DNA from: Pseudomonas sp. WS 5079
Lineage (GTDB): Bacteria; Pseudomonadota; Gammaproteobacteria; Pseudomonadales; Pseudomonadaceae
Assembly: GCF_012985465.1 (NCBI RefSeq)
Contig: NZ_JAAQWN010000002.1
Coordinates: 248,001-312,000, forward strand
DNA: 64,000 nucleotides
Reading direction: 5' to 3'
Below, in pieces: positions 1 through 64,000 of the stretch; the stretch's first letter is position 1, and the number at the start of each line of letters is the position of its first letter. The notes under the pieces are model-generated. The model did not search any database, was not told the origin of the DNA, and saw only the letters and a list, made by a program, of their open reading frames with translations. Both the position numbers and the translations under genes were made by a program.

Positions 1-177
1 GCTCAGCTCAGACGGCGGTTCTGTTGCGCCGCCCACACTGGTGGCACCAACCAGACTTTCGTCCTGTGCTTCAAGCAGACCCGGCAGTTGCAAGGCTCCA
101 CTTTCGGCCAATGCGGGAAAGGTCATCCAGCGCTTGTCTTCGTCGGCGAGCTTGAGCGTATATCGAGGGTCTTGCAT
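1..177 (-). CDS. Tail tape measure protein, N-terminal fragment (cut by window edge)
   Basis: The first 59 codons are open to the window edge. The ATG at 177 is preceded by GGAGTAGAGCGAG, a good ribosome binding site. The visible N-terminus (MQDPRYTLKLADEDKRW...) has no recognisable motif. The call rests on position: in P2-like and R-pyocin tails the gene right after the frameshifted tail-assembly chaperone is the tape measure, which sets tube length. Another small tail protein cannot be excluded because only the start is visible. Confidence 0.55.
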   Translation of the reverse strand, partial: MQDPRYTLKLADEDKRWMTFPALAESGALQLPGLLEAQDESLVGATSVGGATEPPSELS

Positions 178-189
178 CTCGCTCTACTC

Positions 190-354
190 CTATTTGACGC
201 CAAGGCGATTGATCGCGATGTCGTAGCGGCGCAATGCTTTTGCGGCATCCCATTCAAGAATTTCCGCTTCGTTTACCGAGTAAACCAGCGGTACAACATC
301 GAGGATTACTTCGATATCGCGCTGCGAAAGAAGTCCGCCGGTTTGTTTAAAAAA
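190..354 (-). other. -1 frameshift extension of the tail assembly chaperone, with slippery site
   Basis: On the minus strand the chaperone reads GAT TTT TTA AAC. The decamer TTTTTTAAAC at 354-345 holds two overlapping slippery heptamers in the correct phase, T TTT TTA and T TTA AAC. A -1 slip continues in an open frame (GGLLSQRDIEVILDVV..., ending in EWDAAKALRRYDIAINRLGVK) to a TAG at 192-190, 12 bases before the tape measure ATG. The extension is about 50 residues. Programmed -1 frameshifting at this gene is well known in tailed phages, including P2 E/E'. The minor fused form is inferred, not shown. Confidence 0.75.
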
Positions 355-872
355 TCGTCGATGCGCTCCTGCAGCTCCGTCCAGTCCGGCACGGTCAGGC
401 CGTCCAGGTCGGGGATCATCAGGCCGGTGCAGTGCGAGGTAATGAACTCGGCGCGCTCTTTGTTGGTGGCGAGCTTTTTCATCACCTTGGTGGCGCGCAG
501 GGCGGGCATTTCCAGGGTGACGCTGGTCAACACGCGGCCGGCCACGTCCAGTGGCAGCAGCAGTTGCACCTGTTCGCCGGGCTCGGTGGAACCTTCCAGG
601 AAGAACGAAGCCGGGCGCGTCGACAGGTCGTGCACGTACTGCACGATGCTCACGTAGTCCGGGCGCTTGAGTTGGTCGAGTTCTTTTTCCGAAAGGCCGG
701 TGGCCAGCTTGGCCAGTTCGAAGAATTGATCGTCCTCGTCATCGCCCGCACGGGCCAGCGCCTGTTTTTGTGGGGCGTAGAACAAGGGTTTGAGTTGGAT
801 CTGCTCGATCGTCGCACCGCTGTCGGCGGTGATGGGCGCCAGCAGAATATGCAGGGGTGGCTTCCAGGCCAT
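306..872 (-). CDS. Tail assembly chaperone, zero-frame product
   Basis: A 188-residue cytoplasmic protein placed between the tube gene and the presumed tape measure gene. This is the position of gpE in P2 and of lambda gpG, chaperones that coat the tape measure during tail assembly. The start is the ATG at 872 (MAWKPPLHILL); an upstream in-frame ATG at 905 would add 11 residues, MFNIVHQGISP, that do not look conserved. Near the 3' end the zero frame passes through a run of six T followed by AAAC and stops at 306-308. A second frame remains open after that run (separate entry). Family assignment rests on order, size and the frameshift layout. Confidence 0.75.
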   Translation of the reverse strand: MAWKPPLHILLAPITADSGATIEQIQLKPLFYAPQKQALARAGDDEDDQFFELAKLATGLSEKELDQLKRPDYVSIVQYVHDLSTRPASFFLEGSTEPGEQVQLLLPLDVAGRVLTSVTLEMPALRATKVMKKLATNKERAEFITSHCTGLMIPDLDGLTVPDWTELQERIDDFLNKPADFFRSAISK

Positions 873-920
873 GGGCGAAATTCCTTGATGAACAATGTTG
901 AACACGTGGACACGGTCAAT

Positions 921-946
921 GTGGGAGCTGGCGTGCCTGCTCCCAC
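921..946. repeat. Single REP hairpin inside the tailocin operon
   Basis: GTGGGAGC at 921-928 and GCTCCCAC at 939-946 form a hairpin over GGCGTGCCTG. It is the same core as the REP elements at 33.6, 37.9, 43.3, 52.5, 56.5 and 58.4 kb. It lies in the 108-bp gap between the tube and assembly-chaperone genes, the only wide gap in that block. Confidence 0.7.
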
Positions 947-980
947 ACTGGCCGTGCCTATTTCCGATTCGTGGAAAGGT

Positions 981-1487
981 TTACGGCATCAACACCGCAC
1001 GCCGGGCATCGCCGAGGATGTCGACGCCGTTGAGCACAAACTTTTGGGTGCGCACGTCGATGTCGATCACCGGCACGCCGTTGTCCAGGCGATGGTAGGT
1101 GCGGCAGGACAGATCCAGGGTGGTGGTCGCCTTTTCGCCCATCTTCAGCTTGGCTTCCTCCAGGGATTTGAGCTTGCCGCCGACGGTGTGGTAGGTGAAG
1201 TAGGTCTTGCCGTCCTGGTCCTGGCCCGCTTCGCGCACGTTGAGCAGGATGTCTTCGCCCAGGCGCACGCCCAGGGCCAGCATGATTTCGGGACCGGCGC
1301 CTTGCAGCACCAGCTTGGCGTTCAGCACCTTGGCACTCTTGGCCATTTCCTCGGCGATAAAGCGCCCGCCGGACATGGGCTCCATGTCGAACTCGATCTT
1401 CGGCGGGGTGAATTCCTCGACGGTCGCCGACAGCGGCAGGCCCTGGAGGGTGGCCGCAATGGCCTGTCTTACTCGGTTGGTAAACAT
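981..1487 (-). CDS. Contractile tail tube protein (P2 FII type)
   Basis: A 168-residue protein starting MFTNRVRQAI. Length and position directly after the sheath gene match the major tail tube proteins of P2-like contractile tails and R-type pyocins. These stack as hexameric rings to form the rigid inner tube driven through the target membrane. The sequence is rich in beta-type stretches (KTYFTYHTVGGKLKSL) and ends VDILGDARRAVLMP. Its start overlaps the last base of the sheath stop codon, so the two genes are translationally coupled. Confidence 0.85.
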   Translation of the reverse strand: MFTNRVRQAIAATLQGLPLSATVEEFTPPKIEFDMEPMSGGRFIAEEMAKSAKVLNAKLVLQGAGPEIMLALGVRLGEDILLNVREAGQDQDGKTYFTYHTVGGKLKSLEEAKLKMGEKATTTLDLSCRTYHRLDNGVPVIDIDVRTQKFVLNGVDILGDARRAVLMP

Positions 1488-2653
1488 TAGAGAACGTCCT
1501 CCAGGAATTGCTCGATGATTTCATCGCGGGCATTGAGTTGATAAACCATGTGTTCGTTCGGCGCGTAGCGGCCGTAGTCGATCACGATGAACCAGGTGCC
1601 GTTCTTGTACTTCTCGACACTGTTGAGTTCCGGGTGCAGGTACACGCTGCCACCGGGGATGGTTTCGTCGGCCACCAGGGTTTGCAGCCAGTCGTTGATG
1701 CGCTTGACCTCCTGGTCCATGAACGACTTGGTCAGGTTGTGCGCCATGGCTTTCTGCCCGGCCTTGACCAGCTTGCGGCTGATGGCGTCTTCCAGGCCGA
1801 CATAGCTGATGAACTTGCCGGTGACGGAGCGGTTACCCAGCAGCGAGAAGCCACCGAGGACGGTGCGCGCGTAGTAGCTCACGCCGTAGCGGTTGAGCAG
1901 GTCGCCTTCGGTGGAGGTGTCGAGGATGTTGTACTCGACCACGCGGGAAACATCTTCGGCGAAGGTCACCTGATTGCCCGGGCTTTCCCACTGCTTGACC
2001 TTGGCCAATGCGGCGATGGCCAGGGACGACGGCGCGAGGAACACGTTTTTCTTCGCCGCCTTGGAGTACACCGACGGCATGTTGTGCACCAGCAGGCAGC
2101 GGTCGAAACCCAGGCCTTCGCCACCCAGCTCGCCGCTGTAGGTCACTTGGTCGGCGACGCTGGCGTCTTTGCCGTCCAGCACCACACGGGCCTTGATGCG
2201 CTTGCCGAACGCGGCAAATTCACCGGCCACAGCCTTGGTCCCGGTAAAGCCCGGGGCGCCGATGATGGTCAGGTCTTCGGGCACGCTGCCAAGCGCCGCG
2301 AGGCCCAGTTTGCGACCGGTCACCGGCTCATTGCCGCCGATCACGTTGTTGAGGGTATCGGCCGGGGTCGCGCCCTCTTCGACGATCACCACATACACCG
2401 GCACCTTGACCACTTTGAGGATCTGGTACACCGCATGAAACAGCGTGCCCGACTCGGCGCCGGTGGGGTCCAGCAGCGCCTGGGCGGTGAAGCTGTTGAT
2501 ACGGAACGGGGCGTTTTTCGGGATCGACAGGTGCGCATTGGGCGCGGTGCCGACCAGGCCGATCACGTTGTCACCCAGGCCACCCATGGCCTCGGGGGAT
2601 TCGCTGGCATTGACGGTGATGCCGTTATGCTCGAAGTTCAAAACCTCAGCCAT
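1487..2653 (-). CDS. Contractile tail sheath protein (P2 FI type)
   Basis: A 388-residue protein (MAEVLNFEHNGITVNASES...). Features typical of P2 FI and R-pyocin sheaths are the early GDNVIGLVGTAPNA segment, the central NRYGVSYYARTVLGGFSLLGNR stretch (a domain shared by contractile sheaths) and the C-terminal IEQFLEDVL. The protein assembles around the tube and contracts on receptor binding. It starts two bases after the stop of the small upstream gene and touches the tube gene downstream, so sheath and tube form one translation block. Confidence 0.92.
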   Translation of the reverse strand: MAEVLNFEHNGITVNASESPEAMGGLGDNVIGLVGTAPNAHLSIPKNAPFRINSFTAQALLDPTGAESGTLFHAVYQILKVVKVPVYVVIVEEGATPADTLNNVIGGNEPVTGRKLGLAALGSVPEDLTIIGAPGFTGTKAVAGEFAAFGKRIKARVVLDGKDASVADQVTYSGELGGEGLGFDRCLLVHNMPSVYSKAAKKNVFLAPSSLAIAALAKVKQWESPGNQVTFAEDVSRVVEYNILDTSTEGDLLNRYGVSYYARTVLGGFSLLGNRSVTGKFISYVGLEDAISRKLVKAGQKAMAHNLTKSFMDQEVKRINDWLQTLVADETIPGGSVYLHPELNSVEKYKNGTWFIVIDYGRYAPNEHMVYQLNARDEIIEQFLEDVL

Positions 2654-2655
2654 GA

Positions 2656-2859
2656 TTATTCAGCCTTCTTGGTGACGGCCTTCTTGGCCGGTGGGGTGTC
2701 TTGGGCGGCAGCCAGCACGCTGGTCAATTCCAGGCGGCCGGCGGTGCGCAGGGCGGTTGCTTCGACGTCCAGCAGGTCCAATTCCTGGCCGACGGTGGAC
2801 CAGTGGCCACCTCCGGTGGGGAATGGGATGAGGACGGTGTAGGTTTGGCGGTTGGCCAT
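2656..2859 (-). CDS. Small conserved tailocin protein upstream of the sheath gene
   Basis: A 67-residue protein (MANRQTYTVLIPFPTGGGHW...) ending in an Ala/Lys-rich tail (TPPAKKAVTKKAE). A small protein is often encoded just before the sheath in P2-like tailocins, but I recognise no domain. The ATG at 2859 follows GGAGAATTCCCCCC on the minus strand, a usable binding site. It is the first gene after the tandem terminators at 2889-2941, so it may head a separately expressed sheath-tube-tape block. Function unknown. Confidence 0.7.
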   Translation of the reverse strand: MANRQTYTVLIPFPTGGGHWSTVGQELDLLDVEATALRTAGRLELTSVLAAAQDTPPAKKAVTKKAE

Positions 2860-2888
2860 GGGGGGAATTCTCCGGGTGCAAAAAGCGC

Positions 2889-2941
2889 AAAACCCCTGCG
2901 GGAGGGGCTTTGGGCGGGCGAAAAAAAACCGCTGTCGCGGT
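2889..2941 (-). terminator. Tandem intrinsic terminators between fibre and sheath blocks
   Basis: Read on the minus strand, ACCGC-GACA-GCGGT followed by eight T lies at 2941-2921. CCCCT-CCCGC-AGGGG followed by four T lies at 2907-2889. Both come just after the fibre chaperone stop at 2950 and before the next tailocin gene on the same strand. Confidence 0.75.
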
Positions 2942-2949
2942 GGGGTGAG

Positions 2950-3186
2950 TTACTTCAGGAAGGCCGGTTTTTCAGGCCAGATCACAGCATCCGGGTCGGC
3001 GCCCTGGTCGGGGATATCGCGCAGTGCCTTGCGGTAGGCGACGAACACCGGGCGGTCTTTATCCGCCATGGGGTAATCCGGCATTGCCGCATAATCGCTG
3101 GCGGCCAGATCGGCGTCGCGCGATGCTCGAATGACACTCCATTTAATCAACGGATGCAGTTCAGCAGATGCAAATACAGGTTTCAT
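2950..3186 (-). CDS. Tail fibre assembly chaperone-like protein
   Basis: A 78-residue protein chosen to start at MKPVFASAEL because TAAGGAGACCTTTG precedes that ATG. The C-terminus AVIWPEKPAFLK, with an aromatic WPxxP motif after a charged segment (MADKDRPVFVAYRKALRDIP), resembles the small phage tail assembly chaperones encoded after fibre genes. These help fold or trimerise the receptor-binding fibre. It lies 11 bases after the fibre gene. The assignment to this family is by resemblance and position. Confidence 0.65.
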   Translation of the reverse strand: MKPVFASAELHPLIKWSVIRASRDADLAASDYAAMPDYPMADKDRPVFVAYRKALRDIPDQGADPDAVIWPEKPAFLK

Positions 3187-3197
3187 CAAAGGTCTCC

Positions 3198-3950
3198 TTA
3201 ACCCAAAGCCAGCATGCAAGACCAGTCGGCCGGATTAGTCACGACACCGGTACAGGCACCAGCAAGCATGACCTCGACTGTCCCACCGACAGAAACACGT
3301 TCCGGGTGCATGATCATGTACTGACCAAACACGCCGGCCGGCTGGATTGCCAAAGAACACCAACGCCATTTGCCCGACTCAGCACCCGTCGCCCAAGTGC
3401 CCCTGATCTCGCCCTCAACCACCCGGACAAAGGCGCCCATCGTCAGCATCGAGTTCAAAAGCAGGGTCCCGCCACCACTTGGCCGTGCGGCGTCGATGGA
3501 ATGTGGAAACGCAAGCCACGGGCTTCCGAGGTTGTCCGACCATTTCATCTGCCAGACATGGATAGGGTTTCGCCAAAAGTCGGCAGCGTGGATTTCGAAG
3601 TCCGGGAACTGCTCGCGTACATCGGCTTGCACTTCTCGCATAAAGTCGACATCGGCCTGGGGGCGACCCGCACTCTGTGACGTAGCGACGATCGAACGCA
3701 GTTTGGTAGTAGTGACCTGCTGATGAACATCCCAGCCATCAACCAAGTTGCCATTGGCGTCCGGGACCATGGTGAAGTTTTTCGTAATCGCCAGCCTGGG
3801 CAAACGTTGATTCAGGCTGGCGAGCTGTTCGCGGTAGGTTTGTTGTGCAACTTCAAGGGCGCGGTCAATCTCGCCAATCTTGCCAGTCACAACACCCGTC
3901 AGATTATTTGCCGCGCTGACAACCGCGGCCAATTGCTGTTCAGTACTCAA
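3198..3950 (-). CDS. Putative tail fibre / receptor-binding protein, C-terminal component
   Basis: A 250-residue protein. It begins at a TTG codon (MSTEQQLAAV) preceded by AAGGAG eight bases upstream; no in-frame ATG fits as well. Residues about 1-50 look alpha-helical and coiled-coil-like (KIGEIDRALEVAQQTYREQLASL...). The remainder is rich in Trp, Gly and beta-type segments (WRNPIHVWQMKWSDNLG, GTWATGAESGKWRWCSL), as expected for a host-recognition tip. It follows the collar-type fibre gene in the same reading frame, separated by two stops and 33 bases. I see no enzyme motif. The receptor-binding role is inferred from position before the chaperone. Confidence 0.6.
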   Translation of the reverse strand: MSTEQQLAAVVSAANNLTGVVTGKIGEIDRALEVAQQTYREQLASLNQRLPRLAITKNFTMVPDANGNLVDGWDVHQQVTTTKLRSIVATSQSAGRPQADVDFMREVQADVREQFPDFEIHAADFWRNPIHVWQMKWSDNLGSPWLAFPHSIDAARPSGGGTLLLNSMLTMGAFVRVVEGEIRGTWATGAESGKWRWCSLAIQPAGVFGQYMIMHPERVSVGGTVEVMLAGACTGVVTNPADWSCMLALG

Positions 3951-3983
3951 TGTTCAAACTCCTTGTAGTGCATTGATCTTGTG

Positions 3984-4517
3984 TTAAGCCTTCGCTTCAA
4001 GCGCCATCAATCGGAATAAAACTCCGACTCCTCGCGCCATGTTGTCGATGCTCGCCGCCGAGAGCGACGCCAACTCATCCACCATTAGGATGTTGAGGTT
4101 TTCCGAGCCCACGATCACGGTGACGCTATCCGCCGGCAACGGCGAAATATCCAACGTGAACTTCTGTAGCACCCGCGCCGCCGCCGCCTTATACGTCAGC
4201 AACTGCCCCGCCACCGAATACACGGCCAACAGCGTCCCGCTGGCGAGATAAAACCCAAACTCGCCAATCTCATATTCGCCATCGCCATCAAACAGCGCGG
4301 CCATGCGCAGTTGGCGCTGGCCCAGGTCTTCGTAGTCCACAATGGCTACGCGCTGGCGCTCATTGCGCAGGGAGGTTTCGTTGCCGGTGGGGTTGTAGCG
4401 GCCGGTGCCGGCGGCGATGTGGGTGATTTCGCCTTTCAAGCCTTGGTTCTTTGCCTGCAGCACTTCATCCAAACCCTTGGAGGTGAAGCGCACCAGGCGC
4501 GTGATGTCATCGGTCAT
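3984..4517 (-). CDS. Tail fibre N-terminal module (tail-collar type)
   Basis: A 177-residue protein, MTDDITRLVRFTSKGLDEVLQAK..., which resembles the N-terminal baseplate-attachment domain of P2 gpH-type fibres (GLKGEITHIAAGTGRYNPTG, LRNERQRVAIVDYEDL, GEFGFYLASGTLLAVYS). In R-pyocins this domain normally heads a single fibre several hundred residues long. Here the frame stops at residue 177 and a separate gene follows. The start overlaps the upstream baseplate I gene by 4 bases (ATGA). Either the fibre is built from two polypeptides or an older long fibre has been shortened. Confidence 0.75.
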   Translation of the reverse strand: MTDDITRLVRFTSKGLDEVLQAKNQGLKGEITHIAAGTGRYNPTGNETSLRNERQRVAIVDYEDLGQRQLRMAALFDGDGEYEIGEFGFYLASGTLLAVYSVAGQLLTYKAAAARVLQKFTLDISPLPADSVTVIVGSENLNILMVDELASLSAASIDNMARGVGVLFRLMALEAKA

Positions 4518-5152
4518 GGCTGCGCCCTGAGGTCGTAGTCGTTAATGGTGTAGTGCTGGGCGATGCCGGCACTGTTTAGCCTTGAACTCAATGCGAGTTC
4601 CGGCAGCGCGCCCCACAACGACAACTCGCCGTCGCTCAGTGCACGGTGGGTGGCGCCGGTCATCGGCAGCCCACCGAACACTTCGTGCACCAGGGTGATG
4701 GTGGCCAGATCGCGCTCGCTTTTGGCCGCGTTGATGCGGCGGATCAGGCGGTTGTGGTCGCCACTGGACCAACTGCGGCCGATGATCGCCTGCACGTCAA
4801 AGGTGTAGGGCTGGGCCTGCGGGCGCTGTTGGTACCAGGCCAGAATATTGGGGGTAAACCCCAGGGATTCGACCGCGTGGCTCAACGCCTTGGGCGTGCC
4901 GGCCTGGCGCTGGATTTGCCAGGACAGGGCGACCGTGAGGCGTTTTTCGGTTTCGCTGGCAGACGCATTCCATTCGCTGACGCCACGGTCGGCGGCCAGG
5001 TAAGGCAGGAACGGCGCGGGCGTTTGCAGCGGGTTCATCAACGCCGGGAATGGCGGGGCGACCCGTTCGAGCAGTCGGCCAAAGCCCAGGTCCAGCGCCT
5101 TCTCCAGCGGTGAGCTGTTGGCGGGCAACAGGCTGGGAGATTGTTCAGTCAT
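4514..5152 (-). CDS. Baseplate wedge protein I (P2 gpI type)
   Basis: A 212-residue protein. The ATG at 5152 overlaps the end of the J gene in an ATGA junction, which decides the start over a longer frame beginning at 5443. The sequence SLLPANSSPLEKALDLGFGRLLERV and the central PFLPYLAADRGVSEWNA segment are typical of P2 gpI and R-pyocin homologues. This protein joins J in the baseplate periphery and connects the fibres. It overlaps the fibre gene downstream by 4 bases. Confidence 0.88.
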   Translation of the reverse strand: MTEQSPSLLPANSSPLEKALDLGFGRLLERVAPPFPALMNPLQTPAPFLPYLAADRGVSEWNASASETEKRLTVALSWQIQRQAGTPKALSHAVESLGFTPNILAWYQQRPQAQPYTFDVQAIIGRSWSSGDHNRLIRRINAAKSERDLATITLVHEVFGGLPMTGATHRALSDGELSLWGALPELALSSRLNSAGIAQHYTINDYDLRAQP

Positions 5153-6144
5153 AAGCTGCGCACCTCCACCTCGACACCCATGCAATACGGGGCCTGGAAT
5201 GCCGTGGTGATAATCGGCGCCAGCGGTTCGAGAATCTCCAACTGCGCCGCCCCGGCGGTGTGGATGGTGTAGTCGATCCAGCTCGGGTCCACGCGCCCTT
5301 CCAGGCAGTGGCAGGATTCGGCATAGGTTTGCAGTAGCTGCTGGGCCGCCACTTGCGTCAGCCCCGAGTCGGGGCCGGCGTTGATCTTGGCCACCACGCG
5401 GATCTTGTACGGCACGATCTGCGCGCCCTGCACCGTCACCCAATCGGTTTCCGGACGTACATCGGGCCGGGCGAAATGACGCCGCACCCCTTCAAGCAAA
5501 TCTGCCGACGGCGTGCCATTGCCGGTACGAGACAGCACGGTGACCATCACTTGCCCAGGTGCGGTGCGCCGGGCGTTGCCGTCCTTGACCTGGGCGGCAT
5601 AGCCATCCGGGTCGAAGGTATAGCTGACGGTGACCACCCCCGCCGCAGTACCGTGGACTTTCACCACCGGCCGTTCGCCGAGGGTAAAGACCTCGCGCCG
5701 ATACTGCATGCGCGAACCAGCGGCCGGCGCGTGGGGTGCCAGGTAGTAGCGCAGCCGGGCATCGTCATCGCTTTCGAGGGTCGGCGGCACCGGCGGGAAC
5801 GCCGCCGGGTCGCCGGGGTCGAGCACCTGGCGCTCCAGGCCCATATCGGCCAGGCGCGCATCCAGGTTGCTGCCGTTGGCCCACCACGCCAGCATCTGCT
5901 GGATGCGCGCGTTGTACTTGCGCTCATGGGTTTGCAGGCGCACACAAAACGCCTCCAGGGCCAGGGTCAGCAACTCGCTCTCATTGTCCAGGCTGACCTT
6001 GAGCTTGGCCGCGCTTTGCGGGGCGCGGGCGGCGACATAGTCGACGACAAACGCCTTGAACTGCGCCAGTAACGGCTCGAATTCGTCGACGGCGATCAGG
6101 TCGGGCGGCGCCAATTGGTTCTGCCCGGGGATCAACATGCTCAT
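5149..6144 (-). CDS. Baseplate wedge protein J (P2 gpJ type)
   Basis: A 331-residue protein with the order expected of the baseplate J family: an N-terminal APPDLIAVDEFEPLL segment, a helical region with multiple Arg (LQTHERKYNARIQQMLAWWANG), a central VLDPGDPAAFPP loop and a C-terminal half ending VGVEVEVRSL-like (CMGVEVEVRSL). Together with the W and I proteins it forms the baseplate wedge that triggers sheath contraction. It overlaps the W and I genes by 4 bases on each side. Confidence 0.9.
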   Translation of the reverse strand: MSMLIPGQNQLAPPDLIAVDEFEPLLAQFKAFVVDYVAARAPQSAAKLKVSLDNESELLTLALEAFCVRLQTHERKYNARIQQMLAWWANGSNLDARLADMGLERQVLDPGDPAAFPPVPPTLESDDDARLRYYLAPHAPAAGSRMQYRREVFTLGERPVVKVHGTAAGVVTVSYTFDPDGYAAQVKDGNARRTAPGQVMVTVLSRTGNGTPSADLLEGVRRHFARPDVRPETDWVTVQGAQIVPYKIRVVAKINAGPDSGLTQVAAQQLLQTYAESCHCLEGRVDPSWIDYTIHTAGAAQLEILEPLAPIITTAFQAPYCMGVEVEVRSL

Positions 6145-6473
6145 GTCACCACCTCGAAGGATTGCTTGCGGTTTTTCCAGGTCCCGGCAAACCGCAGCAA
6201 CAGGCCAGCGCCCTGGCGATTGGCGACGATGACTTGCGGATCAAAATCGGCGATGCCGTTCTGTGGGTTGTAAAAAGCCTGGGCGGCGTGGCTTTGGGCG
6301 AGGATCAACAGGTCATCGCCCAGGTTCTGCCCCAGAAGTTGCGGGATCAGCGAACCGTACAGCGGGCGTTTCTGCCGTGTGCCCAAAGGTGTGGTCAGGG
6401 CCCGGGTGGCGCGCTGGACAAATTGCGGCCAGTCGTCCACCACGGCCCCGGTGTTTCTCTCTATTCCGATCAT
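6141..6473 (-). CDS. Baseplate protein W (gp25-like)
   Basis: A 110-residue protein, MIGIERNTGAVVDDWPQFV..., with the conserved RPLYGSLIPQLLGQ segment and a C-terminal strand pair typical of GPW/gp25 proteins of contractile injection systems. This component anchors the first sheath ring to the baseplate. The gene lies 9 bases after the spike gene and overlaps J by 4. Confidence 0.9.
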   Translation of the reverse strand: MIGIERNTGAVVDDWPQFVQRATRALTTPLGTRQKRPLYGSLIPQLLGQNLGDDLLILAQSHAAQAFYNPQNGIADFDPQVIVANRQGAGLLLRFAGTWKNRKQSFEVVT

Positions 6474-6482
6474 GGCAAATCC

Positions 6483-7094
6483 TTATGCCGTGCTGATAAC
6501 TCGGCCCTGGTGGTCCACCACCGGGCCACTCAAGTGCACGCCGGACGCATCCAGCAGCAGGCCAACTGCACCGACCTGCACGCTGATGGTTGCGGCGGTC
6601 ATGACCAAACGGGCGGCGCCCAGACTCATTTCCACCTGCTCGCGTGAGCCGCTGAATGCCGTGGGCCCATTGTTCCAATCCAGTACATGACCGGCGGCGT
6701 CGTAGGCGCTTTGCGTGCCGTCCGGATAACGCCGGCTCGTGAGGCTGACCACACTGGACAGCGGCGGGAAGCGATCACTGTTGAGGCCAAACAGCGCCAC
6801 CGACTGCCCGCCGCCCTCGCCGCCACCGTAGTTGAGCAGCAGGCATTGCTCACCCACGGTGGGAATCCGCGTTTCCGTCTGCGCCCCGGCGCTGGGGTTG
6901 AAAAAACGAATCGCCGGGGTCAGCAATTCGCCATGCCTGACCTTGCAGGTATTGCTGGCCGCGTCGACCTCCTGGCATACGCCGATCCGGCAAAAACTCT
7001 CGGCGCGCCGATAGAGGTCCTCAAGCTGGGTTTCCATCTGCGCCAGGCGCTCGACGATGGGCGCCAGTTGCAGGCGTAACAGTGCATCGAACAT
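6483..7094 (-). CDS. Baseplate spike protein V
   Basis: A 203-residue protein. An N-terminal helix (ALLRLQLAPIVERLAQMETQL) is followed by an OB-like domain with TVGEQCLLLNYGGGEGGGQS and a C-terminal beta region (GATISVQVGAVGLLLDASG-like repeats) that would form the trimeric spike helix. This matches P2 gpV and R-pyocin spikes that cap the tube and pierce the target outer membrane. I do not see the C-terminal HxH iron motif found in some spikes. It starts 3 bases after the preceding stop codon, and its binding site (GGAG) lies inside the end of that gene. Confidence 0.85.
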   Translation of the reverse strand: MFDALLRLQLAPIVERLAQMETQLEDLYRRAESFCRIGVCQEVDAASNTCKVRHGELLTPAIRFFNPSAGAQTETRIPTVGEQCLLLNYGGGEGGGQSVALFGLNSDRFPPLSSVVSLTSRRYPDGTQSAYDAAGHVLDWNNGPTAFSGSREQVEMSLGAARLVMTAATISVQVGAVGLLLDASGVHLSGPVVDHQGRVISTA

Positions 7095-7097
7095 GGG

Positions 7098-7610
7098 CTA
7101 CTCCTGCAATGGCCGGTATTGATCGGGGTCGTCGATATTCGACACCTCCCAGGTGCAGGCAAACAGCGGCTTGCCGATAGGGTCGTCAAGCAGCGGCGGG
7201 CCGAGATAGAGGGTTTGGTTGAAGGACACGGTCCAACTGTCGTAGTGAGTGTCGGCCCCCACCAGGGTCAACGGCAGCGCAACGATATTGACGGGCACAT
7301 CGCACTGGGCCGCCGGCAACTGCCAACGATTATCCAGCACCAGGTCCATCAGCCGGCTCGCCAGGTCACAGGCATCAAAAGGCTGCGCGCCCTGGGCGGA
7401 CATGACCTTGAGCGAGATCGACAGCACATGGGCCTTGCGCCCCTCCAGGGAACGGACGCCTGGGCCATTACGCTCGACGGTAATTGCCACGCAGGGTTCA
7501 TCCGCCGCGAGGATGCTCGGCGGGCTGCCCACCCGTAGCTCGGGAAACGCCGTACGCAGGGCCTGGCCGATGGCTATCGGCAGTTGTGAAGGTTTTTCAA
7601 TGAGGGTCAT
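7098..7610 (-). CDS. Conserved tailocin protein between holin and spike (function unknown)
   Basis: A 170-residue protein. The start MTLIEKPSQL at 7610 is preceded by AAGGA; an upstream ATG at 7628 would place the binding site inside the protein. A protein of this size sits between the holin and spike genes in R-pyocin clusters (PA0615 position). The sequence holds alternating beta and helix segments (EPCVAITVERNGPG, AHVLSISLKVMSAQG, DSWTVSFNQTLYLG) and no membrane segment. A tail completion or terminator-like role is possible but not shown. Confidence 0.7.
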   Translation of the reverse strand: MTLIEKPSQLPIAIGQALRTAFPELRVGSPPSILAADEPCVAITVERNGPGVRSLEGRKAHVLSISLKVMSAQGAQPFDACDLASRLMDLVLDNRWQLPAAQCDVPVNIVALPLTLVGADTHYDSWTVSFNQTLYLGPPLLDDPIGKPLFACTWEVSNIDDPDQYRPLQE

Positions 7611-7631
7611 GGTGTGGCTTCCTTGCAACGA

Positions 7632-7964
7632 TCACTTTGAGTCCGGGGGCTGGTTGACCCCGATGCGCTTGGCGGCCCAGCGCTCATAAAGGCCGATAGC
7701 GACATCGGCGCCGGCCATGGCGGTCAAGCAACCCAGGGCACCGGCCGTCCAGATCGACATGCCGGCGGCGTACAACAGCATCAACGCCGATACCCCGCAC
7801 ACCATGCACGCCCCGGAACGCAGGGCCAGGCGGCGCACCAGTGACCAACCGCGGGCGCCCTCCTTGTCGGCGCGCCACATCTCCCCGGATACACCGCCAA
7901 TCAGGGCCAGAATAATCACCAGCCAGATAGGCATTTCTGCCAACGCTTGCTGCTCGTTTGTCAT
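7632..7964 (-). CDS. Holin
   Basis: A 110-residue membrane protein. The true start is the ATG at 7964 (MTNEQQALAE), with GGAGGCGTGAC just upstream; the 81-codon extension in the same frame covers two terminators and the leader and is rejected. It has three likely membrane segments: MPIWLVIILALIGGVSG, SGACMVCGVSALMLLYAAGM and TAGALGCLTAMAGADVAIGL. The C-terminus is polar. It is the first structural gene after the regulatory region, as in R-pyocin clusters, and would release the particles with an endolysin encoded outside the window. Confidence 0.85.
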   Translation of the reverse strand: MTNEQQALAEMPIWLVIILALIGGVSGEMWRADKEGARGWSLVRRLALRSGACMVCGVSALMLLYAAGMSIWTAGALGCLTAMAGADVAIGLYERWAAKRIGVNQPPDSK

Positions 7965-7985
7965 GTCACGCCTCCTGGAATGCGT

Positions 7986-8005
7986 AAAACCGGCAGATGG
8001 CCGGT
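7986..8005 (-). terminator. Intrinsic terminator between leader RNA and holin (second of two)
   Basis: On the minus strand, ACCGGC-CATCT-GCCGGT is followed by TTTT. It lies only 22 bases upstream of the holin start, so the T run ends just before the binding site. It follows another terminator 42 bases upstream. Confidence 0.6.
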
Positions 8006-8046
8006 GCTTTGTTAAATAGATGGATGGGGGTGTCGGTAGGCATTCC

Positions 8047-8071
8047 AAAAAGCCCGGTGGCCCGGGCTTTT
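8047..8071 (-). terminator. Intrinsic terminator ending the leader RNA (first of two)
   Basis: The minus strand reads AGCCCGG-GCCA-CCGGGCT followed by a T5 run, with a perfect 7-bp GC-rich stem. The plus strand also gives a T4 run, so it may act both ways. It would end the RNA started at the promoter near 8406-8434. Confidence 0.75.
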
Positions 8072-8270
8072 CAGTAATGCGGTCCTTGGATCTTTCGGCG
8101 CTACTGGCGCGGTACGGATCTTTCCTCGATGTTTTTCCGACCACGATCCCTGTCTGCCGGATAACTGCTTGTGGTGCTTTACGCTGCACACCCGGGTCAG
8201 TTGCCAACCCTCTGAACCGTCAAGGCCGGTTCATCGCTGCCTGTTGTAAAACCGTGAAACTAAAGAGCGT

Positions 8271-8373
8271 CGGCATCCTTGCCGGTGTTGCCTGGCGTCC
8301 TTGCCATCACTCGGTGGCGTCCATGCCAGTGTTGCGTGCCTTCCTTGTCTTCCTTGGCAGCATCCTTGCCGCC
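8271..8373 (-). repeat. Five phased repeats forming ANGGAN hairpins
   Basis: Plus-strand units related to GGC(A/G)TCC(T/A)TGCC start at 8272, 8294, 8316, 8338 (9 of 12 match) and 8359, a 22, 22, 22, 21-bp spacing. Each is GGCA-N4-TGCC-like and so folds. Because 22 is not a multiple of three, the repetition is not a peptide repeat. Confidence 0.8.
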
Positions 8374-8405
8374 TCCACCAGGCCTTGTTGGCTGGCTTGA
8401 GATGG

Positions 8406-8434
8406 AGAATATGCATGTATGCATATACAGTCAA
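8406..8434 (-). promoter_or_regulatory. Minus-strand promoter of the tailocin leader RNA
   Basis: The -35 TTGACT is at 8434-8429 and the -10 TATTCT at 8411-8406, with exactly 17 bp between. The expected start is near 8399-8400. Palindrome A lies in the spacer and touches the -10, and palindrome B touches the -35, so a bound repressor would block polymerase. Confidence 0.7.
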
Positions 8435-8478
8435 TGCATAAATGCATTTATATCGCCACCAAAAATGCGTTAACGCAT
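8411..8478. promoter_or_regulatory. Three ATGC-N6-GCAT operators for the tailocin repressor
   Basis: Site A is ATGCATGTATGCAT (8411-8424), site B is ATGCATAAATGCAT (8434-8447) and site C is the perfect palindrome ATGCGTTAACGCAT (8465-8478). Centre spacings are 23 and 31 bp. A fourth site of the same form stands before the repressor gene. The layout recalls lambdoid triple operators; the identity of the binding protein is inferred from proximity. Confidence 0.65.
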
Positions 8479-8519
8479 AAAACCCTTATATAGCGGACAC
8501 TTGCGGTTTTGCACAGACG

Positions 8520-8545
8520 AAAAAAAGCCCGCTCGTGGGCGGGCT
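8520..8545 (-). terminator. Intrinsic terminator of the repressor gene
   Basis: On the minus strand AGCCCGC-CCACGA-GCGGGCT is followed by a run of T (complement of the A run at 8520-8526). It begins 18 bases after the repressor stop codon and separates it from the leader promoter. Confidence 0.8.
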
Positions 8546-8563
8546 GTTTCTTACGGAGCGAGG

Positions 8564-9292
8564 TTAACGGGCGTACATGCCCCACCAGAAAACGTGACCG
8601 AGGATGCTGATCTGCTCCTCCTGGATATCCTGGAAGCTGTAGTCCTCATCCGGATGCTCGTCACGATTGAAACTGCGCAAGCGAATCCCCGACGGCAGGC
8701 GATAGAGTTGTTTGACCCGCAATTGACCGTTGTGATTGATGGCATACAAGTCACCATCCACGATATCGCCGATCCCGCTCTTGCCGGCATTCACCCCCAC
8801 CGTCGCCCCGTCGCGCAACACCGGCAGCATGCTGTTGCCACGCACCGTCACACACTTGGCCTGGTCGAACTGCACACCGTTATGCCGCAGGCTGCGCTTA
8901 CCAAAACGCAGGCTGGCCTTCTCGCTTTCCTCGATGACGAATCTTCCTGATCCAGCAGCCAATTCAACCTCGCGCAAAAAGGGGATCGACACCTCGTCAT
9001 CATTAACGGGCGTGTCGTCGTCCCACAGGCTTATATCCTTGAGCTCCGAATGCATCGGATCGCGTTCATCCTGCCACGCCGGCCCCGCGCGCCCGCGCAA
9101 CTGGTCGGTGCTCACCCGGAAGTAATCGGCAATACGCGAGATGTGCTTGTCCGACGGATCAACGATCTTGCCGCTGAGAATCCGGGACAGAGTGGATTGA
9201 GGCACGCCGGTACGCCGGTGAAGCTCCGTGGGGGAGATCCCGTCGCGAGCGAGCAGCTCTCTTAAGACGATAGAAACGTTGCGTTTTTGCAT
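8564..9292 (-). CDS. Tailocin repressor, HTH plus S24 peptidase (PrtR/CI-like)
   Basis: A 242-residue protein counted from MQKRNVSIVL. Residues about 8-65 form a Cro/CI helix-turn-helix (ISPTELHRRTGVPQSTLSRILSG). The C-terminal half is an S24 peptidase with Ser154 (RGNSMLPVLRDG) and Lys194 (LRVKQL). A likely self-cleavage bond is Ala113-Gly114 in ELAAGSG. In this family RecA filament triggers autocleavage, so the tailocin would be induced by DNA damage. No Shine-Dalgarno is visible at 9292; the predicted -10 leaves almost no leader. A TTG 36 bases upstream is the alternative start. No separate PrtN-type activator is seen in the window. The gene is divergent from mutS, the usual tailocin site in fluorescent pseudomonads. 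Confidence 0.9.
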   Translation of the reverse strand: MQKRNVSIVLRELLARDGISPTELHRRTGVPQSTLSRILSGKIVDPSDKHISRIADYFRVSTDQLRGRAGPAWQDERDPMHSELKDISLWDDDTPVNDDEVSIPFLREVELAAGSGRFVIEESEKASLRFGKRSLRHNGVQFDQAKCVTVRGNSMLPVLRDGATVGVNAGKSGIGDIVDGDLYAINHNGQLRVKQLYRLPSGIRLRSFNRDEHPDEDYSFQDIQEEQISILGHVFWWGMYAR

Positions 9293-9299
9293 AAATGGG

Positions 9300-9342
9300 A
9301 TAGTGACGGGAGTTTTTGGGGTTGGCAAATGCTAATTTGCAT
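9300..9342 (-). promoter_or_regulatory. Repressor promoter with adjacent operator
   Basis: The operator ATGCTAATTTGCAT lies at 9342-9329, directly before a -35-like TTGCCA (9328-9323). After 17 bp comes a weak -10-like CACTAT (9305-9300), 7 bases before the ATG at 9292. This would give a nearly leaderless mRNA, as for lambda cI from pRM. A further GCATG-GTG-CATGC palindrome is at 9350-9362. Confidence 0.45.
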
Positions 9343-9490
9343 ATTTTGTGCATGGTGCATGCGGTTGTACCTGGCCGTTTGTGAACTGCGAAGCACTGAC
9401 CTCACATGTTAACCTTGCCGCCATCGCAAAAAATGCTGGGCCAAGCGCCCCCTTTGCCCCATCACTTTCAACGAATTTGCCTACTACCCA

Positions 9491-12082
9491 ATGAGTAAAA
9501 ATACGTCCGATCTGTCCTCCCACACCCCAATGATGCAGCAGTACTGGCGCCTGAAAAACCAGCACCCTGATCAGTTGATGTTTTATCGCATGGGCGACTT
9601 CTACGAGATCTTCTATGAAGATGCGAAGAAGGCCGCCAAGTTGCTGGATATCACCCTGACCGCGCGCGGGCAGTCGGCTGGGCAGGCGATTCCGATGTGT
9701 GGGATTCCCTATCATTCGTTGGAAGGTTACCTGGCCAAGCTGGTCAAGCTGGGTGAGTCGGTGGTGATCTGTGAGCAGATCGGCGACCCGGCGACCAGCA
9801 AGGGGCCGGTGGAGCGTCAGGTGGTGCGGATCATTACGCCGGGGACGGTGAGTGATGAGGCGCTGCTGGATGAGCGGCGCGACAATCTGATCGCTGCGGT
9901 GCTGGGGGATGAGCGGCTGTTCGGCCTGGCGGTGCTGGATATCACCAGTGGCAATTTCACCGTCCTGGAGATCAAGGGCTGGGAGAACCTGCTGGCGGAG
10001 CTGGAGCGTATCAATCCGGTGGAGTTGATGATCCCGGATGATTGGCCCAAGGATCTGCCGGCGGAAAAACGCCGTGGGGCCAAGCGTCGCGCGCCGTGGG
10101 ATTTTGAGCGCGATTCGGCGCTGAAAAGCCTGTGCCAGCAATTCTCCGTACAGGATCTGAAAGGTTTTGGTTGCGAGACCCTGACCCTGGCCATCGGCGC
10201 TGCCGGTTGCCTGCTCAATTATGCGAAGGAAACCCAGCGCACCGCCCTGCCGCATTTACGCAGCCTGCGCCATGAGCGCCTGGACGACACGGTAGTGCTC
10301 GATGGTGCCAGCCGGCGCAACCTGGAACTGGACACCAACCTGGCCGGTGGGCGCGACAATACCCTGCAGTCGGTCGTCGACCGTTGCCAGACCGCCATGG
10401 GCAGCCGTTTGCTGACCCGTTGGCTGAACCGCCCGCTGCGCGATTTGACCGTGCTGCAGGCGCGCCAGTCTTCTATTACCTGCCTGCTGGACGGCTACCG
10501 CTTTGAAAAGCTGCAACCGCAGCTCAAGGAAATTGGCGATATCGAGCGGATTCTTGCGCGGATCGGCCTGCGTAATGCCCGCCCGCGTGACCTGGCGCGC
10601 CTGCGTGACGCGCTGGGTGTGCTGCCCGAGCTGCAACAGGCGATGACCGAGCTGGAAGCGCCGCACCTGCAACAACTTGCTGTCACGGCCGGCACTTACC
10701 CGGAACTGGCTGCGCTGCTGGAAAAAGCCATTATCGACAACCCGCCCGCGATCATCCGCGACGGCGGCGTGCTGAAGACCGGTTACGACAGTGAGCTGGA
10801 TGAGCTGCAGGCCTTGAGCGAAAACGCCGGGCAGTTCCTGATCGACCTGGAAGCCCGCGAAAAAGCCCGCACCGGCCTGGCCAACCTGAAGGTCGGCTAC
10901 AACCGCGTGCACGGCTACTTTATTGAGTTGCCGAGCAAGCAGGCCGAGCAGGCCCCGATTGATTACCAACGTCGCCAAACCCTTAAAGGTGCCGAGCGCT
11001 TTATCACCCCTGAGCTCAAAGAGTTCGAAGACAAGGCGCTGTCGGCCAAGAGCCGCGCCCTGGCCCGGGAAAAAATGCTCTATGAGGCCTTGCTCGAAGA
11101 CCTGATCGGCCAGCTCGCGCCGTTGCAGGACACCGCTGCGGCCCTGGCCGAGCTGGATGTATTGAGCAACCTTGCCGAGCGCGCGCTGAACCTTGACCTG
11201 AACTGCCCGCGTTTTGTCAGCGAGCCGTGCATGCGCATTGTCCAGGGCCGCCATCCGGTGGTGGAGCAAGTGCTGACCACCCCGTTCGTGGCCAACGACC
11301 TGTCGCTGGACGACGATACGCGCATGCTGGTGATCACCGGTCCGAACATGGGCGGTAAATCCACCTACATGCGCCAGACCGCATTGATCGTGCTGCTGGC
11401 GCATATCGGCAGCTTCGTGCCGGCGGCCAGTTGCGAGTTGTCTCTGGTGGACCGCATCTTCACCCGTATCGGTTCCAGTGATGACCTGGCCGGTGGCCGT
11501 TCGACCTTTATGGTGGAAATGAGCGAAACCGCCAATATCCTGCACAACGCCAGCGACCGCAGCCTGGTGCTGATGGATGAAGTGGGGCGCGGCACCAGCA
11601 CTTTCGACGGCCTGTCGCTGGCCTGGGCGGCCGCCGAGCGCCTGGCACACTTGCGGGCCTATACGCTGTTCGCCACCCACTACTTCGAATTGACCGTGCT
11701 GCCGGAAAGCGAGCCATTGGTGGCCAACGTGCATCTCAATGCCACCGAGCACAACGAACGCATCGTGTTCCTGCACCACGTGCTGCCAGGGCCGGCCAGC
11801 CAGAGTTACGGCCTGGCCGTGGCCCAGTTGGCCGGTGTGCCGAACGATGTGATCCTGCGCGCCCGCGAGCACCTCAGCCGCCTGGAAACCACCGCCCTGC
11901 CCCACGAAACCGTGGTGGCCAGCCCAGCCAAGGCCGCCAGTAAACCGGGTGTGCCGATGCAGAGTGATATGTTCGCCAGCCTGCCTCACCCCGTGCTGGA
12001 TGAGTTGGCAAAGCTTGACCTGGACGACTTGACTCCACGAAAAGCGTTGGAATTGCTCTATGCACTGAAGACACGGGTCTAA
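9491..12082 (+). CDS. mutS: DNA mismatch repair protein MutS
   Basis: An 863-residue protein of normal MutS length. The mismatch-binding Phe37-x-Glu39 motif is in GDFYEIF. The ATPase has Walker [10 protein letters not shown] near residue 617, Walker [10 protein letters not shown] near 697 and the THYFEL signature. The extreme C-terminus ([18 protein letters not shown]) is the conserved dimer/tetramer tail. The protein recognises base mismatches and recruits MutL. The ATG at 9491 has only a weak binding site, but the [19 protein letters not shown] start matches the family. It is divergent from the tailocin repressor and followed by fdxA. Confidence 0.98.
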
Positions 12083-12224
12083 CGCAGACGCTTGCAAGCT
12101 GATAGAATCTCGCGCGGTTTGGGATGCTGCGGGCTTTTAGCCTGGCCTGCAGACTATCGCTCCCAAACCTCGCGAGCCCTGCCACAAGGGGTTTCGCTGC
12201 CGCCGCCTGAGGAGAAAATTAGAA

Positions 12225-12548
12225 ATGACCTTCGTCGTCACCGACAACTGCATCAAGTGCAAGTACACCGACTGCGTAGAAGTGTGTCCGGTGGACTGCT
12301 TTTACGAAGGGCCGAACTTCCTGGTAATCCACCCGGATGAGTGCATTGACTGCGCCCTGTGTGAGCCAGAATGCCCGGCCGTTGCGATTTTCTCCGAGGA
12401 TGAAGTCCCGGCAGAGATGCAGGAATTTATTCAGTTGAACGTCGAGCTGGCGGAAATCTGGCCCAACATCACTGAGCGCAAAGACCCGATGCCGGATGCG
12501 GCAGAGTGGGATGGCAAAAAAGGCAAGATCGCAGACCTCGAGCGCTGA
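12225..12548 (+). CDS. fdxA: Ferredoxin FdxA (7Fe type)
   Basis: A 107-residue protein with Cys9, 12, 17, 21 and Cys40, 43, 46, 50, the cysteine set for one [3Fe-4S] and one [4Fe-4S] cluster in Azotobacter-type 7Fe ferredoxins. The long C-terminal extension ([22 protein letters not shown]) is typical of FdxA. It is a soluble electron carrier. GAGGAG stands ten bases before the ATG. An intrinsic terminator follows, and rsmZ comes next on the opposite strand, the arrangement known from other pseudomonads. Confidence 0.97.
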
Positions 12549-12565
12549 TCGCGTCGATGTCCTCT

Positions 12566-12589
12566 AAAAGGCCCCTTGCGGGCCTTTTT
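12566..12589 (+). terminator. Intrinsic terminator after fdxA
   Basis: AAAAGGCCC-CTTGC-GGGCCTTTTT, 18 bases after the fdxA stop. The A run on the 5' side means it could also act on the minus strand. Confidence 0.85.
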
Positions 12590-12625
12590 GCATTTCTACG
12601 GGGTGGATTTCACTTTTCTACGGGC

Positions 12626-12760
12626 AAAAAAAAGGGGCGGTTTGACCCGCCCACATTTTTTCCCTAGTCCCTGTGTTCCTTTTCATCGTCCTGATGAATC
12701 GCATCCTGCGAACTTCCCTGAGTCATCGTTCCTTGATGACTGTGTCAATCCGTGGACACA
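12626..12760 (-). ncRNA. rsmZ: Regulatory RNA RsmZ
   Basis: It sits between fdxA and the next gene, its known place in Pseudomonas, and is read on the minus strand. The RNA opens UGUGUCCACGGAUUGACACA (a 5' hairpin) and then has several GGA loops: UCAUC-AAGGAAC-GAUGA, UCGC-AGGAU-GCGA and UUCAUC-AGGAC-GAUGAA, plus AAGGAA and AGGGA in linkers. It ends in a GGGCGG/CCGCCC hairpin with eight T (12652-12626). RsmZ titrates RsmA/RsmE and relieves translational repression. A -10 TAATAT lies at 12772-12767, giving a start near 12760. The exact 5' end is estimated. Confidence 0.93.
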
Positions 12761-12930
12761 GGGCTGATATTAGAGACTTCCCGAACAAGTTCAACGGGAT
12801 CCATTCGCAAGCACAACCTGCCACGCTCCTCAAACAGAAATAAATAAACCTTACTTTTCAAATAGTTATAAATATGCACAGGTAATTCGAGACGTCCCGG
12901 CGCGGTTAAAAAACCAAACACTTACTCAAA

Positions 12931-12948
12931 AGTAAGCGAATGCTTACA
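12931..12948 (-). promoter_or_regulatory. GacA upstream activating site of rsmZ
   Basis: The minus strand reads TGTAAGCATTCGCTTACT, one mismatch from TGTAAG-N6-CTTACA, the known GacA box of rsm RNA genes. It lies about 180 bp upstream of the rsmZ start, the usual distance. The stretch from 12773 to 12930 between box and promoter is A+T-rich. Confidence 0.85.
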
Positions 12949-13002
12949 ACGCCCATTAGGAAAATGCACACCCGACCGCCCAAAAGGTTTACGCCAGGCA
13001 AG

Positions 13003-13030
13003 AAAAAGCCCCGACAGGGTCGAGGCTTTT
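13003..13030 (-). terminator. Intrinsic terminator after apbC
   Basis: Minus-strand AAAAGCC-TCGACCCTGTCGGG-GCTTTTT. It is 15 bases after the apbC stop. Confidence 0.75.
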
Positions 13031-13045
13031 CTGCCTTCAGGCCGA

Positions 13046-14140
13046 TCAGTCGTCGCTGACAGTGATGGTCGGCATTGCCTGGGTGCTGGCTTCCTGCAAG
13101 ACAATCCGCGCCCCGACGTGACGGGCCAGTTCCTGGTAGATCATGGCGATCTGTCCATCGGGTTCGGCAACTACCGTCGGCCTGCCGCCATCGGCCTGCT
13201 CGCGAATGCCCATCGACAGCGGCAACGACGCCAGCAATTCAACATCATATTGGGTGGCGAGCTTTTCGCCGCCGCCTTCACCGAACAAATGCTCGGCGTG
13301 ACCGCAGTTGGAGCAGATGTGCACCGCCATGTTTTCCACGACGCCCAGCACCGGGATGTTGACCTTGCGGAACATTTCCACGCCTTTGCGCGCATCCAGT
13401 AACGCCAGGTCCTGGGGCGTGGTGACGATCACCGAGCCTGCCACCGGTACTTTCTGCGCCAGGGTCAGCTGGATATCGCCAGTGCCTGGTGGCATATCGA
13501 TCACCAGGTAGTCCAGGTTGCCCCAGCCGGTCTGCATCACCAACTGCATCAAGGCCCCGGATACCATGGGCCCGCGCCACACCATCGGGGTGTTGTCATC
13601 GGTGAGGAAGGCCATCGACATCACTTCCACGCCATGGGCCTGGATCGGCACGAACCACTTCTGGTCCTTGATCTTGGGCCGCGAACCTTCGGCGATGCCA
13701 AACATCACACCTTGGCTGGGGCCATAGATATCGGCGTCGAGGATGCCCACCCGCGCGCCCTCACGGGCCAGGGCCAGGGCCAGGTTGGCCGCCGTGGTCG
13801 ACTTGCCCACGCCGCCCTTGCCGGATGCCACGGCCACCACGTTCTTGACGTTGGCCAGGCCCGGGATCTGCGCCTGGGCCTTGTGCGCAGCGATCACGCA
13901 TTGGATGTCGACCTTGGCCGAGCGCACGCCATCCAGGCCTTCAATGGCCATTTGCAGCATCTGTGCCCAACCACTCTTGAACAGACCTGCGGCGTAGCCC
14001 AGTTCAAGCTGGACCGAAACCTGGTCGCCCTGCACATCAATGGCCCGGACACAGCCGGCGCTGACCGGGTCCTGGTTCAGATAGGGGTCGGTGTACTGGC
14101 GAAGAACGGCTTCCACCGCTGCGCGATTGACGGCGCTCAT
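13046..14140 (-). CDS. apbC: Fe-S cluster carrier ATPase ApbC/Mrp
   Basis: A 364-residue P-loop protein. Residues about 1-90 form a MIP18-like domain. The deviant Walker A SGKGGVGKSTT is at residues 106-116, followed by DADIYGPSQG and DMPPGTGD motifs. A CxxC pair (HICSNCGH) near residue 282 binds the bridging Fe-S cluster. ApbC/Mrp proteins receive and pass on [4Fe-4S] clusters. The gene is convergent with rsmZ and divergent from metG, an arrangement conserved in pseudomonads. Confidence 0.95.
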   Translation of the reverse strand: MSAVNRAAVEAVLRQYTDPYLNQDPVSAGCVRAIDVQGDQVSVQLELGYAAGLFKSGWAQMLQMAIEGLDGVRSAKVDIQCVIAAHKAQAQIPGLANVKNVVAVASGKGGVGKSTTAANLALALAREGARVGILDADIYGPSQGVMFGIAEGSRPKIKDQKWFVPIQAHGVEVMSMAFLTDDNTPMVWRGPMVSGALMQLVMQTGWGNLDYLVIDMPPGTGDIQLTLAQKVPVAGSVIVTTPQDLALLDARKGVEMFRKVNIPVLGVVENMAVHICSNCGHAEHLFGEGGGEKLATQYDVELLASLPLSMGIREQADGGRPTVVAEPDGQIAMIYQELARHVGARIVLQEASTQAMPTITVSDD

Positions 14141-14311
14141 GGGCTACTCCCGGAAAAGACAGACTAAAACAGGCGGCTATCCTAACCGTTCCGAGGCGTG
14201 AGGGGCATGCTTTCGCGACATTGGAAAACCCTGAAACAGCCTCACGGGGTGAAATAAATTTCCCGGCGCTTTATAGTGGCCGACCTCCGTTTCATCAAGT
14301 AGCCGAGCCCC

Positions 14312-16363
14312 ATGTCCGAGCCACGCAAGATCCTCGTCACCAGCGCCCTGCCCTATGCCAATGGTTCCATCCATCTTGGCCATATGCTTGAGTACATCCA
14401 GACCGATATGTGGGTGCGCTTCCAGAAGCATCGCGGCAATCAATGCATTTATGTCTGCGCGGACGACGCCCACGGTTCGGCCATCATGTTGCGCGCCGAA
14501 AAGGAAGGCATCACCCCGGAACAACTGATCGCCAACGTCCAGGCTGAACACAGCGCCGACTTTGCCGAGTTCCTGGTGGATTTCGACAACTTCCACTCGA
14601 CCCACGCCGAAGAAAACCGCGAGCTGTCGAGCCAGATCTACCTCAAGCTGCGTGACGCCGGGCACATTGCCACCCGCTCGATCACCCAGTATTTCGACCC
14701 GGAAAAGAAAATGTTCCTGGCCGACCGCTTCATCAAGGGCACCTGCCCCAAGTGCGGCACCGAAGACCAGTACGGCGACAACTGCGAAAAATGCGGCGCC
14801 ACCTACGCGCCGACCGACCTTAAGGATCCGAAGTCGGCGATTTCGGGCGCCACCCCGGTGCTCAAGGATTCCCAGCACTTTTTCTTCAAGCTCCCGGATT
14901 TCCAGGAAATGCTGCAAGCCTGGACCCGCAGCGGCACCCTGCAGGACGCCGTAGCCAACAAGATCGCCGAATGGCTGGATGCCGGCCTGCAACAGTGGGA
15001 CATCTCCCGCGATGCGCCGTATTTCGGCTTCGAGATCCCCGATGAGCCGGGCAAGTACTTCTATGTGTGGCTGGACGCGCCGATCGGCTACATGGCCAGC
15101 TTCAAGAACCTCTGCGACCGCACGCCAGAGTTGGATTTCGACGCGTTCTGGGGCAAGGACTCCACCGCCGAGCTGTACCACTTCATCGGCAAGGACATTG
15201 TCAATTTCCACGCCCTGTTCTGGCCGGCGATGCTCGAAGGTTCGGGCTACCGCAAGCCGACCGGCATCGCCGTACACGGTTACCTGACGGTCAATGGCCA
15301 GAAGATGTCCAAGTCCCGTGGCACCTTTATCAAGGCGCGCACCTACCTGGACCACCTGTCGCCGGAGTACCTGCGCTACTACTACGCGTCCAAGCTGGGC
15401 CGCGGCGTCGACGACCTGGACCTGAACCTGGAAGACTTCGTGCAGAAGGTCAACTCGGACCTGGTGGGCAAGGTGGTCAACATCGCCAGCCGTTGCGCCG
15501 GGTTTATCCACAAGGGCAATGCTGGCGTGATGGTGCCGGTCAACGCCGCACCGGAGCTGACCGATGCCTTCCTGGCAGCCGCGCCAAGCATTGCCGACGC
15601 CTATGAAGCCCGCGACTTTGCCCGCGCCATGCGCGAGATCATGGGCCTGGCCGACCGCGCCAACGCCTGGATCGCCGACAAAGCGCCGTGGTCGCTGAAC
15701 AAGCAGGAAGGCAAGCAGGATGAAGTCCAGGCCATCTGCGCCACCGGCATCAACCTGTTCCGCCAGTTGGTGATCTTCCTCAAGCCGGTGCTGCCGTTGC
15801 TGGCCGCTGACGCCGAGGCCTTCCTCAACGTTGCGCCGTTGACCTGGAATGACCACGCCAGCCTGCTCAACAACCATCAGCTCAACGAGTTCAAGCCGCT
15901 GATGACCCGTATCGACCCGGTCAAGGTGCAGGCCATGACGGACGCGTCCAAGGAAGACCTGACCGCCAGCCAGACCGACACCGGCGAAGCCGCCCCGGCC
16001 GGCAATGGCGAGCTGGCCAAGGATCCGTTGTCACCGGAAATCGACTTCGACGCCTTTGCCGCCGTGGACCTGCGGGTTGCACTGATCATCAAGGCCGAAG
16101 CCGTGGAAGGTGCCGACAAGCTGTTGCGCCTGACCCTGGATATCGGCGACGAGCAACGCAACGTGTTCTCCGGGATCAAGAGTGCCTACCCGGACCCGTC
16201 CAAGCTCGATGGTCGACTGACCATGATGATCGCCAACCTCAAGCCACGAAAAATGAAGTTCGGCATCTCCGAGGGCATGGTGATGGCAGCCGGCCCTGGC
16301 GGTGAAGAAATCTACCTGCTCAGCCCCGACAGCGGCGCCAAGCCTGGCCAGCGCATCAAGTAA
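14312..16363 (+). CDS. metG: Methionyl-tRNA synthetase
   Basis: A 683-residue class I synthetase. The HIGH motif is HLGH at residues 21-24, the zinc-binding CPKCG/CEKCG knuckles lie near 145-162 and KMSKS near 331. From about residue 570 the protein has the EMAP-II-like tRNA-binding domain ([21 protein letters not shown] ... [12 protein letters not shown]), as in the E. coli dimeric form. It charges tRNA-Met. The ATG follows AAGTAGCCGAGCCCC, a weak binding site, but the N-terminus fits the family. Confidence 0.98.
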
Positions 16364-16370
16364 CCCGAAG

Positions 16371-16403
16371 CGCCCTGTCGCGGTGATTGGCCGCGACAGG
16401 GCG
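16371..16403 (+). terminator. Probable terminator after metG
   Basis: CGCCCTGTCGCGG and CCGCGACAGGGCG form a 13-bp perfect stem over a 7-base loop. Only three T follow (GTTTG), so strength is uncertain. Confidence 0.55.
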
Positions 16404-16469
16404 GTTTGCGCTAGTACCCTCTCCCTGCTTGCCGGATAATCAGGCCCTGTTTGCTTAACCGGCTCGACC

Positions 16470-17021
16470 ATGACCGAACTGCTTGTCGCCCTTCTCTGCG
16501 CCGCCCTGATCAGCCATTACCTGCTGCGCCTGGCGCTGCCTGGAGATCCCGGGGTGGAGCGACTGCGGGTACACGCCCTTGGGTTGGCGACCACGCTGTT
16601 GATGGTGCTGACGGGTGTTTCGAGCTACCTGCTTGTTCATTTCGTGTTGCAACCCTTGGCGCTGGACGCGTTATGGCTGTTTGCCTATGTGCCCGTGGCA
16701 ATCCTGTTGAGCCAGCCGTTGCTGAATGGGCTTTCGCGCCACGTGCCCGCCCTGCCCGTCGATGGCTTATGGGTGCCACTGCTGGCTAACGCCGGCGTGC
16801 TCAGCGTGGTACTCCTGGGCCCGGGCAACGCCAGCCAACTGATCTACAGCCTGGGCATCGGCCCGGCGTTCTGGCTGACCTTCAGCCTGTTCAGCGATTT
16901 GCGCCAGCGAATAGATGAAAACGATATCCCCCAGCCCTTTAAAGGCCTGCCCGTGGACCTGCTCAGTGCCGGGCTGATGGCCGTGGCATTCCTGGGCTTA
17001 AACGCAATGATCAAACCATGA
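16470..17021 (+). CDS. rnfA: RnfA-like membrane subunit lacking the usual cysteines
   Basis: A 183-residue protein with about six membrane segments. It aligns with RnfA/RsxA ([45 protein letters not shown]). RnfA and RnfE normally share an intramembrane [2Fe-2S] cluster held by Cys in LGLCP and TNCAVLG motifs. Here the corresponding stretches read RLALPGDPG and LANAGVLS, with no Cys. Rnf complexes couple redox reactions to ion movement or keep SoxR reduced. It overlaps rnfB by 4 bases. The symbol reflects homology, not proven function. Confidence 0.75.
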
Positions 17022-18226
17022 GCCTGATTCAACGTATCGACGCCCTGCTGCCCCAAACCCAATGCGGCAAATGCGGGCACCACGGTTGCAGGCCCTACGC
17101 CGAAGGCATCGCCCAGGGCGAGGCCATCAACAAGTGCCCGCCGGGCGGCCCCGAAACCATTGCCGAACTGGCGCAGTTGTTGAACCTGGTACCGCTGGAG
17201 CTGGACAGTTCCCGTGGTGAAGCCCCGGCGCAGATCGCCTTTATCCGCGAGGCCGAGTGCATCGGCTGCACCAAGTGCATCCAGGCCTGCCCGGTGGATG
17301 CGATTGTCGGCGCGGCCAAGCTGATGCATACCGTGATCGTGGATGAATGCACCGGCTGCGACTTGTGTGTGGCTCCCTGCCCGGTGGACTGCATCGACAT
17401 GCTGCCGCTGCCCCTGGCCGCGGTGCTGCCGATTGTCGCGGGCTACGCGATTACTGCCGAGGAGCGCCAGGCGCGCGGGACCAAGCGTGATCGCGCCCGC
17501 CGTCGCTTCGAGCAACGCAACGCAAGGCTGCAACGCGAGGAAGAACACAAGCTGGCGGAGCGCCTGGCCCGCAGCAAACGCCCGGCCCCCATCGTGCAGG
17601 CCAATAGCGACCCATTGCAGGCCGCCATCGAACGCATGCGCGCACAAAAAGCCGCAGAGATCGACACAGCGTTAAAAAAAGCCAAGGTCAACCTGGCAAT
17701 GAGCCGGGCGCAACTGCACAAATCCCTGAAAGCCTTTGGCCATCCGCCGACCTTTGAGCAGCAGTCGCAGTTGATCATCCTGCAGCAGCAGTTTGAGTCC
17801 GCCGAACAGGCATTGACCGCCCTCGAAGCGAACGCCCCCACAGTGGCGTCCCCCCAGGCCAGTAAAGACCCTGAGCTCAAGCGCGCAAAAATCCAGCTGG
17901 CCATGCGTCGCGCCGAGCTGAAAAAGGCCCAGGACGCACTGGCCGATGCAGAGCAACTGACCACACTCGGCGCAGCCCTGGCCGCCGCCGAACGGGTGTT
18001 GCACGCAGCCGAAGAAAAATCCGAGCAGCCCCGGCCGGACCTGCAACGTATCGAGAAACGGCCCATCGACCGTCACCTGCGCCAGTTGAAGACCGCCCTG
18101 GCCTATGCCCGCGCCGATCTGAGCAAACTTGAGCGCCAGCCCACCAGCAGTGCCGCCGAGCTGACGGATGCCAGGCTGCGCGTGGATGAAGCCCAACGGC
18201 AAGTAGATAGTCATGTCAGCGCCTGA
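17018..18226 (+). CDS. rnfB: RnfB-like Fe-S protein with an RnfC-like C-terminal tail
   Basis: A 402-residue protein, about twice the length of normal RnfB. The N-terminal membrane anchor is missing; the protein starts [20 protein letters not shown]. It keeps the CGKCGHHGC...C cluster and two ferredoxin motifs, [12 protein letters not shown] and [12 protein letters not shown]. After residue about 150 it changes to charged helical repeats ([53 protein letters not shown]), the type found at the C-terminus of RnfC. No separate rnfC follows. It may be the product of a deletion joining rnfB to the end of rnfC. It overlaps rnfA by 4 bases and rnfD by 14. Confidence 0.8.
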
Positions 18227-19178
18227 GGTGGTTGATCGCCAGCAACACGCCATGCAGCGATTATTGCTGGCCACAACGCCCGGCGTGCTGGTGCTGTTCT
18301 GGCTGTATGGCTGGGGCGTGCTGATCAATCTGTTGCTGGCCGGCAGCTGTGCATGGGCCGTCGAAGCCGGTGTGCGCCAAGTGCGCGGCCATGATTCCCG
18401 CGACTTGGGCGGCCTGGTCAGCGCGGTGTTGCTGGCCTTGGCGCTACCACCTTATTGCCCGTGGTGGTTATGCCTGGGCGCTGTCAGCAGTGGCTTGCTG
18501 TTGGGCAAACACCTGTATGGCGGCAAGCAAAACCCCTTCAACCCGGCCATGCTCGGTTATGCGTTGATGCTGCTGGCCTTTCCCCAGCCAATGACCCATT
18601 GGCCGGCGTCCCACGGCCTGGACCTGCTGGCCGGCCTGCAACAAGTGTTCGGCCTGCACGGCGAGACCGCCGATGCCTGGGCCCGGGCCACTGCGTTGGA
18701 CGCCTTGCGCATCAATAACAGCCTGACTGTCGACGAGCTGTTTGCCCGCCACCCGGCTTTCGGCCAGCTCGCAGGTAAAGGCACTGAGTGGGTGAACCTG
18801 GCATTTCTCGCTGGCGGCCTCTATTTACTGCAGCAACGGGTCTTCAGCTGGCATGCGCCGGTGGGCATGCTCGCCAGCCTGTTTGTCATCAGCCTGCTGT
18901 GCTGGAACGGCTCGGGTTCGGACTCCCATGGCTCGCCGCTGTTTCACCTGCTGACCGGAGCCACTATGCTCGGGGCCTTCTTTATCGTCACCGAGCCGGT
19001 GTCGGGTGCAAAAAGTGCGCGGGCGCGCTTGTTGTTTGGGGTGGGCGTGGGATTGCTGACCTATCTGGTCCGCACCTGGGGCAGCTACCCGGATGGCGTG
19101 GCGTTCGCGGTGCTGATGATGAACCTGGCAGTGCCGGCACTGGAGCGCTGGACGCGGCCGCAGGCGGTGGAAGCATGA
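18213..19178 (+). CDS. rnfD: RnfD-like flavoprotein membrane subunit
   Basis: A 321-residue protein with about nine membrane segments. It keeps the flavinylation motif [12 protein letters not shown] near residue 250, where Thr carries covalent FMN in RnfD/NqrB. The [20 protein letters not shown] segment is also conserved. In the complete complex RnfD takes part in electron transfer across the membrane. It overlaps rnfB by 14 bases and rnfG by 4 (ATGA). Confidence 0.88.
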
Positions 19179-19780
19179 AGCGCACCTCGCAAGCCTTGAG
19201 CGTGCTTTTGATCGCCGCCGGCGCGGTAGGCCTGACCCTTGGCCTGCAACAGCTGACCGCCAAGCCCATTGCCGCGCAGCAGCGTGAAATGCAAAGCCGG
19301 GCGTTGCTGGATGTACTGCCTGCTGGCAGTTATGACAATCAACCGTTGGAACGCCCCTTGGACGTTACTTCGGCAATGCTGGACAACAGCCAACTGCTGG
19401 GAGCTTACCTCGCGACCTTGGCCGGCAAACCCAGCTCCGTGGTGCTGCGCTCCCAGGTCGAGGGTTATGGTGGCCGCATCCAATTGCTAATTGCCATCGA
19501 CCGCAACGCCAAGCTGCTCGGGGTCAAGACCCTGGCACACACGGAAACGCCCACGCTGGGCGGGCATATCGGCGAACCCGGCAATCCCTGGCTTGCCTCA
19601 TTCAAGGGGCTGTCGCAGGAAAATCCACAGGCTTGGGCGCTGAAGAAAGACAGCGGCCAGTTCGACCAAATGGCCGGTGCGACCATCACGTCCCGCGCCG
19701 TGATCAACGCGATCCACGATGCCCTGCGGTATTTTGACGAGCACCGCCAGGCCCTGCTGGAGCGCACCGACCATGACTAA
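19175..19780 (+). CDS. rnfG: RnfG-like covalent FMN subunit
   Basis: A 201-residue protein with start ATG at 19175, overlapping the rnfD stop. A single N-terminal membrane anchor (SVLLIAAGAVGLTLGLQ) is followed by a periplasmic domain. The flavin attachment motif AGATITSRAV is near residue 170, and the TPTLGGHIG segment is typical. ApbE would attach FMN to the Thr. It overlaps the next gene by 8 bases. Confidence 0.88.
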   Translation: MKRTSQALSVLLIAAGAVGLTLGLQQLTAKPIAAQQREMQSRALLDVLPAGSYDNQPLERPLDVTSAMLDNSQLLGAYLATLAGKPSSVVLRSQVEGYGGRIQLLIAIDRNAKLLGVKTLAHTETPTLGGHIGEPGNPWLASFKGLSQENPQAWALKKDSGQFDQMAGATITSRAVINAIHDALRYFDEHRQALLERTDHD

Positions 19781-20276
19781 GCCATTGGTCCTCGGCAACC
19801 TGTTGCTGCTACCGGCGCTGCTGGGTGTCAGTGACACGCCGGCGAGTGCTGCAACGTTCTGGGTTATGTGGACGCTGATCATGATGCTCCATGGCTGGAG
19901 CTGCGGCTGGGTGCGCAATCGCCTCAGTGGCCAGTGGCAGCTGATGGCCAATGTATTACTGGCCACCACCTGGGTCAGTTGCGCCAACCTAGTGGCGCAG
20001 GCAGTGGCCTTTGCCCCGTCTACGGGCCTGGGGGCATACCTGGCCTTGATCGGCCTGCAATGCGTGCTGCTTGAGCACGAAGGCCTGTTCGCCGCCCACC
20101 AGCGCAGGGCACAACTTAAACTGTTCGCGCTAGTAACCGGGCTACTGGCTGCAATCACCCTCTCGCGCTTGTTACTCGGCAGTAGCATCGCCACCCTCGC
20201 CCCCACAGGGTTTATCCTGCTCGGGTTGCTGCTCGCCGGGTGGCAGGCCTGGACCCAACGCCACACACCACATTGA
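19773..20276 (+). CDS. rnfE: RnfE-like membrane protein, strongly diverged
   Basis: A 167-residue protein, about 60 shorter than typical RnfE, starting MTKPLVLGNLLLLPALLGVS. It has five to six membrane segments. The place between rnfG and nth and the N-terminal pattern support RnfE. Of the two cluster-binding Cys, the first (LGLCP in normal RnfE) is lost (LLLLPALLG) and only one Cys remains in LIGLQCVLLEHEG. An unrelated small membrane protein cannot be excluded. Confidence 0.6.
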   Translation: MTKPLVLGNLLLLPALLGVSDTPASAATFWVMWTLIMMLHGWSCGWVRNRLSGQWQLMANVLLATTWVSCANLVAQAVAFAPSTGLGAYLALIGLQCVLLEHEGLFAAHQRRAQLKLFALVTGLLAAITLSRLLLGSSIATLAPTGFILLGLLLAGWQAWTQRHTPH

Positions 20277-20292
20277 AGGAACCGCTCGCCCA

Positions 20293-20931
20293 ATGAACGC
20301 CGCAAAACGCCTGGAGATCTTTCGTCGGTTTCACGAGGACAACCCCGAGCCCAAGACCGAACTGGCCTACTCATCGCCGTTCGAGTTGCTGATTGCCGTG
20401 ATCCTGTCTGCGCAATCGACGGATGTGGGCGTCAACAAGGCCACGGCCAAGCTGTTTCCCGTGGCCAACACCCCGGCTGCTATCCACGCCCTGGGAGTCG
20501 AAGGATTGTCGCAGTACATCAAGACCATTGGCCTGTACAACAGCAAGGCGAAAAACGTCATTGAAACCTGCCGACTACTGGTCGAGTTGCATAACGGTGA
20601 AGTGCCAGAGACCCGCGAAGCACTTGAAGCCCTGCCCGGCGTAGGCCGCAAGACGGCCAATGTGGTGCTCAATACGGCGTTTCGCCAATTGACCATGGCG
20701 GTGGACACCCATATTTTCCGTGTCAGCAATCGCACGGGAATCGCGCCGGGCAAGAATGTGGTGGAGGTCGAAAAGCAATTGATGAAGTTTGTGCCAAAGC
20801 CTTACCTGCTCGACTCCCACCACTGGCTGATCCTGCACGGTCGGTATGTGTGTCAGGCCCGCAAGCCGCGCTGTGGCAGCTGCCGCATCGAAGACTTGTG
20901 CGAATACAAGGAAAAGACGTCGGACGATTGA
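20293..20931 (+). CDS. nth: Endonuclease III
   Basis: A 212-residue protein. The helix-hairpin-helix LPGVGRKTANVVLN carries the catalytic Lys near 120. A catalytic Asp follows in MAVDTHIFRVSNR, and the C-terminal CX6CX2CX5C (CQARKPRCGSCRIEDLC) binds [4Fe-4S]. It removes oxidised pyrimidines and cleaves abasic sites. The rnf-nth linkage is common in gamma-proteobacteria. AAGGAACC lies ahead of the ATG. Confidence 0.97.
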   Translation: MNAAKRLEIFRRFHEDNPEPKTELAYSSPFELLIAVILSAQSTDVGVNKATAKLFPVANTPAAIHALGVEGLSQYIKTIGLYNSKAKNVIETCRLLVELHNGEVPETREALEALPGVGRKTANVVLNTAFRQLTMAVDTHIFRVSNRTGIAPGKNVVEVEKQLMKFVPKPYLLDSHHWLILHGRYVCQARKPRCGSCRIEDLCEYKEKTSDD

Positions 20932-21038
20932 GCAATCATTGGTTTTATTGATCAGTCGATTGAAAAAATCTTTTTTACCCGGTGCACGATTGTCGATATA
21001 AGGAGCGCCAACGGCAGTCTTAGCCTGGAGTTAACCTT

Positions 21039-21221
21039 ATGAGCACTGGCAAAGAACAACTGGATGTAGAAGAAGACTTTGTGGCCGCAGACACGGACGA
21101 GGCAGCCGAGGCGCCTGTAGAAGTTGCCAAGACCAATTTGAGCAAACGCCGCACCATCGACAACCTTCTGGAAGAGCGACGCTTGCAAAAACAGTTGGCC
21201 GATTACGATTTCGATCTCTAG
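21039..21221 (+). CDS. PA3496-family small protein
   Basis: A 60-residue acidic protein (MSTGKEQLDVEEDFVAAD...) ending in the conserved RRTIDNLLEERRLQKQLADYDFDL-type segment. It has the same position downstream of nth as PA3496 in P. aeruginosa, a family annotated as putative envelope integrity protein. No signal peptide or membrane segment is visible, so it looks cytoplasmic. An intrinsic terminator follows. Confidence 0.8.
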   Translation: MSTGKEQLDVEEDFVAADTDEAAEAPVEVAKTNLSKRRTIDNLLEERRLQKQLADYDFDL

Positions 21222-21237
21222 CCAAACGATCACACAG

Positions 21238-21262
21238 AAGCCTCCGCCATGGAGGCTTTTTT
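21238..21262 (+). terminator. Intrinsic terminator after the PA3496-family gene
   Basis: AAGCCTCC-GCCAT-GGAGGCTTTTTT. It may also serve the convergent response regulator gene, which ends at 21284. Confidence 0.85.
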
Positions 21263-21283
21263 CTGCCTGTTGCTCCCTGCTTC

Positions 21284-21916
21284 TTAAACCAGGCCGTTAC
21301 GCTGGGCAAGCTCGATCAGGTCCACCAGGGACCGGGCGTTGAGCTTGAGCAGCAAGCGCGTCTTGTACGTGCTCACAGTCTTGTTGCTGAGGAACATGCC
21401 ATCAGCGATCTCTTTGTTGGTCTTCCCCTGGGCCAGTTGCTGCAGCACCATCATCTCCCGGCCTGAAAGCCGCTCGACCATGTCGGCTTCGCAGGTATTA
21501 CCCTGGCTGGAACGCACCGAGTTGAGTGCCTGGTTGGGGAAGTAGCTGTAGCCGGACAGCACCGCCTTGATCGCGCTCAGCAACTCGGTCAGATCCTGTT
21601 GCTTGCACACGTAGCCAGCCGCGCCCGCGTGCATGCAGCGCATGGAGAAGTGGCCCGGCGCCTGCGACGTCAACACCAATACCTTGAAGGGTTGCGCCTG
21701 CTTGGTGGAAGACAGGCGACAAATAACTTCCAAACCGTCAAGTTTGGGGATTCCAATATCCAGGATGACAATATCCGGCATATGCTCCCGCGCTAGTTGC
21801 AACGCGTCGACTCCGTTATCGGTCTCTGCAACGACCTCATAACCATGACGTTCCATTAGCATGCGTACAGCAAGGCGAATGACGGGATGATCATCCACGA
21901 TCAGCACTTTATTCAT
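21284..21916 (-). CDS. NarL/FixJ-family response regulator
   Basis: A 210-residue protein counted from MNKVLIVDDHPVI (an upstream ATG at 21928 adds four residues). The receiver has acidic pair DD at 8-9 and phosphoacceptor Asp in IVILDIGIPKLDG. The C-terminal LuxR-type DNA-binding domain reads LSGREMMVLQQLAQGKTNKEIA...NKTVSTYKTRLLLKL. No sensor kinase is adjacent, so the partner and regulon are not visible. It is orphan in a 620-bp A+T-rich neighbourhood. Confidence 0.88.
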   Translation of the reverse strand: MNKVLIVDDHPVIRLAVRMLMERHGYEVVAETDNGVDALQLAREHMPDIVILDIGIPKLDGLEVICRLSSTKQAQPFKVLVLTSQAPGHFSMRCMHAGAAGYVCKQQDLTELLSAIKAVLSGYSYFPNQALNSVRSSQGNTCEADMVERLSGREMMVLQQLAQGKTNKEIADGMFLSNKTVSTYKTRLLLKLNARSLVDLIELAQRNGLV

Positions 21917-22486
21917 GGGCAAGTCCAATTTCGCTGTTCGAATTATTCAGAACCAGCACAATAGCCTAGTCGTTTCCTCCTTGGCATAGCACTCCCCCCC
22001 AAGTAACGACAAGCAGAGACCCAACCCACAAAGTTATGAGAATAGGCCTACAAAAAAACGCCTATATGGATGCGTGGGTTATTGTTTGGCCTTTCAGAAC
22101 TTTCCGTGAGCAAACATATTTTGAGCAAAAAAACGCCTGCCAAACCAGCAAAAGTAAACACGACGCACGCCACTTTCAGGAAATGCCCCTTGCCAGGGTT
22201 GTACCCGCAGGGACCAATACAGAAAAACACCTCTCGGAAAAGTTCCATGGAAAAATTCACTACTAACCATGTACCGAACCATCTGACAGATAATTCCTAA
22301 GATAAAACCAGATACCTGATCCGTCCTACTAATTAACCGAATGAATTTAAACACAAATACTCATATACGGTTAACCTACCAACTTCCAGATACAAAAATC
22401 ACAAGCAACCCATAATAAACAGCAACACCCTCAACATCAGAAAAAATATTAAACATGATTAAACAACAACGCCCAAAATTACAGTC
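21917..22486. other. A+T-rich intergenic stretch
   Basis: A 570-bp region between the response regulator and the argG terminator, visibly richer in A and T than its surroundings, above all 22020-22480. It should hold the response regulator promoter at its left end. Small frames at 22036-22354 have no binding site or recognisable sequence. I see no RNA gene or insertion-sequence ends. Confidence 0.6.
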
Positions 22487-22516
22487 AAAAAAAATGGCCC
22501 CTCATTCGAGGGACCA
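22487..22516 (-). terminator. Intrinsic terminator after argG
   Basis: Minus-strand TGGTCCCTC-GAAT-GAGGGGCCA, with one internal mismatch, is followed by eight T. It is 24 bases after the argG stop. Confidence 0.8.
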
Positions 22517-22539
22517 CTTTTTATCCAGCCTGGACGACA

Positions 22540-23757
22540 TCAGAACAACTTGCGGCCCTTGTTGGCCGCAATGCGCATGCGCAGAGCGTTGAGCTTGATG
22601 AAGCCAGCGGCGTCGGCCTGGTTGTAGGCGCCGCCATCTTCTTCAAAGGTCGCGATGTTGGCGTCGAACAGCGACTCATCGGACTTGCGACCGGTGACAA
22701 TCACGTTGCCCTTGTACAGCTTCAGGCGCACAACGCCGTTCACATGGACCTGGGACGCGTCGATCATCTGTTGCAGCATCAGGCGCTCAGGGCTCCACCA
22801 GTAGCCGGTGTAGATCAGGCTGGCGTACTTGGGCATCAGCTCGTCCTTGAGATGAGCCACTTCACGGTCCAAGGTGATGGACTCGATGGCGCGGTGAGCG
22901 CGCAGCATGATGGTGCCACCCGGGGTTTCGTAGCAGCCACGGGACTTCATGCCCACGTAGCGGTTTTCGACGATATCCAGACGGCCGATACCGTGCTCGC
23001 CACCGATACGGTTCAGGGTCGCCAGTACGGTGGCCGGAGTCATTTCGACACCGTCCAGCGCAACGATGTCGCCGTTGCGGTAGGTCAGTTCCAGGTACTG
23101 CGGCTTGTCAGGAGCGTTCTCCGGGGAGACGGTCCATTTCCACATGTCTTCTTCGTGCTCGGTCCAGGTGTCTTCCAGTACGCCGCCTTCATAGGAAATG
23201 TGCAGGAGGTTGGCATCCATCGAGTACGGGGACTTTTTCTTACCGTGGCGCTCGATCGGGATGGCGTGCTTTTCAGCGTAATCCATCAGCTTTTCACGGG
23301 ACAGCAGGTCCCACTCACGCCAAGGAGCAATCACTTTCACGCCTGGCTTCAAGGCATAGGCGCCCAGTTCGAAACGCACCTGGTCGTTGCCCTTGCCGGT
23401 GGCACCATGGGAAATGGCGTCTGCACCGGTTTCATTGGCAATTTCGATCAGGCGCTTGGCGATCAGAGGACGTGCGATGGAAGTACCCAGCAGGTACTCG
23501 CCTTCGTAGACGGTGTTGGCGCGAAACATCGGGAAAACGAAATCGCGGACGAATTCTTCGCGCAGGTCGTCAATGTAGATCTCTTTGACGCCCATGGCTT
23601 GCGCCTTGGCTCGTGCAGGTTCGACCTCTTCGCCCTGACCCAGGTCAGCGGTAAAGGTCACCACTTCACAGTTATAAGTATCCTGCAGCCACTTGAGGAT
23701 CACCGAAGTGTCCAGGCCGCCGGAATACGCGAGAACGACCTTGTTTACGTCGGCCAT
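22540..23757 (-). CDS. argG: Argininosuccinate synthase
   Basis: A 405-residue protein with the N-type ATP pyrophosphatase motif AYSGGLDTS at residues 10-18 and conserved [15 protein letters not shown] and [15 protein letters not shown] segments. It condenses citrulline with aspartate in arginine synthesis. The argG-motY-pyrC-rnt order is the same as in P. aeruginosa. argF, for the preceding arginine step, lies 8 kb to the right on the other strand. Confidence 0.98.
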
Positions 23758-23885
23758 GCCATCACTCCACGGGGTTTTACGGAAAGGCGTCGATTCTACC
23801 GATCAAAACCGTGAAATTACAGGGGCGCGACAGCAAATGAAGATAAAGCGACAGATTATGTCGGGCGAGCGACGAATGGCCGCAC

Positions 23886-24794
23886 CTAAGAGGTCGCTGC
23901 CGCATTCGCCGGGCCCGCAGCCTGAGGCGCCGGTTTTTCAGGGGCAGGCACGCGGTCGAGGTGGATATTCACCCGTCGGTTCTTCGCCCGGTTGGCCGGA
24001 TTGGTATTGGGTACCAAGGGATAACGTTCACCGTGGAAGCGCAGGACGATCTGCGATTCGGGAATGCCATTGGCCTTGAAGAAGTCCATCACGGCCAAGC
24101 CCCGGCGTCGGGACAGGTCACGATTGGTCAGGCGGTTGCCGCTGTTGTCCGAGTGGCCGTCCAGCTCGATATGGTTGACCGTAGGATCGGCCTTGATGAA
24201 CTCAAGCATCACCATCAACTTGGCCTTGGCGGCCGGGTCCAGGTCGATGCCGCCGCCCGGAAAGCCGACTTCAGCCTGCTTGACCTGCTCGAAGTTCATC
24301 GGCAGCAACTTCGCGGTACACAACTGGTAGTCGCTGTAGGCCTTGTTAAAGCGTACCGGCAGCAGGCGGATCTCCGAATAACCGCCATCCCGCGAATAGT
24401 GGCGCACGGTCGGGCTGCGGCCATCGAGCAAGCCATTGAACAGGCGCCCGGCCTGGGCCTGGGAACTGTTGAACAGCACATCACCACTGCCGGCCCGCAC
24501 GGCGCCGAGGTTGATATCACCGCGCCCAGGCTGCCACGGCGCGGCCGCCGCCAATAGTGTTGCAGAGCCGACGCCCAACGCACCGTTGTAGGCTTTCAAA
24601 CGAAATGTCGCCTGCTCGCCGGCCCGGCGCACGAACTCACCCGAACCAAAATCGGCGATAGGTTGGCTCAAGCGGCACTCGAACTTGTCGCCTTCCACCT
24701 TCCACTCAATATTTTCCAGGCGCGTCTGGAACGTCAGGGCCATCGCGGGCAGGCTGGCGAACACGCTGAGCAGGGCTAGATATTGCTGGCGCAC
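23886..24794 (-). CDS. motY: Flagellar stator-ring protein MotY, OmpA family
   Basis: A protein of about 302 residues with a likely start at GTG 24794 (MRQQYLALLSVFASLPAMA), which has GGAG six bases upstream and gives a clean signal peptide. A GTG at 24806 would add four residues. The N-terminal domain (RLENIEWKVEGDKFECRLSQPI) matches MotY. The C-terminal OmpA domain binds peptidoglycan (IELDGHSDNSGNRLTNRDLSRRR). MotY builds the T ring that holds the sodium or proton stator in Pseudomonas and Vibrio flagella. A Pro/Ala-rich tail ends the protein. Confidence 0.9.
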   Translation of the reverse strand: MRQQYLALLSVFASLPAMALTFQTRLENIEWKVEGDKFECRLSQPIADFGSGEFVRRAGEQATFRLKAYNGALGVGSATLLAAAAPWQPGRGDINLGAVRAGSGDVLFNSSQAQAGRLFNGLLDGRSPTVRHYSRDGGYSEIRLLPVRFNKAYSDYQLCTAKLLPMNFEQVKQAEVGFPGGGIDLDPAAKAKLMVMLEFIKADPTVNHIELDGHSDNSGNRLTNRDLSRRRGLAVMDFFKANGIPESQIVLRFHGERYPLVPNTNPANRAKNRRVNIHLDRVPAPEKPAPQAAGPANAAATS

Positions 24795-24950
24795 GGGCGG
24801 CTCCACTGGTTTCTACAACACAACAAGGCGTCATACATCGTTAAGGCATACCCAGGGATATCGGTCGCGTCCTGCAAAACTTGATAGCGAGTGCCTGCAA
24901 GAGTCTTTTCCGGTAGCATTCCCACCAGATTGACCCGCCTGGAATCCCCA

Positions 24951-25997
24951 ATGTCCGACCGCCTGACCCTGCTGCGTCCCGACGACTGGCATATTCATCT
25001 TCGCGATGGTGCTGCGTTGCCCCAAACCGTGGCCGATGTTGCGCGCACGTTTGGCCGCGCCATCATCATGCCTAACCTGGTACCTCCGGTGCGCAATGCC
25101 GCAGAAGCCGACGCCTATCGCCAGCGCATCCTCGCTGCGCGGCCGGCCGGCAGCCGCTTCGAACCGTTGATGGTGCTCTACCTGACCGACCGCACCCAGC
25201 CCGCCGAAATCCGCGAGGCCAAGGCCAGCGGTTTCGTACACGCCGCCAAGCTGTATCCGGCCGGCGCCACGACCAACTCCGACTCCGGCGTGACCAGTAT
25301 CGACAAGATCCTGCCCGCCATCGAAGCCATGGCCGAAGTGGGCATGCCGCTGCTGATCCACGGTGAAGTCACCCGTGGCGATGTCGATGTGTTCGATCGC
25401 GAGAAGATCTTCATCGACGAACACATGCGCCGTGTGGTCGAACTGTTCCCGACCCTCAAGGTGGTGTTCGAGCACATCACCACCGCAGACGCCGTGCAGT
25501 TCGTCACCGAGGCGTCGGCCAACGTCGGCGCGACCATCACCGCGCATCACCTGCTGTACAACCGCAACCACATGCTGGTGGGCGGGATCCGGCCGCACTT
25601 CTATTGCCTGCCGATCCTCAAGCGCAACACCCACCAGGTGGCGTTGCTCGATGCGGCTACCAGTGGCAGTGCGAAGTTCTTCCTCGGCACCGACTCGGCG
25701 CCCCACGCCCAGCACGCCAAGGAAGCGGCCTGCGGCTGTGCCGGCTGCTACACCGCTTATGCGGCGATCGAGCTGTACGCCGAGGCCTTCGAGGCGCGTA
25801 ACGCCCTGGACAAACTCGAGGCTTTCGCCAGCCTCAATGGCCCGCGCTTCTACGGCCTGCCGGCGAATACCGACCGTATTACCCTGGTCCGTGAAGACTG
25901 GACCGCCCCCACCAGCCTGCCATTTGGCGAGCTGACCGTTATCCCGCTGCGCGCCGGTGAAACACTGCGCTGGCGCCTGCTGGAGGAACACAAGTGA
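24951..25997 (+). CDS. pyrC: Dihydroorotase
   Basis: A 348-residue protein starting [10 protein letters not shown]. Zinc ligands His14 and His16 lie in [10 protein letters not shown], the carboxylated Lys in [14 protein letters not shown], and later His ligands in LIHGEV and FEHITT; the catalytic Asp is in LGTDSAPH. It closes carbamoyl aspartate to dihydroorotate in pyrimidine synthesis (class II, PyrC type). It overlaps rnt by 4 bases. Confidence 0.97.
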
Positions 25998-26665
25998 GTG
26001 AAGACCATTACGACGACGAACAGGAACACGGTGGCGGCGGTTCGCGCCATCCGATGGCCGAGCGTTTTCGCGGCTATCTGCCTGTCGTTATCGACGTAGA
26101 AACCGGCGGCTTCAATTGCGCTACCGATGCGCTGCTGGAAATTGCAGCAACCACCATCGGCATGGACGAACAGGGCTTTGTGTATCCAGAACACACCCAT
26201 TTCTTCCGCGTCGAGCCGTTTGAAGGCGCCAACATCGAAGCCGCAGCCCTGGAATTCACCGGGATCAAGCTCGACCATCCGTTGCGCATGGCCGTCAGCG
26301 AAGAAGCGGCATTGACCGATATCTTCCGTGGCGTTCGCAAGGCCCTGAAGGCCAACGGCTGCAAACGCGCGATCCTGGTCGGCCACAACAGCAGCTTCGA
26401 CCTGGGCTTCCTCAACGCCGCCGTGGCGCGCCTGGACATGAAGCGCAACCCGTTTCACCCGTTCTCCAGCTTTGACACCGCCACCCTGGCTGGCCTGGCT
26501 TATGGCCAGACCGTACTGGCCAAGGCGTGCCAGGCAGCCGGTATCGACTTCGACGGTCGCGAGGCCCACTCAGCTCGCTACGACACCGAGAAGACTGCCG
26601 ATCTGTTCTGCGGCATCGTCAACCGCTGGAAGCAGATGGGCGGCTGGGAAGATTTCAGCGACTGA
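25994..26665 (+). CDS. rnt: Ribonuclease T
   Basis: A 223-residue DEDD exonuclease: Asp/Glu in VIDVETGGF, Asp in NSSFDLGFL, and His/Asp in [12 protein letters not shown]. It trims tRNA 3' ends. Family size is normal. The ATGA overlap with pyrC suggests coupling; a strong bidirectional terminator follows. Confidence 0.97.
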
Positions 26666-26687
26666 TTGAATCGCCAAATCCCACGCA

Positions 26688-26721
26688 TAAAAAAACCGGC
26701 CCTCTCAGGCCGGTTTTTTTT
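26688..26721. terminator. Bidirectional terminator between rnt and the peroxiredoxin gene
   Basis: An A run, CCGGCC-CTCTCA-GGCCGG and a run of eight T, so both convergent genes can end here. Confidence 0.9.
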
Positions 26722-26736
26722 CACCGCGAACCTGGC

Positions 26737-27339
<603 letters not shown>

Positions 27340-27506
27340 TGGTTATCTCCTGATGGTAATTGAAGTAAATGGACCGCCCTTGAGTCTGCCGCGAATTGAC
27401 GACAGGCCTGTGACGCGATCACGCTTCGTAAAGACCGACCATCATACCTGAAAAAAGCCGTTCGTCAGTGTGGGGGCCAGGGCGGGCAACGGTTTGAGAA
27501 AGCACT

Positions 27507-27535
27507 TTGACAATCATTCTCGTTAACATTAAGAT
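27507..27535 (+). promoter_or_regulatory. bfd promoter with overlapping Fur-box-like sequence
   Basis: TTGACA at 27507-27512, 17 bp, then TAAGAT at 27530-27535. The spacer region ACAATCATTCTCGTTAACATT resembles the Fur box (GATAATGATAATCATTATC) in its A/T-rich NATCATT core. bfd is known to be induced by iron shortage. Confidence 0.6.
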
Positions 27536-27574
27536 CCATCGCACTTAAGCCTTAAACCGCGATGGTTCTCCCTT

Positions 27575-27793
27575 ATGTATGTCTGCCTCTGCACTGGCGT
27601 CACCGACGGACAAATCCGCGAAGCGATCTATGAAGGTTGCTGCAGCTACAAGGAAGTGCGTGAAACCACCGGCGTTGCCAGCCAATGTGGCAAATGTGCC
27701 TGCCTTGCCAAGCAAGTGGTACGGGAAACCCTGACAAAACTGCAGGTAGCCCAGGCGGCGATCCCCTACTCGGCAGAATTTACACACGCCTGA
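27575..27793 (+). CDS. bfd: Bacterioferritin-associated ferredoxin
   Basis: A 72-residue protein with the four [2Fe-2S] ligands Cys4, Cys6, Cys38 and Cys41 (MYVCLCTGVTDGQI; SQCGKCACLAKQ). Bfd reduces the haem of bacterioferritin to release stored iron. The gene precedes bfr but has its own terminator and separate promoters. Confidence 0.96.
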   Translation: MYVCLCTGVTDGQIREAIYEGCCSYKEVRETTGVASQCGKCACLAKQVVRETLTKLQVAQAAIPYSAEFTHA

Positions 27794-27810
27794 AACAGCC
27801 TATTTTAAAG

Positions 27811-27836
27811 AACCGGACTTAGTGTCCGGTTTTTTT
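27811..27836 (+). terminator. Intrinsic terminator after bfd
   Basis: AACCGGAC-TTAGT-GTCCGGTT plus T run; separates bfd from bfr, so the two can be regulated oppositely by iron. Confidence 0.88.
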
Positions 27837-27994
27837 ATGCCTGTAATTCAAATAGTTAGGGCCAAGACGCGGAACACAAACATTCTTATTCCGATTAATT
27901 TTCATTTATTATTCAATAACTTAGGTTTGACACCAGTAATTGCGCAGCTCAAACTCCGCCCTATATACAACGAACACAGGGCAGGACCCCAATC

Positions 27995-28465
27995 ATGAAA
28001 GGCGACATCTCAGTCATCCAGCAACTCAACAAAATCCTTGCCAATGAACTGGTCGCGATCAATCAGTACTTCCTGCATGCACGCATGTATGACGATTGGG
28101 GTCTGGAAAAGCTCGGCAAGCGTGAGTACAAGGAATCGATCAAGGCCATGAAGGACGCAGACGCGCTGATCAAGCGCATCCTGTTCCTCGAAGGCCTGCC
28201 GAACGTCCAGGACCTGGGCAAGCTGAACATCGGCGAGCACACCCTGGAAATGCTCAACAGCGACCTGGGCTTCGAGCGCAAGAGCCATGCCGACCTCAAG
28301 GCCGCCATCGCCCATTGCGAAACCAAGGGCGACTTCGGCAGCCGCGAACTGCTGGAAGACATCCTCGAAGACCAGGAAGAACATATCGACTGGCTGGAAA
28401 CCCAAGTTGGCCTGATCGACAAAGTGACCCTGGAGAACTACCTGCAATCGCAAATGGGTGAATAA
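27995..28465 (+). CDS. bfr: Bacterioferritin
   Basis: A 156-residue ferritin-fold protein. The haem ligand Met52 lies in IKAMKDAD. Di-iron ligands are Glu18 ([13 protein letters not shown]), Glu near 51-region His, and EDQEEHIDW at the C-terminal part. It corresponds to BfrB of P. aeruginosa, the partner of Bfd. The A+T-rich 27840-27960 upstream region holds its promoter; I cannot fix it. AGGGCAGGACC precedes the ATG. Confidence 0.95.
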
Positions 28466-28494
28466 CCCATCGCCTGCCGGTAAACATCAGGCAC

Positions 28495-28532
28495 AAAAAA
28501 GCCCCGCTCTCGAATGAGAAGCGGGGCTTTTT
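28495..28532. terminator. Bidirectional terminator between bfr and grxD
   Basis: AAAAAAGCCCCGCT-CTCGAATGAGA-AGCGGGGCTTTTT; serves both convergent genes. Confidence 0.9.
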
Positions 28533-28544
28533 ATTGCGCGCCAA

Positions 28545-28883
28545 TTACGCTTCGGTCTTGGCCGCCGCTTTTTCAGCAGCATCCTTGATCAGCGTTTGCA
28601 ACGAACCATCAGCCGCCATTTCGGTGATGATGTCGCTACCGCCGACCAGCTCACCGGCCACCCACAGTTGTGGGAAAGTAGGCCAGTTGGCGTACTTGGG
28701 CAGATTGGCGCGGATTTCCGGGTTTTGCAGGATATCGACGTAAGCGAACTTTTCGCCACACTGCATGACAGCCTGGGAGGCCTTCGCGGAGAAGCCGCAC
28801 TGCGGGGCATTCGGCGCGCCCTTCATGTAAAGCAGAATGGTGTTGTTAGCAATCTGCTCTTTAATCGTTTCGATGATATCCAT
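28545..28883 (-). CDS. grxD: Monothiol glutaredoxin
   Basis: A 112-residue protein with CGFS active site at Cys29 (APQCGFSAKA) and the glutathione-binding WPTFPQLWV and GGSDI segments. Monothiol glutaredoxins carry [2Fe-2S] clusters. The Ala/Lys-rich end (AAEKAAAKTEA) is common. It lies convergent with bfr, fitting a local iron and Fe-S theme. Confidence 0.96.
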   Translation of the reverse strand: MDIIETIKEQIANNTILLYMKGAPNAPQCGFSAKASQAVMQCGEKFAYVDILQNPEIRANLPKYANWPTFPQLWVAGELVGGSDIITEMAADGSLQTLIKDAAEKAAAKTEA

Positions 28884-28986
28884 GGAACACCTCGGCTGGA
28901 ACTTTGCGACTCACAGGTCGGCACGGTGGCGCATTGTAACGCAAAATCCCAGCGTGGTGCTCGGGCTCCCCGACAGACTCACTGCG

Positions 28987-31095
28987 TCACGCCGCCGCGA
29001 CCTGCACCGGCACGCCATTCAATGCCGCGTTGCCCGACAACTCATCCAACTGCCGCTCATCCGTCAGGTCGTTGGCACTGGCCCCCGGCTGCGCGCTGGC
29101 AATGTTCATGTGCACGCCCGGCCGGTCATGACCCCAACCGTGGGGCAGGCTGACCACACCGGGCATCATCTCCAGGCTGGCCAGCACTTGCACCTCGATC
29201 ATGCCGATCCGCGAACTGACCCGCACACGCTGCCCGTCACTGAGCTGGCGATTGGCTAAGTCATCCGGGTGCATCAGCAACTGGTGCCGCGGCTTGCCCT
29301 TCACCAGCCGGTGATAGTTATGCATCCATGAATTATTGCTGCGTACGTGCCGGCGGCCGATCAACAGCAACTCATCGACCTTGGGCAACGGCAATGCGGC
29401 AAACCGCGCCAGGTCCGCGAGGATCACTGCTGGCGCCGCCTGCACCCGACCATTGGCGGTTTTCAAGCGCGCGGCCAGGTTGGCCTTCAGCGGCCCCAGG
29501 TCCAGGCCGTGGGGATGCTCGGCCAACATCGCCACTGACAACTTGTGCGTGGAGGCGTCGCCATAGGCTCCCGCCCGCAGGCCCAGGTCAATCATCTGCG
29601 CCGGCGCCAGGGTCGGCTTGAGCGGGTTGCCGGTGCGGGCCGCAAACGCTTGGGCCAGGCCGACGAAAATCTCCCAGTCGTGCAGTGCACCCTCGGGCTT
29701 GGGCAGAATCGCCCGGTTGAAGCGCGTGACATTGCGCACTGCAAACATGTTGAAGGTGGTGTCGTAGTGATCGTTTTCCAGGGCCGAGGTCGATGGCAGG
29801 ATCAGGTCGGCATAGCGTGTGGTCTCGTTGATATACAGATCGACACTGACCATGAACTCCAGGCCGTCCAGCGCCTGCTCGAGTTGCCGCCCATTGGGCG
29901 TGGACAGCACCGGATTGCCAGCCACTGTCACAAGTGCGCGGATTTGTCCTTCGCCCTCGGTGAGCATTTCTTCGGCCAGGGCCGACACCGGCAACTCGCC
30001 ACTGTACTCGGGACGCCCGGACACCCGGCTCTGCCAACGATTGAAGTGCCCGCCGGACGTGGCCGCCACCAGGTCTACCGCAGGCTCAGTGCACAAGGCA
30101 CCGCCGACCCGGTCCAGATTGCCGGTAACCAGATTGATCAACTGCACCAGCCAGTGGCACAAGGTACCGAACGCCTGGGTCGACACCCCCATGCGCCCGT
30201 AACAGACGGCCTTGTCTGCCGCCGCAAAATCCCGCGCCAACTGGCGAATCTGCTCGGCCGGCACCGCGCATTGCGCGCTCATGGCCTCGGCGGTAAAGCC
30301 CGCGACAGCGCGGCGCACCTCGTCCAGACCATCCACCGGCAAGTGGCTGTCGCGGGTCAGGTGCTCGTTGAACAATGTGTTGAGTAACCCAAACAGCAAC
30401 GCCGCATCGCCACCGGGGCGCACAAACAGATGCTGGTCGGCCATGGCCGCCGTCTCACTGCGCCGGGGGTCGACCACCACCACTTTGCCGCCACGTGCCT
30501 GAATGGCCTTCAGGCGTTTCTCCACGTCCGGCACGGTCATGATGCTGCCATTGGAGGCCAGTGGATTGCCGCCAAGGATCAGCATGAAGTCGGTCTGGTC
30601 GATATCCGGGATGGGCAGCAACAGGCCATGGCCGTACATCAGGTGGCTGGAAAGGTGATGGGGCAACTGGTCTACCGATGTCGCAGAGAAGCGGTTGCGC
30701 GTCTTCAACTGCCCGAGGAAGTAATTGCTGTGGGTCATCAAGCCATAGTTATGCACGCTGGGGTTGCCCTGATACACCGCCACCGCATTGTGCCCATGCC
30801 GTGCCTGGATCCCCGCCAGCCGTTCGGCCACCAGGGCGAAGGCCTCGTCCCAGGGGATCGGCTGCCATTCGCTGCCCACCCGCAACATGGGTTGGTGCAG
30901 GCGATCGGGATCGTTCTGAATATCCTGTAGGGCCACGGCCTTGGGGCAGATATGGCCGCGGCTGAAGGTGTCCTGTGCATCACCCTTGATCGAGGTGATG
31001 GCAATACTGCCATCATCCGAGGTGGTGGTTTCCAGGGTCAGGCCGCAGATGGCTTCGCACAGGTGGCAGGCACGGTGATGGAGAGTCTTGGTCAT
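28987..31095 (-). CDS. Molybdopterin-dependent oxidoreductase
   Basis: A 702-residue protein starting at MTKTLHHRACHLC (31095); the longer frame from 31158 has no binding site. The N-terminal CxxCxxxC (CHLCEAICGL) plus a later Cys (GHICPKA) would bind [4Fe-4S]. Then come bis-MGD binding segments typical of the formate dehydrogenase/nitrate reductase/DMSO reductase superfamily (GGNPLASNG; DPRRSETA; VTVAGNPVLSTP) and a C-terminal dinucleotide-binding barrel (MHPDDLANRQLSDGQRVRV). No Tat signal is visible, so it looks cytoplasmic. Substrate unknown; it corresponds by order to PA3534-type oxidoreductases. Confidence 0.88.
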   Translation of the reverse strand: MTKTLHHRACHLCEAICGLTLETTTSDDGSIAITSIKGDAQDTFSRGHICPKAVALQDIQNDPDRLHQPMLRVGSEWQPIPWDEAFALVAERLAGIQARHGHNAVAVYQGNPSVHNYGLMTHSNYFLGQLKTRNRFSATSVDQLPHHLSSHLMYGHGLLLPIPDIDQTDFMLILGGNPLASNGSIMTVPDVEKRLKAIQARGGKVVVVDPRRSETAAMADQHLFVRPGGDAALLFGLLNTLFNEHLTRDSHLPVDGLDEVRRAVAGFTAEAMSAQCAVPAEQIRQLARDFAAADKAVCYGRMGVSTQAFGTLCHWLVQLINLVTGNLDRVGGALCTEPAVDLVAATSGGHFNRWQSRVSGRPEYSGELPVSALAEEMLTEGEGQIRALVTVAGNPVLSTPNGRQLEQALDGLEFMVSVDLYINETTRYADLILPSTSALENDHYDTTFNMFAVRNVTRFNRAILPKPEGALHDWEIFVGLAQAFAARTGNPLKPTLAPAQMIDLGLRAGAYGDASTHKLSVAMLAEHPHGLDLGPLKANLAARLKTANGRVQAAPAVILADLARFAALPLPKVDELLLIGRRHVRSNNSWMHNYHRLVKGKPRHQLLMHPDDLANRQLSDGQRVRVSSRIGMIEVQVLASLEMMPGVVSLPHGWGHDRPGVHMNIASAQPGASANDLTDERQLDELSGNAALNGVPVQVAAA

Positions 31096-31530
31096 GGCCA
31101 GTCTCTTTATTAGGGCTTTGGCCCGACTATGAGCCGCGCCCATCGGCGGCGCCAGCAACGTTCGCCCCGTGAATCAACGGGCATCAGGCCAGGCCATGGG
31201 TAAGCATGAGCAAATGTTTCAGAAACCTCCCACACCGCCCAGGAAACCGACCCAACCTGGCCCGGGGCCGTCATCACACATTGCAAAAGGTCGCGGCGCC
31301 AGTGTACAAATGACCCGCTGCTGTCCGTAAACAGGCCTCAAAAGTGCAATTCCCGCCCCTTTGAACACCCCTAAAAAACCGTAGCCTATTGGTAAGACGC
31401 GACATTTAGTGTCAATATCGCGCCTTCCCCTATTTCGTCGCCCCGTGCGGCTTTCGCCGCAGGTCTCGCCCGTTGTCACAATAAACAAGGCTTTGAGTAT
31501 CTGCGGTCTGTTGCAAAAAGGTAGTTAATG
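31096..31530. promoter_or_regulatory. Intergenic region upstream of argF, with a candidate ArgR site
   Basis: A 435-bp divergent region. On the minus strand a TGTCGC-N8-AA half-site, as bound by Pseudomonas ArgR, is seen near 31389-31406, with a second weaker copy (TGACAC-N8-GC-like) just before it. This would fit arginine control of argF. The rest (31160-31370) shows nothing I can name. Confidence 0.35.
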
Positions 31531-32451
31531 ATGAGCGCAAGGCACTTTCTCTCCCTGATGGATTGCACGCCCGAAGAGCTGGTCAGCGTGATCCGTCGAG
31601 GCATTGAGCTTAAAGACCTGCGTAATCGCGGCGTACTGTTCGAGCCTTTGAAAAACCGCGTACTCGGGATGATTTTCGAGAAATCGTCCACCCGTACCCG
31701 CCTGTCCTTCGAAGCCGGCATGATCCAGCTCGGGGGCCAGGCCATTTTCCTGTCGCCACGGGACACCCAACTGGGCCGTGGCGAGCCGATCAGCGATTGC
31801 GCCATCGTCATGTCGCGCATGCTCGATGCGGTGATGATCCGTACCTTCGCCCACAGCACCCTCACCGAATTTGCCGCCAACTCGCGGGTGCCGGTGATCA
31901 ACGGCCTGTCCGATGACCTGCATCCCTGCCAGTTGCTCGCCGATATGCAGACGTTCCTCGAACATCGCGGCTCGATCCAGGGCAAGACCGTGGCCTGGAT
32001 CGGCGATGGCAACAACATGTGCAACAGCTATATAGAAGCGGCGATCCAGTTCGACTTCCATCTGCGCATCGCCTGCCCCGAGGGCTATGAGCCGAGCGCC
32101 GAATTCCTGGCCAAGGCCGACGCCCGCGTACAAATCGTGCGCGACCCGAAGGACGCCGTGATCGGCGCGCACCTGGTGAGTACCGACGTCTGGACCTCCA
32201 TGGGCCAGGAAGACGAGACCGCCAAGCGCTTGGCCCTGTTCGCACCTTATCAAGTCACCCGCGAATTGCTCGACCTCGCCGCGCCGGATGTGCTGTTCAT
32301 GCACTGCCTGCCGGCCCATCGCGGCGAAGAAATCAGCCTCGACCTGTTGGACGACTCGCGCTCCGTCGCCTGGGACCAGGCAGAAAACCGCCTGCACGCC
32401 CAGAAGGCCTTGCTGGAGTTCCTGGTCCCACCGGCGTACCACCACGCATGA
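31531..32451 (+). CDS. argF: Ornithine carbamoyltransferase (anabolic)
   Basis: A 306-residue protein starting MSARHFLSL (an ATG three bases upstream is also possible). Carbamoyl phosphate binding STRTR lies near residue 54, then [12 protein letters not shown] and [10 protein letters not shown]. It makes citrulline for arginine synthesis. The length and sequence fit the anabolic ArgF rather than catabolic ArcB. It overlaps the next gene by 4 bases. Confidence 0.96.
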
Positions 32452-33557
32452 GCCAGCCACTTCTGCTGAATCTACGCAATCTGGCATGCGGCTATCAGGA
32501 CCAACGGGTGGTGCAGAACCTCAACCTGCACCTTAACGCCGGCGATATCGGTTGCCTGCTGGGCTCCTCGGGCTGCGGCAAAACCACTACCCTGCGGGCG
32601 ATTGCCGGGTTCGAACCGGTGCACGAAGGTGAGATCAACCTGGCCGGCGAAGTGATCTCCAGCGCCGGCTTTACCCTGGCACCGGAGAAACGTCGCATTG
32701 GCATGGTGTTCCAGGACTACGCGCTATTTCCGCACCTCTGCGTGGCCGACAACATTGGCTTCGGCATTCGCAAACACCCGCACAAAGAGCGCGTGGTCGC
32801 CGAGCTGCTGGAATTGGTCAACCTGAAGAACCTGGGCAAGCGCTTCCCCCACGAACTGTCTGGCGGCCAGCAACAGCGCGTGGCCCTGGCCCGTGCGTTG
32901 GCGCCGGAGCCGCAATTGCTGCTGTTGGACGAACCCTTTTCCAACCTTGACGGTGAACTGCGGCGCAAGCTCAGCCATGAAGTGCGCGACATCCTCAAGG
33001 CGCGTGGCACCAGTGCGATCCTGGTCACCCATGACCAGGAAGAAGCGTTTGCCGTGAGCGATCACGTCGGCGTGTTCAAGGAAGGCCGGCTGGAGCAGTG
33101 GGATACGCCCTACAACCTCTATCACGAACCGCTGACACCCTATGTCGCGAGCTTTATTGGCCAGGGTTATTTCATCCGTGGCCAGTTGAGCACGCCGGAG
33201 TCGGTCAGCACCGAGTTGGGCGAGTTGCGCGGTAATCGTGCCTATACCTGGCCGACTGGCTCTGCGGTAGACGTTTTGCTGCGCCCGGATGACATCGTGT
33301 ATGCACCGGACAGCGCCTTGAAAGCGCAGATTGTCGGCAAGACCTTCCTGGGTGCCTCGACCTTGTACCGCTTACAGTTGCCGACCGGCGCCCAGCTGGA
33401 ATCGATTTTCCCCAGCCATGCCGATCATCAGGTGGGTGCGCAGGTGGGGATCCGCGTGGCGGCCGAACACCTGGTGCTGTTCCAGGCCTCGGGGAGCACG
33501 GCGGCGCAGATTCCGCAGGTGGAGTCCGGCGTGCGGCGCTACAGCACTGCCAGCTGA
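32448..33557 (+). CDS. ABC transporter ATP-binding protein (FbpC/PotA-like)
   Basis: A 369-residue ATPase. Walker [10 protein letters not shown] is near residue 38, the signature LSGGQQQR near 138, Walker B LLLLDEP and the H-loop LVTHDQEEA follow. The C-terminal domain from about 245 is TOBE-like ([23 protein letters not shown]), as in iron(III) and polyamine importers. No permease or binding protein is adjacent. Coupling to argF (ATGA) is the same as PA3537-PA3538. Substrate unknown. Confidence 0.88.
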
Positions 33558-33586
33558 AGAAACCGAATCCAAAATGTGTACAGGCT

Positions 33587-33692
33587 TGTGTGGGAGCCTG
33601 GCTTGCCCGCGATGCAGGCGCCTCGGGTTGTCAGCTACAGCGAGGTGATGCTATCGCAGGCAAGCCAGCTCCCACAGAGGCTCGCTCCCACA
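33587..33692. repeat. REPIN (inverted pair of REP elements)
   Basis: TGTGGGAGCCTGGCTTGCCCGCGATG at the left and CATCGCAGGCAAGCCAGCTCCCACA-type sequence at 33650-33677 on the right, in opposite orientation. A third partial copy (GCTCGCTCCCACATTTG) follows to 33695. Confidence 0.8.
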
Positions 33693-33714
33693 TTTGATCC
33701 CACCGTTATTGAAT

Positions 33715-34185
33715 TCAAGCCCGGCCAATCGGCGCAAATTTGCCCTGGGTCTGCTCGGCCAACACCGCCGCCGCCAACTCCACTTCCAAGCCCCTCCTAC
33801 CCGCACTGACAAAAATTGTCGCAAAAGGCTGTGCGCTCTCATCGATGAAGGTGCGCAAGCGTTTCTTCTGCCCCAGCGGGCTGATTCCTCCCAACAAATA
33901 GCCGGTGGAACGCTGCGCCGCCGCGGGGTCGGCCATTTCGACTTTCTTCACCCCTGCCGCGTGCGCCAGGGCCTTCAAATCCAGACTTCCGACGACCGGC
34001 ACCACCGCCACCAATAACTCGCTCTTTTCGCTGCTGGCGAGCAGGGTCTTGAACACCCGCGCCGGGTCGAGACTCAACTTCTCCGCGGCCTCCAGGCCAT
34101 AAGAGGCAGCCTTGGGGTCATGTTCGTAACTGTGGATACGATGTTCGGCGCGAACTTTTTTCAACAAGTCCAATGCGGGTGTCAT
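33715..34185 (-). CDS. ybaK: Cys-tRNA(Pro) deacylase YbaK
   Basis: A 156-residue protein starting [10 protein letters not shown] (34185). It has the YbaK fold motifs: [19 protein letters not shown] with the conserved Lys near 46, DLKALA and [14 protein letters not shown]. It hydrolyses cysteine mischarged on tRNA-Pro. The longer frame to 34314 lacks a binding site. The ybaK-glpF order equals PA3580-PA3581. Confidence 0.95.
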
Positions 34186-34386
34186 GGGGGCTCCAGGCTC
34201 GGGGGAAACGTGGAAAAGCAGGCCACCGATTCTAGGACAAACCCAGGCAAAACGCTCTAGTGCAGGGCGCTGTGCGACGAATCCGCGCAGATCCTGGCCA
34301 CGCTCGCCGCCCATTGCGTCGCCTTGTTGCGGCGATCATTCACCGTGTTAATAGTTTGAAAATGACCGACCGTTCACTTTCGACCT

Positions 34387-34430
34387 TTGACAGCGGTGTT
34401 TCTTGTCTATATTTTTTCGTTTCCGAATAC
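34387..34430 (+). promoter_or_regulatory. glpFK promoter with GlpR-like palindrome
   Basis: TTGACA at 34387-34392 and TATTTT at 34410-34415 are spaced 17 bp. TTCG-TTTC-CGAA at 34416-34427 overlaps the downstream edge of the -10; it resembles the GlpR operator core TTCG-N4-CGAA. The rest of the 370-bp ybaK-glpF gap shows no other clear element. Confidence 0.55.
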
Positions 34431-34556
34431 TGTAGGAATCTATCCACAGTGTCCGAGCAGTAAGCCGTGACCAGGATGGGGATCCTCGTCGCGGTGAAAA
34501 TCGCGCACCGCCCGTTGTGGCACCGCGCCAGACAAGAAAAAAAATCGAGGTTTTCA

Positions 34557-36996
<2,440 letters not shown>

Positions 36997-37093
36997 GCCA
37001 CGCGCCGGACCCACTTAGGGTTGTAACTGGCAGGGAGCAGATTCCTGCGTCATCATGGGCCACTTTTTTGTACGGCAGCCCAAAGGACGCCCC

Positions 37094-37849
37094 ATGAATC
37101 TGCCTCCCCGTCAGCAGCAAATCCTCGAACTGGTCCGCGAACGCGGCTACGTCAGTATCGAGGAAATGGCGCAGCTGTTCGTTGTGACCCCGCAAACCAT
37201 CCGCCGCGACATCAACCAACTGGCCGAAGCCAACCTGCTGCGTCGCTACCACGGCGGCGCCGCCTATGACTCCAGCGTCGAAAACACCGAGTACGCCATG
37301 CGTGCCGACCAGATGCGCGATGAAAAACAGCGTATCGGCGAAGCCATTGCCGCACAGATCCCCGATCATGCCTCGCTGTTCATCAATATCGGCACCACCA
37401 CCGAATCCATCGCCCGGGCGCTGCTCAACCACAGCCACCTGAAGATCATCACCAACAACCTCAACGTCGCCATGATGCTCAGCGCCAAGGACGACTTTGA
37501 CGTGCTGCTGACTGGCGGCAATGTGCGCCGTGACGGCGGCGTGGTGGGCCAGGCCAGCGTGGACTTCATCAACCAGTTCAAGGTCGACTTCGCCCTGGTG
37601 GGTATCAGCGGCATCGATGAGGACGGCAGCCTGCTCGACTTCGATTACCAGGAAGTGCGGGTTTCCCAGGCGATCATTGCCAATGCACGCAAGGTGATCC
37701 TGGCGGCGGACTCGAGCAAATTCGGGCGCAATGCCATGATTCGCCTGGGGCCGATCAGCTTGATTGATTGCCTGGTCACCGATCAGCAGCCGGTGCCGGC
37801 GCTGGTGCAGTTGTTGAGCCAGAACAAGATTCGCCTGGAAGTCGTCTGA
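37094..37849 (+). CDS. glpR: Glycerol-3-phosphate regulon repressor (DeoR family)
   Basis: A 251-residue protein starting [29 protein letters not shown]. The DeoR helix-turn-helix spans residues about 5-57 ([21 protein letters not shown]). The C-terminal effector domain has [14 protein letters not shown] and ADSSKFGR. It represses glp genes and is relieved by glycerol-3-phosphate. Its place between glpK and glpD is standard in Pseudomonas. Confidence 0.95.
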
Positions 37850-37884
37850 TCTGGCCCTGAGATCTCTGGCGCCTGGACCACCTT

Positions 37885-37952
37885 CATCGCGGGCAAGCCC
37901 GCTCCCACAGTTGGAATGCGTTCAACCTGTGGGAGCGGGCTTGCCCGCGATG
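37885..37952. repeat. REPIN between glpR and glpD
   Basis: CATCGCGGGCAAGCCCGC followed by TCCCACAG, and its mirror CTGTGGGAGCGGGCTTGCCC ending CGCGATGG, separated by about 17 bp. Nearly perfect arms; may end glpR transcription as a hairpin. Confidence 0.85.
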
Positions 37953-38092
37953 GCAACCTAAAGAGCAACAACCCTCTTGAGCCAGCAGCAGGCTCAATGT
38001 TCACAATTTTTCCTTTCCCCGCCCTTCGATGAGTTTTTTCAATCGAAGTCGACTGGCTGTGCCCGCGTTTATAGGCTACCATTTTCGCAAAT

Positions 38093-38106
38093 GAACATTA
38101 ATGTTC
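38093..38106. promoter_or_regulatory. GlpR-like operator before glpD
   Basis: GAACATTAATGTTC is a perfect 14-bp palindrome, extended by ATGTTCGAATTC, sharing the ATGTTCG/CGAACAT half-site of GlpR operators. It is 37 bp upstream of the glpD start. Confidence 0.5.
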
Positions 38107-38142
38107 GAATTCAAATATAAATAAAGATCGCGAGGCCAGCCG

Positions 38143-39681
38143 ATGACCCCTTCTACCTTGCCTGCTCCACCCCTTGCCGAAGTCTATGATGTTGCCGTTA
38201 TCGGTGGTGGGATCAATGGCGTGGGCATCGCGGCAGACGCGGCCGGTCGCGGCCTGTCGGTATTCCTTTGCGAAAAGGACGACCTGGCCAGCCACACCTC
38301 GTCCGCCAGCAGCAAGCTGATCCACGGCGGCCTGCGCTATCTTGAACATTACGAATTCCGCCTGGTGCGCGAGGCCCTGGCCGAACGCGAAGTGCTGCTG
38401 GCCAAGGCTCCGCACATCGTCAAGCAGATGCGCTTTGTGCTGCCCCATCGCCCGCACCTGCGCCCGGCCTGGATGATTCGCGCCGGCCTGTTCCTGTATG
38501 ACCACCTCGGCAAGCGCGAAAAACTCGCAGGTTCCAAGAGCCTGAAGTTCGGTGCCGACAGCCCGCTGAAAAGCGAGATCACCAAGGGCTTCGAATACTC
38601 CGACTGCTGGGTCGACGACGCACGCCTGGTAGTACTCAATGCCATGGCCGCCCGGGAAAAAGGTGCGCATATCCACACCCAGACCCGCTGCGTCAGCGCC
38701 CGTCGCAGCAAGGGCCTGTGGCACCTGCACCTGGAACGCGCCGATGGCAGCCTGTTGTCGATCCGCGCCAAGGCCCTGGTGAATGCGGCCGGCCCGTGGG
38801 TCGCCAAATTCATCAAGGATGACTTGAAGCTCGATTCGCCCTACGGCATCCGCCTGATCCAGGGTAGCCACCTGATCGTGCCAAAACTGTACGAAGGCGC
38901 CCATGCGCACATCCTGCAGAACGAGGATGGGCGTATCGTCTTCACCATTCCGTACCTCAACCACCTGACCATCATCGGCACCACCGACCGTGAGTACACC
39001 GGCGACCCAGCGAAAGTGGCGATCACCGAAGGTGAAACGGACTACATGCTCAAGGTGGTCAATGCCCACTTCAAGCAGCAGTTGAGTCGCGACGATATCG
39101 TGCACACCTATTCCGGCGTGCGTCCGCTGTGCAACGACGAGTCGGATAACCCGTCGGCCATCACCCGCGACTACACCCTGGCGCTGTCCGGTACTGGCGA
39201 GGAAGCGCCGATCCTGTCGGTGTTCGGCGGCAAGCTGACCACCTACCGCAAGCTTGCCGAGTCGGCCCTGGCGCAACTGGCCCCGTACTTCCCGCATATC
39301 AAGCCAAGCTGGACGGCCAAGGCCAGCCTGCCCGGCGGCGAAGACATGAGCACCCCAGAAGCCCTGGCCTCGGACATTCGCAGCAAGTTCGAGTGGATCC
39401 CCAGCGAAATCGCCCGCCGCTGGTCGACCACCTATGGCAGCCGCACCTGGCGCCTGCTCGAAGGCGTGCAATCGCTGGCCGACCTGGGCGAACACCTGGG
39501 TGGTGGCCTGTACACCCGGGAAGTCGACTACCTGTGCGCCGAGGAATGGGCGACCCAGGCCTACGACATCCTGTGGCGCCGCACCAAACTGGGGCTGTTC
39601 ACCACCTCCGAGGAGCAGGAAAACCTGCAGCGCTACCTGGTCAAGGTCGAGCAGAACCGCAACAAGATCGAAGCGGCCTGA
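38143..39681 (+). CDS. glpD: Aerobic glycerol-3-phosphate dehydrogenase
   Basis: A 512-residue flavoprotein. The FAD-binding GGGINGVGIAADAAGRG lies near residues 23-39, then SASSKLIHGGLRYLE and TIIGTTDREY. It oxidises glycerol-3-phosphate to dihydroxyacetone phosphate at the inner membrane and feeds quinone. GAGG lies before the ATG. A terminator follows. Confidence 0.97.
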   Translation: MTPSTLPAPPLAEVYDVAVIGGGINGVGIAADAAGRGLSVFLCEKDDLASHTSSASSKLIHGGLRYLEHYEFRLVREALAEREVLLAKAPHIVKQMRFVLPHRPHLRPAWMIRAGLFLYDHLGKREKLAGSKSLKFGADSPLKSEITKGFEYSDCWVDDARLVVLNAMAAREKGAHIHTQTRCVSARRSKGLWHLHLERADGSLLSIRAKALVNAAGPWVAKFIKDDLKLDSPYGIRLIQGSHLIVPKLYEGAHAHILQNEDGRIVFTIPYLNHLTIIGTTDREYTGDPAKVAITEGETDYMLKVVNAHFKQQLSRDDIVHTYSGVRPLCNDESDNPSAITRDYTLALSGTGEEAPILSVFGGKLTTYRKLAESALAQLAPYFPHIKPSWTAKASLPGGEDMSTPEALASDIRSKFEWIPSEIARRWSTTYGSRTWRLLEGVQSLADLGEHLGGGLYTREVDYLCAEEWATQAYDILWRRTKLGLFTTSEEQENLQRYLVKVEQNRNKIEAA

Positions 39682-39687
39682 GTGACA

Positions 39688-39723
39688 AAGCCCCTGCACC
39701 GAAAGGTCCAGGGGCTTTTTTTG
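39688..39723 (+). terminator. Intrinsic terminator after glpD
   Basis: AAAGCCCCTG and CAGGGGCTTT pair over CACCGAAAGGTC, followed by T7. Confidence 0.85.
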
Positions 39724-39752
39724 GCTCGCACATCGTAAGCAGACTCCTACAA

Positions 39753-39799
39753 ATTCGGTTTTCCGAACGCGATACCTCCCCCTATTCGGTTTGCCGGAC
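39753..39799. promoter_or_regulatory. Two AauR-type upstream sites of aatJ
   Basis: TTCGG-TTTT-CCGAA at 39754-39767 is a perfect inverted repeat. A second copy, TTCGG-TTTG-CCGGA, at 39785-39798 has one mismatch. They are 31 bp apart, three helical turns. TTCGG-N4-CCGAA is the motif reported for the acidic amino-acid regulator AauR of Pseudomonas. Confidence 0.75.
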
Positions 39800-39874
39800 T
39801 TAAACACCGGATAAACATCGTCACATAAAGTTAATCACCATATAAATCATATAGTTAGATCTTTATTAGCAGTC

Positions 39875-39890
39875 TGGCACGACTCATGCT
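39875..39890 (+). promoter_or_regulatory. Sigma-54 promoter of aatJ
   Basis: TGGCAC-GACTC-ATGCT places GG at 39876-39877 and GC at 39888-39889, the exact -24/-12 spacing of RpoN promoters (TGGCAC-N5-TTGCA). It is 80-110 bp downstream of the AauR-type sites. Confidence 0.8.
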
Positions 39891-40001
39891 CTACACTTGG
39901 GACGTGTTTGCCTGAGATGCTTCAGGAGCCGTCACAGGCATTCGCTGTATCGAAAGAGCCGTCCAGGCTTCATAAAAAAAACAAATGTCGAGGAAGTATT
40001 G

Positions 40002-40934
40002 ATGCGTATCGTTCCCCATATTTTGGGCGCAGCCATTGCTGCCGCTCTGATTAGCACTCCAGTCTTCGCCGCCGAACTGACCGGCACGCTGAAGAAAATC
40101 AAAGAGTCGGGCACCATCACCCTGGGCCACCGCGACGCCTCCATTCCGTTTTCCTACATTGCGGATGGTTCGGGCAAGCCAGTGGGCTACTCCCACGACA
40201 TTCAACTGGCCATCGTCAAAGCTGTCGAGAAAGACCTCGGCATGAAGGAAGGCGAGCTGAAGGTCAAATACAACCTGGTCACGTCGCAAACCCGTATCCC
40301 GCTGGTGCAGAACGGCACCGTGGACGTTGAGTGTGGTTCCACCACCAACAACGTTGAGCGTCAGCAACAAGTCGACTTCTCCGTCGGCATCTTCGAAATC
40401 GGTACCCGTCTGCTGTCCAAAAAGGACTCGACCTACAAGGATTTCGCTGACCTCAAGGGCAAGAACGTCGTGACCACCGCCGGCACCACGTCCGAGCGCA
40501 TTCTCAAGTCCATGAACGCTGATAAGCAGATGGGCATGAACGTGATCTCCGCCAAGGACCACGGTGAGTCCTTCCAGATGCTGGAAAGCGGCCGCGCCGT
40601 TGCCTTCATGATGGACGATGCGCTGCTGGCCGGTGAAATGGCCAAGGCCAAGACGCCTACCGACTGGGCCGTGACCGGCACGCCGCAATCCTTCGAAATC
40701 TACGGCTGCATGGTTCGCAAAGGCGATGCACCGTTCAAGAAGGCTGTGGATGACGCCATCATCGCCACCTACAAGTCTGGCGCAATCAACGACATCTACA
40801 CCAAGTGGTTCAGCTCGCCGATCCCACCAAAAGGCCTGAACCTGATGTTCCCGATGAGCGACGAACTCAAGGCCCTGATCGCCAATCCGACCGACAAAGC
40901 GGCGGACGACAAAACGGCTGAAAAAAAGTCCTGA
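40002..40934 (+). CDS. aatJ: Glutamate/aspartate ABC transporter substrate-binding protein
   Basis: A 310-residue periplasmic protein. The signal peptide MRIVPHILGAAIAAALIS... is likely cleaved after VFA. The family-3 solute-binding motif (GTITLGHRDASIPFSYIAD) and the ECGSTTNNVERQQQVDFS ligand segment fit GltI/AatJ. GAGGAAG before ATG 40002 decides the start. A stem-loop separates it from the permease genes, which would allow more binding protein than permease. Confidence 0.93.
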   Translation: MRIVPHILGAAIAAALISTPVFAAELTGTLKKIKESGTITLGHRDASIPFSYIADGSGKPVGYSHDIQLAIVKAVEKDLGMKEGELKVKYNLVTSQTRIPLVQNGTVDVECGSTTNNVERQQQVDFSVGIFEIGTRLLSKKDSTYKDFADLKGKNVVTTAGTTSERILKSMNADKQMGMNVISAKDHGESFQMLESGRAVAFMMDDALLAGEMAKAKTPTDWAVTGTPQSFEIYGCMVRKGDAPFKKAVDDAIIATYKSGAINDIYTKWFSSPIPPKGLNLMFPMSDELKALIANPTDKAADDKTAEKKS

Positions 40935-40953
40935 TTCCGAACTAACCTTATCC

Positions 40954-40979
40954 CCTGGGGGAGCCAACCCTCCCTCAGG
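40954..40979 (+). other. Stem-loop between aatJ and aatQ
   Basis: CCTGGGGGAG and CTCCCTCAGG pair for ten positions (one G-T) over CCAACC. No T run follows, so mRNA 3'-end protection or partial attenuation is more likely than full termination. Confidence 0.55.
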
Positions 40980-41126
40980 TGCCTGTTACTACCTGCTGGC
41001 ATTATTTGGAACACTCGACCTGGCGGTTTGCGAGCCGATCGTGTGTGTCTGACGTTCACCGTCAGGCGGGAATGGATCTTCCCCAAGCGGGTGCTTGTAC
41101 ATCGATCGATTTCGGGGGAGACCCTA

Positions 41127-41873
41127 ATGAATTACAACTGGGACTGGGGCGTATTCTTCAAGTCCACCGGCGTGGGCAGCGAGACTTATCTCGACTGGTT
41201 CATCTCCGGTTTGGGCTGGACCATCGCCATCGCCGTCGTGGCATGGATCGTCGCCTTGCTACTGGGCTCGATGCTGGGTGTGATGCGCACGATGCCTAAC
41301 CGCCTCGTAGCCGGTATCGCCACCTGCTACGTGGAACTGTTTCGTAACGTGCCGCTGCTGGTTCAGCTGTTCATCTGGTACTTCCTGGTACCTGACCTGC
41401 TGCCACAAAACCTGCAGGACTGGTACAAACAAGACTTGAACCCGACCACCTCGGCCTACCTGAGCGTTGTCGTGTGCCTGGGCCTGTTCACCGCCGCCCG
41501 CGTATGTGAACAAGTGCGTACCGGTATCCAGGCGCTGCCTCGCGGCCAGGAAGCCGCCGCGCGTGCCATGGGTTTCAGCCTGTCACAGATCTACTGGAAC
41601 GTGCTGCTGCCCCAGGCCTACCGGATCATCATCCCGCCGCTTACCTCGGAATTCCTCAACGTGTTCAAGAACTCCTCCGTGGCGTCCTTGATCGGCCTGA
41701 TGGAATTGCTGGCACAAACCAAGCAGACCGCCGAATTCTCGGCCAACCTGTTTGAAGCCTTCACCCTGGCCACGCTGATCTACTTCACCCTGAACATGAG
41801 CCTGATGCTGCTGATGCGCCTGGTCGAGAAGAAAGTCGCGGTGCCTGGCCTGATTTCCGTGGGGGGCAAATAA
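41127..41873 (+). CDS. aatQ: Glutamate/aspartate ABC permease
   Basis: A 248-residue permease. The start MNYNWDWGVF at 41127 follows GGGGAGACCCTA; the frame extends 33 codons upstream without a site. Polar amino-acid permease (HisM/GltJ) motif: ARVCEQVRTGIQALPRGQEAAARAMG, the EAA loop contacting the ATPase. Pairs with aatM. Confidence 0.94.
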   Translation: MNYNWDWGVFFKSTGVGSETYLDWFISGLGWTIAIAVVAWIVALLLGSMLGVMRTMPNRLVAGIATCYVELFRNVPLLVQLFIWYFLVPDLLPQNLQDWYKQDLNPTTSAYLSVVVCLGLFTAARVCEQVRTGIQALPRGQEAAARAMGFSLSQIYWNVLLPQAYRIIIPPLTSEFLNVFKNSSVASLIGLMELLAQTKQTAEFSANLFEAFTLATLIYFTLNMSLMLLMRLVEKKVAVPGLISVGGK

Positions 41874-42544
41874 TGGACTTCGATTTCAGCGGCATTATCC
41901 CAGCCATGCCCGGCCTGTGGAACGGCATGGTCATGACCTTGAAGCTGATGGTCATGGGCGTGGTCGGCGGTATCTTCCTCGGTACCATCCTGGCCTTGAT
42001 GCGCCTGTCCTCCAGCAAACTGCTGTCGCGCGTGGCCGGCGCCTATGTGAACTACTTCCGCTCGATCCCGCTGCTGTTGGTGATCACCTGGTTCTACCTG
42101 GCGGTACCATTCGTATTGCGCTGGATCACTGGCGAAGACACGCCAATCGGTGCATTCACCTCCTGCGTCGTGGCCTTCATGATGTTCGAGGCGGCGTACT
42201 TCTGCGAAATCGTGCGGGCCGGCGTGCAGTCGATCCCCAAGGGCCAGATGGCTGCGGCACAAGCGATGGGCATGACCTACAGCCAGACCATGCGCCTGAT
42301 CATCCTGCCCCAGGCGTTTCGCAAGATGACCCCGCTGCTGCTGCAGCAGAGCATCATCCTGTTCCAGGACACCTCGCTGGTCTACACCGTGGGCCTGGTG
42401 GACTTCCTCAACTCCGCCCGCTCCAACGGCGACATTATCGGCCGCTCCAATGAGTTCCTGATCTTTGCCGGTGTCGTCTACTTCATCATCAGCTTTGCCG
42501 CCTCGCTGCTGGTCAAGCGTCTGCAAAAAAGGTTTGCCGTATGA
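41873..42544 (+). CDS. aatM: Glutamate/aspartate ABC permease, second subunit
   Basis: A 223-residue HisM/GltK-type permease with five membrane segments and the EAA loop [22 protein letters not shown]. Its ATG shares one base with the aatQ stop, and it overlaps aatP by 4 bases, so all three are coupled. Confidence 0.94.
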
Positions 42545-43275
42545 TCTCTATCAAGAACATCAACAAGTGGTATGGCGACTTCCAGGTGCTGACCGATTGC
42601 AGCACTGATGTCAAAAAAGGCGAAGTGATCGTGGTGTGCGGGCCATCCGGCTCGGGCAAGTCCACCCTGATCAAGTGCGTCAACGCCCTGGAACCGTTCC
42701 AGAAAGGTGACGTTGTGGTCGACGGCACCTCGATTGCCGACCCGAAGACCAACCTGCCGAAACTGCGCTCGCGCGTGGGCATGGTGTTCCAGCACTTCGA
42801 ACTGTTCCCGCACATGACCATCATAAAGAACCTGACCGTCGCACAGGTGAAGGTGTTGGGCCGCAGCGAAGAAGAGGCCAAGAAGAAAGCCCTGCAATTG
42901 CTCGAACGCGTGGGCCTGTCGGCGCACCAGGACAAGCATCCAGGCCAGCTTTCCGGCGGCCAGCAACAGCGCGTGGCGATTGCCCGTGCCCTGGCCATGG
43001 ACCCGATCGTCATGCTGTTCGACGAACCGACTTCGGCCCTGGACCCGGAGATGGTCAACGAAGTGCTGGACGTGATGGTGCAACTGGCCCAGGAAGGCAT
43101 GACCATGATGTGCGTGACCCACGAAATGGGCTTCGCCCGCAGAGTGGCCGACCGTGTGATCTTCATGGATGCCGGCAAGATCATCGAAGACTGCCCTAAA
43201 GATGAGTTCTTCGGCGATATCAGCGCCCGTTCCGAACGTGCGCAGCACTTCCTCGAGAAAATCCTGCAGCACTAA
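42541..43275 (+). CDS. aatP: Glutamate/aspartate ABC ATP-binding protein
   Basis: A 244-residue ATPase of the polar amino-acid class: Walker [10 protein letters not shown] near residue 36, signature LSGGQQQR near 139, Walker [15 protein letters not shown]-loop VTHEMGFA. It energises uptake by AatJQM. Confidence 0.95.
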
Positions 43276-43308
43276 GCACAACACAGCGTCCACTGTAGAA
43301 ACCGGGCC

Positions 43309-43398
43309 CTGTGGGAGCGGGCTTGCCCGCGATTGCGGCGTATCAGTCAACCTGTCTGTGGTTGACCTACCGTCATCGCGGGCAAGCCTGCTCCCACA
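43309..43398. repeat. REPIN between aatP and aauS
   Basis: TGTGGGAGCGGGCTTGCCCG at 43309 and the mirror CATCGCGGGCAAGCCTGCTC at the right end, arms about 25 bp, loop about 40 bp. Confidence 0.85.
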
Positions 43399-43437
43399 CC
43401 GGTCCAGGCAAGCGCTGGTTGACCCAAGGCATCTGTG

Positions 43438-45335
43438 ATGAAATGCGACCCCACCCTCTATCGCGCCGCGCCGCCATCACTTGCCGTGAAGCCTCGTCTG
43501 ATTCGCCAGTTGTTCCTGCCGCCCCTGATCATCCTGTTGATGATCGGCCTGGGTTTTATCGGCTTCTGGACCAGCGAGCACTACGGCATCCGCACCCTGG
43601 GCGAGAACGGCGAGCGTCAGTTGGAGCTGCATGCGCGCACGGTCGAGAGTGAGATCAGCAAATACACCTACCTGCCCAGCCTGCTGGAACTGGAATCCAG
43701 CGTCTCCAGGCTGTTGGCCGAGCCAAGCCCGGAACACCGGCAAGCCGTCAACGAATACCTCGAAGGCCTGAACCGGCGTAGCCGCAGTCGGGCGATTTAT
43801 GTGATGGACACCACCGGCCGTGTGATGGCCACCAGCAACTGGCGCGATGTTGACAGCTACCTGGGTGAAGACCTGTCGTTCCGCGCCTATTTCCAGAACG
43901 CCGTGCGTGGCCAGCCCGGCCGTTTCTATGGCATCGGCAGCACCAATGGCGAACCCGGCTACTACCTGGCCCATGGCCTGGAAGAACGCGGCAAGATCAT
44001 TGGCGTCGCGGTGGTCAAAGTGCGCCTCGAAGCGCTGGAAGAACGCTGGCAGCGCGCGCGCCTGGAAGCTTTTGTCAGCGATGAGAACGGCATCATCATC
44101 CTCTCCAGCGACCCGGCGCGCCGGCTCAAGGCCGTGCGCCCGCTGAGCGACGATACCAAGGAGCGCCTGGCTCGCAGCCTGCAATATTACTGGGCGACCC
44201 TCAACGAACTGCAACCCCTGGCCCGCGAACAGCTGGATGCTGGTACCGAGAAGCTGACGTTCCCGGCCAACAGTGAAGTGGTGACCGACGACCAGGAAGT
44301 CACCTACCTCGCCCAGACCCGACCGCTGAACGACACGCCGTGGAACTTCACCCTGCTCACCCCGCTCAACGACCTGCGCCAGGCGGCGATCAACCAGGGC
44401 ATCCTCGTCGCCGTGGCCTTTGCCCTGGTGGCGTTCCTGCTGATTGCCTGGAACGAGCGACGCAAGGTGATCGCCACGCGCCTGGCTGCCCGCGAGGCCC
44501 TGCAAGAAGCCAACAACCAGCTGGAGCGGCGGATTGCCGAGCGCACCGCCGACCTGCGGGCCAGCAACGAACGGCTCAAGGCGCAGATCCGCGAACGCCG
44601 CCAGGCCGAAGAAACCCTGCGCCGGGCCCAGGACGAATTGGTCCAGGCCGGCAAACTGGCGGCCATCGGCCAGATGTCCACCAGCATCGCCCATGAACTG
44701 AACCAGCCCCTGGCGGCCCTGCGCACCTTGTCCGGCAACACCGTGCGCTTCCTGGAACGCGGAGCCCTGGATACTGCCAGCACCAATCTCAAGACCATCA
44801 ACGAACTGATCGACCGCATGGGCCGCATCACCGCCAGCCTGCGCTCGTTTGCCCGACGCGGCGACGACCAGGGCGAAGCCAGCCTGGGCAAGGCCGTGGA
44901 TGCGGCGTTCCAGGTCCTGGGCAGCCGCCTCGACAGCCTGCCGCTGACCGTCCACCGTGGTTTTAGCCAGGCCCTGTTGCAGATCGACCAGACACGCCTG
45001 GAGCAGATCCTGGTCAACCTGATCGGCAACGCCCTGGATGCGATGCACGCCCAACCCGCCCCCGAGTTGTGGCTGGAAAGCGATATCAGCGACGGAAAAT
45101 ATCGCCTGCGGGTGCGGGACAACGGGCATGGCATCGACCCTGAGACCCGCAAGCATCTGTTCGAACCCTTTTTTACCACCAAACCCGGCGAGCAAGGGCT
45201 GGGCCTGGGCCTGACCCTGTCGGCCAGCCTTGCAGCGGCCACCGGCGGCAACCTGGCCGTCGAGCCCCCGGCCGTTGGTGGTACGGCCTTTGTCCTGAGC
45301 CTGCCCCTGGCAGGCCATCAACCCGGCGAATCGAT

Positions 45336-45339
<4 letters not shown>
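43438..45339 (+). CDS. aauS: Sensor histidine kinase for acidic amino acids (AauS type)
   Basis: A 633-residue protein from ATG 43438 (a GTG one codon earlier is possible). Two membrane segments (IILLMIGLGFIGFW near 35; GILVAVAFALVAFLLIAW near 325) flank a DctB-like periplasmic sensor domain. A coiled coil leads to the H box SIAHELNQPLAALR with His near 419, then N box NLIGNALDAM and G boxes GHGIDP and GLGLGL. It forms the DctB/DctD-like pair with the next gene, which it overlaps by 4 bases. Confidence 0.88.
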
Positions 45340-46676
<1,337 letters not shown>

Positions 46677-46686
46677 GGAGAACTGC

Positions 46687-47025
46687 GTGGATTTAGTCTT
46701 CAAGGCCGCCCTCGGTGCGGCGGTGGTATTGCTCCTGGCGGTGCTGGCCAAAACCAAGAACTATTACATCGCCGGCCTGGTGCCGCTGTTTCCGACCTTT
46801 GCCCTGATCGCCCACTACATCGTCGGCAAGGGCCGGTCGGTAGACGATCTGAAGACCACCATCGTGTTCGGCATGTGGTCGATCATTCCGTACTTTGTGT
46901 ACCTGGCGACGCTGTACGTGATGGTCGATCGCATGCGCCTGGAGGCCTCACTGGCGGTGGCCGCAGTGGCGTGGTTGATGGCGGCGACGGTGCTGGTGAG
47001 TGTGTGGATTCGAATCCACGCCTGA
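46687..47025 (+). CDS. glpM: GlpM-family membrane protein
   Basis: A 112-residue protein starting at GTG 46687 with AAGGAG six bases before. Four membrane segments: FKAALGAAVVLLLAVLA, YIAGLVPLFPTFALIAHYI, FGMWSIIPYFVYLATLY and SLAVAAVAWLMAATVLVSVW. It matches GlpM of P. aeruginosa, which has been linked to alginate production near glpD; the molecular role is not known. Ten bases after aauR. Confidence 0.8.
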   Translation: MDLVFKAALGAAVVLLLAVLAKTKNYYIAGLVPLFPTFALIAHYIVGKGRSVDDLKTTIVFGMWSIIPYFVYLATLYVMVDRMRLEASLAVAAVAWLMAATVLVSVWIRIHA

Positions 47026-47071
47026 CACTCCACCGCTCCCCTGTGGGAACTGGACCAACTCGACACCCCCA

Positions 47072-48110
47072 TAAAACCGAGCTGCCTACATCGCAGCCTC
47101 GCTAAAGCTCGACAGCTCCCACATTTGCTCCGTGTGCCTCCCCAATCCCTTGTAGGAGCTGTCGAGCCCCGGCGAGGCTGCGATAGGATCAACTCGGTAC
47201 ACCTGCAAAACCGAGCTGCCTGCATCGCAGCCTCGCTAAAGCTCGACAGCTCCCACATTTGCTCCGTGTGCCTCCCCAATCCCTTGTAGGAGCTGTCGAG
47301 CCCCGGCGAGGCTGCGATGGGATCGACTCGGTACACCTGCAAAACCCAGTCGCCTGCATCGCAGCCTCGCTAAAGCTCGACAGCTCCCACATTTGCTCCG
47401 TGTGCCTCCCCAATCCCTTGTAGGAGCTGTCGAGCCCCGGCGAAGCGGCGATAGGATCAACTCGGTACACCCATAAAACCCAGTCGCCTGCATCGCAGCC
47501 TCGCTAAAGCTCGACAGCTCCCACATTTGCTCAGTGTGTATCCCCAATCCCTTGTAGGAGCTGTCGAGCCCCGGCGAGGCTGCGATGGGATCGACTCGGT
47601 ACACCCATAAAACCCAGTTGCCTGCATCGCCGCCTCGCTAAAGCTCGACAGCTCCCACACTTGCTCCGTGTGCCTCCCCAATCCCTTGTAGGAGCTGTCG
47701 AGCCCCGGCGAGGCGGCGATGGGATCAACTCGGTATACCTACAAAACCGAGCTGCCCGCATCGCCGCCTCGCTAAAGCTCGACAGCTCCCACACTTGCTC
47801 CGTGTGCCTCCCCAATCCCTTGTAGGAGCTGTCGAGCCCCGGCGAGGCGGCGATGGGATCGACTCGGTACACCTGCAAAACCCAGTTGCCCGCATCGCAG
47901 CCTCGCTAAAGCTCGACAGCTCCCACACTTGCTCCGTGTCCTTCCCCGATCCCTTGTAGGAGCTGTCGAGCCCCGGCGAGGCTGCGATAGGATCAACTCG
48001 GTACACCCATAAAACCGAATTGCCCGCATCGCAGCCTCGCTAAAGCTCGACCGCTCCCACATTTGCTCAGTGTGCTTCCCCGAACCCTCATGGGAGCTGT
48101 GTGACTCCCA
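47072..48110. repeat. Tandem array of eight 134-bp REP-related inverted repeats
   Basis: Unit markers (AAAACC(G/C)A then TGCC) recur at 47077, 47211, 47345, 47479, 47613, 47747, 47881 and 48015, exactly 134 bp apart. Each unit has a left arm (ATCGCAGCCTCGC...GCTCGACAGCTCC) and a matching right arm (GGAGCTGTCGAGC...GGCGAGGCTGCGAT), so it can form a long hairpin over about 30 bp. Units 5 and 6 change both arms together (CGCCGCC with GGCGGCG). Unit 3 has a right-arm change only. Unit 8 has a decayed right arm. Confidence 0.93.
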
Positions 48111-48114
48111 GGGC

Positions 48115-49512
48115 TCAGCGCACGATCTTGTCAATCTGGATGCCGAGCTTTTTCAAGCGGTACCAGAAGCTGCGCTCGGAGATCCCGATCCTTGACGCCG
48201 CAGCCGCCTGCACCCCATTGCTCTCCTGCAACGCCGCCAGGATGTACGCCTTCTCCACTTCTGCCAGCGCCGCATCCAGGTCCCGAGGCACGCCCGGGCC
48301 TTCGCTGAGAATCGTCGTCACATCACCCGCCGTCGGCTGGGACGCAAACAGATAGGCCGGCAGGTCAATGTCCTCGATCACCGGGCTGGCCGCCACGATG
48401 GTCGCGCGCTCCACGCAGTTTTGCAGCTCGCGGATATTGCCCGGCCAGTTGTAGGCGGCCATGGCCTGCAAGGCATCTGCGCTGAAGCCGGTGATGCGTT
48501 TGCCGGCTGTGGCGCTCAGGCTGCGGGCAAAGTGCCGGGCCAGGGGGGCGATGTCTTCGACACGCTCGCGCAGGGCGGGCAGCGGGATCGGGAAGACGTT
48601 GAGACGGTAGTAGAGATCCTCGCGAAACTCCTTGTTCGCCACCGCATCCAGAAGGTTCTTGTTGGTGGCGGCGATCACCCGCACATCCACCTTGCGTTCA
48701 CGCGGGTCACCCACCGGCTCGATCACCCGCTCCTGCAAGGCGCGCAGGATCTTGGCCTGCAACGCCAAGGGCATATCGCCTACTTCGTCGAGAAACAGCG
48801 TGCCCTTGTCCGCCTGCATGAAGCGCCCTACCCGGTCAGCCACGGCGCCGGTAAACGCGCCTTTGCGATGACCGAACATTTCGCTTTCCAGCAAGCCTTC
48901 GGGGATTGCCGCGCAATTGACCGCCACAAAGGGTTTGTCTGCACGGTTGCCATGCTTGTGAATGGCGCGGGCGACCATTTCCTTGCCGGTGCCGCTTTCG
49001 CCGGTCAGCAAGATGGTGGCATTGCTCTCGCGCACCGAATCCACCGCCTGTAACACCCGGCGAAACGCCGGGCTGTCACCCACCAGGCTGTCGAACTGGG
49101 CGTGCTCATCAAGCTCGGCGCGCAGCCGTGCGTTGTCGCGCATGATGTCGCGAAACTGCAAGGCCTTGGCCACGGTGATGTCCAGCTCGTCGATATCGAA
49201 GGGCTTGGCAATGTAGTCGTAGGCACCATTGCGCATCGACTGCACGGCATTTTTCACCGTGCTGTAGGCCGTCATCACGATCACCGGCAACTGCGGGTAG
49301 CGCACCTTGATCTCGGCCAGCAGTTGCGGGCCGTCCATGCCGGGCATGCGCCAGTCGCTGATCACCAGGTCGATGTCTTCCTGCTCCAGCAACTTGAGGG
49401 CATGCAGGCCGTTGCCGGCGATAAACACCTGGATCTCGTTCTGGCTCAGGGCCGACGCCAGCAAGTCGCAGAGCTTGGGCTCGTCGTCGACCACCAATAT
49501 GTTATGCGTCAT
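48115..49512 (-). CDS. Sigma-54-dependent response regulator
   Basis: A 465-residue NtrC-type regulator starting MTHNILVVDDEPKL (49512). The receiver phosphoacceptor is in LVISDWRMPGMDG. The AAA+ domain has GESGTGKEM, an intact GAFTGA (HRKGAFTGAVAD) and LFLDEVGDMP. The Fis-type HTH near the end reads VQAAAASRIGISERSFWYRL. It overlaps its kinase gene by 11 bases. It is the last gene of the minus-strand set starting at 55436 and probably controls it; targets are not visible. Confidence 0.93.
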   Translation of the reverse strand: MTHNILVVDDEPKLCDLLASALSQNEIQVFIAGNGLHALKLLEQEDIDLVISDWRMPGMDGPQLLAEIKVRYPQLPVIVMTAYSTVKNAVQSMRNGAYDYIAKPFDIDELDITVAKALQFRDIMRDNARLRAELDEHAQFDSLVGDSPAFRRVLQAVDSVRESNATILLTGESGTGKEMVARAIHKHGNRADKPFVAVNCAAIPEGLLESEMFGHRKGAFTGAVADRVGRFMQADKGTLFLDEVGDMPLALQAKILRALQERVIEPVGDPRERKVDVRVIAATNKNLLDAVANKEFREDLYYRLNVFPIPLPALRERVEDIAPLARHFARSLSATAGKRITGFSADALQAMAAYNWPGNIRELQNCVERATIVAASPVIEDIDLPAYLFASQPTAGDVTTILSEGPGVPRDLDAALAEVEKAYILAALQESNGVQAAAASRIGISERSFWYRLKKLGIQIDKIVR

Positions 49513-51280
49513 GACTGTCCTCGTCGTCGCCGTCATCTTCACCGTTGGCCGGTATGTACAGGCTGAAGGTAGCACCCGCATCCTTCTCGCTGGTGCACTC
49601 GATGCGGCCATCGTGACTTTCCATGATTGAGTAGACTTTCGCCAGGCCCAGACCGGTGCCCGAGGCCTTGGTGGTGACGAAGGGGGTAAAGATCCGCTCG
49701 ATCATTTCCGGCGCGATGCCCGGGCCGCTGTCGCTGATGCTGATCACCGTGAAGTGTTCGACGCGGCTGATGCCCAACGTCAGGCGCCCACCCTCGGGCA
49801 TGGCATCGACGGCATTGAGGATCAGGTTCAGGCACGCCTGCTTGATTTGCTTGGCGTCCACATACAGGGTCGCGCCGGGCGCCTGGTCGTCGAGGTGCGC
49901 GTCGATGGCATGACTGGCCAGCTCCGGCGCGCAGAAACCGAGGATTTCTTGCGCCAGCGGCCGCGCCAGTTGCTGGCTGCGCAGCGGTTCGCTGGGCTTG
50001 GCAAAGTCGAGGAAGTCGGTGATCAGGTCATTGATCCGGCTGACTTCGCTGATCACGTATTCCAGGTGGCGCTTGTCGGTCTCCGGTAGATCGGCGCGGC
50101 GGTGCAGCAGTTGGGTCGCCGTCTTGATGATGCCCAGGGGGTTGCGGATTTCATGGGCCAGGCCCATCGCCACTTCGCCCAGGGCATGCAGGCGATCGCG
50201 GCGCCGCAGTTGCGCTTCGAGGTGATGCAACTCACCCAGGCGTTCGGTCATGTGGTTGAAAGTGCTGCTCAGTTGCGCCAGCTCGTCACCGCCGGTGACG
50301 GCCACGCGGTGCTGGTAGTTGCCGCTGATCACCGCGCTCACGCCCTGGGACAACTCGCGCAGCGGCCGCGTCAGGTGCCGGGAAACCAGCACCCCGGCGC
50401 CCAGGGACAAGGCAGAGCTGAGCAGGAAGATCAGCACGAACAGATTGCTCTGGTTCACCAGCCCCACCAGGCTGGTGTGGCGCAGCAGGCCACTGAAGAT
50501 CACACCCTGCAACTCGCCGGTGTCATTGAAGATCGGCCAGTACAGGCCGCTGTAGTTGCTGGTGAACTGTTCGCTGGGCTGCTTGGTGCTGCGCAGCAGG
50601 GTTTCCACGGATTTCGGCACGCGGGTCGGGTGGTCTTCAAAACGCTGGGTAGAGAAGATCTCCGAGAAACCATCGGTATTGGCCAGGTACAGGCGCAAGT
50701 CCAGGGAATGCACCTCGGCGACACTGGTCAGGAAACTGCTGTCCAGGTAGGTGCCGACCAGCAGTTCATAGTCGACGCCATCCTGGCTGGTCTCGAACGA
50801 CGAAATCACGGCCCCGGTGGCCACGCCGCCGACCTGCACGGTTTGCAGTACGGCATTGGGAGCGAGGCTGATTTGTTTCACCACATCATCGCCCACGGTG
50901 CTGAACATCACCTTGCTGTCACTGCTGCGAATCAGCGTCACCACGTCAATATCAGTGGCGCTGGCAATGTCCGCGATCAAACGGTCATGACGCATCGCTT
51001 CATGGCTGGAGGGCGGACGCACATACCGCAGGAAGATCTGCGCCACACGGGCGTTGTCGTGCAGGATGTCGCTGACTTCATCCTTGACGATGCGGGTCGA
51101 CTCTTGCAGCCAGATGCGCACGTTACTGTCGAAAATCTGCGACAGGGTGGTGGCTGCCAGCTCCGCGGCGATCATCGTCGGGATCACCGTCACCAGCCAG
51201 AACGCCAACACCAGCTTGCGCTGCAGGCTCCAGCGGGAAATGGCAAACGGGCGGGCTTTCTGGCGGGTTTTGGCAATCAT
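49502..51280 (-). CDS. Sensor histidine kinase with HAMP domain
   Basis: A 592-residue membrane kinase. The first membrane segment (LVLAFWLVTVIPTMIAAEL) and a second near residue 290 (LFVLIFLLSSALSLGAGVLV) enclose a Cache-like periplasmic domain of about 230 residues. HAMP follows, then the H box GLAHEIRNPLGIIK with His near 386, N box NLILNAVDAM, G boxes. Its start overlaps the acyltransferase stop by 4 bases. Confidence 0.92.
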   Translation of the reverse strand: MIAKTRQKARPFAISRWSLQRKLVLAFWLVTVIPTMIAAELAATTLSQIFDSNVRIWLQESTRIVKDEVSDILHDNARVAQIFLRYVRPPSSHEAMRHDRLIADIASATDIDVVTLIRSSDSKVMFSTVGDDVVKQISLAPNAVLQTVQVGGVATGAVISSFETSQDGVDYELLVGTYLDSSFLTSVAEVHSLDLRLYLANTDGFSEIFSTQRFEDHPTRVPKSVETLLRSTKQPSEQFTSNYSGLYWPIFNDTGELQGVIFSGLLRHTSLVGLVNQSNLFVLIFLLSSALSLGAGVLVSRHLTRPLRELSQGVSAVISGNYQHRVAVTGGDELAQLSSTFNHMTERLGELHHLEAQLRRRDRLHALGEVAMGLAHEIRNPLGIIKTATQLLHRRADLPETDKRHLEYVISEVSRINDLITDFLDFAKPSEPLRSQQLARPLAQEILGFCAPELASHAIDAHLDDQAPGATLYVDAKQIKQACLNLILNAVDAMPEGGRLTLGISRVEHFTVISISDSGPGIAPEMIERIFTPFVTTKASGTGLGLAKVYSIMESHDGRIECTSEKDAGATFSLYIPANGEDDGDDEDSHDA

Positions 51281-52404
51281 CGGGTTTCGCTTATTGCAGC
51301 AGCCATGGCAGGGTCGGATCGGTCCGGGCGAATAAACATTCTTACCAGCTTGAGCAGGGTGTCGAGCAGACGGTTGCGATGCTGGAAGAACAGCGCATTA
51401 CCCGCGAACTCGCAGCCCAGGCGTAGCTTACTGGCATACCCGGCCTGCCCGCACTCATACAACGCAATATTGTGCGCGATGCAGTAGTCGACGTTGGTCA
51501 GCCAACTGCGAAAGTACAGGTTATGTTCGCGGCTGTGGGCCAGGTCGTGGGCAAAGAACTTGTCGATCAGCCGGTGCTGGTCCAGCAGCACCAGGTTGAA
51601 CGCCACCAGTTGCCCGTCCACCCAGTAAAGTACACAGCGCGCCCGTTGTTCAAGCTGGGCGAGCACCTGGCTGAAATACCCGGCGGGCAGGCGTTCGAAT
51701 TGCAGGTCAGCGCGGGCCAGCGTGGCCTCGTAGAGGCGCATGATATCCGGCAGCACATCATCGATATTGTCCCGCCACTCCACCTGCGGCCCCGGCGCGC
51801 GCAGCTTGCGCCGCAAGTCCTTGCGCGTGGATTTGCCCAGGGAGCCCAGGTAGGCATCCACCGAACCGTAGGGCAGCGGCAACAGCCCGGTAGGCAGGCT
51901 CGGCATGCTGTGCAGGCCGGCAGCCTTGCAGCTGTCGGCCCAGTCCGGGTCCAGGGTCGGGGCGTCCTTGACGGCCAGCAAGCCGATGCCAAAGGCATCG
52001 GCATCCCGGCGCGCGGCGGCCAGCAGGTGTGCCAACAACGCGCCACGGCGTGAAGCGGGCACGTGGCTGGCGACACCGGCATGGCATTGCTCGGCCACCG
52101 GCGAGCCGATCGCATACAGGCCCAGGCGCAAAACCCCGGGCCGCCAGCGCTCCAGGCGTTGGGTAAAGCGTTTGGCGATGCCCGACACGGTGGTGTCGAG
52201 GCGGTAATGGGTGATGAACGCCGGGGCAACGGCCAGCAGTTGCCCATCCTCATAAAGGGCCAGGTAGCGCCATTGGAAATCCTCGATGGCGGCGTTTTCC
52301 ACGGCAACGTAGTAGTCCCAATCTTCCAGGGCCTGGGGAAAGCAGTCGTTCCAGGCGCTGCGGTCGATGGCTTGGATAGTTGAATAGGCTTTAGTGCTGA
52401 TCAC
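51277..52404 (-). CDS. GNAT/FemAB-like acyltransferase
   Basis: A 375-residue protein. I choose GTG 52404 (MISTKAYSTIQAIDRSAWNDCF) because AAGGAAACGCT precedes it; the ATG at 52503 lies inside a REP element. The pattern matches peptidogalycan/BioF2-like acyltransferases (pfam13480 type): GKSTRKDLRRKLR near residue 190, followed by LYEATLARADLQFERLP and a GNAT-like core CVLYWVDGQLVAFNLVLLD. The substrate is unknown. Coupled to the kinase gene downstream. Confidence 0.75.
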   Translation of the reverse strand: MISTKAYSTIQAIDRSAWNDCFPQALEDWDYYVAVENAAIEDFQWRYLALYEDGQLLAVAPAFITHYRLDTTVSGIAKRFTQRLERWRPGVLRLGLYAIGSPVAEQCHAGVASHVPASRRGALLAHLLAAARRDADAFGIGLLAVKDAPTLDPDWADSCKAAGLHSMPSLPTGLLPLPYGSVDAYLGSLGKSTRKDLRRKLRAPGPQVEWRDNIDDVLPDIMRLYEATLARADLQFERLPAGYFSQVLAQLEQRARCVLYWVDGQLVAFNLVLLDQHRLIDKFFAHDLAHSREHNLYFRSWLTNVDYCIAHNIALYECGQAGYASKLRLGCEFAGNALFFQHRNRLLDTLLKLVRMFIRPDRSDPAMAAAISETR

Positions 52405-52463
52405 AGCGTTTCCTTCATCTAAAAACACCGCGTAAACCGGGCCATATGCGTCATCGTTCACGA

Positions 52464-52490
52464 CCATCGCGGGCAAGCCCGCTCCCACAG
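52464..52490. repeat. Single REP element
   Basis: CATCGCGGGCAAGCCCGC followed by TCCCACAG, between the hydrolase and acyltransferase genes, the one wide gap (95 bp) in this gene set. Confidence 0.75.
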
Positions 52491-52499
52491 GTGGCGGTG

Positions 52500-53354
52500 T
52501 CAAGCCCGGAGATATTCGTCCACAGGGGTGGTGTGTTGTTCAATAAAGTCCGCACTCAGCTCGATCACCCGCCGGTATTGCAGGTCAACGGTGATCATGT
52601 GGTAGCAGTTGTCCAACAGGATCTTGGTCACCGGGCCGCCCAGGTGGCGTTCCACGTAGTCGGCGTTCCAGCGGCTGGTGATGTCGTCCTCGATGGAGTG
52701 CAGGACCAGCGCCGGGGTCTTGATCGACGGCATGCGTTTTTTCACCACCGCGTTCATCCAGTGCAGCTCGCGTACGGTGACGCCCTCCATGGTCAACAAC
52801 CCGGCCTCGCTGCTCTCGCCCTCTTTCATCTGCCGCTCGACGATGGCCCGCAGGCGTTCGTTCTTGATGCCGTAGGGCGGCTTCTCGGTAAAACGGAACA
52901 GGCGCACGCCGAACGGAATACGGATCAGCAACGGCGTGATGAAAGCAAATTTGTTGATGCTCCAGCCGTCGTACTTGAGGGTCGTGGAGTACATCAGCAA
53001 CCCGGCGACCTGGCCCGCAAACTCCGAAGCCAGGTACATCGACATCACCGCGCCCATGGACAAGCCACCGACGAACACCTGCGCATGGCGCTGCTGCACG
53101 CCGACAAAGGTCTTGCGCACACCCTCGTACCAGTCGCGCCAGCCGGTGGCCTGCAGGTCTTCGTTGCCCCCGCAGTGCCCGGCCAGGGTGGGCACGTACA
53201 CCGTGCAGTTGCCCGCCTTGGCCAGGCCCTGGGCGACCCGACGCAACTCGGTCGGGGTGCCGGTCAGGCCGTGGATCAACAGGATCCCGACCGGACCGTT
53301 GCCGAGAACGAAGCCGGCGTTGCCTTCGCCGAGATCGATATCGGCCAGGCTCAC
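52500..53354 (-). CDS. Alpha/beta hydrolase (carboxylesterase-like)
   Basis: A 284-residue hydrolase. Oxyanion segment LIHGLTGTP near 27, nucleophile Ser in GGLSMGAVMS near 99, Asp in HSIEDDIT and His in NCYHMITVD. The pattern resembles carboxylesterase Est30-type enzymes. It overlaps the aminotransferase stop by 4 bases, so both are likely made together. Confidence 0.85.
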   Translation of the reverse strand: MSLADIDLGEGNAGFVLGNGPVGILLIHGLTGTPTELRRVAQGLAKAGNCTVYVPTLAGHCGGNEDLQATGWRDWYEGVRKTFVGVQQRHAQVFVGGLSMGAVMSMYLASEFAGQVAGLLMYSTTLKYDGWSINKFAFITPLLIRIPFGVRLFRFTEKPPYGIKNERLRAIVERQMKEGESSEAGLLTMEGVTVRELHWMNAVVKKRMPSIKTPALVLHSIEDDITSRWNADYVERHLGGPVTKILLDNCYHMITVDLQYRRVIELSADFIEQHTTPVDEYLRA

Positions 53355-54745
53355 CGCTTCATCGCTCGGGTCAGCAGTTGCTCCAGCAGCTTCAGGCCCA
53401 GGTCGATTTCCGGGTAGCTGATTTCCAGGGACGGCGCCAGGGTGATCACGTTCTTGTAGTAGCCGCCCACATCGAGGATCAACCCGAGTTTCTGGCCGTC
53501 GACCAGCATGTCGCCTTTCATGCCCTCGTCAACCATGTAGTCCAGGGTCGCCTTGTCCGGGGTGAAGCCATCGGGGCCGCAGATTTCGCAGCGCAGGGCC
53601 AGGCCCAGGCCATCGACGTCGCCGATGATCGGGAAGCGCTTTTGCAACTCTTGCAGGCCTTCCAGGAAGTATTTGCCCTTGGCCATGACCATCGCGCCGT
53701 AGTCGACTTCGCTGGTCATCTTGAACATTTCCAGGCCCACCGCCGTACCCAGCGGGTTGGAGGCAAAGGTGGAGTGGGTGGAACCCGGCGGGAAGACTTT
53801 CGGGTTGATCAACTCTTCCTTGGCCCAGATGCCGCCCAGGGGGTTGAGGCCATTGGTCAGGGCTTTACCGAACACGATCACGTCCGGCTGCACATCGAAG
53901 TGTTCGATCGACCACAACTTGCCGGTGCGCCAGAAGCCCATCTGGATTTCATCGACCACCATCAGGATGCCGTGCTGGTCGAGCACCTGCTTGAGTTCGC
54001 TGTAGAAGTTCATCGGCGGGATCACGTAGCCGCCGGTGCCCTGGATCGGCTCGACGTAGAACGCTGCGTACTCGCTCTGGCCGACTTTCGGGTCCCACAC
54101 ACCGTTGTATTCAGTCTCGAACAGGCGCGCGAACTGCTGCACGCAGTGGCTGCCGTATTCTTCCTTGGTCATGCCCTTGGGGCCACGGAAGTGGTACGGG
54201 AACGGGATGAAGTTGGCGCGTTCGCCGAAGTGGCCGTAGCGACGACGGTAGCGGTAGCTGGAGGTGATGGACGACGCGCCAAGGGTGCGCCCGTGGTAGC
54301 CGCCCTCGAAGGCGAACATCAGGCTCTTGCCGTTGGTGGCGTTACGTACGACCTTGAGCGAATCCTCGATGGACTGCGAACCGCCGACGTTGAAATGCAC
54401 CCGGCCATCAAGGCCGAATTTTTTCTTGGCGTCCACCGCGATCATTTCCGACAGCTCGATCTTGCCCTTGTGCAGGTACTGGCTGGCGATTTGCGGCAGG
54501 GTGTCGATCTGCTGTTTCAGCGCATTGTTCAGGCGCGGGTTGGCGTAGCCGAAGTTGACCGCCGAGTACCACATTTGCAGGTCGAGGTAGGCCTGGTCTT
54601 CGGTGTCCCACACGTAGGAGCCTTCGCAACGGCTGAAGATACGCGGTGGGTCGATGTAGTGGACGGTGTCGCCGTAGGAGCAGTACTTGGCTTCTTTATC
54701 CAGCAGAACCTGGTCTTCGGCGGTAGCGATACGGATATCAGACAT
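53351..54745 (-). CDS. Class III PLP-dependent aminotransferase
   Basis: A 464-residue protein starting MSDIRIATAEDQVLL. Cofactor-binding FEGGYHGRTLGASS, the Asp in MVVDEIQMGFWRTG and the Schiff-base Lys in IVFGKALTNGLNPLGG are all present. The substrate may be an omega-amino compound, but no close match is recognised. It overlaps the phosphatase gene by 8 bases. Confidence 0.9.
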   Translation of the reverse strand: MSDIRIATAEDQVLLDKEAKYCSYGDTVHYIDPPRIFSRCEGSYVWDTEDQAYLDLQMWYSAVNFGYANPRLNNALKQQIDTLPQIASQYLHKGKIELSEMIAVDAKKKFGLDGRVHFNVGGSQSIEDSLKVVRNATNGKSLMFAFEGGYHGRTLGASSITSSYRYRRRYGHFGERANFIPFPYHFRGPKGMTKEEYGSHCVQQFARLFETEYNGVWDPKVGQSEYAAFYVEPIQGTGGYVIPPMNFYSELKQVLDQHGILMVVDEIQMGFWRTGKLWSIEHFDVQPDVIVFGKALTNGLNPLGGIWAKEELINPKVFPPGSTHSTFASNPLGTAVGLEMFKMTSEVDYGAMVMAKGKYFLEGLQELQKRFPIIGDVDGLGLALRCEICGPDGFTPDKATLDYMVDEGMKGDMLVDGQKLGLILDVGGYYKNVITLAPSLEISYPEIDLGLKLLEQLLTRAMKR

Positions 54746-55436
54746 GATGAAAGAGTTCCTGATTTTCAAAAGTGAAATGGGTGGCGTTGGCGGCGATGCC
54801 CTGGGGCAGCTTGGCCAGCAAGGCCGGCAGTTCGGCAAAGGTGTCGAAGCGCAGATGGGGGATGGCGTGGGCCTGGCAGTATTGGGCCAGGCTGCCCTTG
54901 GCGAAGACGAAATCGGCGGTGGTCGACACGCACATATCGGACTTGCCGTCGCCGATCACCAGCACCCGTTTGTTACGCGGGGTGGACTTGCATTTGCAGT
55001 TGCCCGAGGCCGCGCGGCAGGCGTCGCTGGCATGGGGGAAGTCGATGCGCCAGCTGTTCTGGTCAACCTGGCGCAGGCGGTTGGCGATGATCGGCAGCAA
55101 GGTCACGTAGTTGCGCGAAAGGATCCGCGCGATGCCTTGCTCGATGCCGTCGCTGACCACCTCAAGGGACGCGCCCTGGCCCAGGACATGGTCGACGAAG
55201 TCCGGGAAGTCCGGGTCGATCTCGACGGTGTCGAAATACGCCAGCAGTTCGGCCGGGCTCGCCTTGATCAGCGCCAGTTGGCGGCTCAGGCATTCGCGCG
55301 AACCGATATGGCCTTCCAGCCATTGCTGCTCGATGGTTTCCCATTCGGGGCCGGCGAAGCGTTGGAGAACATTGTCGATGACATCGGTGGGTGTGATGGT
55401 CCCATCGAAGTCACACACGATATGCCAGTCATTCAT
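54738..55436 (-). CDS. HAD-superfamily phosphatase (MtnX/SerB-like)
   Basis: A 232-residue protein with HAD motif I DFDGTIT at residues 9-15, motif II VVSDG near 95 and motif III/IV VIGDGKSDMCV near 160. A Cys pair (ACRAASGNCKCKS) in the middle is typical of MtnX-like phosphatases. First gene of the minus-strand set; its promoter lies in 55437-55660. Confidence 0.87.
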   Translation of the reverse strand: MNDWHIVCDFDGTITPTDVIDNVLQRFAGPEWETIEQQWLEGHIGSRECLSRQLALIKASPAELLAYFDTVEIDPDFPDFVDHVLGQGASLEVVSDGIEQGIARILSRNYVTLLPIIANRLRQVDQNSWRIDFPHASDACRAASGNCKCKSTPRNKRVLVIGDGKSDMCVSTTADFVFAKGSLAQYCQAHAIPHLRFDTFAELPALLAKLPQGIAANATHFTFENQELFHHV

Positions 55437-55666
55437 CTGCGTTTACCTTGGATGCTAGCGCGCTGATGCGCCGTTACCAGGGATAGAGCAGGGACTGTGC
55501 CAAGTGGGCAAAACCCAGCAGGGCTGGGGCTCGCGGGCATGGATAGGTGATAAAGGCTGCGGCGAAGCTACAAATTTTGTAGGTCGCTACAAACAACATG
55601 AGTGCTTGCACAAGCCCCCGCGCCTGCGCGTTCATGCGCGCATGTTTTGCAAGAGGAGCAAGCAAT

Positions 55667-56431
55667 ATGTTCAGGGTGACTTCGCTGGTATTCGCCGGCG
55701 TCCTGGGGCTGTGGATGAACTCGGCAGCGGCGGCCGGCATCAGCGGCGAGGTGGGCCTGGGCTTGAGCTATCAGCCACGGGAACCCGCCGCCAGCCGTTA
55801 TCAGACTGTGCCTGTGCCCTACTTCGACCTGGATTGGGGAGATGTCAGCCTCGATACCGATGACGGCCTGACCTGGCGCGCGCTCGACAGCAATGGCTTG
55901 AGTGCCGGGCCGTACCTCAATTACCTGCCGGGACGCACGGCCAACGGGCCGCTACAGGGCTTGCGGGATGTGTCGGACATGGCCGAGGTCGGCGGTTTTA
56001 TCCAGTACGCGCCTGCCGACTTCTGGCGGGTCTATGCGCAACTGGGCCGGGCTGTGGGCGGTGCCCGCGAGCAGAGCGGCGTGCTCGGCAAGTTGGGTGG
56101 GGAGTTGGGCTACCCGCTGGGCGGCGCAGTGATTGGCAGCACGGGCCTGGTCGCGCATTTTGCCGACGGCCGCCAGACCCAGACATTTTTCGGGGTGGAT
56201 GAGCATGATGCGACAGACTCCGGGATCCGTCCGTACAGCGCCAGCGGCGGGTTCCAGAACCTGACCCTGACCCAGAGCGTGCAGATCCCCCTGGCACCGA
56301 AGTGGACGTTACTGACCAGTGCCAGTTGGGTGCATCTGCTGGGATCGGCGGCCGACAGCAGCATCGTGCGCCAGACCGGCGAGGTCAACCAGGGACAGGT
56401 GCAGACGGCGATCAGCTATACCTTCGATTGA
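55667..56431 (+). CDS. MipA/OmpV-family outer-membrane protein
   Basis: A 254-residue protein starting MFRVTSLVFAGVL, preceded by AGAGGAGCAAGCAAT. The signal peptide probably ends at AAA-G. The beta-barrel pattern is typical of MipA/OmpV: GEVGLGLSYQPREP, PYFDLDWGDVSLDTDDGL, YSASGGFQNLTLTQS and a terminal AISYTFD with aromatic end. Function of the family varies (murein scaffold, porin). Divergent from the phosphatase gene. Confidence 0.85.
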   Translation: MFRVTSLVFAGVLGLWMNSAAAAGISGEVGLGLSYQPREPAASRYQTVPVPYFDLDWGDVSLDTDDGLTWRALDSNGLSAGPYLNYLPGRTANGPLQGLRDVSDMAEVGGFIQYAPADFWRVYAQLGRAVGGAREQSGVLGKLGGELGYPLGGAVIGSTGLVAHFADGRQTQTFFGVDEHDATDSGIRPYSASGGFQNLTLTQSVQIPLAPKWTLLTSASWVHLLGSAADSSIVRQTGEVNQGQVQTAISYTFD

Positions 56432-56457
56432 TTGTCTCAAGGGCGACACCCATCAAA

Positions 56458-56546
56458 ATGTGGGAGCTGGCTTGCCTGCGATAGCCTCACCGCGGTGTAA
56501 CTGAGACACCGAGGCGCCTGCATCGCAGGCAAGCCAGCTCCCACAC
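56458..56546. repeat. REPIN after the MipA gene
   Basis: ATGTGGGAGCTGGCTTGCCT and its mirror AGGCAAGCCAGCTCCCACA enclose about 40 bp. Same family as 33.6 kb. Confidence 0.85.
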
Positions 56547-56585
56547 AAGCCCGCTCACACATTTAGTCCGTATTTCACAGGGCAC

Positions 56586-56999
56586 TCAGTTTTCTTCGCC
56601 CTCGGCCAGCAGTGCAATCCCGCCAATAATCACCACCACGCCCACCCAATGCAGCAAGCTGATGTGCTCGCCCAACCCCAGCCAGGAGCCGAGCAACACC
56701 ACCACAAACACCAGCGAGCTCAAGGGGAAGGCCAGGGACAGGCTGCTGCGTCGCAGGATTAGCATCCACACAAAGAACGCGCCGATATAGCAGGCAATCG
56801 CCGCCAGGATCCCCGGGTTGACCGCCACCGCCGCCAACCACTGCCAACTGAAATCCATCTGCCCTATCTGATCGCCGGCCACCTTGGTAAACAGCTGCCC
56901 GGCGCTTTCGGTGAGGATCAACAACGCCCATAACACTACGGTGCCCAGGCGCCCATGCAGCCAGCCAACCGGACGGATAGTCATCTCTTGCGCACTCAT
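56586..56999 (-). CDS. Small drug/metabolite transporter, subunit 2
   Basis: A 137-residue protein with four membrane segments starting MSAQEMTIRPVGWLHG at 56999, overlapping the upstream gene by 4 bases. It is of the EamA/SMR half-size type (FFVWMLILRRSSLSLAFPLSSLVF; GVVVIIGGIALLAE). Pairs with the next gene and probably acts as a heterodimer, as ArnE/ArnF or MdtI/J do. Substrate unknown. Confidence 0.82.
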   Translation of the reverse strand: MSAQEMTIRPVGWLHGRLGTVVLWALLILTESAGQLFTKVAGDQIGQMDFSWQWLAAVAVNPGILAAIACYIGAFFVWMLILRRSSLSLAFPLSSLVFVVVLLGSWLGLGEHISLLHWVGVVVIIGGIALLAEGEEN

Positions 57000-57376
57000 G
57001 ATTGTGCTCCTGCTACAGCCACCAACATCACGCCGGCGGTAATCACCATCGTGCCCAACCAGCGCCGGCGGCTGACGGTTTCGCCCAGCACCACTTTGCC
57101 CGCCAGCACCACCCCGCAATAGGCCAGCGCGGCGGCCGGGAACAGCAGGCTCAACGGCGCGCGGGACAAGGCTTCGAGCCAGACGAAAAATTCGATGACA
57201 TAGGCGCCGATGCCCGCCCACAGCAACGGCGCATTGAACACCTGGCCCCAGAAGGCACTCAGGCGAAACCCGCCGGAAAGCTCCGGCAAGCGGTCCAGGC
57301 CCAGTTTGAAACACAACTGGCCGATCACATCGAGCACGATGGAAAAGGCCACCAACAACACCACGGTCAGGGTCAC
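56996..57376 (-). CDS. Small drug/metabolite transporter, subunit 1
   Basis: A 126-residue four-segment membrane protein (VVLLVAFSIVLDVIGQLCFK; YVIEFFVWLEALSRAPLSLLFP; TMVITAGVMLVAVAG) of the SMR-like half-size EamA type. Overlaps the arginase-like gene and its partner by 4 bases each. Confidence 0.82.
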   Translation of the reverse strand: MTLTVVLLVAFSIVLDVIGQLCFKLGLDRLPELSGGFRLSAFWGQVFNAPLLWAGIGAYVIEFFVWLEALSRAPLSLLFPAAALAYCGVVLAGKVVLGETVSRRRWLGTMVITAGVMLVAVAGAQS

Positions 57377-58293
57377 GGAAACAGCTCCTCGAACAGGTTG
57401 ATCAACGCTTCATTGGTGGTCGCGTTACGCAGCAGGTCGTCGTCGCTCCAGCGTTCGGCCGGTGGCTGGTCGGACTTGGCTTCCCAGCGTTTGAACGCGT
57501 TGCTGAACGTAGGCCGGGCAAACTCGCCACACACGTCGATGCCAATAATCCGCTTGCTCGCCGCCAACGCACGCAGGGCTTGCAACAGGTGCGTCAGGCG
57601 CATGCCGCCCTGGTCCCAATTGGTGGCCGCGTCTTCGCTGGCCAGCACGTCCTTGTCGAGGGTGATCCATACCGCCTCGGTGGGCAGGCTGGCGATCATT
57701 TGCTCAAGGAATGCAGGCCAGTCGAGCTCAGCGAGATTGCGCCAGTGCAGGTGGTTTTCCTGCTGTGCATGGCCGGCGCCATCCCCAACCCGGCCCCAGA
57801 CTTTCGACGGCGCGTGCTGCCAGGGAAACAACTGCAGGTGCCCGCGCTTCAGGGCGCCAAGATTGCCGCCACGCAGTTGCGGGTTGTGCAGGTCATCGCT
57901 GCACGGGCCGAGGGTGACGATGCGCTTGATCGCCGGCATCTTCAGGGCCTGGTTGACCCACGAGCCGCAGTGCCGGCGCGGGGCCAGGCGTACCCAGTCG
58001 GGGTGGTTGTCGAAGTGGATCAGGCTGATCGGCTGTTGCACTTCGGCGAGAAAGGCCGGGGTCAGGTGGTGGTAGTCGCCGGAGCCGACAAAGAAGATTT
58101 CCGGCCGCGCCGTGCTCGGCCGGGGCCGTTGGGCCAGGCGCTGGGCAAAGCGTTTCCAGGTTTTTTCGGTGGACCACAGGCGCAGTTTCGGGCCCAGGTC
58201 GAGCAAATCCAGGCGCGTGGCCTGACCACTGGCCAGACGCCGGGCGATGGGTGCCTGGGCTGTGAGGCTGTGGTCGAGATCGAGAATATTCAA
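57373..58293 (-). CDS. Arginase-like (ureohydrolase-fold) protein
   Basis: A 306-residue protein. Motifs correspond to the manganese-binding set of ureohydrolases but are altered: GSGDYHHLT for GGDHS, IHFDNHPDW for DAHxD, and ITLDKDVLASED for SxDxDxxDP. Enough Asp/His remain to bind two metals. The family is often annotated arginase-like or UPF0489. Its tight coupling with two small exporters suggests that it processes the exported compound, possibly a guanidino or acylated amine. Inference only. Confidence 0.7.
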   Translation of the reverse strand: MNILDLDHSLTAQAPIARRLASGQATRLDLLDLGPKLRLWSTEKTWKRFAQRLAQRPRPSTARPEIFFVGSGDYHHLTPAFLAEVQQPISLIHFDNHPDWVRLAPRRHCGSWVNQALKMPAIKRIVTLGPCSDDLHNPQLRGGNLGALKRGHLQLFPWQHAPSKVWGRVGDGAGHAQQENHLHWRNLAELDWPAFLEQMIASLPTEAVWITLDKDVLASEDAATNWDQGGMRLTHLLQALRALAASKRIIGIDVCGEFARPTFSNAFKRWEAKSDQPPAERWSDDDLLRNATTNEALINLFEELFP

Positions 58294-58378
58294 GGTAATG
58301 TTTCACCCCTTGGCAGTGCCCAACCGCACGCCGGCTGGGCTTTAGGGGGGTAATGCAAGGGATGGGCCAGGAGCCAAT

Positions 58379-58466
58379 GTGGAAACGGGCTTGCTCGCGA
58401 AGGCGGTGGGTCAGTTAAGAGATACTTAGCTGATATACCGCTTTCGCGGGCAAGCCCGCTCCCACC
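58379..58466. repeat. REPIN upstream of the arginase-like gene
   Basis: Left arm GTGGAAACGGGCTTGCTCGC (decayed) and right arm CTTTCGCGGGCAAGCCCGCT then CCCAC, loop about 45 bp. Confidence 0.75.
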
Positions 58467-58484
58467 TTTGGCCGGTGGTGTTTG

Positions 58485-59138
58485 TTAGCTTTTGGCTTCG
58501 TTGATGATCTGGCGGATCGCCCCCACAAACGCTTCAGCCGGCTGTCCGCCGCTGACCGCGTACTGGTCGTTGAACACGATGGTCGGCACCGAACTCACCC
58601 CGCGCGATACCCACAGTTGCTCCTGCTCGCGCACCTTTGCGGCGTACTCGTCCGAAGCCAGAATCTCGGCTGCGCGCTTGAGGTCCAGGCCAACGCTCTG
58701 GGCAATGATTGCCAGCGTGGCGTGGTCGGACGGGTCCTGGCCATCGCTGAAGTAAGCCTTGAACAACGCGTGCTTGAGGTTGTACTGCAAGCCCTCAAGC
58801 CCAGCCCAATGCAGCAGGCGATGGGCGTCGAAGGTGTTGTAGATACGACTTTGGCCATCGGTACGGAACGCAAAGCCCAACGCGGTGCCCAGGTCGCGGA
58901 TGCGCGCGCGGTTGGCCTGGGACTCTTCGGCAGTGGAGCCGTATTTCTCGCTGATGTGCTCCACGATATTCTGCCCTTCGGCAGGCATGTTCGGGTTCAG
59001 TTCGAACGGCTGGAAGTGGATCTCGGCCTGCACTTCGGCGCCCAGCTGGTCCAGGGCCTCGGTCAGGCCGCGCAGGCCGATGACGCACCAGGGGCAGGAC
59101 ACGTCGCTGACGAAATCGATTTTCAGGGAAGTACTCAT
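58485..59138 (-). CDS. DsbA-family oxidoreductase, FrnE-like
   Basis: A 217-residue cytoplasmic thioredoxin-fold protein with CPWC at residues 15-18 (DVSCPWCVIGL), a helical insert, and the cis-Pro SVPTIVF near 190. Matches FrnE-type dithiol oxidoreductases; no signal peptide. Role: thiol redox or stress, unresolved. Confidence 0.9.
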   Translation of the reverse strand: MSTSLKIDFVSDVSCPWCVIGLRGLTEALDQLGAEVQAEIHFQPFELNPNMPAEGQNIVEHISEKYGSTAEESQANRARIRDLGTALGFAFRTDGQSRIYNTFDAHRLLHWAGLEGLQYNLKHALFKAYFSDGQDPSDHATLAIIAQSVGLDLKRAAEILASDEYAAKVREQEQLWVSRGVSSVPTIVFNDQYAVSGGQPAEAFVGAIRQIINEAKS

Positions 59139-59199
59139 TCAGGCAACCTCGCAGGCATTACACGCCATAAATGTCGCACCATACACCCCTACGCGCCGC

Positions 59200-60219
59200 T
59201 CATAAAACCTTGGAAGGCGGCGCGGGATCAACCTGCGCCCAATGCGCCGCCTCTTCGCGGTGGGCTTGCAGGTACGGCAACACCGCCGCCAGCAACGGCG
59301 CCTTGAACGCTTCCTGGAACCGATGGGCCAGACCCGGGATCAGCCGCAACTGGCTGCCCTGGATATGCGCCGCCAGGTGCACCCCATGCATCACCGGCAG
59401 CAATGGATCGGCCGTGCCATGCACCACCAGGGTCGGCACCCGCAGTTGGTTGAGCAGCGGCACGCGGCTCGGTTCGGCAAGGATCGCCATGATCTGGCGC
59501 TTCACACCCTCGGGATTGAACGCCCGGTCATAGGACTGCGCAGCCTGCTGCAACAACGCCTGGCGATCATCCTTGACCTCGGGGCTGCCCAGGGCCGCCA
59601 GCAAGTCGGCCTGCTGCTCCAGGGCCACTTCGCGGTTGGGCGCACTGCGCCGTGACAACAGTTGTACCAGCGCGGCATTCGGCGCAGGCAGGCCTTCGGC
59701 ACCGGAGCTGGTCATGATCAGGGTCAGGCTTTCCACGCGCTGCGGGGCCATGGCCGCCAGGTGCTGGGCGATCATCCCACCCATGCTCGCGCCCAGCACA
59801 TGGAACTGGCGCACCTGCAACGCATCCATCAATCCCAGGGCGTCGTCGGCCATGTCGGTCAGGGTGTAGGGCGCGGCCACCGGCAGGCCGAGTTTGTAGC
59901 GCAACACTTCAAAGGTCAGGTTGGCGCTGGCCGGGGCCTGACGCCAGGTGGACAGGCCGACGTCGCGGTTGTCGTAGCGGATCACCCGAAAACCTTGTTG
60001 GCACAAGGCAACCACCACCTCGTCCGGCCAATGGATCAACTGCCCGCCCAAGCCCATCACCAGCAGCAACGCTGGGTCAGAAGCACGGCCAATGCTCTGG
60101 TACGCCAGGCTCACCTCGTCCAGGTCGACCCGCTCAGTCGGGACATTGACATCACATCGAGACGCCGCAAAAGACGGCAGGCCGACCAGTAAGGCAGCCA
60201 GTAAAAGCAACACGCGCAT
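59200..60219 (-). CDS. Exported alpha/beta hydrolase
   Basis: A 339-residue protein counted from [20 protein letters not shown] (60219), a clear signal peptide. The nucleophile Ser lies in [11 protein letters not shown] near 158, Asp in [10 protein letters not shown] and His in [10 protein letters not shown]. The upstream in-frame codons to 60348 lack a site. A MetR-like operator lies in the 182-bp gap shared with metR, so methionine-linked control is possible. Confidence 0.85.
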
Positions 60220-60262
60220 GAAAAACACCGAAACGCAGAACCCCAGTAGAGCGCGAGTCTGA

Positions 60263-60275
60263 TGAAGTTTGTTCA
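60263..60275. promoter_or_regulatory. MetR-type operator between the hydrolase gene and metR
   Basis: TGAA-GTTTG-TTCA is a perfect match to TGAA-N5-TTCA, the MetR consensus. It is placed 43 bp from the hydrolase start and 126 bp from metR. Confidence 0.55.
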
Positions 60276-60401
60276 AGCGCGCTGCCACAGTTACGTGACA
60301 GTTTGATGAAGAGCGCCCAGCGGTCATGGTCGACAGATTTGCCAACATGAGACAAACTCACGCTATCCGAACTTGTCACAAATTGTCTTCATGGAGAGCC
60401 C

Positions 60402-61319
60402 GTGCTCGAAATCCGTCATCTCAAGACCCTGCACGCCTTGCGCGAAGCCGACAGCCTGGTGGAAGCCGCCGAGCGCCTGCACCTGACCCAGTCGGCGTTG
60501 TCCCACCAGTTCAAGGAGCTGGAAGAGCGCATGGGCATGCCGCTGTTTGTGCGCAAGACCAAGCCGGTGCGCTTCACCAGCGCCGGCCTGCGCCTGCTGC
60601 AACTGGCGGATGCCACCCTGCCGCTGCTGCGCGGTGCCGAACGGGATATTGCGCGCCTGGCCGGCGGTACTGCCGGGCGCCTGCATATGGCGATCGAATG
60701 CCACAGCTGCTTCCAGTGGCTGATGCCGACCATCGACCAGTTCCGCGATGCCTGGCCGGAAGTCGAGCTGGACCTGGCCTCCGGCTTTGCCTTCGCCCCG
60801 CTGCCAGCCCTGGCCCGTGGCGACCTGGACCTGGTGGTGACCTCCGACCCGCTGGAGCTGGCGGGCATCACCTATGTGCCGTTGTTCACCTATGAAGCGA
60901 TGCTCGCCGTGGCCAACCAGCACGCCCTGGCGAACAAGCCATACATCGTGCCCGAGGATTTGCTCAGCGAAACCCTGATTACCTACCCGGTGGAGCGCGA
61001 CCGCCTGGACATTTTCACCCGTTTCCTGGAACCGGCCGACGTCGAACCCGCCCAGGTGCGCACCTCGGAGCTGACGGTGATGATGATGCAACTGGTGGCC
61101 AGCGGACGCGGCGTGTGTGGCATGCCCCACTGGGCGCTGCACGAGTACAGCTCGCGGGGTTATGTGAAGGCCAAGCGGCTGGGGGAGAAGGGTCTGTTCG
61201 CCACGCTGTACGCCGGGATCCGCGCAGATATGCTGGATGCGCCGTACATGCGCGACTTCTTGCTGACGGCCAAGGACACGTCGTTTTCGACCCTGGATGG
61301 GGTCAGCGCGGTGCGGTGA
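60402..61319 (+). CDS. metR: LysR-type regulator MetR
   Basis: A 305-residue protein with GTG start at 60402, preceded by GGAG. LysR helix-turn-helix residues about 2-60: HLKTLHALREADSLVEAAERL then LTQSALSHQFKELEERMG. Effector-domain AIECHSCFQWLMP is typical of MetR, which senses homocysteine and activates methionine synthesis genes. Confidence 0.92.
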   Translation: MLEIRHLKTLHALREADSLVEAAERLHLTQSALSHQFKELEERMGMPLFVRKTKPVRFTSAGLRLLQLADATLPLLRGAERDIARLAGGTAGRLHMAIECHSCFQWLMPTIDQFRDAWPEVELDLASGFAFAPLPALARGDLDLVVTSDPLELAGITYVPLFTYEAMLAVANQHALANKPYIVPEDLLSETLITYPVERDRLDIFTRFLEPADVEPAQVRTSELTVMMMQLVASGRGVCGMPHWALHEYSSRGYVKAKRLGEKGLFATLYAGIRADMLDAPYMRDFLLTAKDTSFSTLDGVSAVR

Positions 61320-61323
61320 CGGC

Positions 61324-61962
61324 TCACGCGCTGCGCCGTTGCTCCAGCATCAGGCGCACCGCCAGGGCGGCCAGCACAAACCCCATGAAGTAACGCTGCA
61401 CCGCCAGCCACGTGGGGTTGTGGATAAACCAGGCGGCGATGCTGGCGGCGCACAGCGAGATCAGCAGGTTGACCACAAAGCTGACGCTGATCTGGGTAAA
61501 ACCCAGCATCAGGCTCTGGGTGAAGACCGAGCCGTGCTCCGGGGTGATGAACTGCGGGAATACCGACAGGTAGAACACCGCGATTTTCGGGTTCAGCGCA
61601 CTGGTCAAAAAGCCCATGGTCACCAGCTTGCGCGGTGAGTCGGCGGGCAGTTGCTGGGCCTCGAACGGCGAACGCGCGCCCGGTTTCACCGCCTGCCAGG
61701 CCAGCCACAGCAGGTACAGCGCGCCGGCCCACTTCAGCACTTCATAGGCCACCGGCACCGTAAGAAACACCGCGGTCAAACCGGCAGCGGCGGCAAACAG
61801 GTGTACAAAAAAACCCGCGACCACCCCCAGCAACGACGTCACCCCAGCCTTGCGGCCCTGGCAGATCGAACGGGAGATCAAATAGATCATGTTCGGGCCG
61901 GGTGTCAGCACCAGTAGCAGCGAGGCGGCGGCAAAAATCAGCAGGTCATTGAGGGGGATCAC
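61324..61962 (-). CDS. LysE/RhtB-family amino-acid exporter
   Basis: A 212-residue protein with six membrane segments and the family signature LVLTPGPNMIYLISRSICQGRKAG near residue 20. It exports amino acids such as homoserine, threonine or leucine; the substrate cannot be told. It ends 4 bases after metR, convergent. Confidence 0.92.
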   Translation of the reverse strand: MIPLNDLLIFAAASLLLVLTPGPNMIYLISRSICQGRKAGVTSLLGVVAGFFVHLFAAAAGLTAVFLTVPVAYEVLKWAGALYLLWLAWQAVKPGARSPFEAQQLPADSPRKLVTMGFLTSALNPKIAVFYLSVFPQFITPEHGSVFTQSLMLGFTQISVSFVVNLLISLCAASIAAWFIHNPTWLAVQRYFMGFVLAALAVRLMLEQRRSA

Positions 61963-61987
61963 GGCTCAGTCCTTTGCGCCCGACAGT

Positions 61988-62401
61988 TCAGGCAGTGGTA
62001 GTCAGCGATGCGCGATAGAACGGCAGGATCAGGTCACGTGTCAAGGGCGCCAACTGCAGGCCGCCATCGCCGGCCGGGTCGATCCAGCGCACTTCTTCGA
62101 TCTCGGCGGCGGGTGTCACCGGCACATCGATCCGTACTTCAAACAACTCGGCCTCCACGGTAAACCCCGGCTCATTGGCCGCTGGCGCCGAGAAGTGGCC
62201 AAGGTACTGCGCCGCTGCCGGGTCGATCCGCAGACCAAGTTCTTCGTGCAGCTCACGCGCCAGGGCCTGCGCCGGTTGCTCGCCCGCGTCGATCTTGCCG
62301 CCCGGCTGCATGAAGGCCAGGGTGCCGCGCTTGCGCACCAGTAGAGTCTGGCCGTCGCTGCCGATCAACAGGGCGGCGGCGATACGGATGGTCTTGGACA
62401 T
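61988..62401 (-). CDS. NUDIX hydrolase
   Basis: A 137-residue protein counted from MSKTIRIAAALLI. The Nudix box reads GGKIDAGEQPAQALARELHEELGL-like: GX5EX7REXXEEXG (here REL of the family is RELHEELG). It hydrolyses a nucleoside diphosphate derivative; the substrate is not known. The longer frame to 62461 has no site. Confidence 0.9.
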   Translation of the reverse strand: MSKTIRIAAALLIGSDGQTLLVRKRGTLAFMQPGGKIDAGEQPAQALARELHEELGLRIDPAAAQYLGHFSAPAANEPGFTVEAELFEVRIDVPVTPAAEIEEVRWIDPAGDGGLQLAPLTRDLILPFYRASLTTTA

Positions 62402-62466
62402 GAAAAAAACGCCTTGGAGTAAAGGGCGCAAAGGATCACACGGCTGCCCTGTTCCTCGCAATGAAT

Positions 62467-62492
62467 GTAGGAACCGGCTTGCCGGTTCCTAC
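62467..62492. repeat. Perfect 12-bp-arm hairpin
   Basis: GTAGGAACCGGC-TT-GCCGGTTCCTAC. It stands 12 bases after the stop of the response-regulator-like gene. No T run, so possibly a REP-type element serving as 3' hairpin. Confidence 0.7.
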
Positions 62493-62503
62493 AGAGTTTC
62501 GGG

Positions 62504-63832
62504 TTACTCGGCTTCCTTGATGAACACGCTGTACTTGGCGCCCTCCATGGCTTCAAAGGCGATCAACTTGTCCACCAGCGGCAGGTTCAGCACCTTGCCG
62601 GCGTTGAGCAGCAGCATGCCGTTGTCGGCATTGAGGTTGCGCGCCAAGACCATGCCTTCGGCCAGTTCGCGAGTGCCAAGCACCTTGACCATCGGGTCGC
62701 CCAGGGTCACGTCGCTGAGGAAGGCCGCGCAGGCCTGGACGAAGTCTTCGACCATGTCCGGGTCATACAGGCGCCCGGCGTATTTGCGGATGTACAGCAG
62801 CGCCTCGTCGCTGTTCATCTGCCGCTCAAGGATCAGGCCGCGCTGCAGTTCGATAAAGTCCACCGCCAGCTTTAGCAGGCGCGAGCCAAAGGGAATTGCC
62901 TCGCCCTTGAGATGGTCGGGGAAACCACTGCCGTCCCAGCGTTCCTGGTGATGGCGGATCAGCCGCGCGGCGTCCTTCATCGGCTCCAGGGTCATCAACA
63001 GCGACTCGCTCTGTGTGGAGTACTCGCGAAAGCGCTCGCGGTCGGTGCTGTGCAGCAAGTCCGAGGGCGCGACCATCATGCTGTCGCTCCAGCTCAACTT
63101 GCCGATGTTGTACAGCGCCGCAGCCATGGTCAGGTCGCGGCTGCTGGCATCGTCCAGGCCATGGAGCACGCACCAGGTGCGGACCAGCTCGATGATCTGC
63201 CGATTGGTCTGCTTGCTGCGCGGCAGGCGCAGGTTGGCCAGCAGCGAGAACACCTCAGTGCCGGTGGCGTAGCTGTGCTTGAGTTCTTCGTAGGCCAGGT
63301 CGAGCATGTCGGCGGTCTGCTGCAATTCACTGGTGCGCGAAACCACGCGTTTTTCCAAGGATGCATTGAGTTGCTTGAGCTCCTCGTTCTGCTGGCGGAT
63401 CAGTTGCTCAAGACGCAGGCGCTCCCGTTCGGAATGCTGGTGGGCCAGGGACTGACGCAGGGCCAGCAGCAGTTCTTCATCCTTCCAGGGTTTGCTCAGG
63501 TAGCGGTAGATCTGCCCTTCGTTGATCGCCTTGATGATCAGGGTCAGGTCAGTCTCGCCGGTCAACAACAGGCGCACCGTTTGGGGATAGGCGTGATGGA
63601 TCTGCGCCAGCAGCGTGGCCCCGTCCATATCCGGCAGGCGTGCGGCACTCATCACCAGGTCCACGGGCTGGCGCGCCAGAATGGCCAGGGCCTCGGCCGC
63701 CGTGGTGGCGCTGCACAGTTCAAAGGGCTCCAGGCGCAGCAGCTGCGCGAGGCGGTCATGCACGTCCGGGTGGGTGTCGATCAACAGCACCACGGGACGA
63801 TCGGTTTCAGAAAAGGTAACTGACTCTCCCAC
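62504..63832 (-). CDS. Degenerate receiver plus HD-GYP-like protein
   Basis: A 442-residue protein. Residues 14-130 form a receiver in which the phosphoacceptor Asp is Ala63 (VMSAARLPDMDG) and the second acidic residue is Thr20; Lys114 remains. A coiled coil (about 134-185) joins to an HD-GYP-like domain where the metal HD pair reads YN (ALYNIGKL, 241-242), although HHQERWDGSGFP (294-305) stays. So neither phosphorylation nor cyclic-di-GMP hydrolysis by the usual mechanism is expected. A C-terminal domain of about 100 residues (LGTRELAEGMVLARNL) resembles that of related regulators. Likely a binding or signalling adaptor. Confidence 0.85.
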   Translation of the reverse strand: MGESVTFSETDRPVVLLIDTHPDVHDRLAQLLRLEPFELCSATTAAEALAILARQPVDLVMSAARLPDMDGATLLAQIHHAYPQTVRLLLTGETDLTLIIKAINEGQIYRYLSKPWKDEELLLALRQSLAHQHSERERLRLEQLIRQQNEELKQLNASLEKRVVSRTSELQQTADMLDLAYEELKHSYATGTEVFSLLANLRLPRSKQTNRQIIELVRTWCVLHGLDDASSRDLTMAAALYNIGKLSWSDSMMVAPSDLLHSTDRERFREYSTQSESLLMTLEPMKDAARLIRHHQERWDGSGFPDHLKGEAIPFGSRLLKLAVDFIELQRGLILERQMNSDEALLYIRKYAGRLYDPDMVEDFVQACAAFLSDVTLGDPMVKVLGTRELAEGMVLARNLNADNGMLLLNAGKVLNLPLVDKLIAFEAMEGAKYSVFIKEAE

Positions 63833-63879
63833 GGGACACCTCGGATCTAGTCGCGTCGGTGTGCGCTTCCTACGGTCAA

Positions 63880-63903
63880 GGTAACAGCCTCCTGGCTATT
63901 ACC
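63880..63903. other. Imperfect hairpin upstream of the degenerate receiver gene
   Basis: GGTAACAGCC-TCCT-GGCTATTACC, ten-base arms with one mismatch. 50 bp upstream of the minus-strand start; could be an operator or leader structure. The rest to 64000 shows no gene. Confidence 0.4.
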
Positions 63904-64000
63904 TAGTAGTTTAGTCAGTTTTCAGTCGGTAGTGGCTAAATGATGCCATTTGCCACCAGTGTGCCTTAAGCCCCTTAGGCCTCAGCTGCTTTGCCGGACG

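Follow-up and report, generated by a model that had tools for sequence, protein, structure and literature searches.

To our knowledge, only a few cases are known in which an RNA element reprograms RNA polymerase by itself. In the nut sites of phage lambda, boxA is located next to a hairpin site. The put RNAs of phage HK022 (putL and putR) are transcribed from early promoters, need no dedicated protein for their action and comprise about 70 nt with two stem-loops (PMC9378689). The leader RNA described here shares this location 3′ of early promoters; passage of terminators has been shown for put and is proposed here. In HK022, put lies in phage early operons next to cI, as the present RNA does in its phage copies, and in the loci inspected the RNA was found 3′ of the regulated promoter of a long operon (promoters judged by eye). 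It differs from put in a core of about 107 nt with four hairpin stems and a pseudoknot, an often present boxA-like motif and an extra 3′ hairpin, and in its additional occurrence in tailocins and plasmids. With the boxA of rrn operons and lambda nut it shares the motif GCTCTTTA in the leader, which here continues with G instead of A, precedes a conserved pseudoknot and is absent in part of the family.

At the locus studied here, the leader also resembles RsmX, RsmY and RsmZ in its several ANGGAN hairpins and extra GGA sites, but these lie inside an operon leader, lack a GacA box, give an Rfam match below threshold and are lineage-specific. Leaders controlled by CsrA or RsmA likewise contain several sites, for example pgaA, where CsrA acts on Rho-dependent termination (PMC7652899); here, in contrast, regular hairpins stand beside a boxA-like motif, and at least 307 nt separate them from the first ribosome-binding site. 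AlpA of P. aeruginosa, an antiterminator of a DNA-damage-induced death pathway that switches on prophage-like lysis genes (PMC7969949), is a protein, whereas the conserved element here is an RNA. The prtR-hol segment of tailocin loci has been described as highly conserved and as a possible recombination hotspot (Mavrodi 2009, PMC2647930), in a paper whose main text does not contain the word RNA. Among the open-access papers listed in literature searches, none was seen to describe this RNA or Rsm hairpins in a tailocin leader.

Results

Architecture of the tailocin leader

We analysed a window of 64,000 nt, meaning the whole stretch of DNA, to which all positions refer. Pfam and PHROG searches place a tailocin cluster with repressor, holin, baseplate, fibre and sheath genes on its minus strand. 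Between repressor and holin follow, in this order, the repressor terminator, three palindromes, a promoter, the Rsm array, a boxA-like motif, the RNA core and hairpins (Table 1). The large ORF at 9491-12082 is presumably mutS, judging from its position. Beyond it, 4 kb from the array, lies a canonical rsmZ (12627-12760, minus strand), the sole Rfam match in the window at gathering score, with a GacA-box match (one mismatch) in front of it at 12931-12948.

A sequence-only reading of this DNA had described a promoter overlapped by two palindromes, four ANGGAN stem-loops and two AAGGAA motifs, all inside a tailocin cluster, presumed to be under repressor control and without a GacA box. These observations hold: holin, baseplate and sheath genes are identified, a CI-like S24 repressor adjoins the leader, the promoter is present with three palindromes instead of two, and every one of the stem-loops and motifs could be located. 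Allowing up to two mismatches, no GacA box occurs near 8400; the two matches in the window lie in front of rsmZ and at 39734. The palindromes are probable operators. Promoter and terminator calls are consensus matches, and promoter-type sites arise by chance at a mean of 0.8 in shuffles of the 1.8 kb scanned. In the subset of printed loci that we looked at closely, a promoter-like stretch was seen by eye 5′ of the RNA.

We considered and rejected a coding origin of the region. ORFs cross it on both strands, for example one of 54 aa at 8260-8424 that starts inside the promoter, and an open frame lies upstream of holin; the compensatory changes in the pseudoknot described below and the indels between relatives disfavour a coding explanation.

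Table 1 Features of the leader and the tailocin operon (window positions)
Feature	Position	Strand	Basis
CI-like repressor with S24 autopeptidase domain, PrtR-type	8564..9328	-	Pfam PF00717 and HTH_3; PHROG 4 'transcriptional repressor'
Intrinsic terminator 3′ of repressor gene	8520..8545	-	Terminator scan
Three palindromes (probable operators)	8465-8478, 8438-8451, 8410-8425 (span 8410..8478)		Sequence; overlap promoter
Sigma-70-type promoter TTGACT-N17-TATTCT	8434-8406	-	Promoter scan; similar promoter in tailocin relatives, e.g. L032
P0, possible short hairpin at leader start	8378..8395	-	Inspection; short hairpins similarly placed in relatives
Rsm array: four ANGGAN hairpins and two AAGGAA sites	8271..8373	-	Scan and comparison
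Hairpin 1, loop AAGGAU	8356-8373	-	Potential stem-loop
Hairpin 2, loop AUGGAC	8315-8328	-	Potential stem-loop
Hairpin 3, loop AAGGAC	8293-8306	-	Potential stem-loop
Hairpin 4, loop AAGGAU	8271-8284	-	Potential stem-loop
Linear AAGGAA sites	within 8347-8357 and 8339-8348	-	
boxA-like motif GCTCTTTAGTTTCAC	8254..8268	-	CTCTTTA enrichment and motif table
Pseudoknotted RNA core, about 107 nt	8136..8242	-	Covariation and distribution
Core helices; pseudoknot AACTG/CAGTT	P1 8213-8233, P2 8194-8210, P3 8173-8192, P4 8136-8161		
Middle hairpin GATC...GCCAGTAGC...GATC	8089..8120	-	Alignment A3, inspection; less conserved
Conserved 3′ hairpin GCATTACTG-AAAAGCCCGG..CCGGGCTTTTT-GG-AATGC	8040..8080	-	Alignments; terminator of the sequence-only reading
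Holin, first gene of the operon at this locus	7632..7964	-	PF16085, 180 bits
Two terminator-like hairpins inside operon	2880..2941	-	Terminator scan; same place in 9/9 operons
g8, small gene immediately 5′ of sheath gene	2656..2859	-	PHROG 6423
Sheath gene	1487-2653	-	PHROG 23
ORF	981-1487		PHROG 55

A structured RNA core with a pseudoknot

The Rsm array is only the first third of a larger leader element. Between the array and the 3′ hairpin lie about 150 nt of conserved structured RNA, which had been overlooked. We aligned its core, initially from 22 diverse copies and then from 100. In the 100-copy alignment 98.9% of 2987 cells are paired, and compensatory change is found in 23 of 30 pairs, distributed over all five helices, compared with a shuffled mean of 11.4; none of 500 shuffles reached 23. 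Compensatory cells number 246 compared with 44, and structures slid along the alignment yield 4–10 pairs with at most about 50% of cells paired. Covariation was also seen in a smaller core alignment (A2). The pseudoknot AACTG:CAGTT is recoded to CACTA:TAGTG, CTCCA:TGGAG and AACGG:CCGTT, and these recodings are the cleanest evidence, since the 100-copy alignment was fitted to the hairpin stems and not to the pseudoknot; there are 13 non-standard pairs in 500 pseudoknot cells, 6 gapped. Comparison among relatives thus shows a structured RNA that includes a pseudoknot. Its unpaired positions are highly conserved, and the part of the leader that follows the array folds better than shuffles (z −2.57). 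Rfam contains no match for the core in the window at gathering score, and, apart from a weak RsmZ match on the array side, none overlapping it at E values up to 5 (7950-8560).

The 3′ hairpin consists of an outer stem and an internal loop. Its U-run belongs to the stem; the terminator scan omits the hairpin and a looser scan lists it. A short U-run is present in tailocins, and the inspected copies from phages and plasmids lack a U-tract. The form TTACTG..TTTGGAATG occurs in 201 of 215 holin contexts; of the 101 other contexts, TTTCAC..GGGAAA is found in 27 and the tailocin form in 15, and 59 fit neither pattern. The alignments identify the element at 8040-8080, previously read as an intrinsic terminator, as a real hairpin and a conserved part of the leader RNA, one that may terminate in tailocins. 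At three loci (L463 1374-1397, L464 869-889, and L466 775-795 on the other strand) a similar hairpin is repeated before the holin, as if gene cassettes had been inserted between RNA and holin.

Distribution and genomic contexts

By blastn, the leader matches 121 of 199 genomes of the genus, most of them only from just past the hairpins onward. A covariance model finds the core in 119/199 genus genomes, mostly without the Rsm array and in many as a single copy, in 23/198 family genomes with an E value of at most 0.1 (15 of the same genus, 4 of other genera at E<1e-6, 4 marginal) and in 2/194 order genomes, both of the same genus. A 16-mer pattern scan of genome contigs is noisy: 67 core loci were recovered by profile search among the 120 matches listed, and the rest come mostly from unrelated taxa. 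The compared sequences are related, and none of these counts represent independent events.

Contexts of the RNA are diverse. The second core copy in the genome to which the window belongs (L091) lies 5′ of exonuclease VIII-, RecT- and DNA methyltransferase-like genes, a context that we read as a prophage early operon. In a P. fluorescens tailocin record the RNA follows prtR, overlaps the start of a Com-like gene and precedes the holin. The phages PseuP_224, Orimi01 and Medea1 carry it beside a cI or repressor-like gene and before early genes, and on plasmids of the P. syringae group it adjoins regulator genes and is followed by lytic transglycosylase and VirB-type genes; in one plasmid record an insertion element comes after the RNA. 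A divergent member (L092) is located between an S24 repressor and RecT, HNH and RecE-like genes. In phage Orimi01 (L074, about 6230-6330), the stretch 3′ of the core looks by eye like a tRNA T-arm and 3′ end.

Alleles without the core exist. The tailocin leader of G171 (L043 / L102) keeps array, boxA and 3′ hairpin and is devoid of the pseudoknotted core. G137 (L094) and G045 (L100) have lost most of the RNA, so that the leader runs straight into the holin. These two alleles prove little, because few of the window's proteins match there (PrtR and holin in G137, only the holin in G045) and G137 has a strong terminator 2.6 kb after the holin start.

Comparative evidence for the boxA-like motif

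We determined the position of CTCTTTA relative to the core in 316 unique contexts, a sample biased by loci that were fetched with the array pattern. The heptamer lies within 100 nt upstream of the core in 219/316 and in 0/316 in each of four other 100-nt bins, so that the motif is placed by comparison. Its form is GCTCTTTAG, with a conserved A further on; among 65 distinct 18-mers with CTCTTTA, the preceding base is G in all 65 and the next base is G in 64 and A in 1. It matches the first 8 of 11 positions of the gamma-proteobacterial boxA consensus GYTCTTTAANA (PMC5725501). Of the 215 contexts that have a holin match within 2.5 kb, 176 contain the motif, compared with 43 of the 101 that have no such match; the 97 contexts from which it is missing include P. 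putida, P. mosselii and P. entomophila loci. Exact GYTCTTTAANA matches in the genome studied are not commoner than matches to the reversed consensus (13 vs 12).

Comparative evidence for selection on the Rsm array

Across both strands of the 64-kb window, three ANGGAN hairpins (stem of at least 3) within 250 nt occur only at the array locus. The number of ANGGA motifs in 330 nt is also highest there (8), followed by 7 at 47954 and at rsmZ. The former is another dense cluster, at about 47954-47400 on the minus strand. Comparison of 103 distinct arrays shows a single deviation among 1648 cells at the fixed loop letters (A and GGA) of the hairpins, and 98 deviations among 824 cells at the N letters; because the array sequences are related, the p-value of 2e-47 for this constancy should not be taken at face value. 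The contacts in the RsmE structure are to the A and GGA of the ANGGAN hexaloop (PMC7652899), and the constancy pattern is that expected of RsmE sites, from which we infer Rsm binding. The first linear AAGGAA site is poorly conserved (one G deviates in 17/103 arrays) and the second is nearly as constant as the loops. In 102 of 103 arrays, GAC leads from the last hairpin to boxA, which lies 2 nt after the closing pair.

The evidence for the hairpins is mainly comparative, and free energy does not favour them: folded by itself, the array reaches a minimum energy like that of shuffles (z −0.03), in a structure that displays the first two hairpins with the last two paired with each other. The fold of the whole leader (z −1.87) is of little use for the array. 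From the loops we conclude that the array hairpins are under purifying selection, as judged across related sequences.

The array lies within the blastn match in at least 32 of 199 genus genomes, and all 32 loci have four ANGGAN hairpins. Among the matches listed, it occurs in 17 of the 67 core-bearing loci of named genomes, all 17 with boxA. Names are listed for 13 of these 17: P. libanensis, veronii, haemolytica, rhodesiae, marginalis, lactis, cedrina, grimontii, trivialis, salomonii, two further Pseudomonas and one contig labelled P. viridiflava. Most of them belong to the P. fluorescens subgroup. Loci of P. chlororaphis, protegens, mandelii, putida and mosselii have the core without the array. 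The P. viridiflava contig (L188), with an array otherwise confined to P. fluorescens-type species among the loci listed, is mislabelled or reflects transfer, and a second copy in one genome (L069 in G099) has core, boxA and a shortened array with one good hairpin. A derivation of the array from the neighbouring rsmZ was considered and rejected, as by eye no resemblance extends beyond GGA motifs.

Terminator-like hairpins inside the operon

The second internal hairpin ends about 20 nt before the start codon at 2859, a gap that leaves no room for a promoter there. At 20 loci examined, g8 was found in nine operons, and comparison of these places a terminator-like hairpin at most 115 nt before g8 in 9/9; the distance is 22–31 nt in six operons and 55–73 nt in three, where a tight promoter between hairpin and g8 is possible. 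As a control, such hairpins precede 0/41 starts of g2, baseplate V, baseplate J and sheath genes, a count that leaves out the row for an ORF at 958-1467 because of its wrong frame (0/9 there). The same test gave 2/12 for g4, 0/8 for fibre and chaperone and 12/20 for holin; judged by coordinates, the holin cases are mostly the RNA's own 3′ hairpin or its second copy. Since the hairpins precede g8 in 9/9 operons, read-through is probably needed to reach the sheath gene.

Discussion

We propose that the leader is a cis-acting processive-antitermination RNA to which, in the P. fluorescens-type clade, an Rsm docking array has been added; on the comparative evidence we assign this reading a probability of about 0.6. 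Antitermination fits because the RNA follows a repressed promoter, carries a boxA and a conserved fold, and has terminators to pass. Against it stand a core unlike put in size or fold, the 97 of 316 contexts that lack boxA, and the existence of core-less alleles.

In the mechanism that we infer, the repressor-controlled promoter at 8434-8406 would become active once the SOS response cleaves the repressor, and transcription of the tailocin operon would begin with a leader that measures about 435 nt from the predicted start site. The leader would then present (i) perhaps a short hairpin at its start, (ii) in this clade, four ANGGAN hairpins and two ANGGA sites for RsmA/RsmE dimers, (iii) the boxA-like motif as a site for NusB/S10, (iv) the pseudoknotted RNA, which, with or without Nus factors, would attach to the elongating polymerase and confer terminator resistance, and (v) the conserved 3′ hairpin. 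The modified polymerase would pass the hairpins at 8040-8080 and 2941-2880 and transcribe the sheath gene and later genes. Once bound to the array, Rsm proteins would probably influence the leader in cis, through Nus loading, Rho access or RNA stability, as the fixed place of the array beside boxA suggests. Such an action would couple the tailocin to the Gac/Rsm state, with titration of Rsm in trans as a possible side effect.

The stand-alone decoy favoured by the sequence-only reading, a terminated sRNA of about 350 nt that would titrate RsmA/RsmE after DNA damage and link tailocin release to secondary metabolism, now appears unlikely. The succession of four hairpins and two linear ANGGA sites and the strong selection on the loops speak for it, as do the short U-run of the 3′ hairpin in tailocins and the listing of this hairpin by the looser terminator scan. 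Yet among the matches listed the array is confined to leaders: 116 of 120 double-hairpin matches listed in viral contigs have the RNA core at most 250 nt downstream (of the other four, one is cut by the contig end and three look like chance), and even in G171 the array remains in a leader that has no core. In these matches the array is an add-on in an operon leader, and the supposed terminator, which has no U-tract in the inspected phage and plasmid copies, belongs to the leader RNA. A GacA box is absent, the RsmZ covariance model scores 13.2 bits on the array side compared with a cut-off of 44, and a global switch would presumably gain little because an induced cell is expected to lyse. The hairpins are conserved where an array exists, but most genus genomes with the leader RNA are without them, which weakens a general role by the measure that the sequence-only reading had itself set, their presence in related tailocin loci. 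A free decoy sRNA for Rsm may arise as a by-product. The alternative in the same reading, an mRNA leader on which Rsm controls holin expression, is correct in that the region is a leader; the hairpins, however, stop 307 nt short of the holin start and leave its ribosome-binding site uncovered. Occlusion of that site by the array was rejected on this distance and on the Shine-Dalgarno stretch (7962-7977), which has no ANGGA.

Two further explanations concern the core. The resemblance of a boxA-like motif beside a hairpin-rich site to lambda nut, together with first downstream genes that differ, would suit an N-like antitermination protein made elsewhere that binds the RNA, but across the examined tailocin, phage and plasmid loci no common neighbour gene is evident, and many genomes hold a single copy of the RNA; we regard such a protein as rather improbable. 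Similarly improbable is a ligand-sensing riboswitch or attenuator that would decide on transcription of the operon at the 3′ hairpin. The pseudoknot, the strong conservation of unpaired positions and a 3′ hairpin with possible terminator activity in tailocins would suit one, but the operons behind the RNA are functionally unrelated (lysis, recombination, conjugation), the inspected phage and plasmid copies of the hairpin are no terminators, and neither the boxA-like motif nor the distal terminators would be needed.

Returning to antitermination by the leader, a more far-reaching version would make it a new cis-acting antiterminator RNA family of Pseudomonas tailocins, temperate phages and conjugative plasmids. 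In the P. fluorescens-type clade, Rsm dimers on the four hairpins would oppose NusB/S10 at boxA, so that the leader would sense the Gac/Rsm state and a DNA-damaged cell would complete the sheath genes only when the Gac pathway titrates Rsm; we consider this version doubtful. In P. fluorescens SBW25, the tailocin (prophage 1) has a LexA site upstream and is plasmid-induced, over-expression of its holin is harmful, and a gacS mutation relieves the cost of a plasmid (PMC8544851). The content covered of that report does not show an action of Rsm on the SBW25 tailocin; that Gac/Rsm and tailocin genes are linked is conceivable.

If the proposed reading is true, this covariation-supported RNA, which 119 of the 199 genomes sampled from a well-studied genus contain, would add a family to the RNA elements that act on RNA polymerase. 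It could explain how tailocin sheath genes are expressed behind terminator-like hairpins without an evident N-, Q- or AlpA-like protein. Through the Rsm array, the SOS and Gac/Rsm pathways would meet on a single transcript, and the decision to lyse and release tailocins could be tied to the state of the population.
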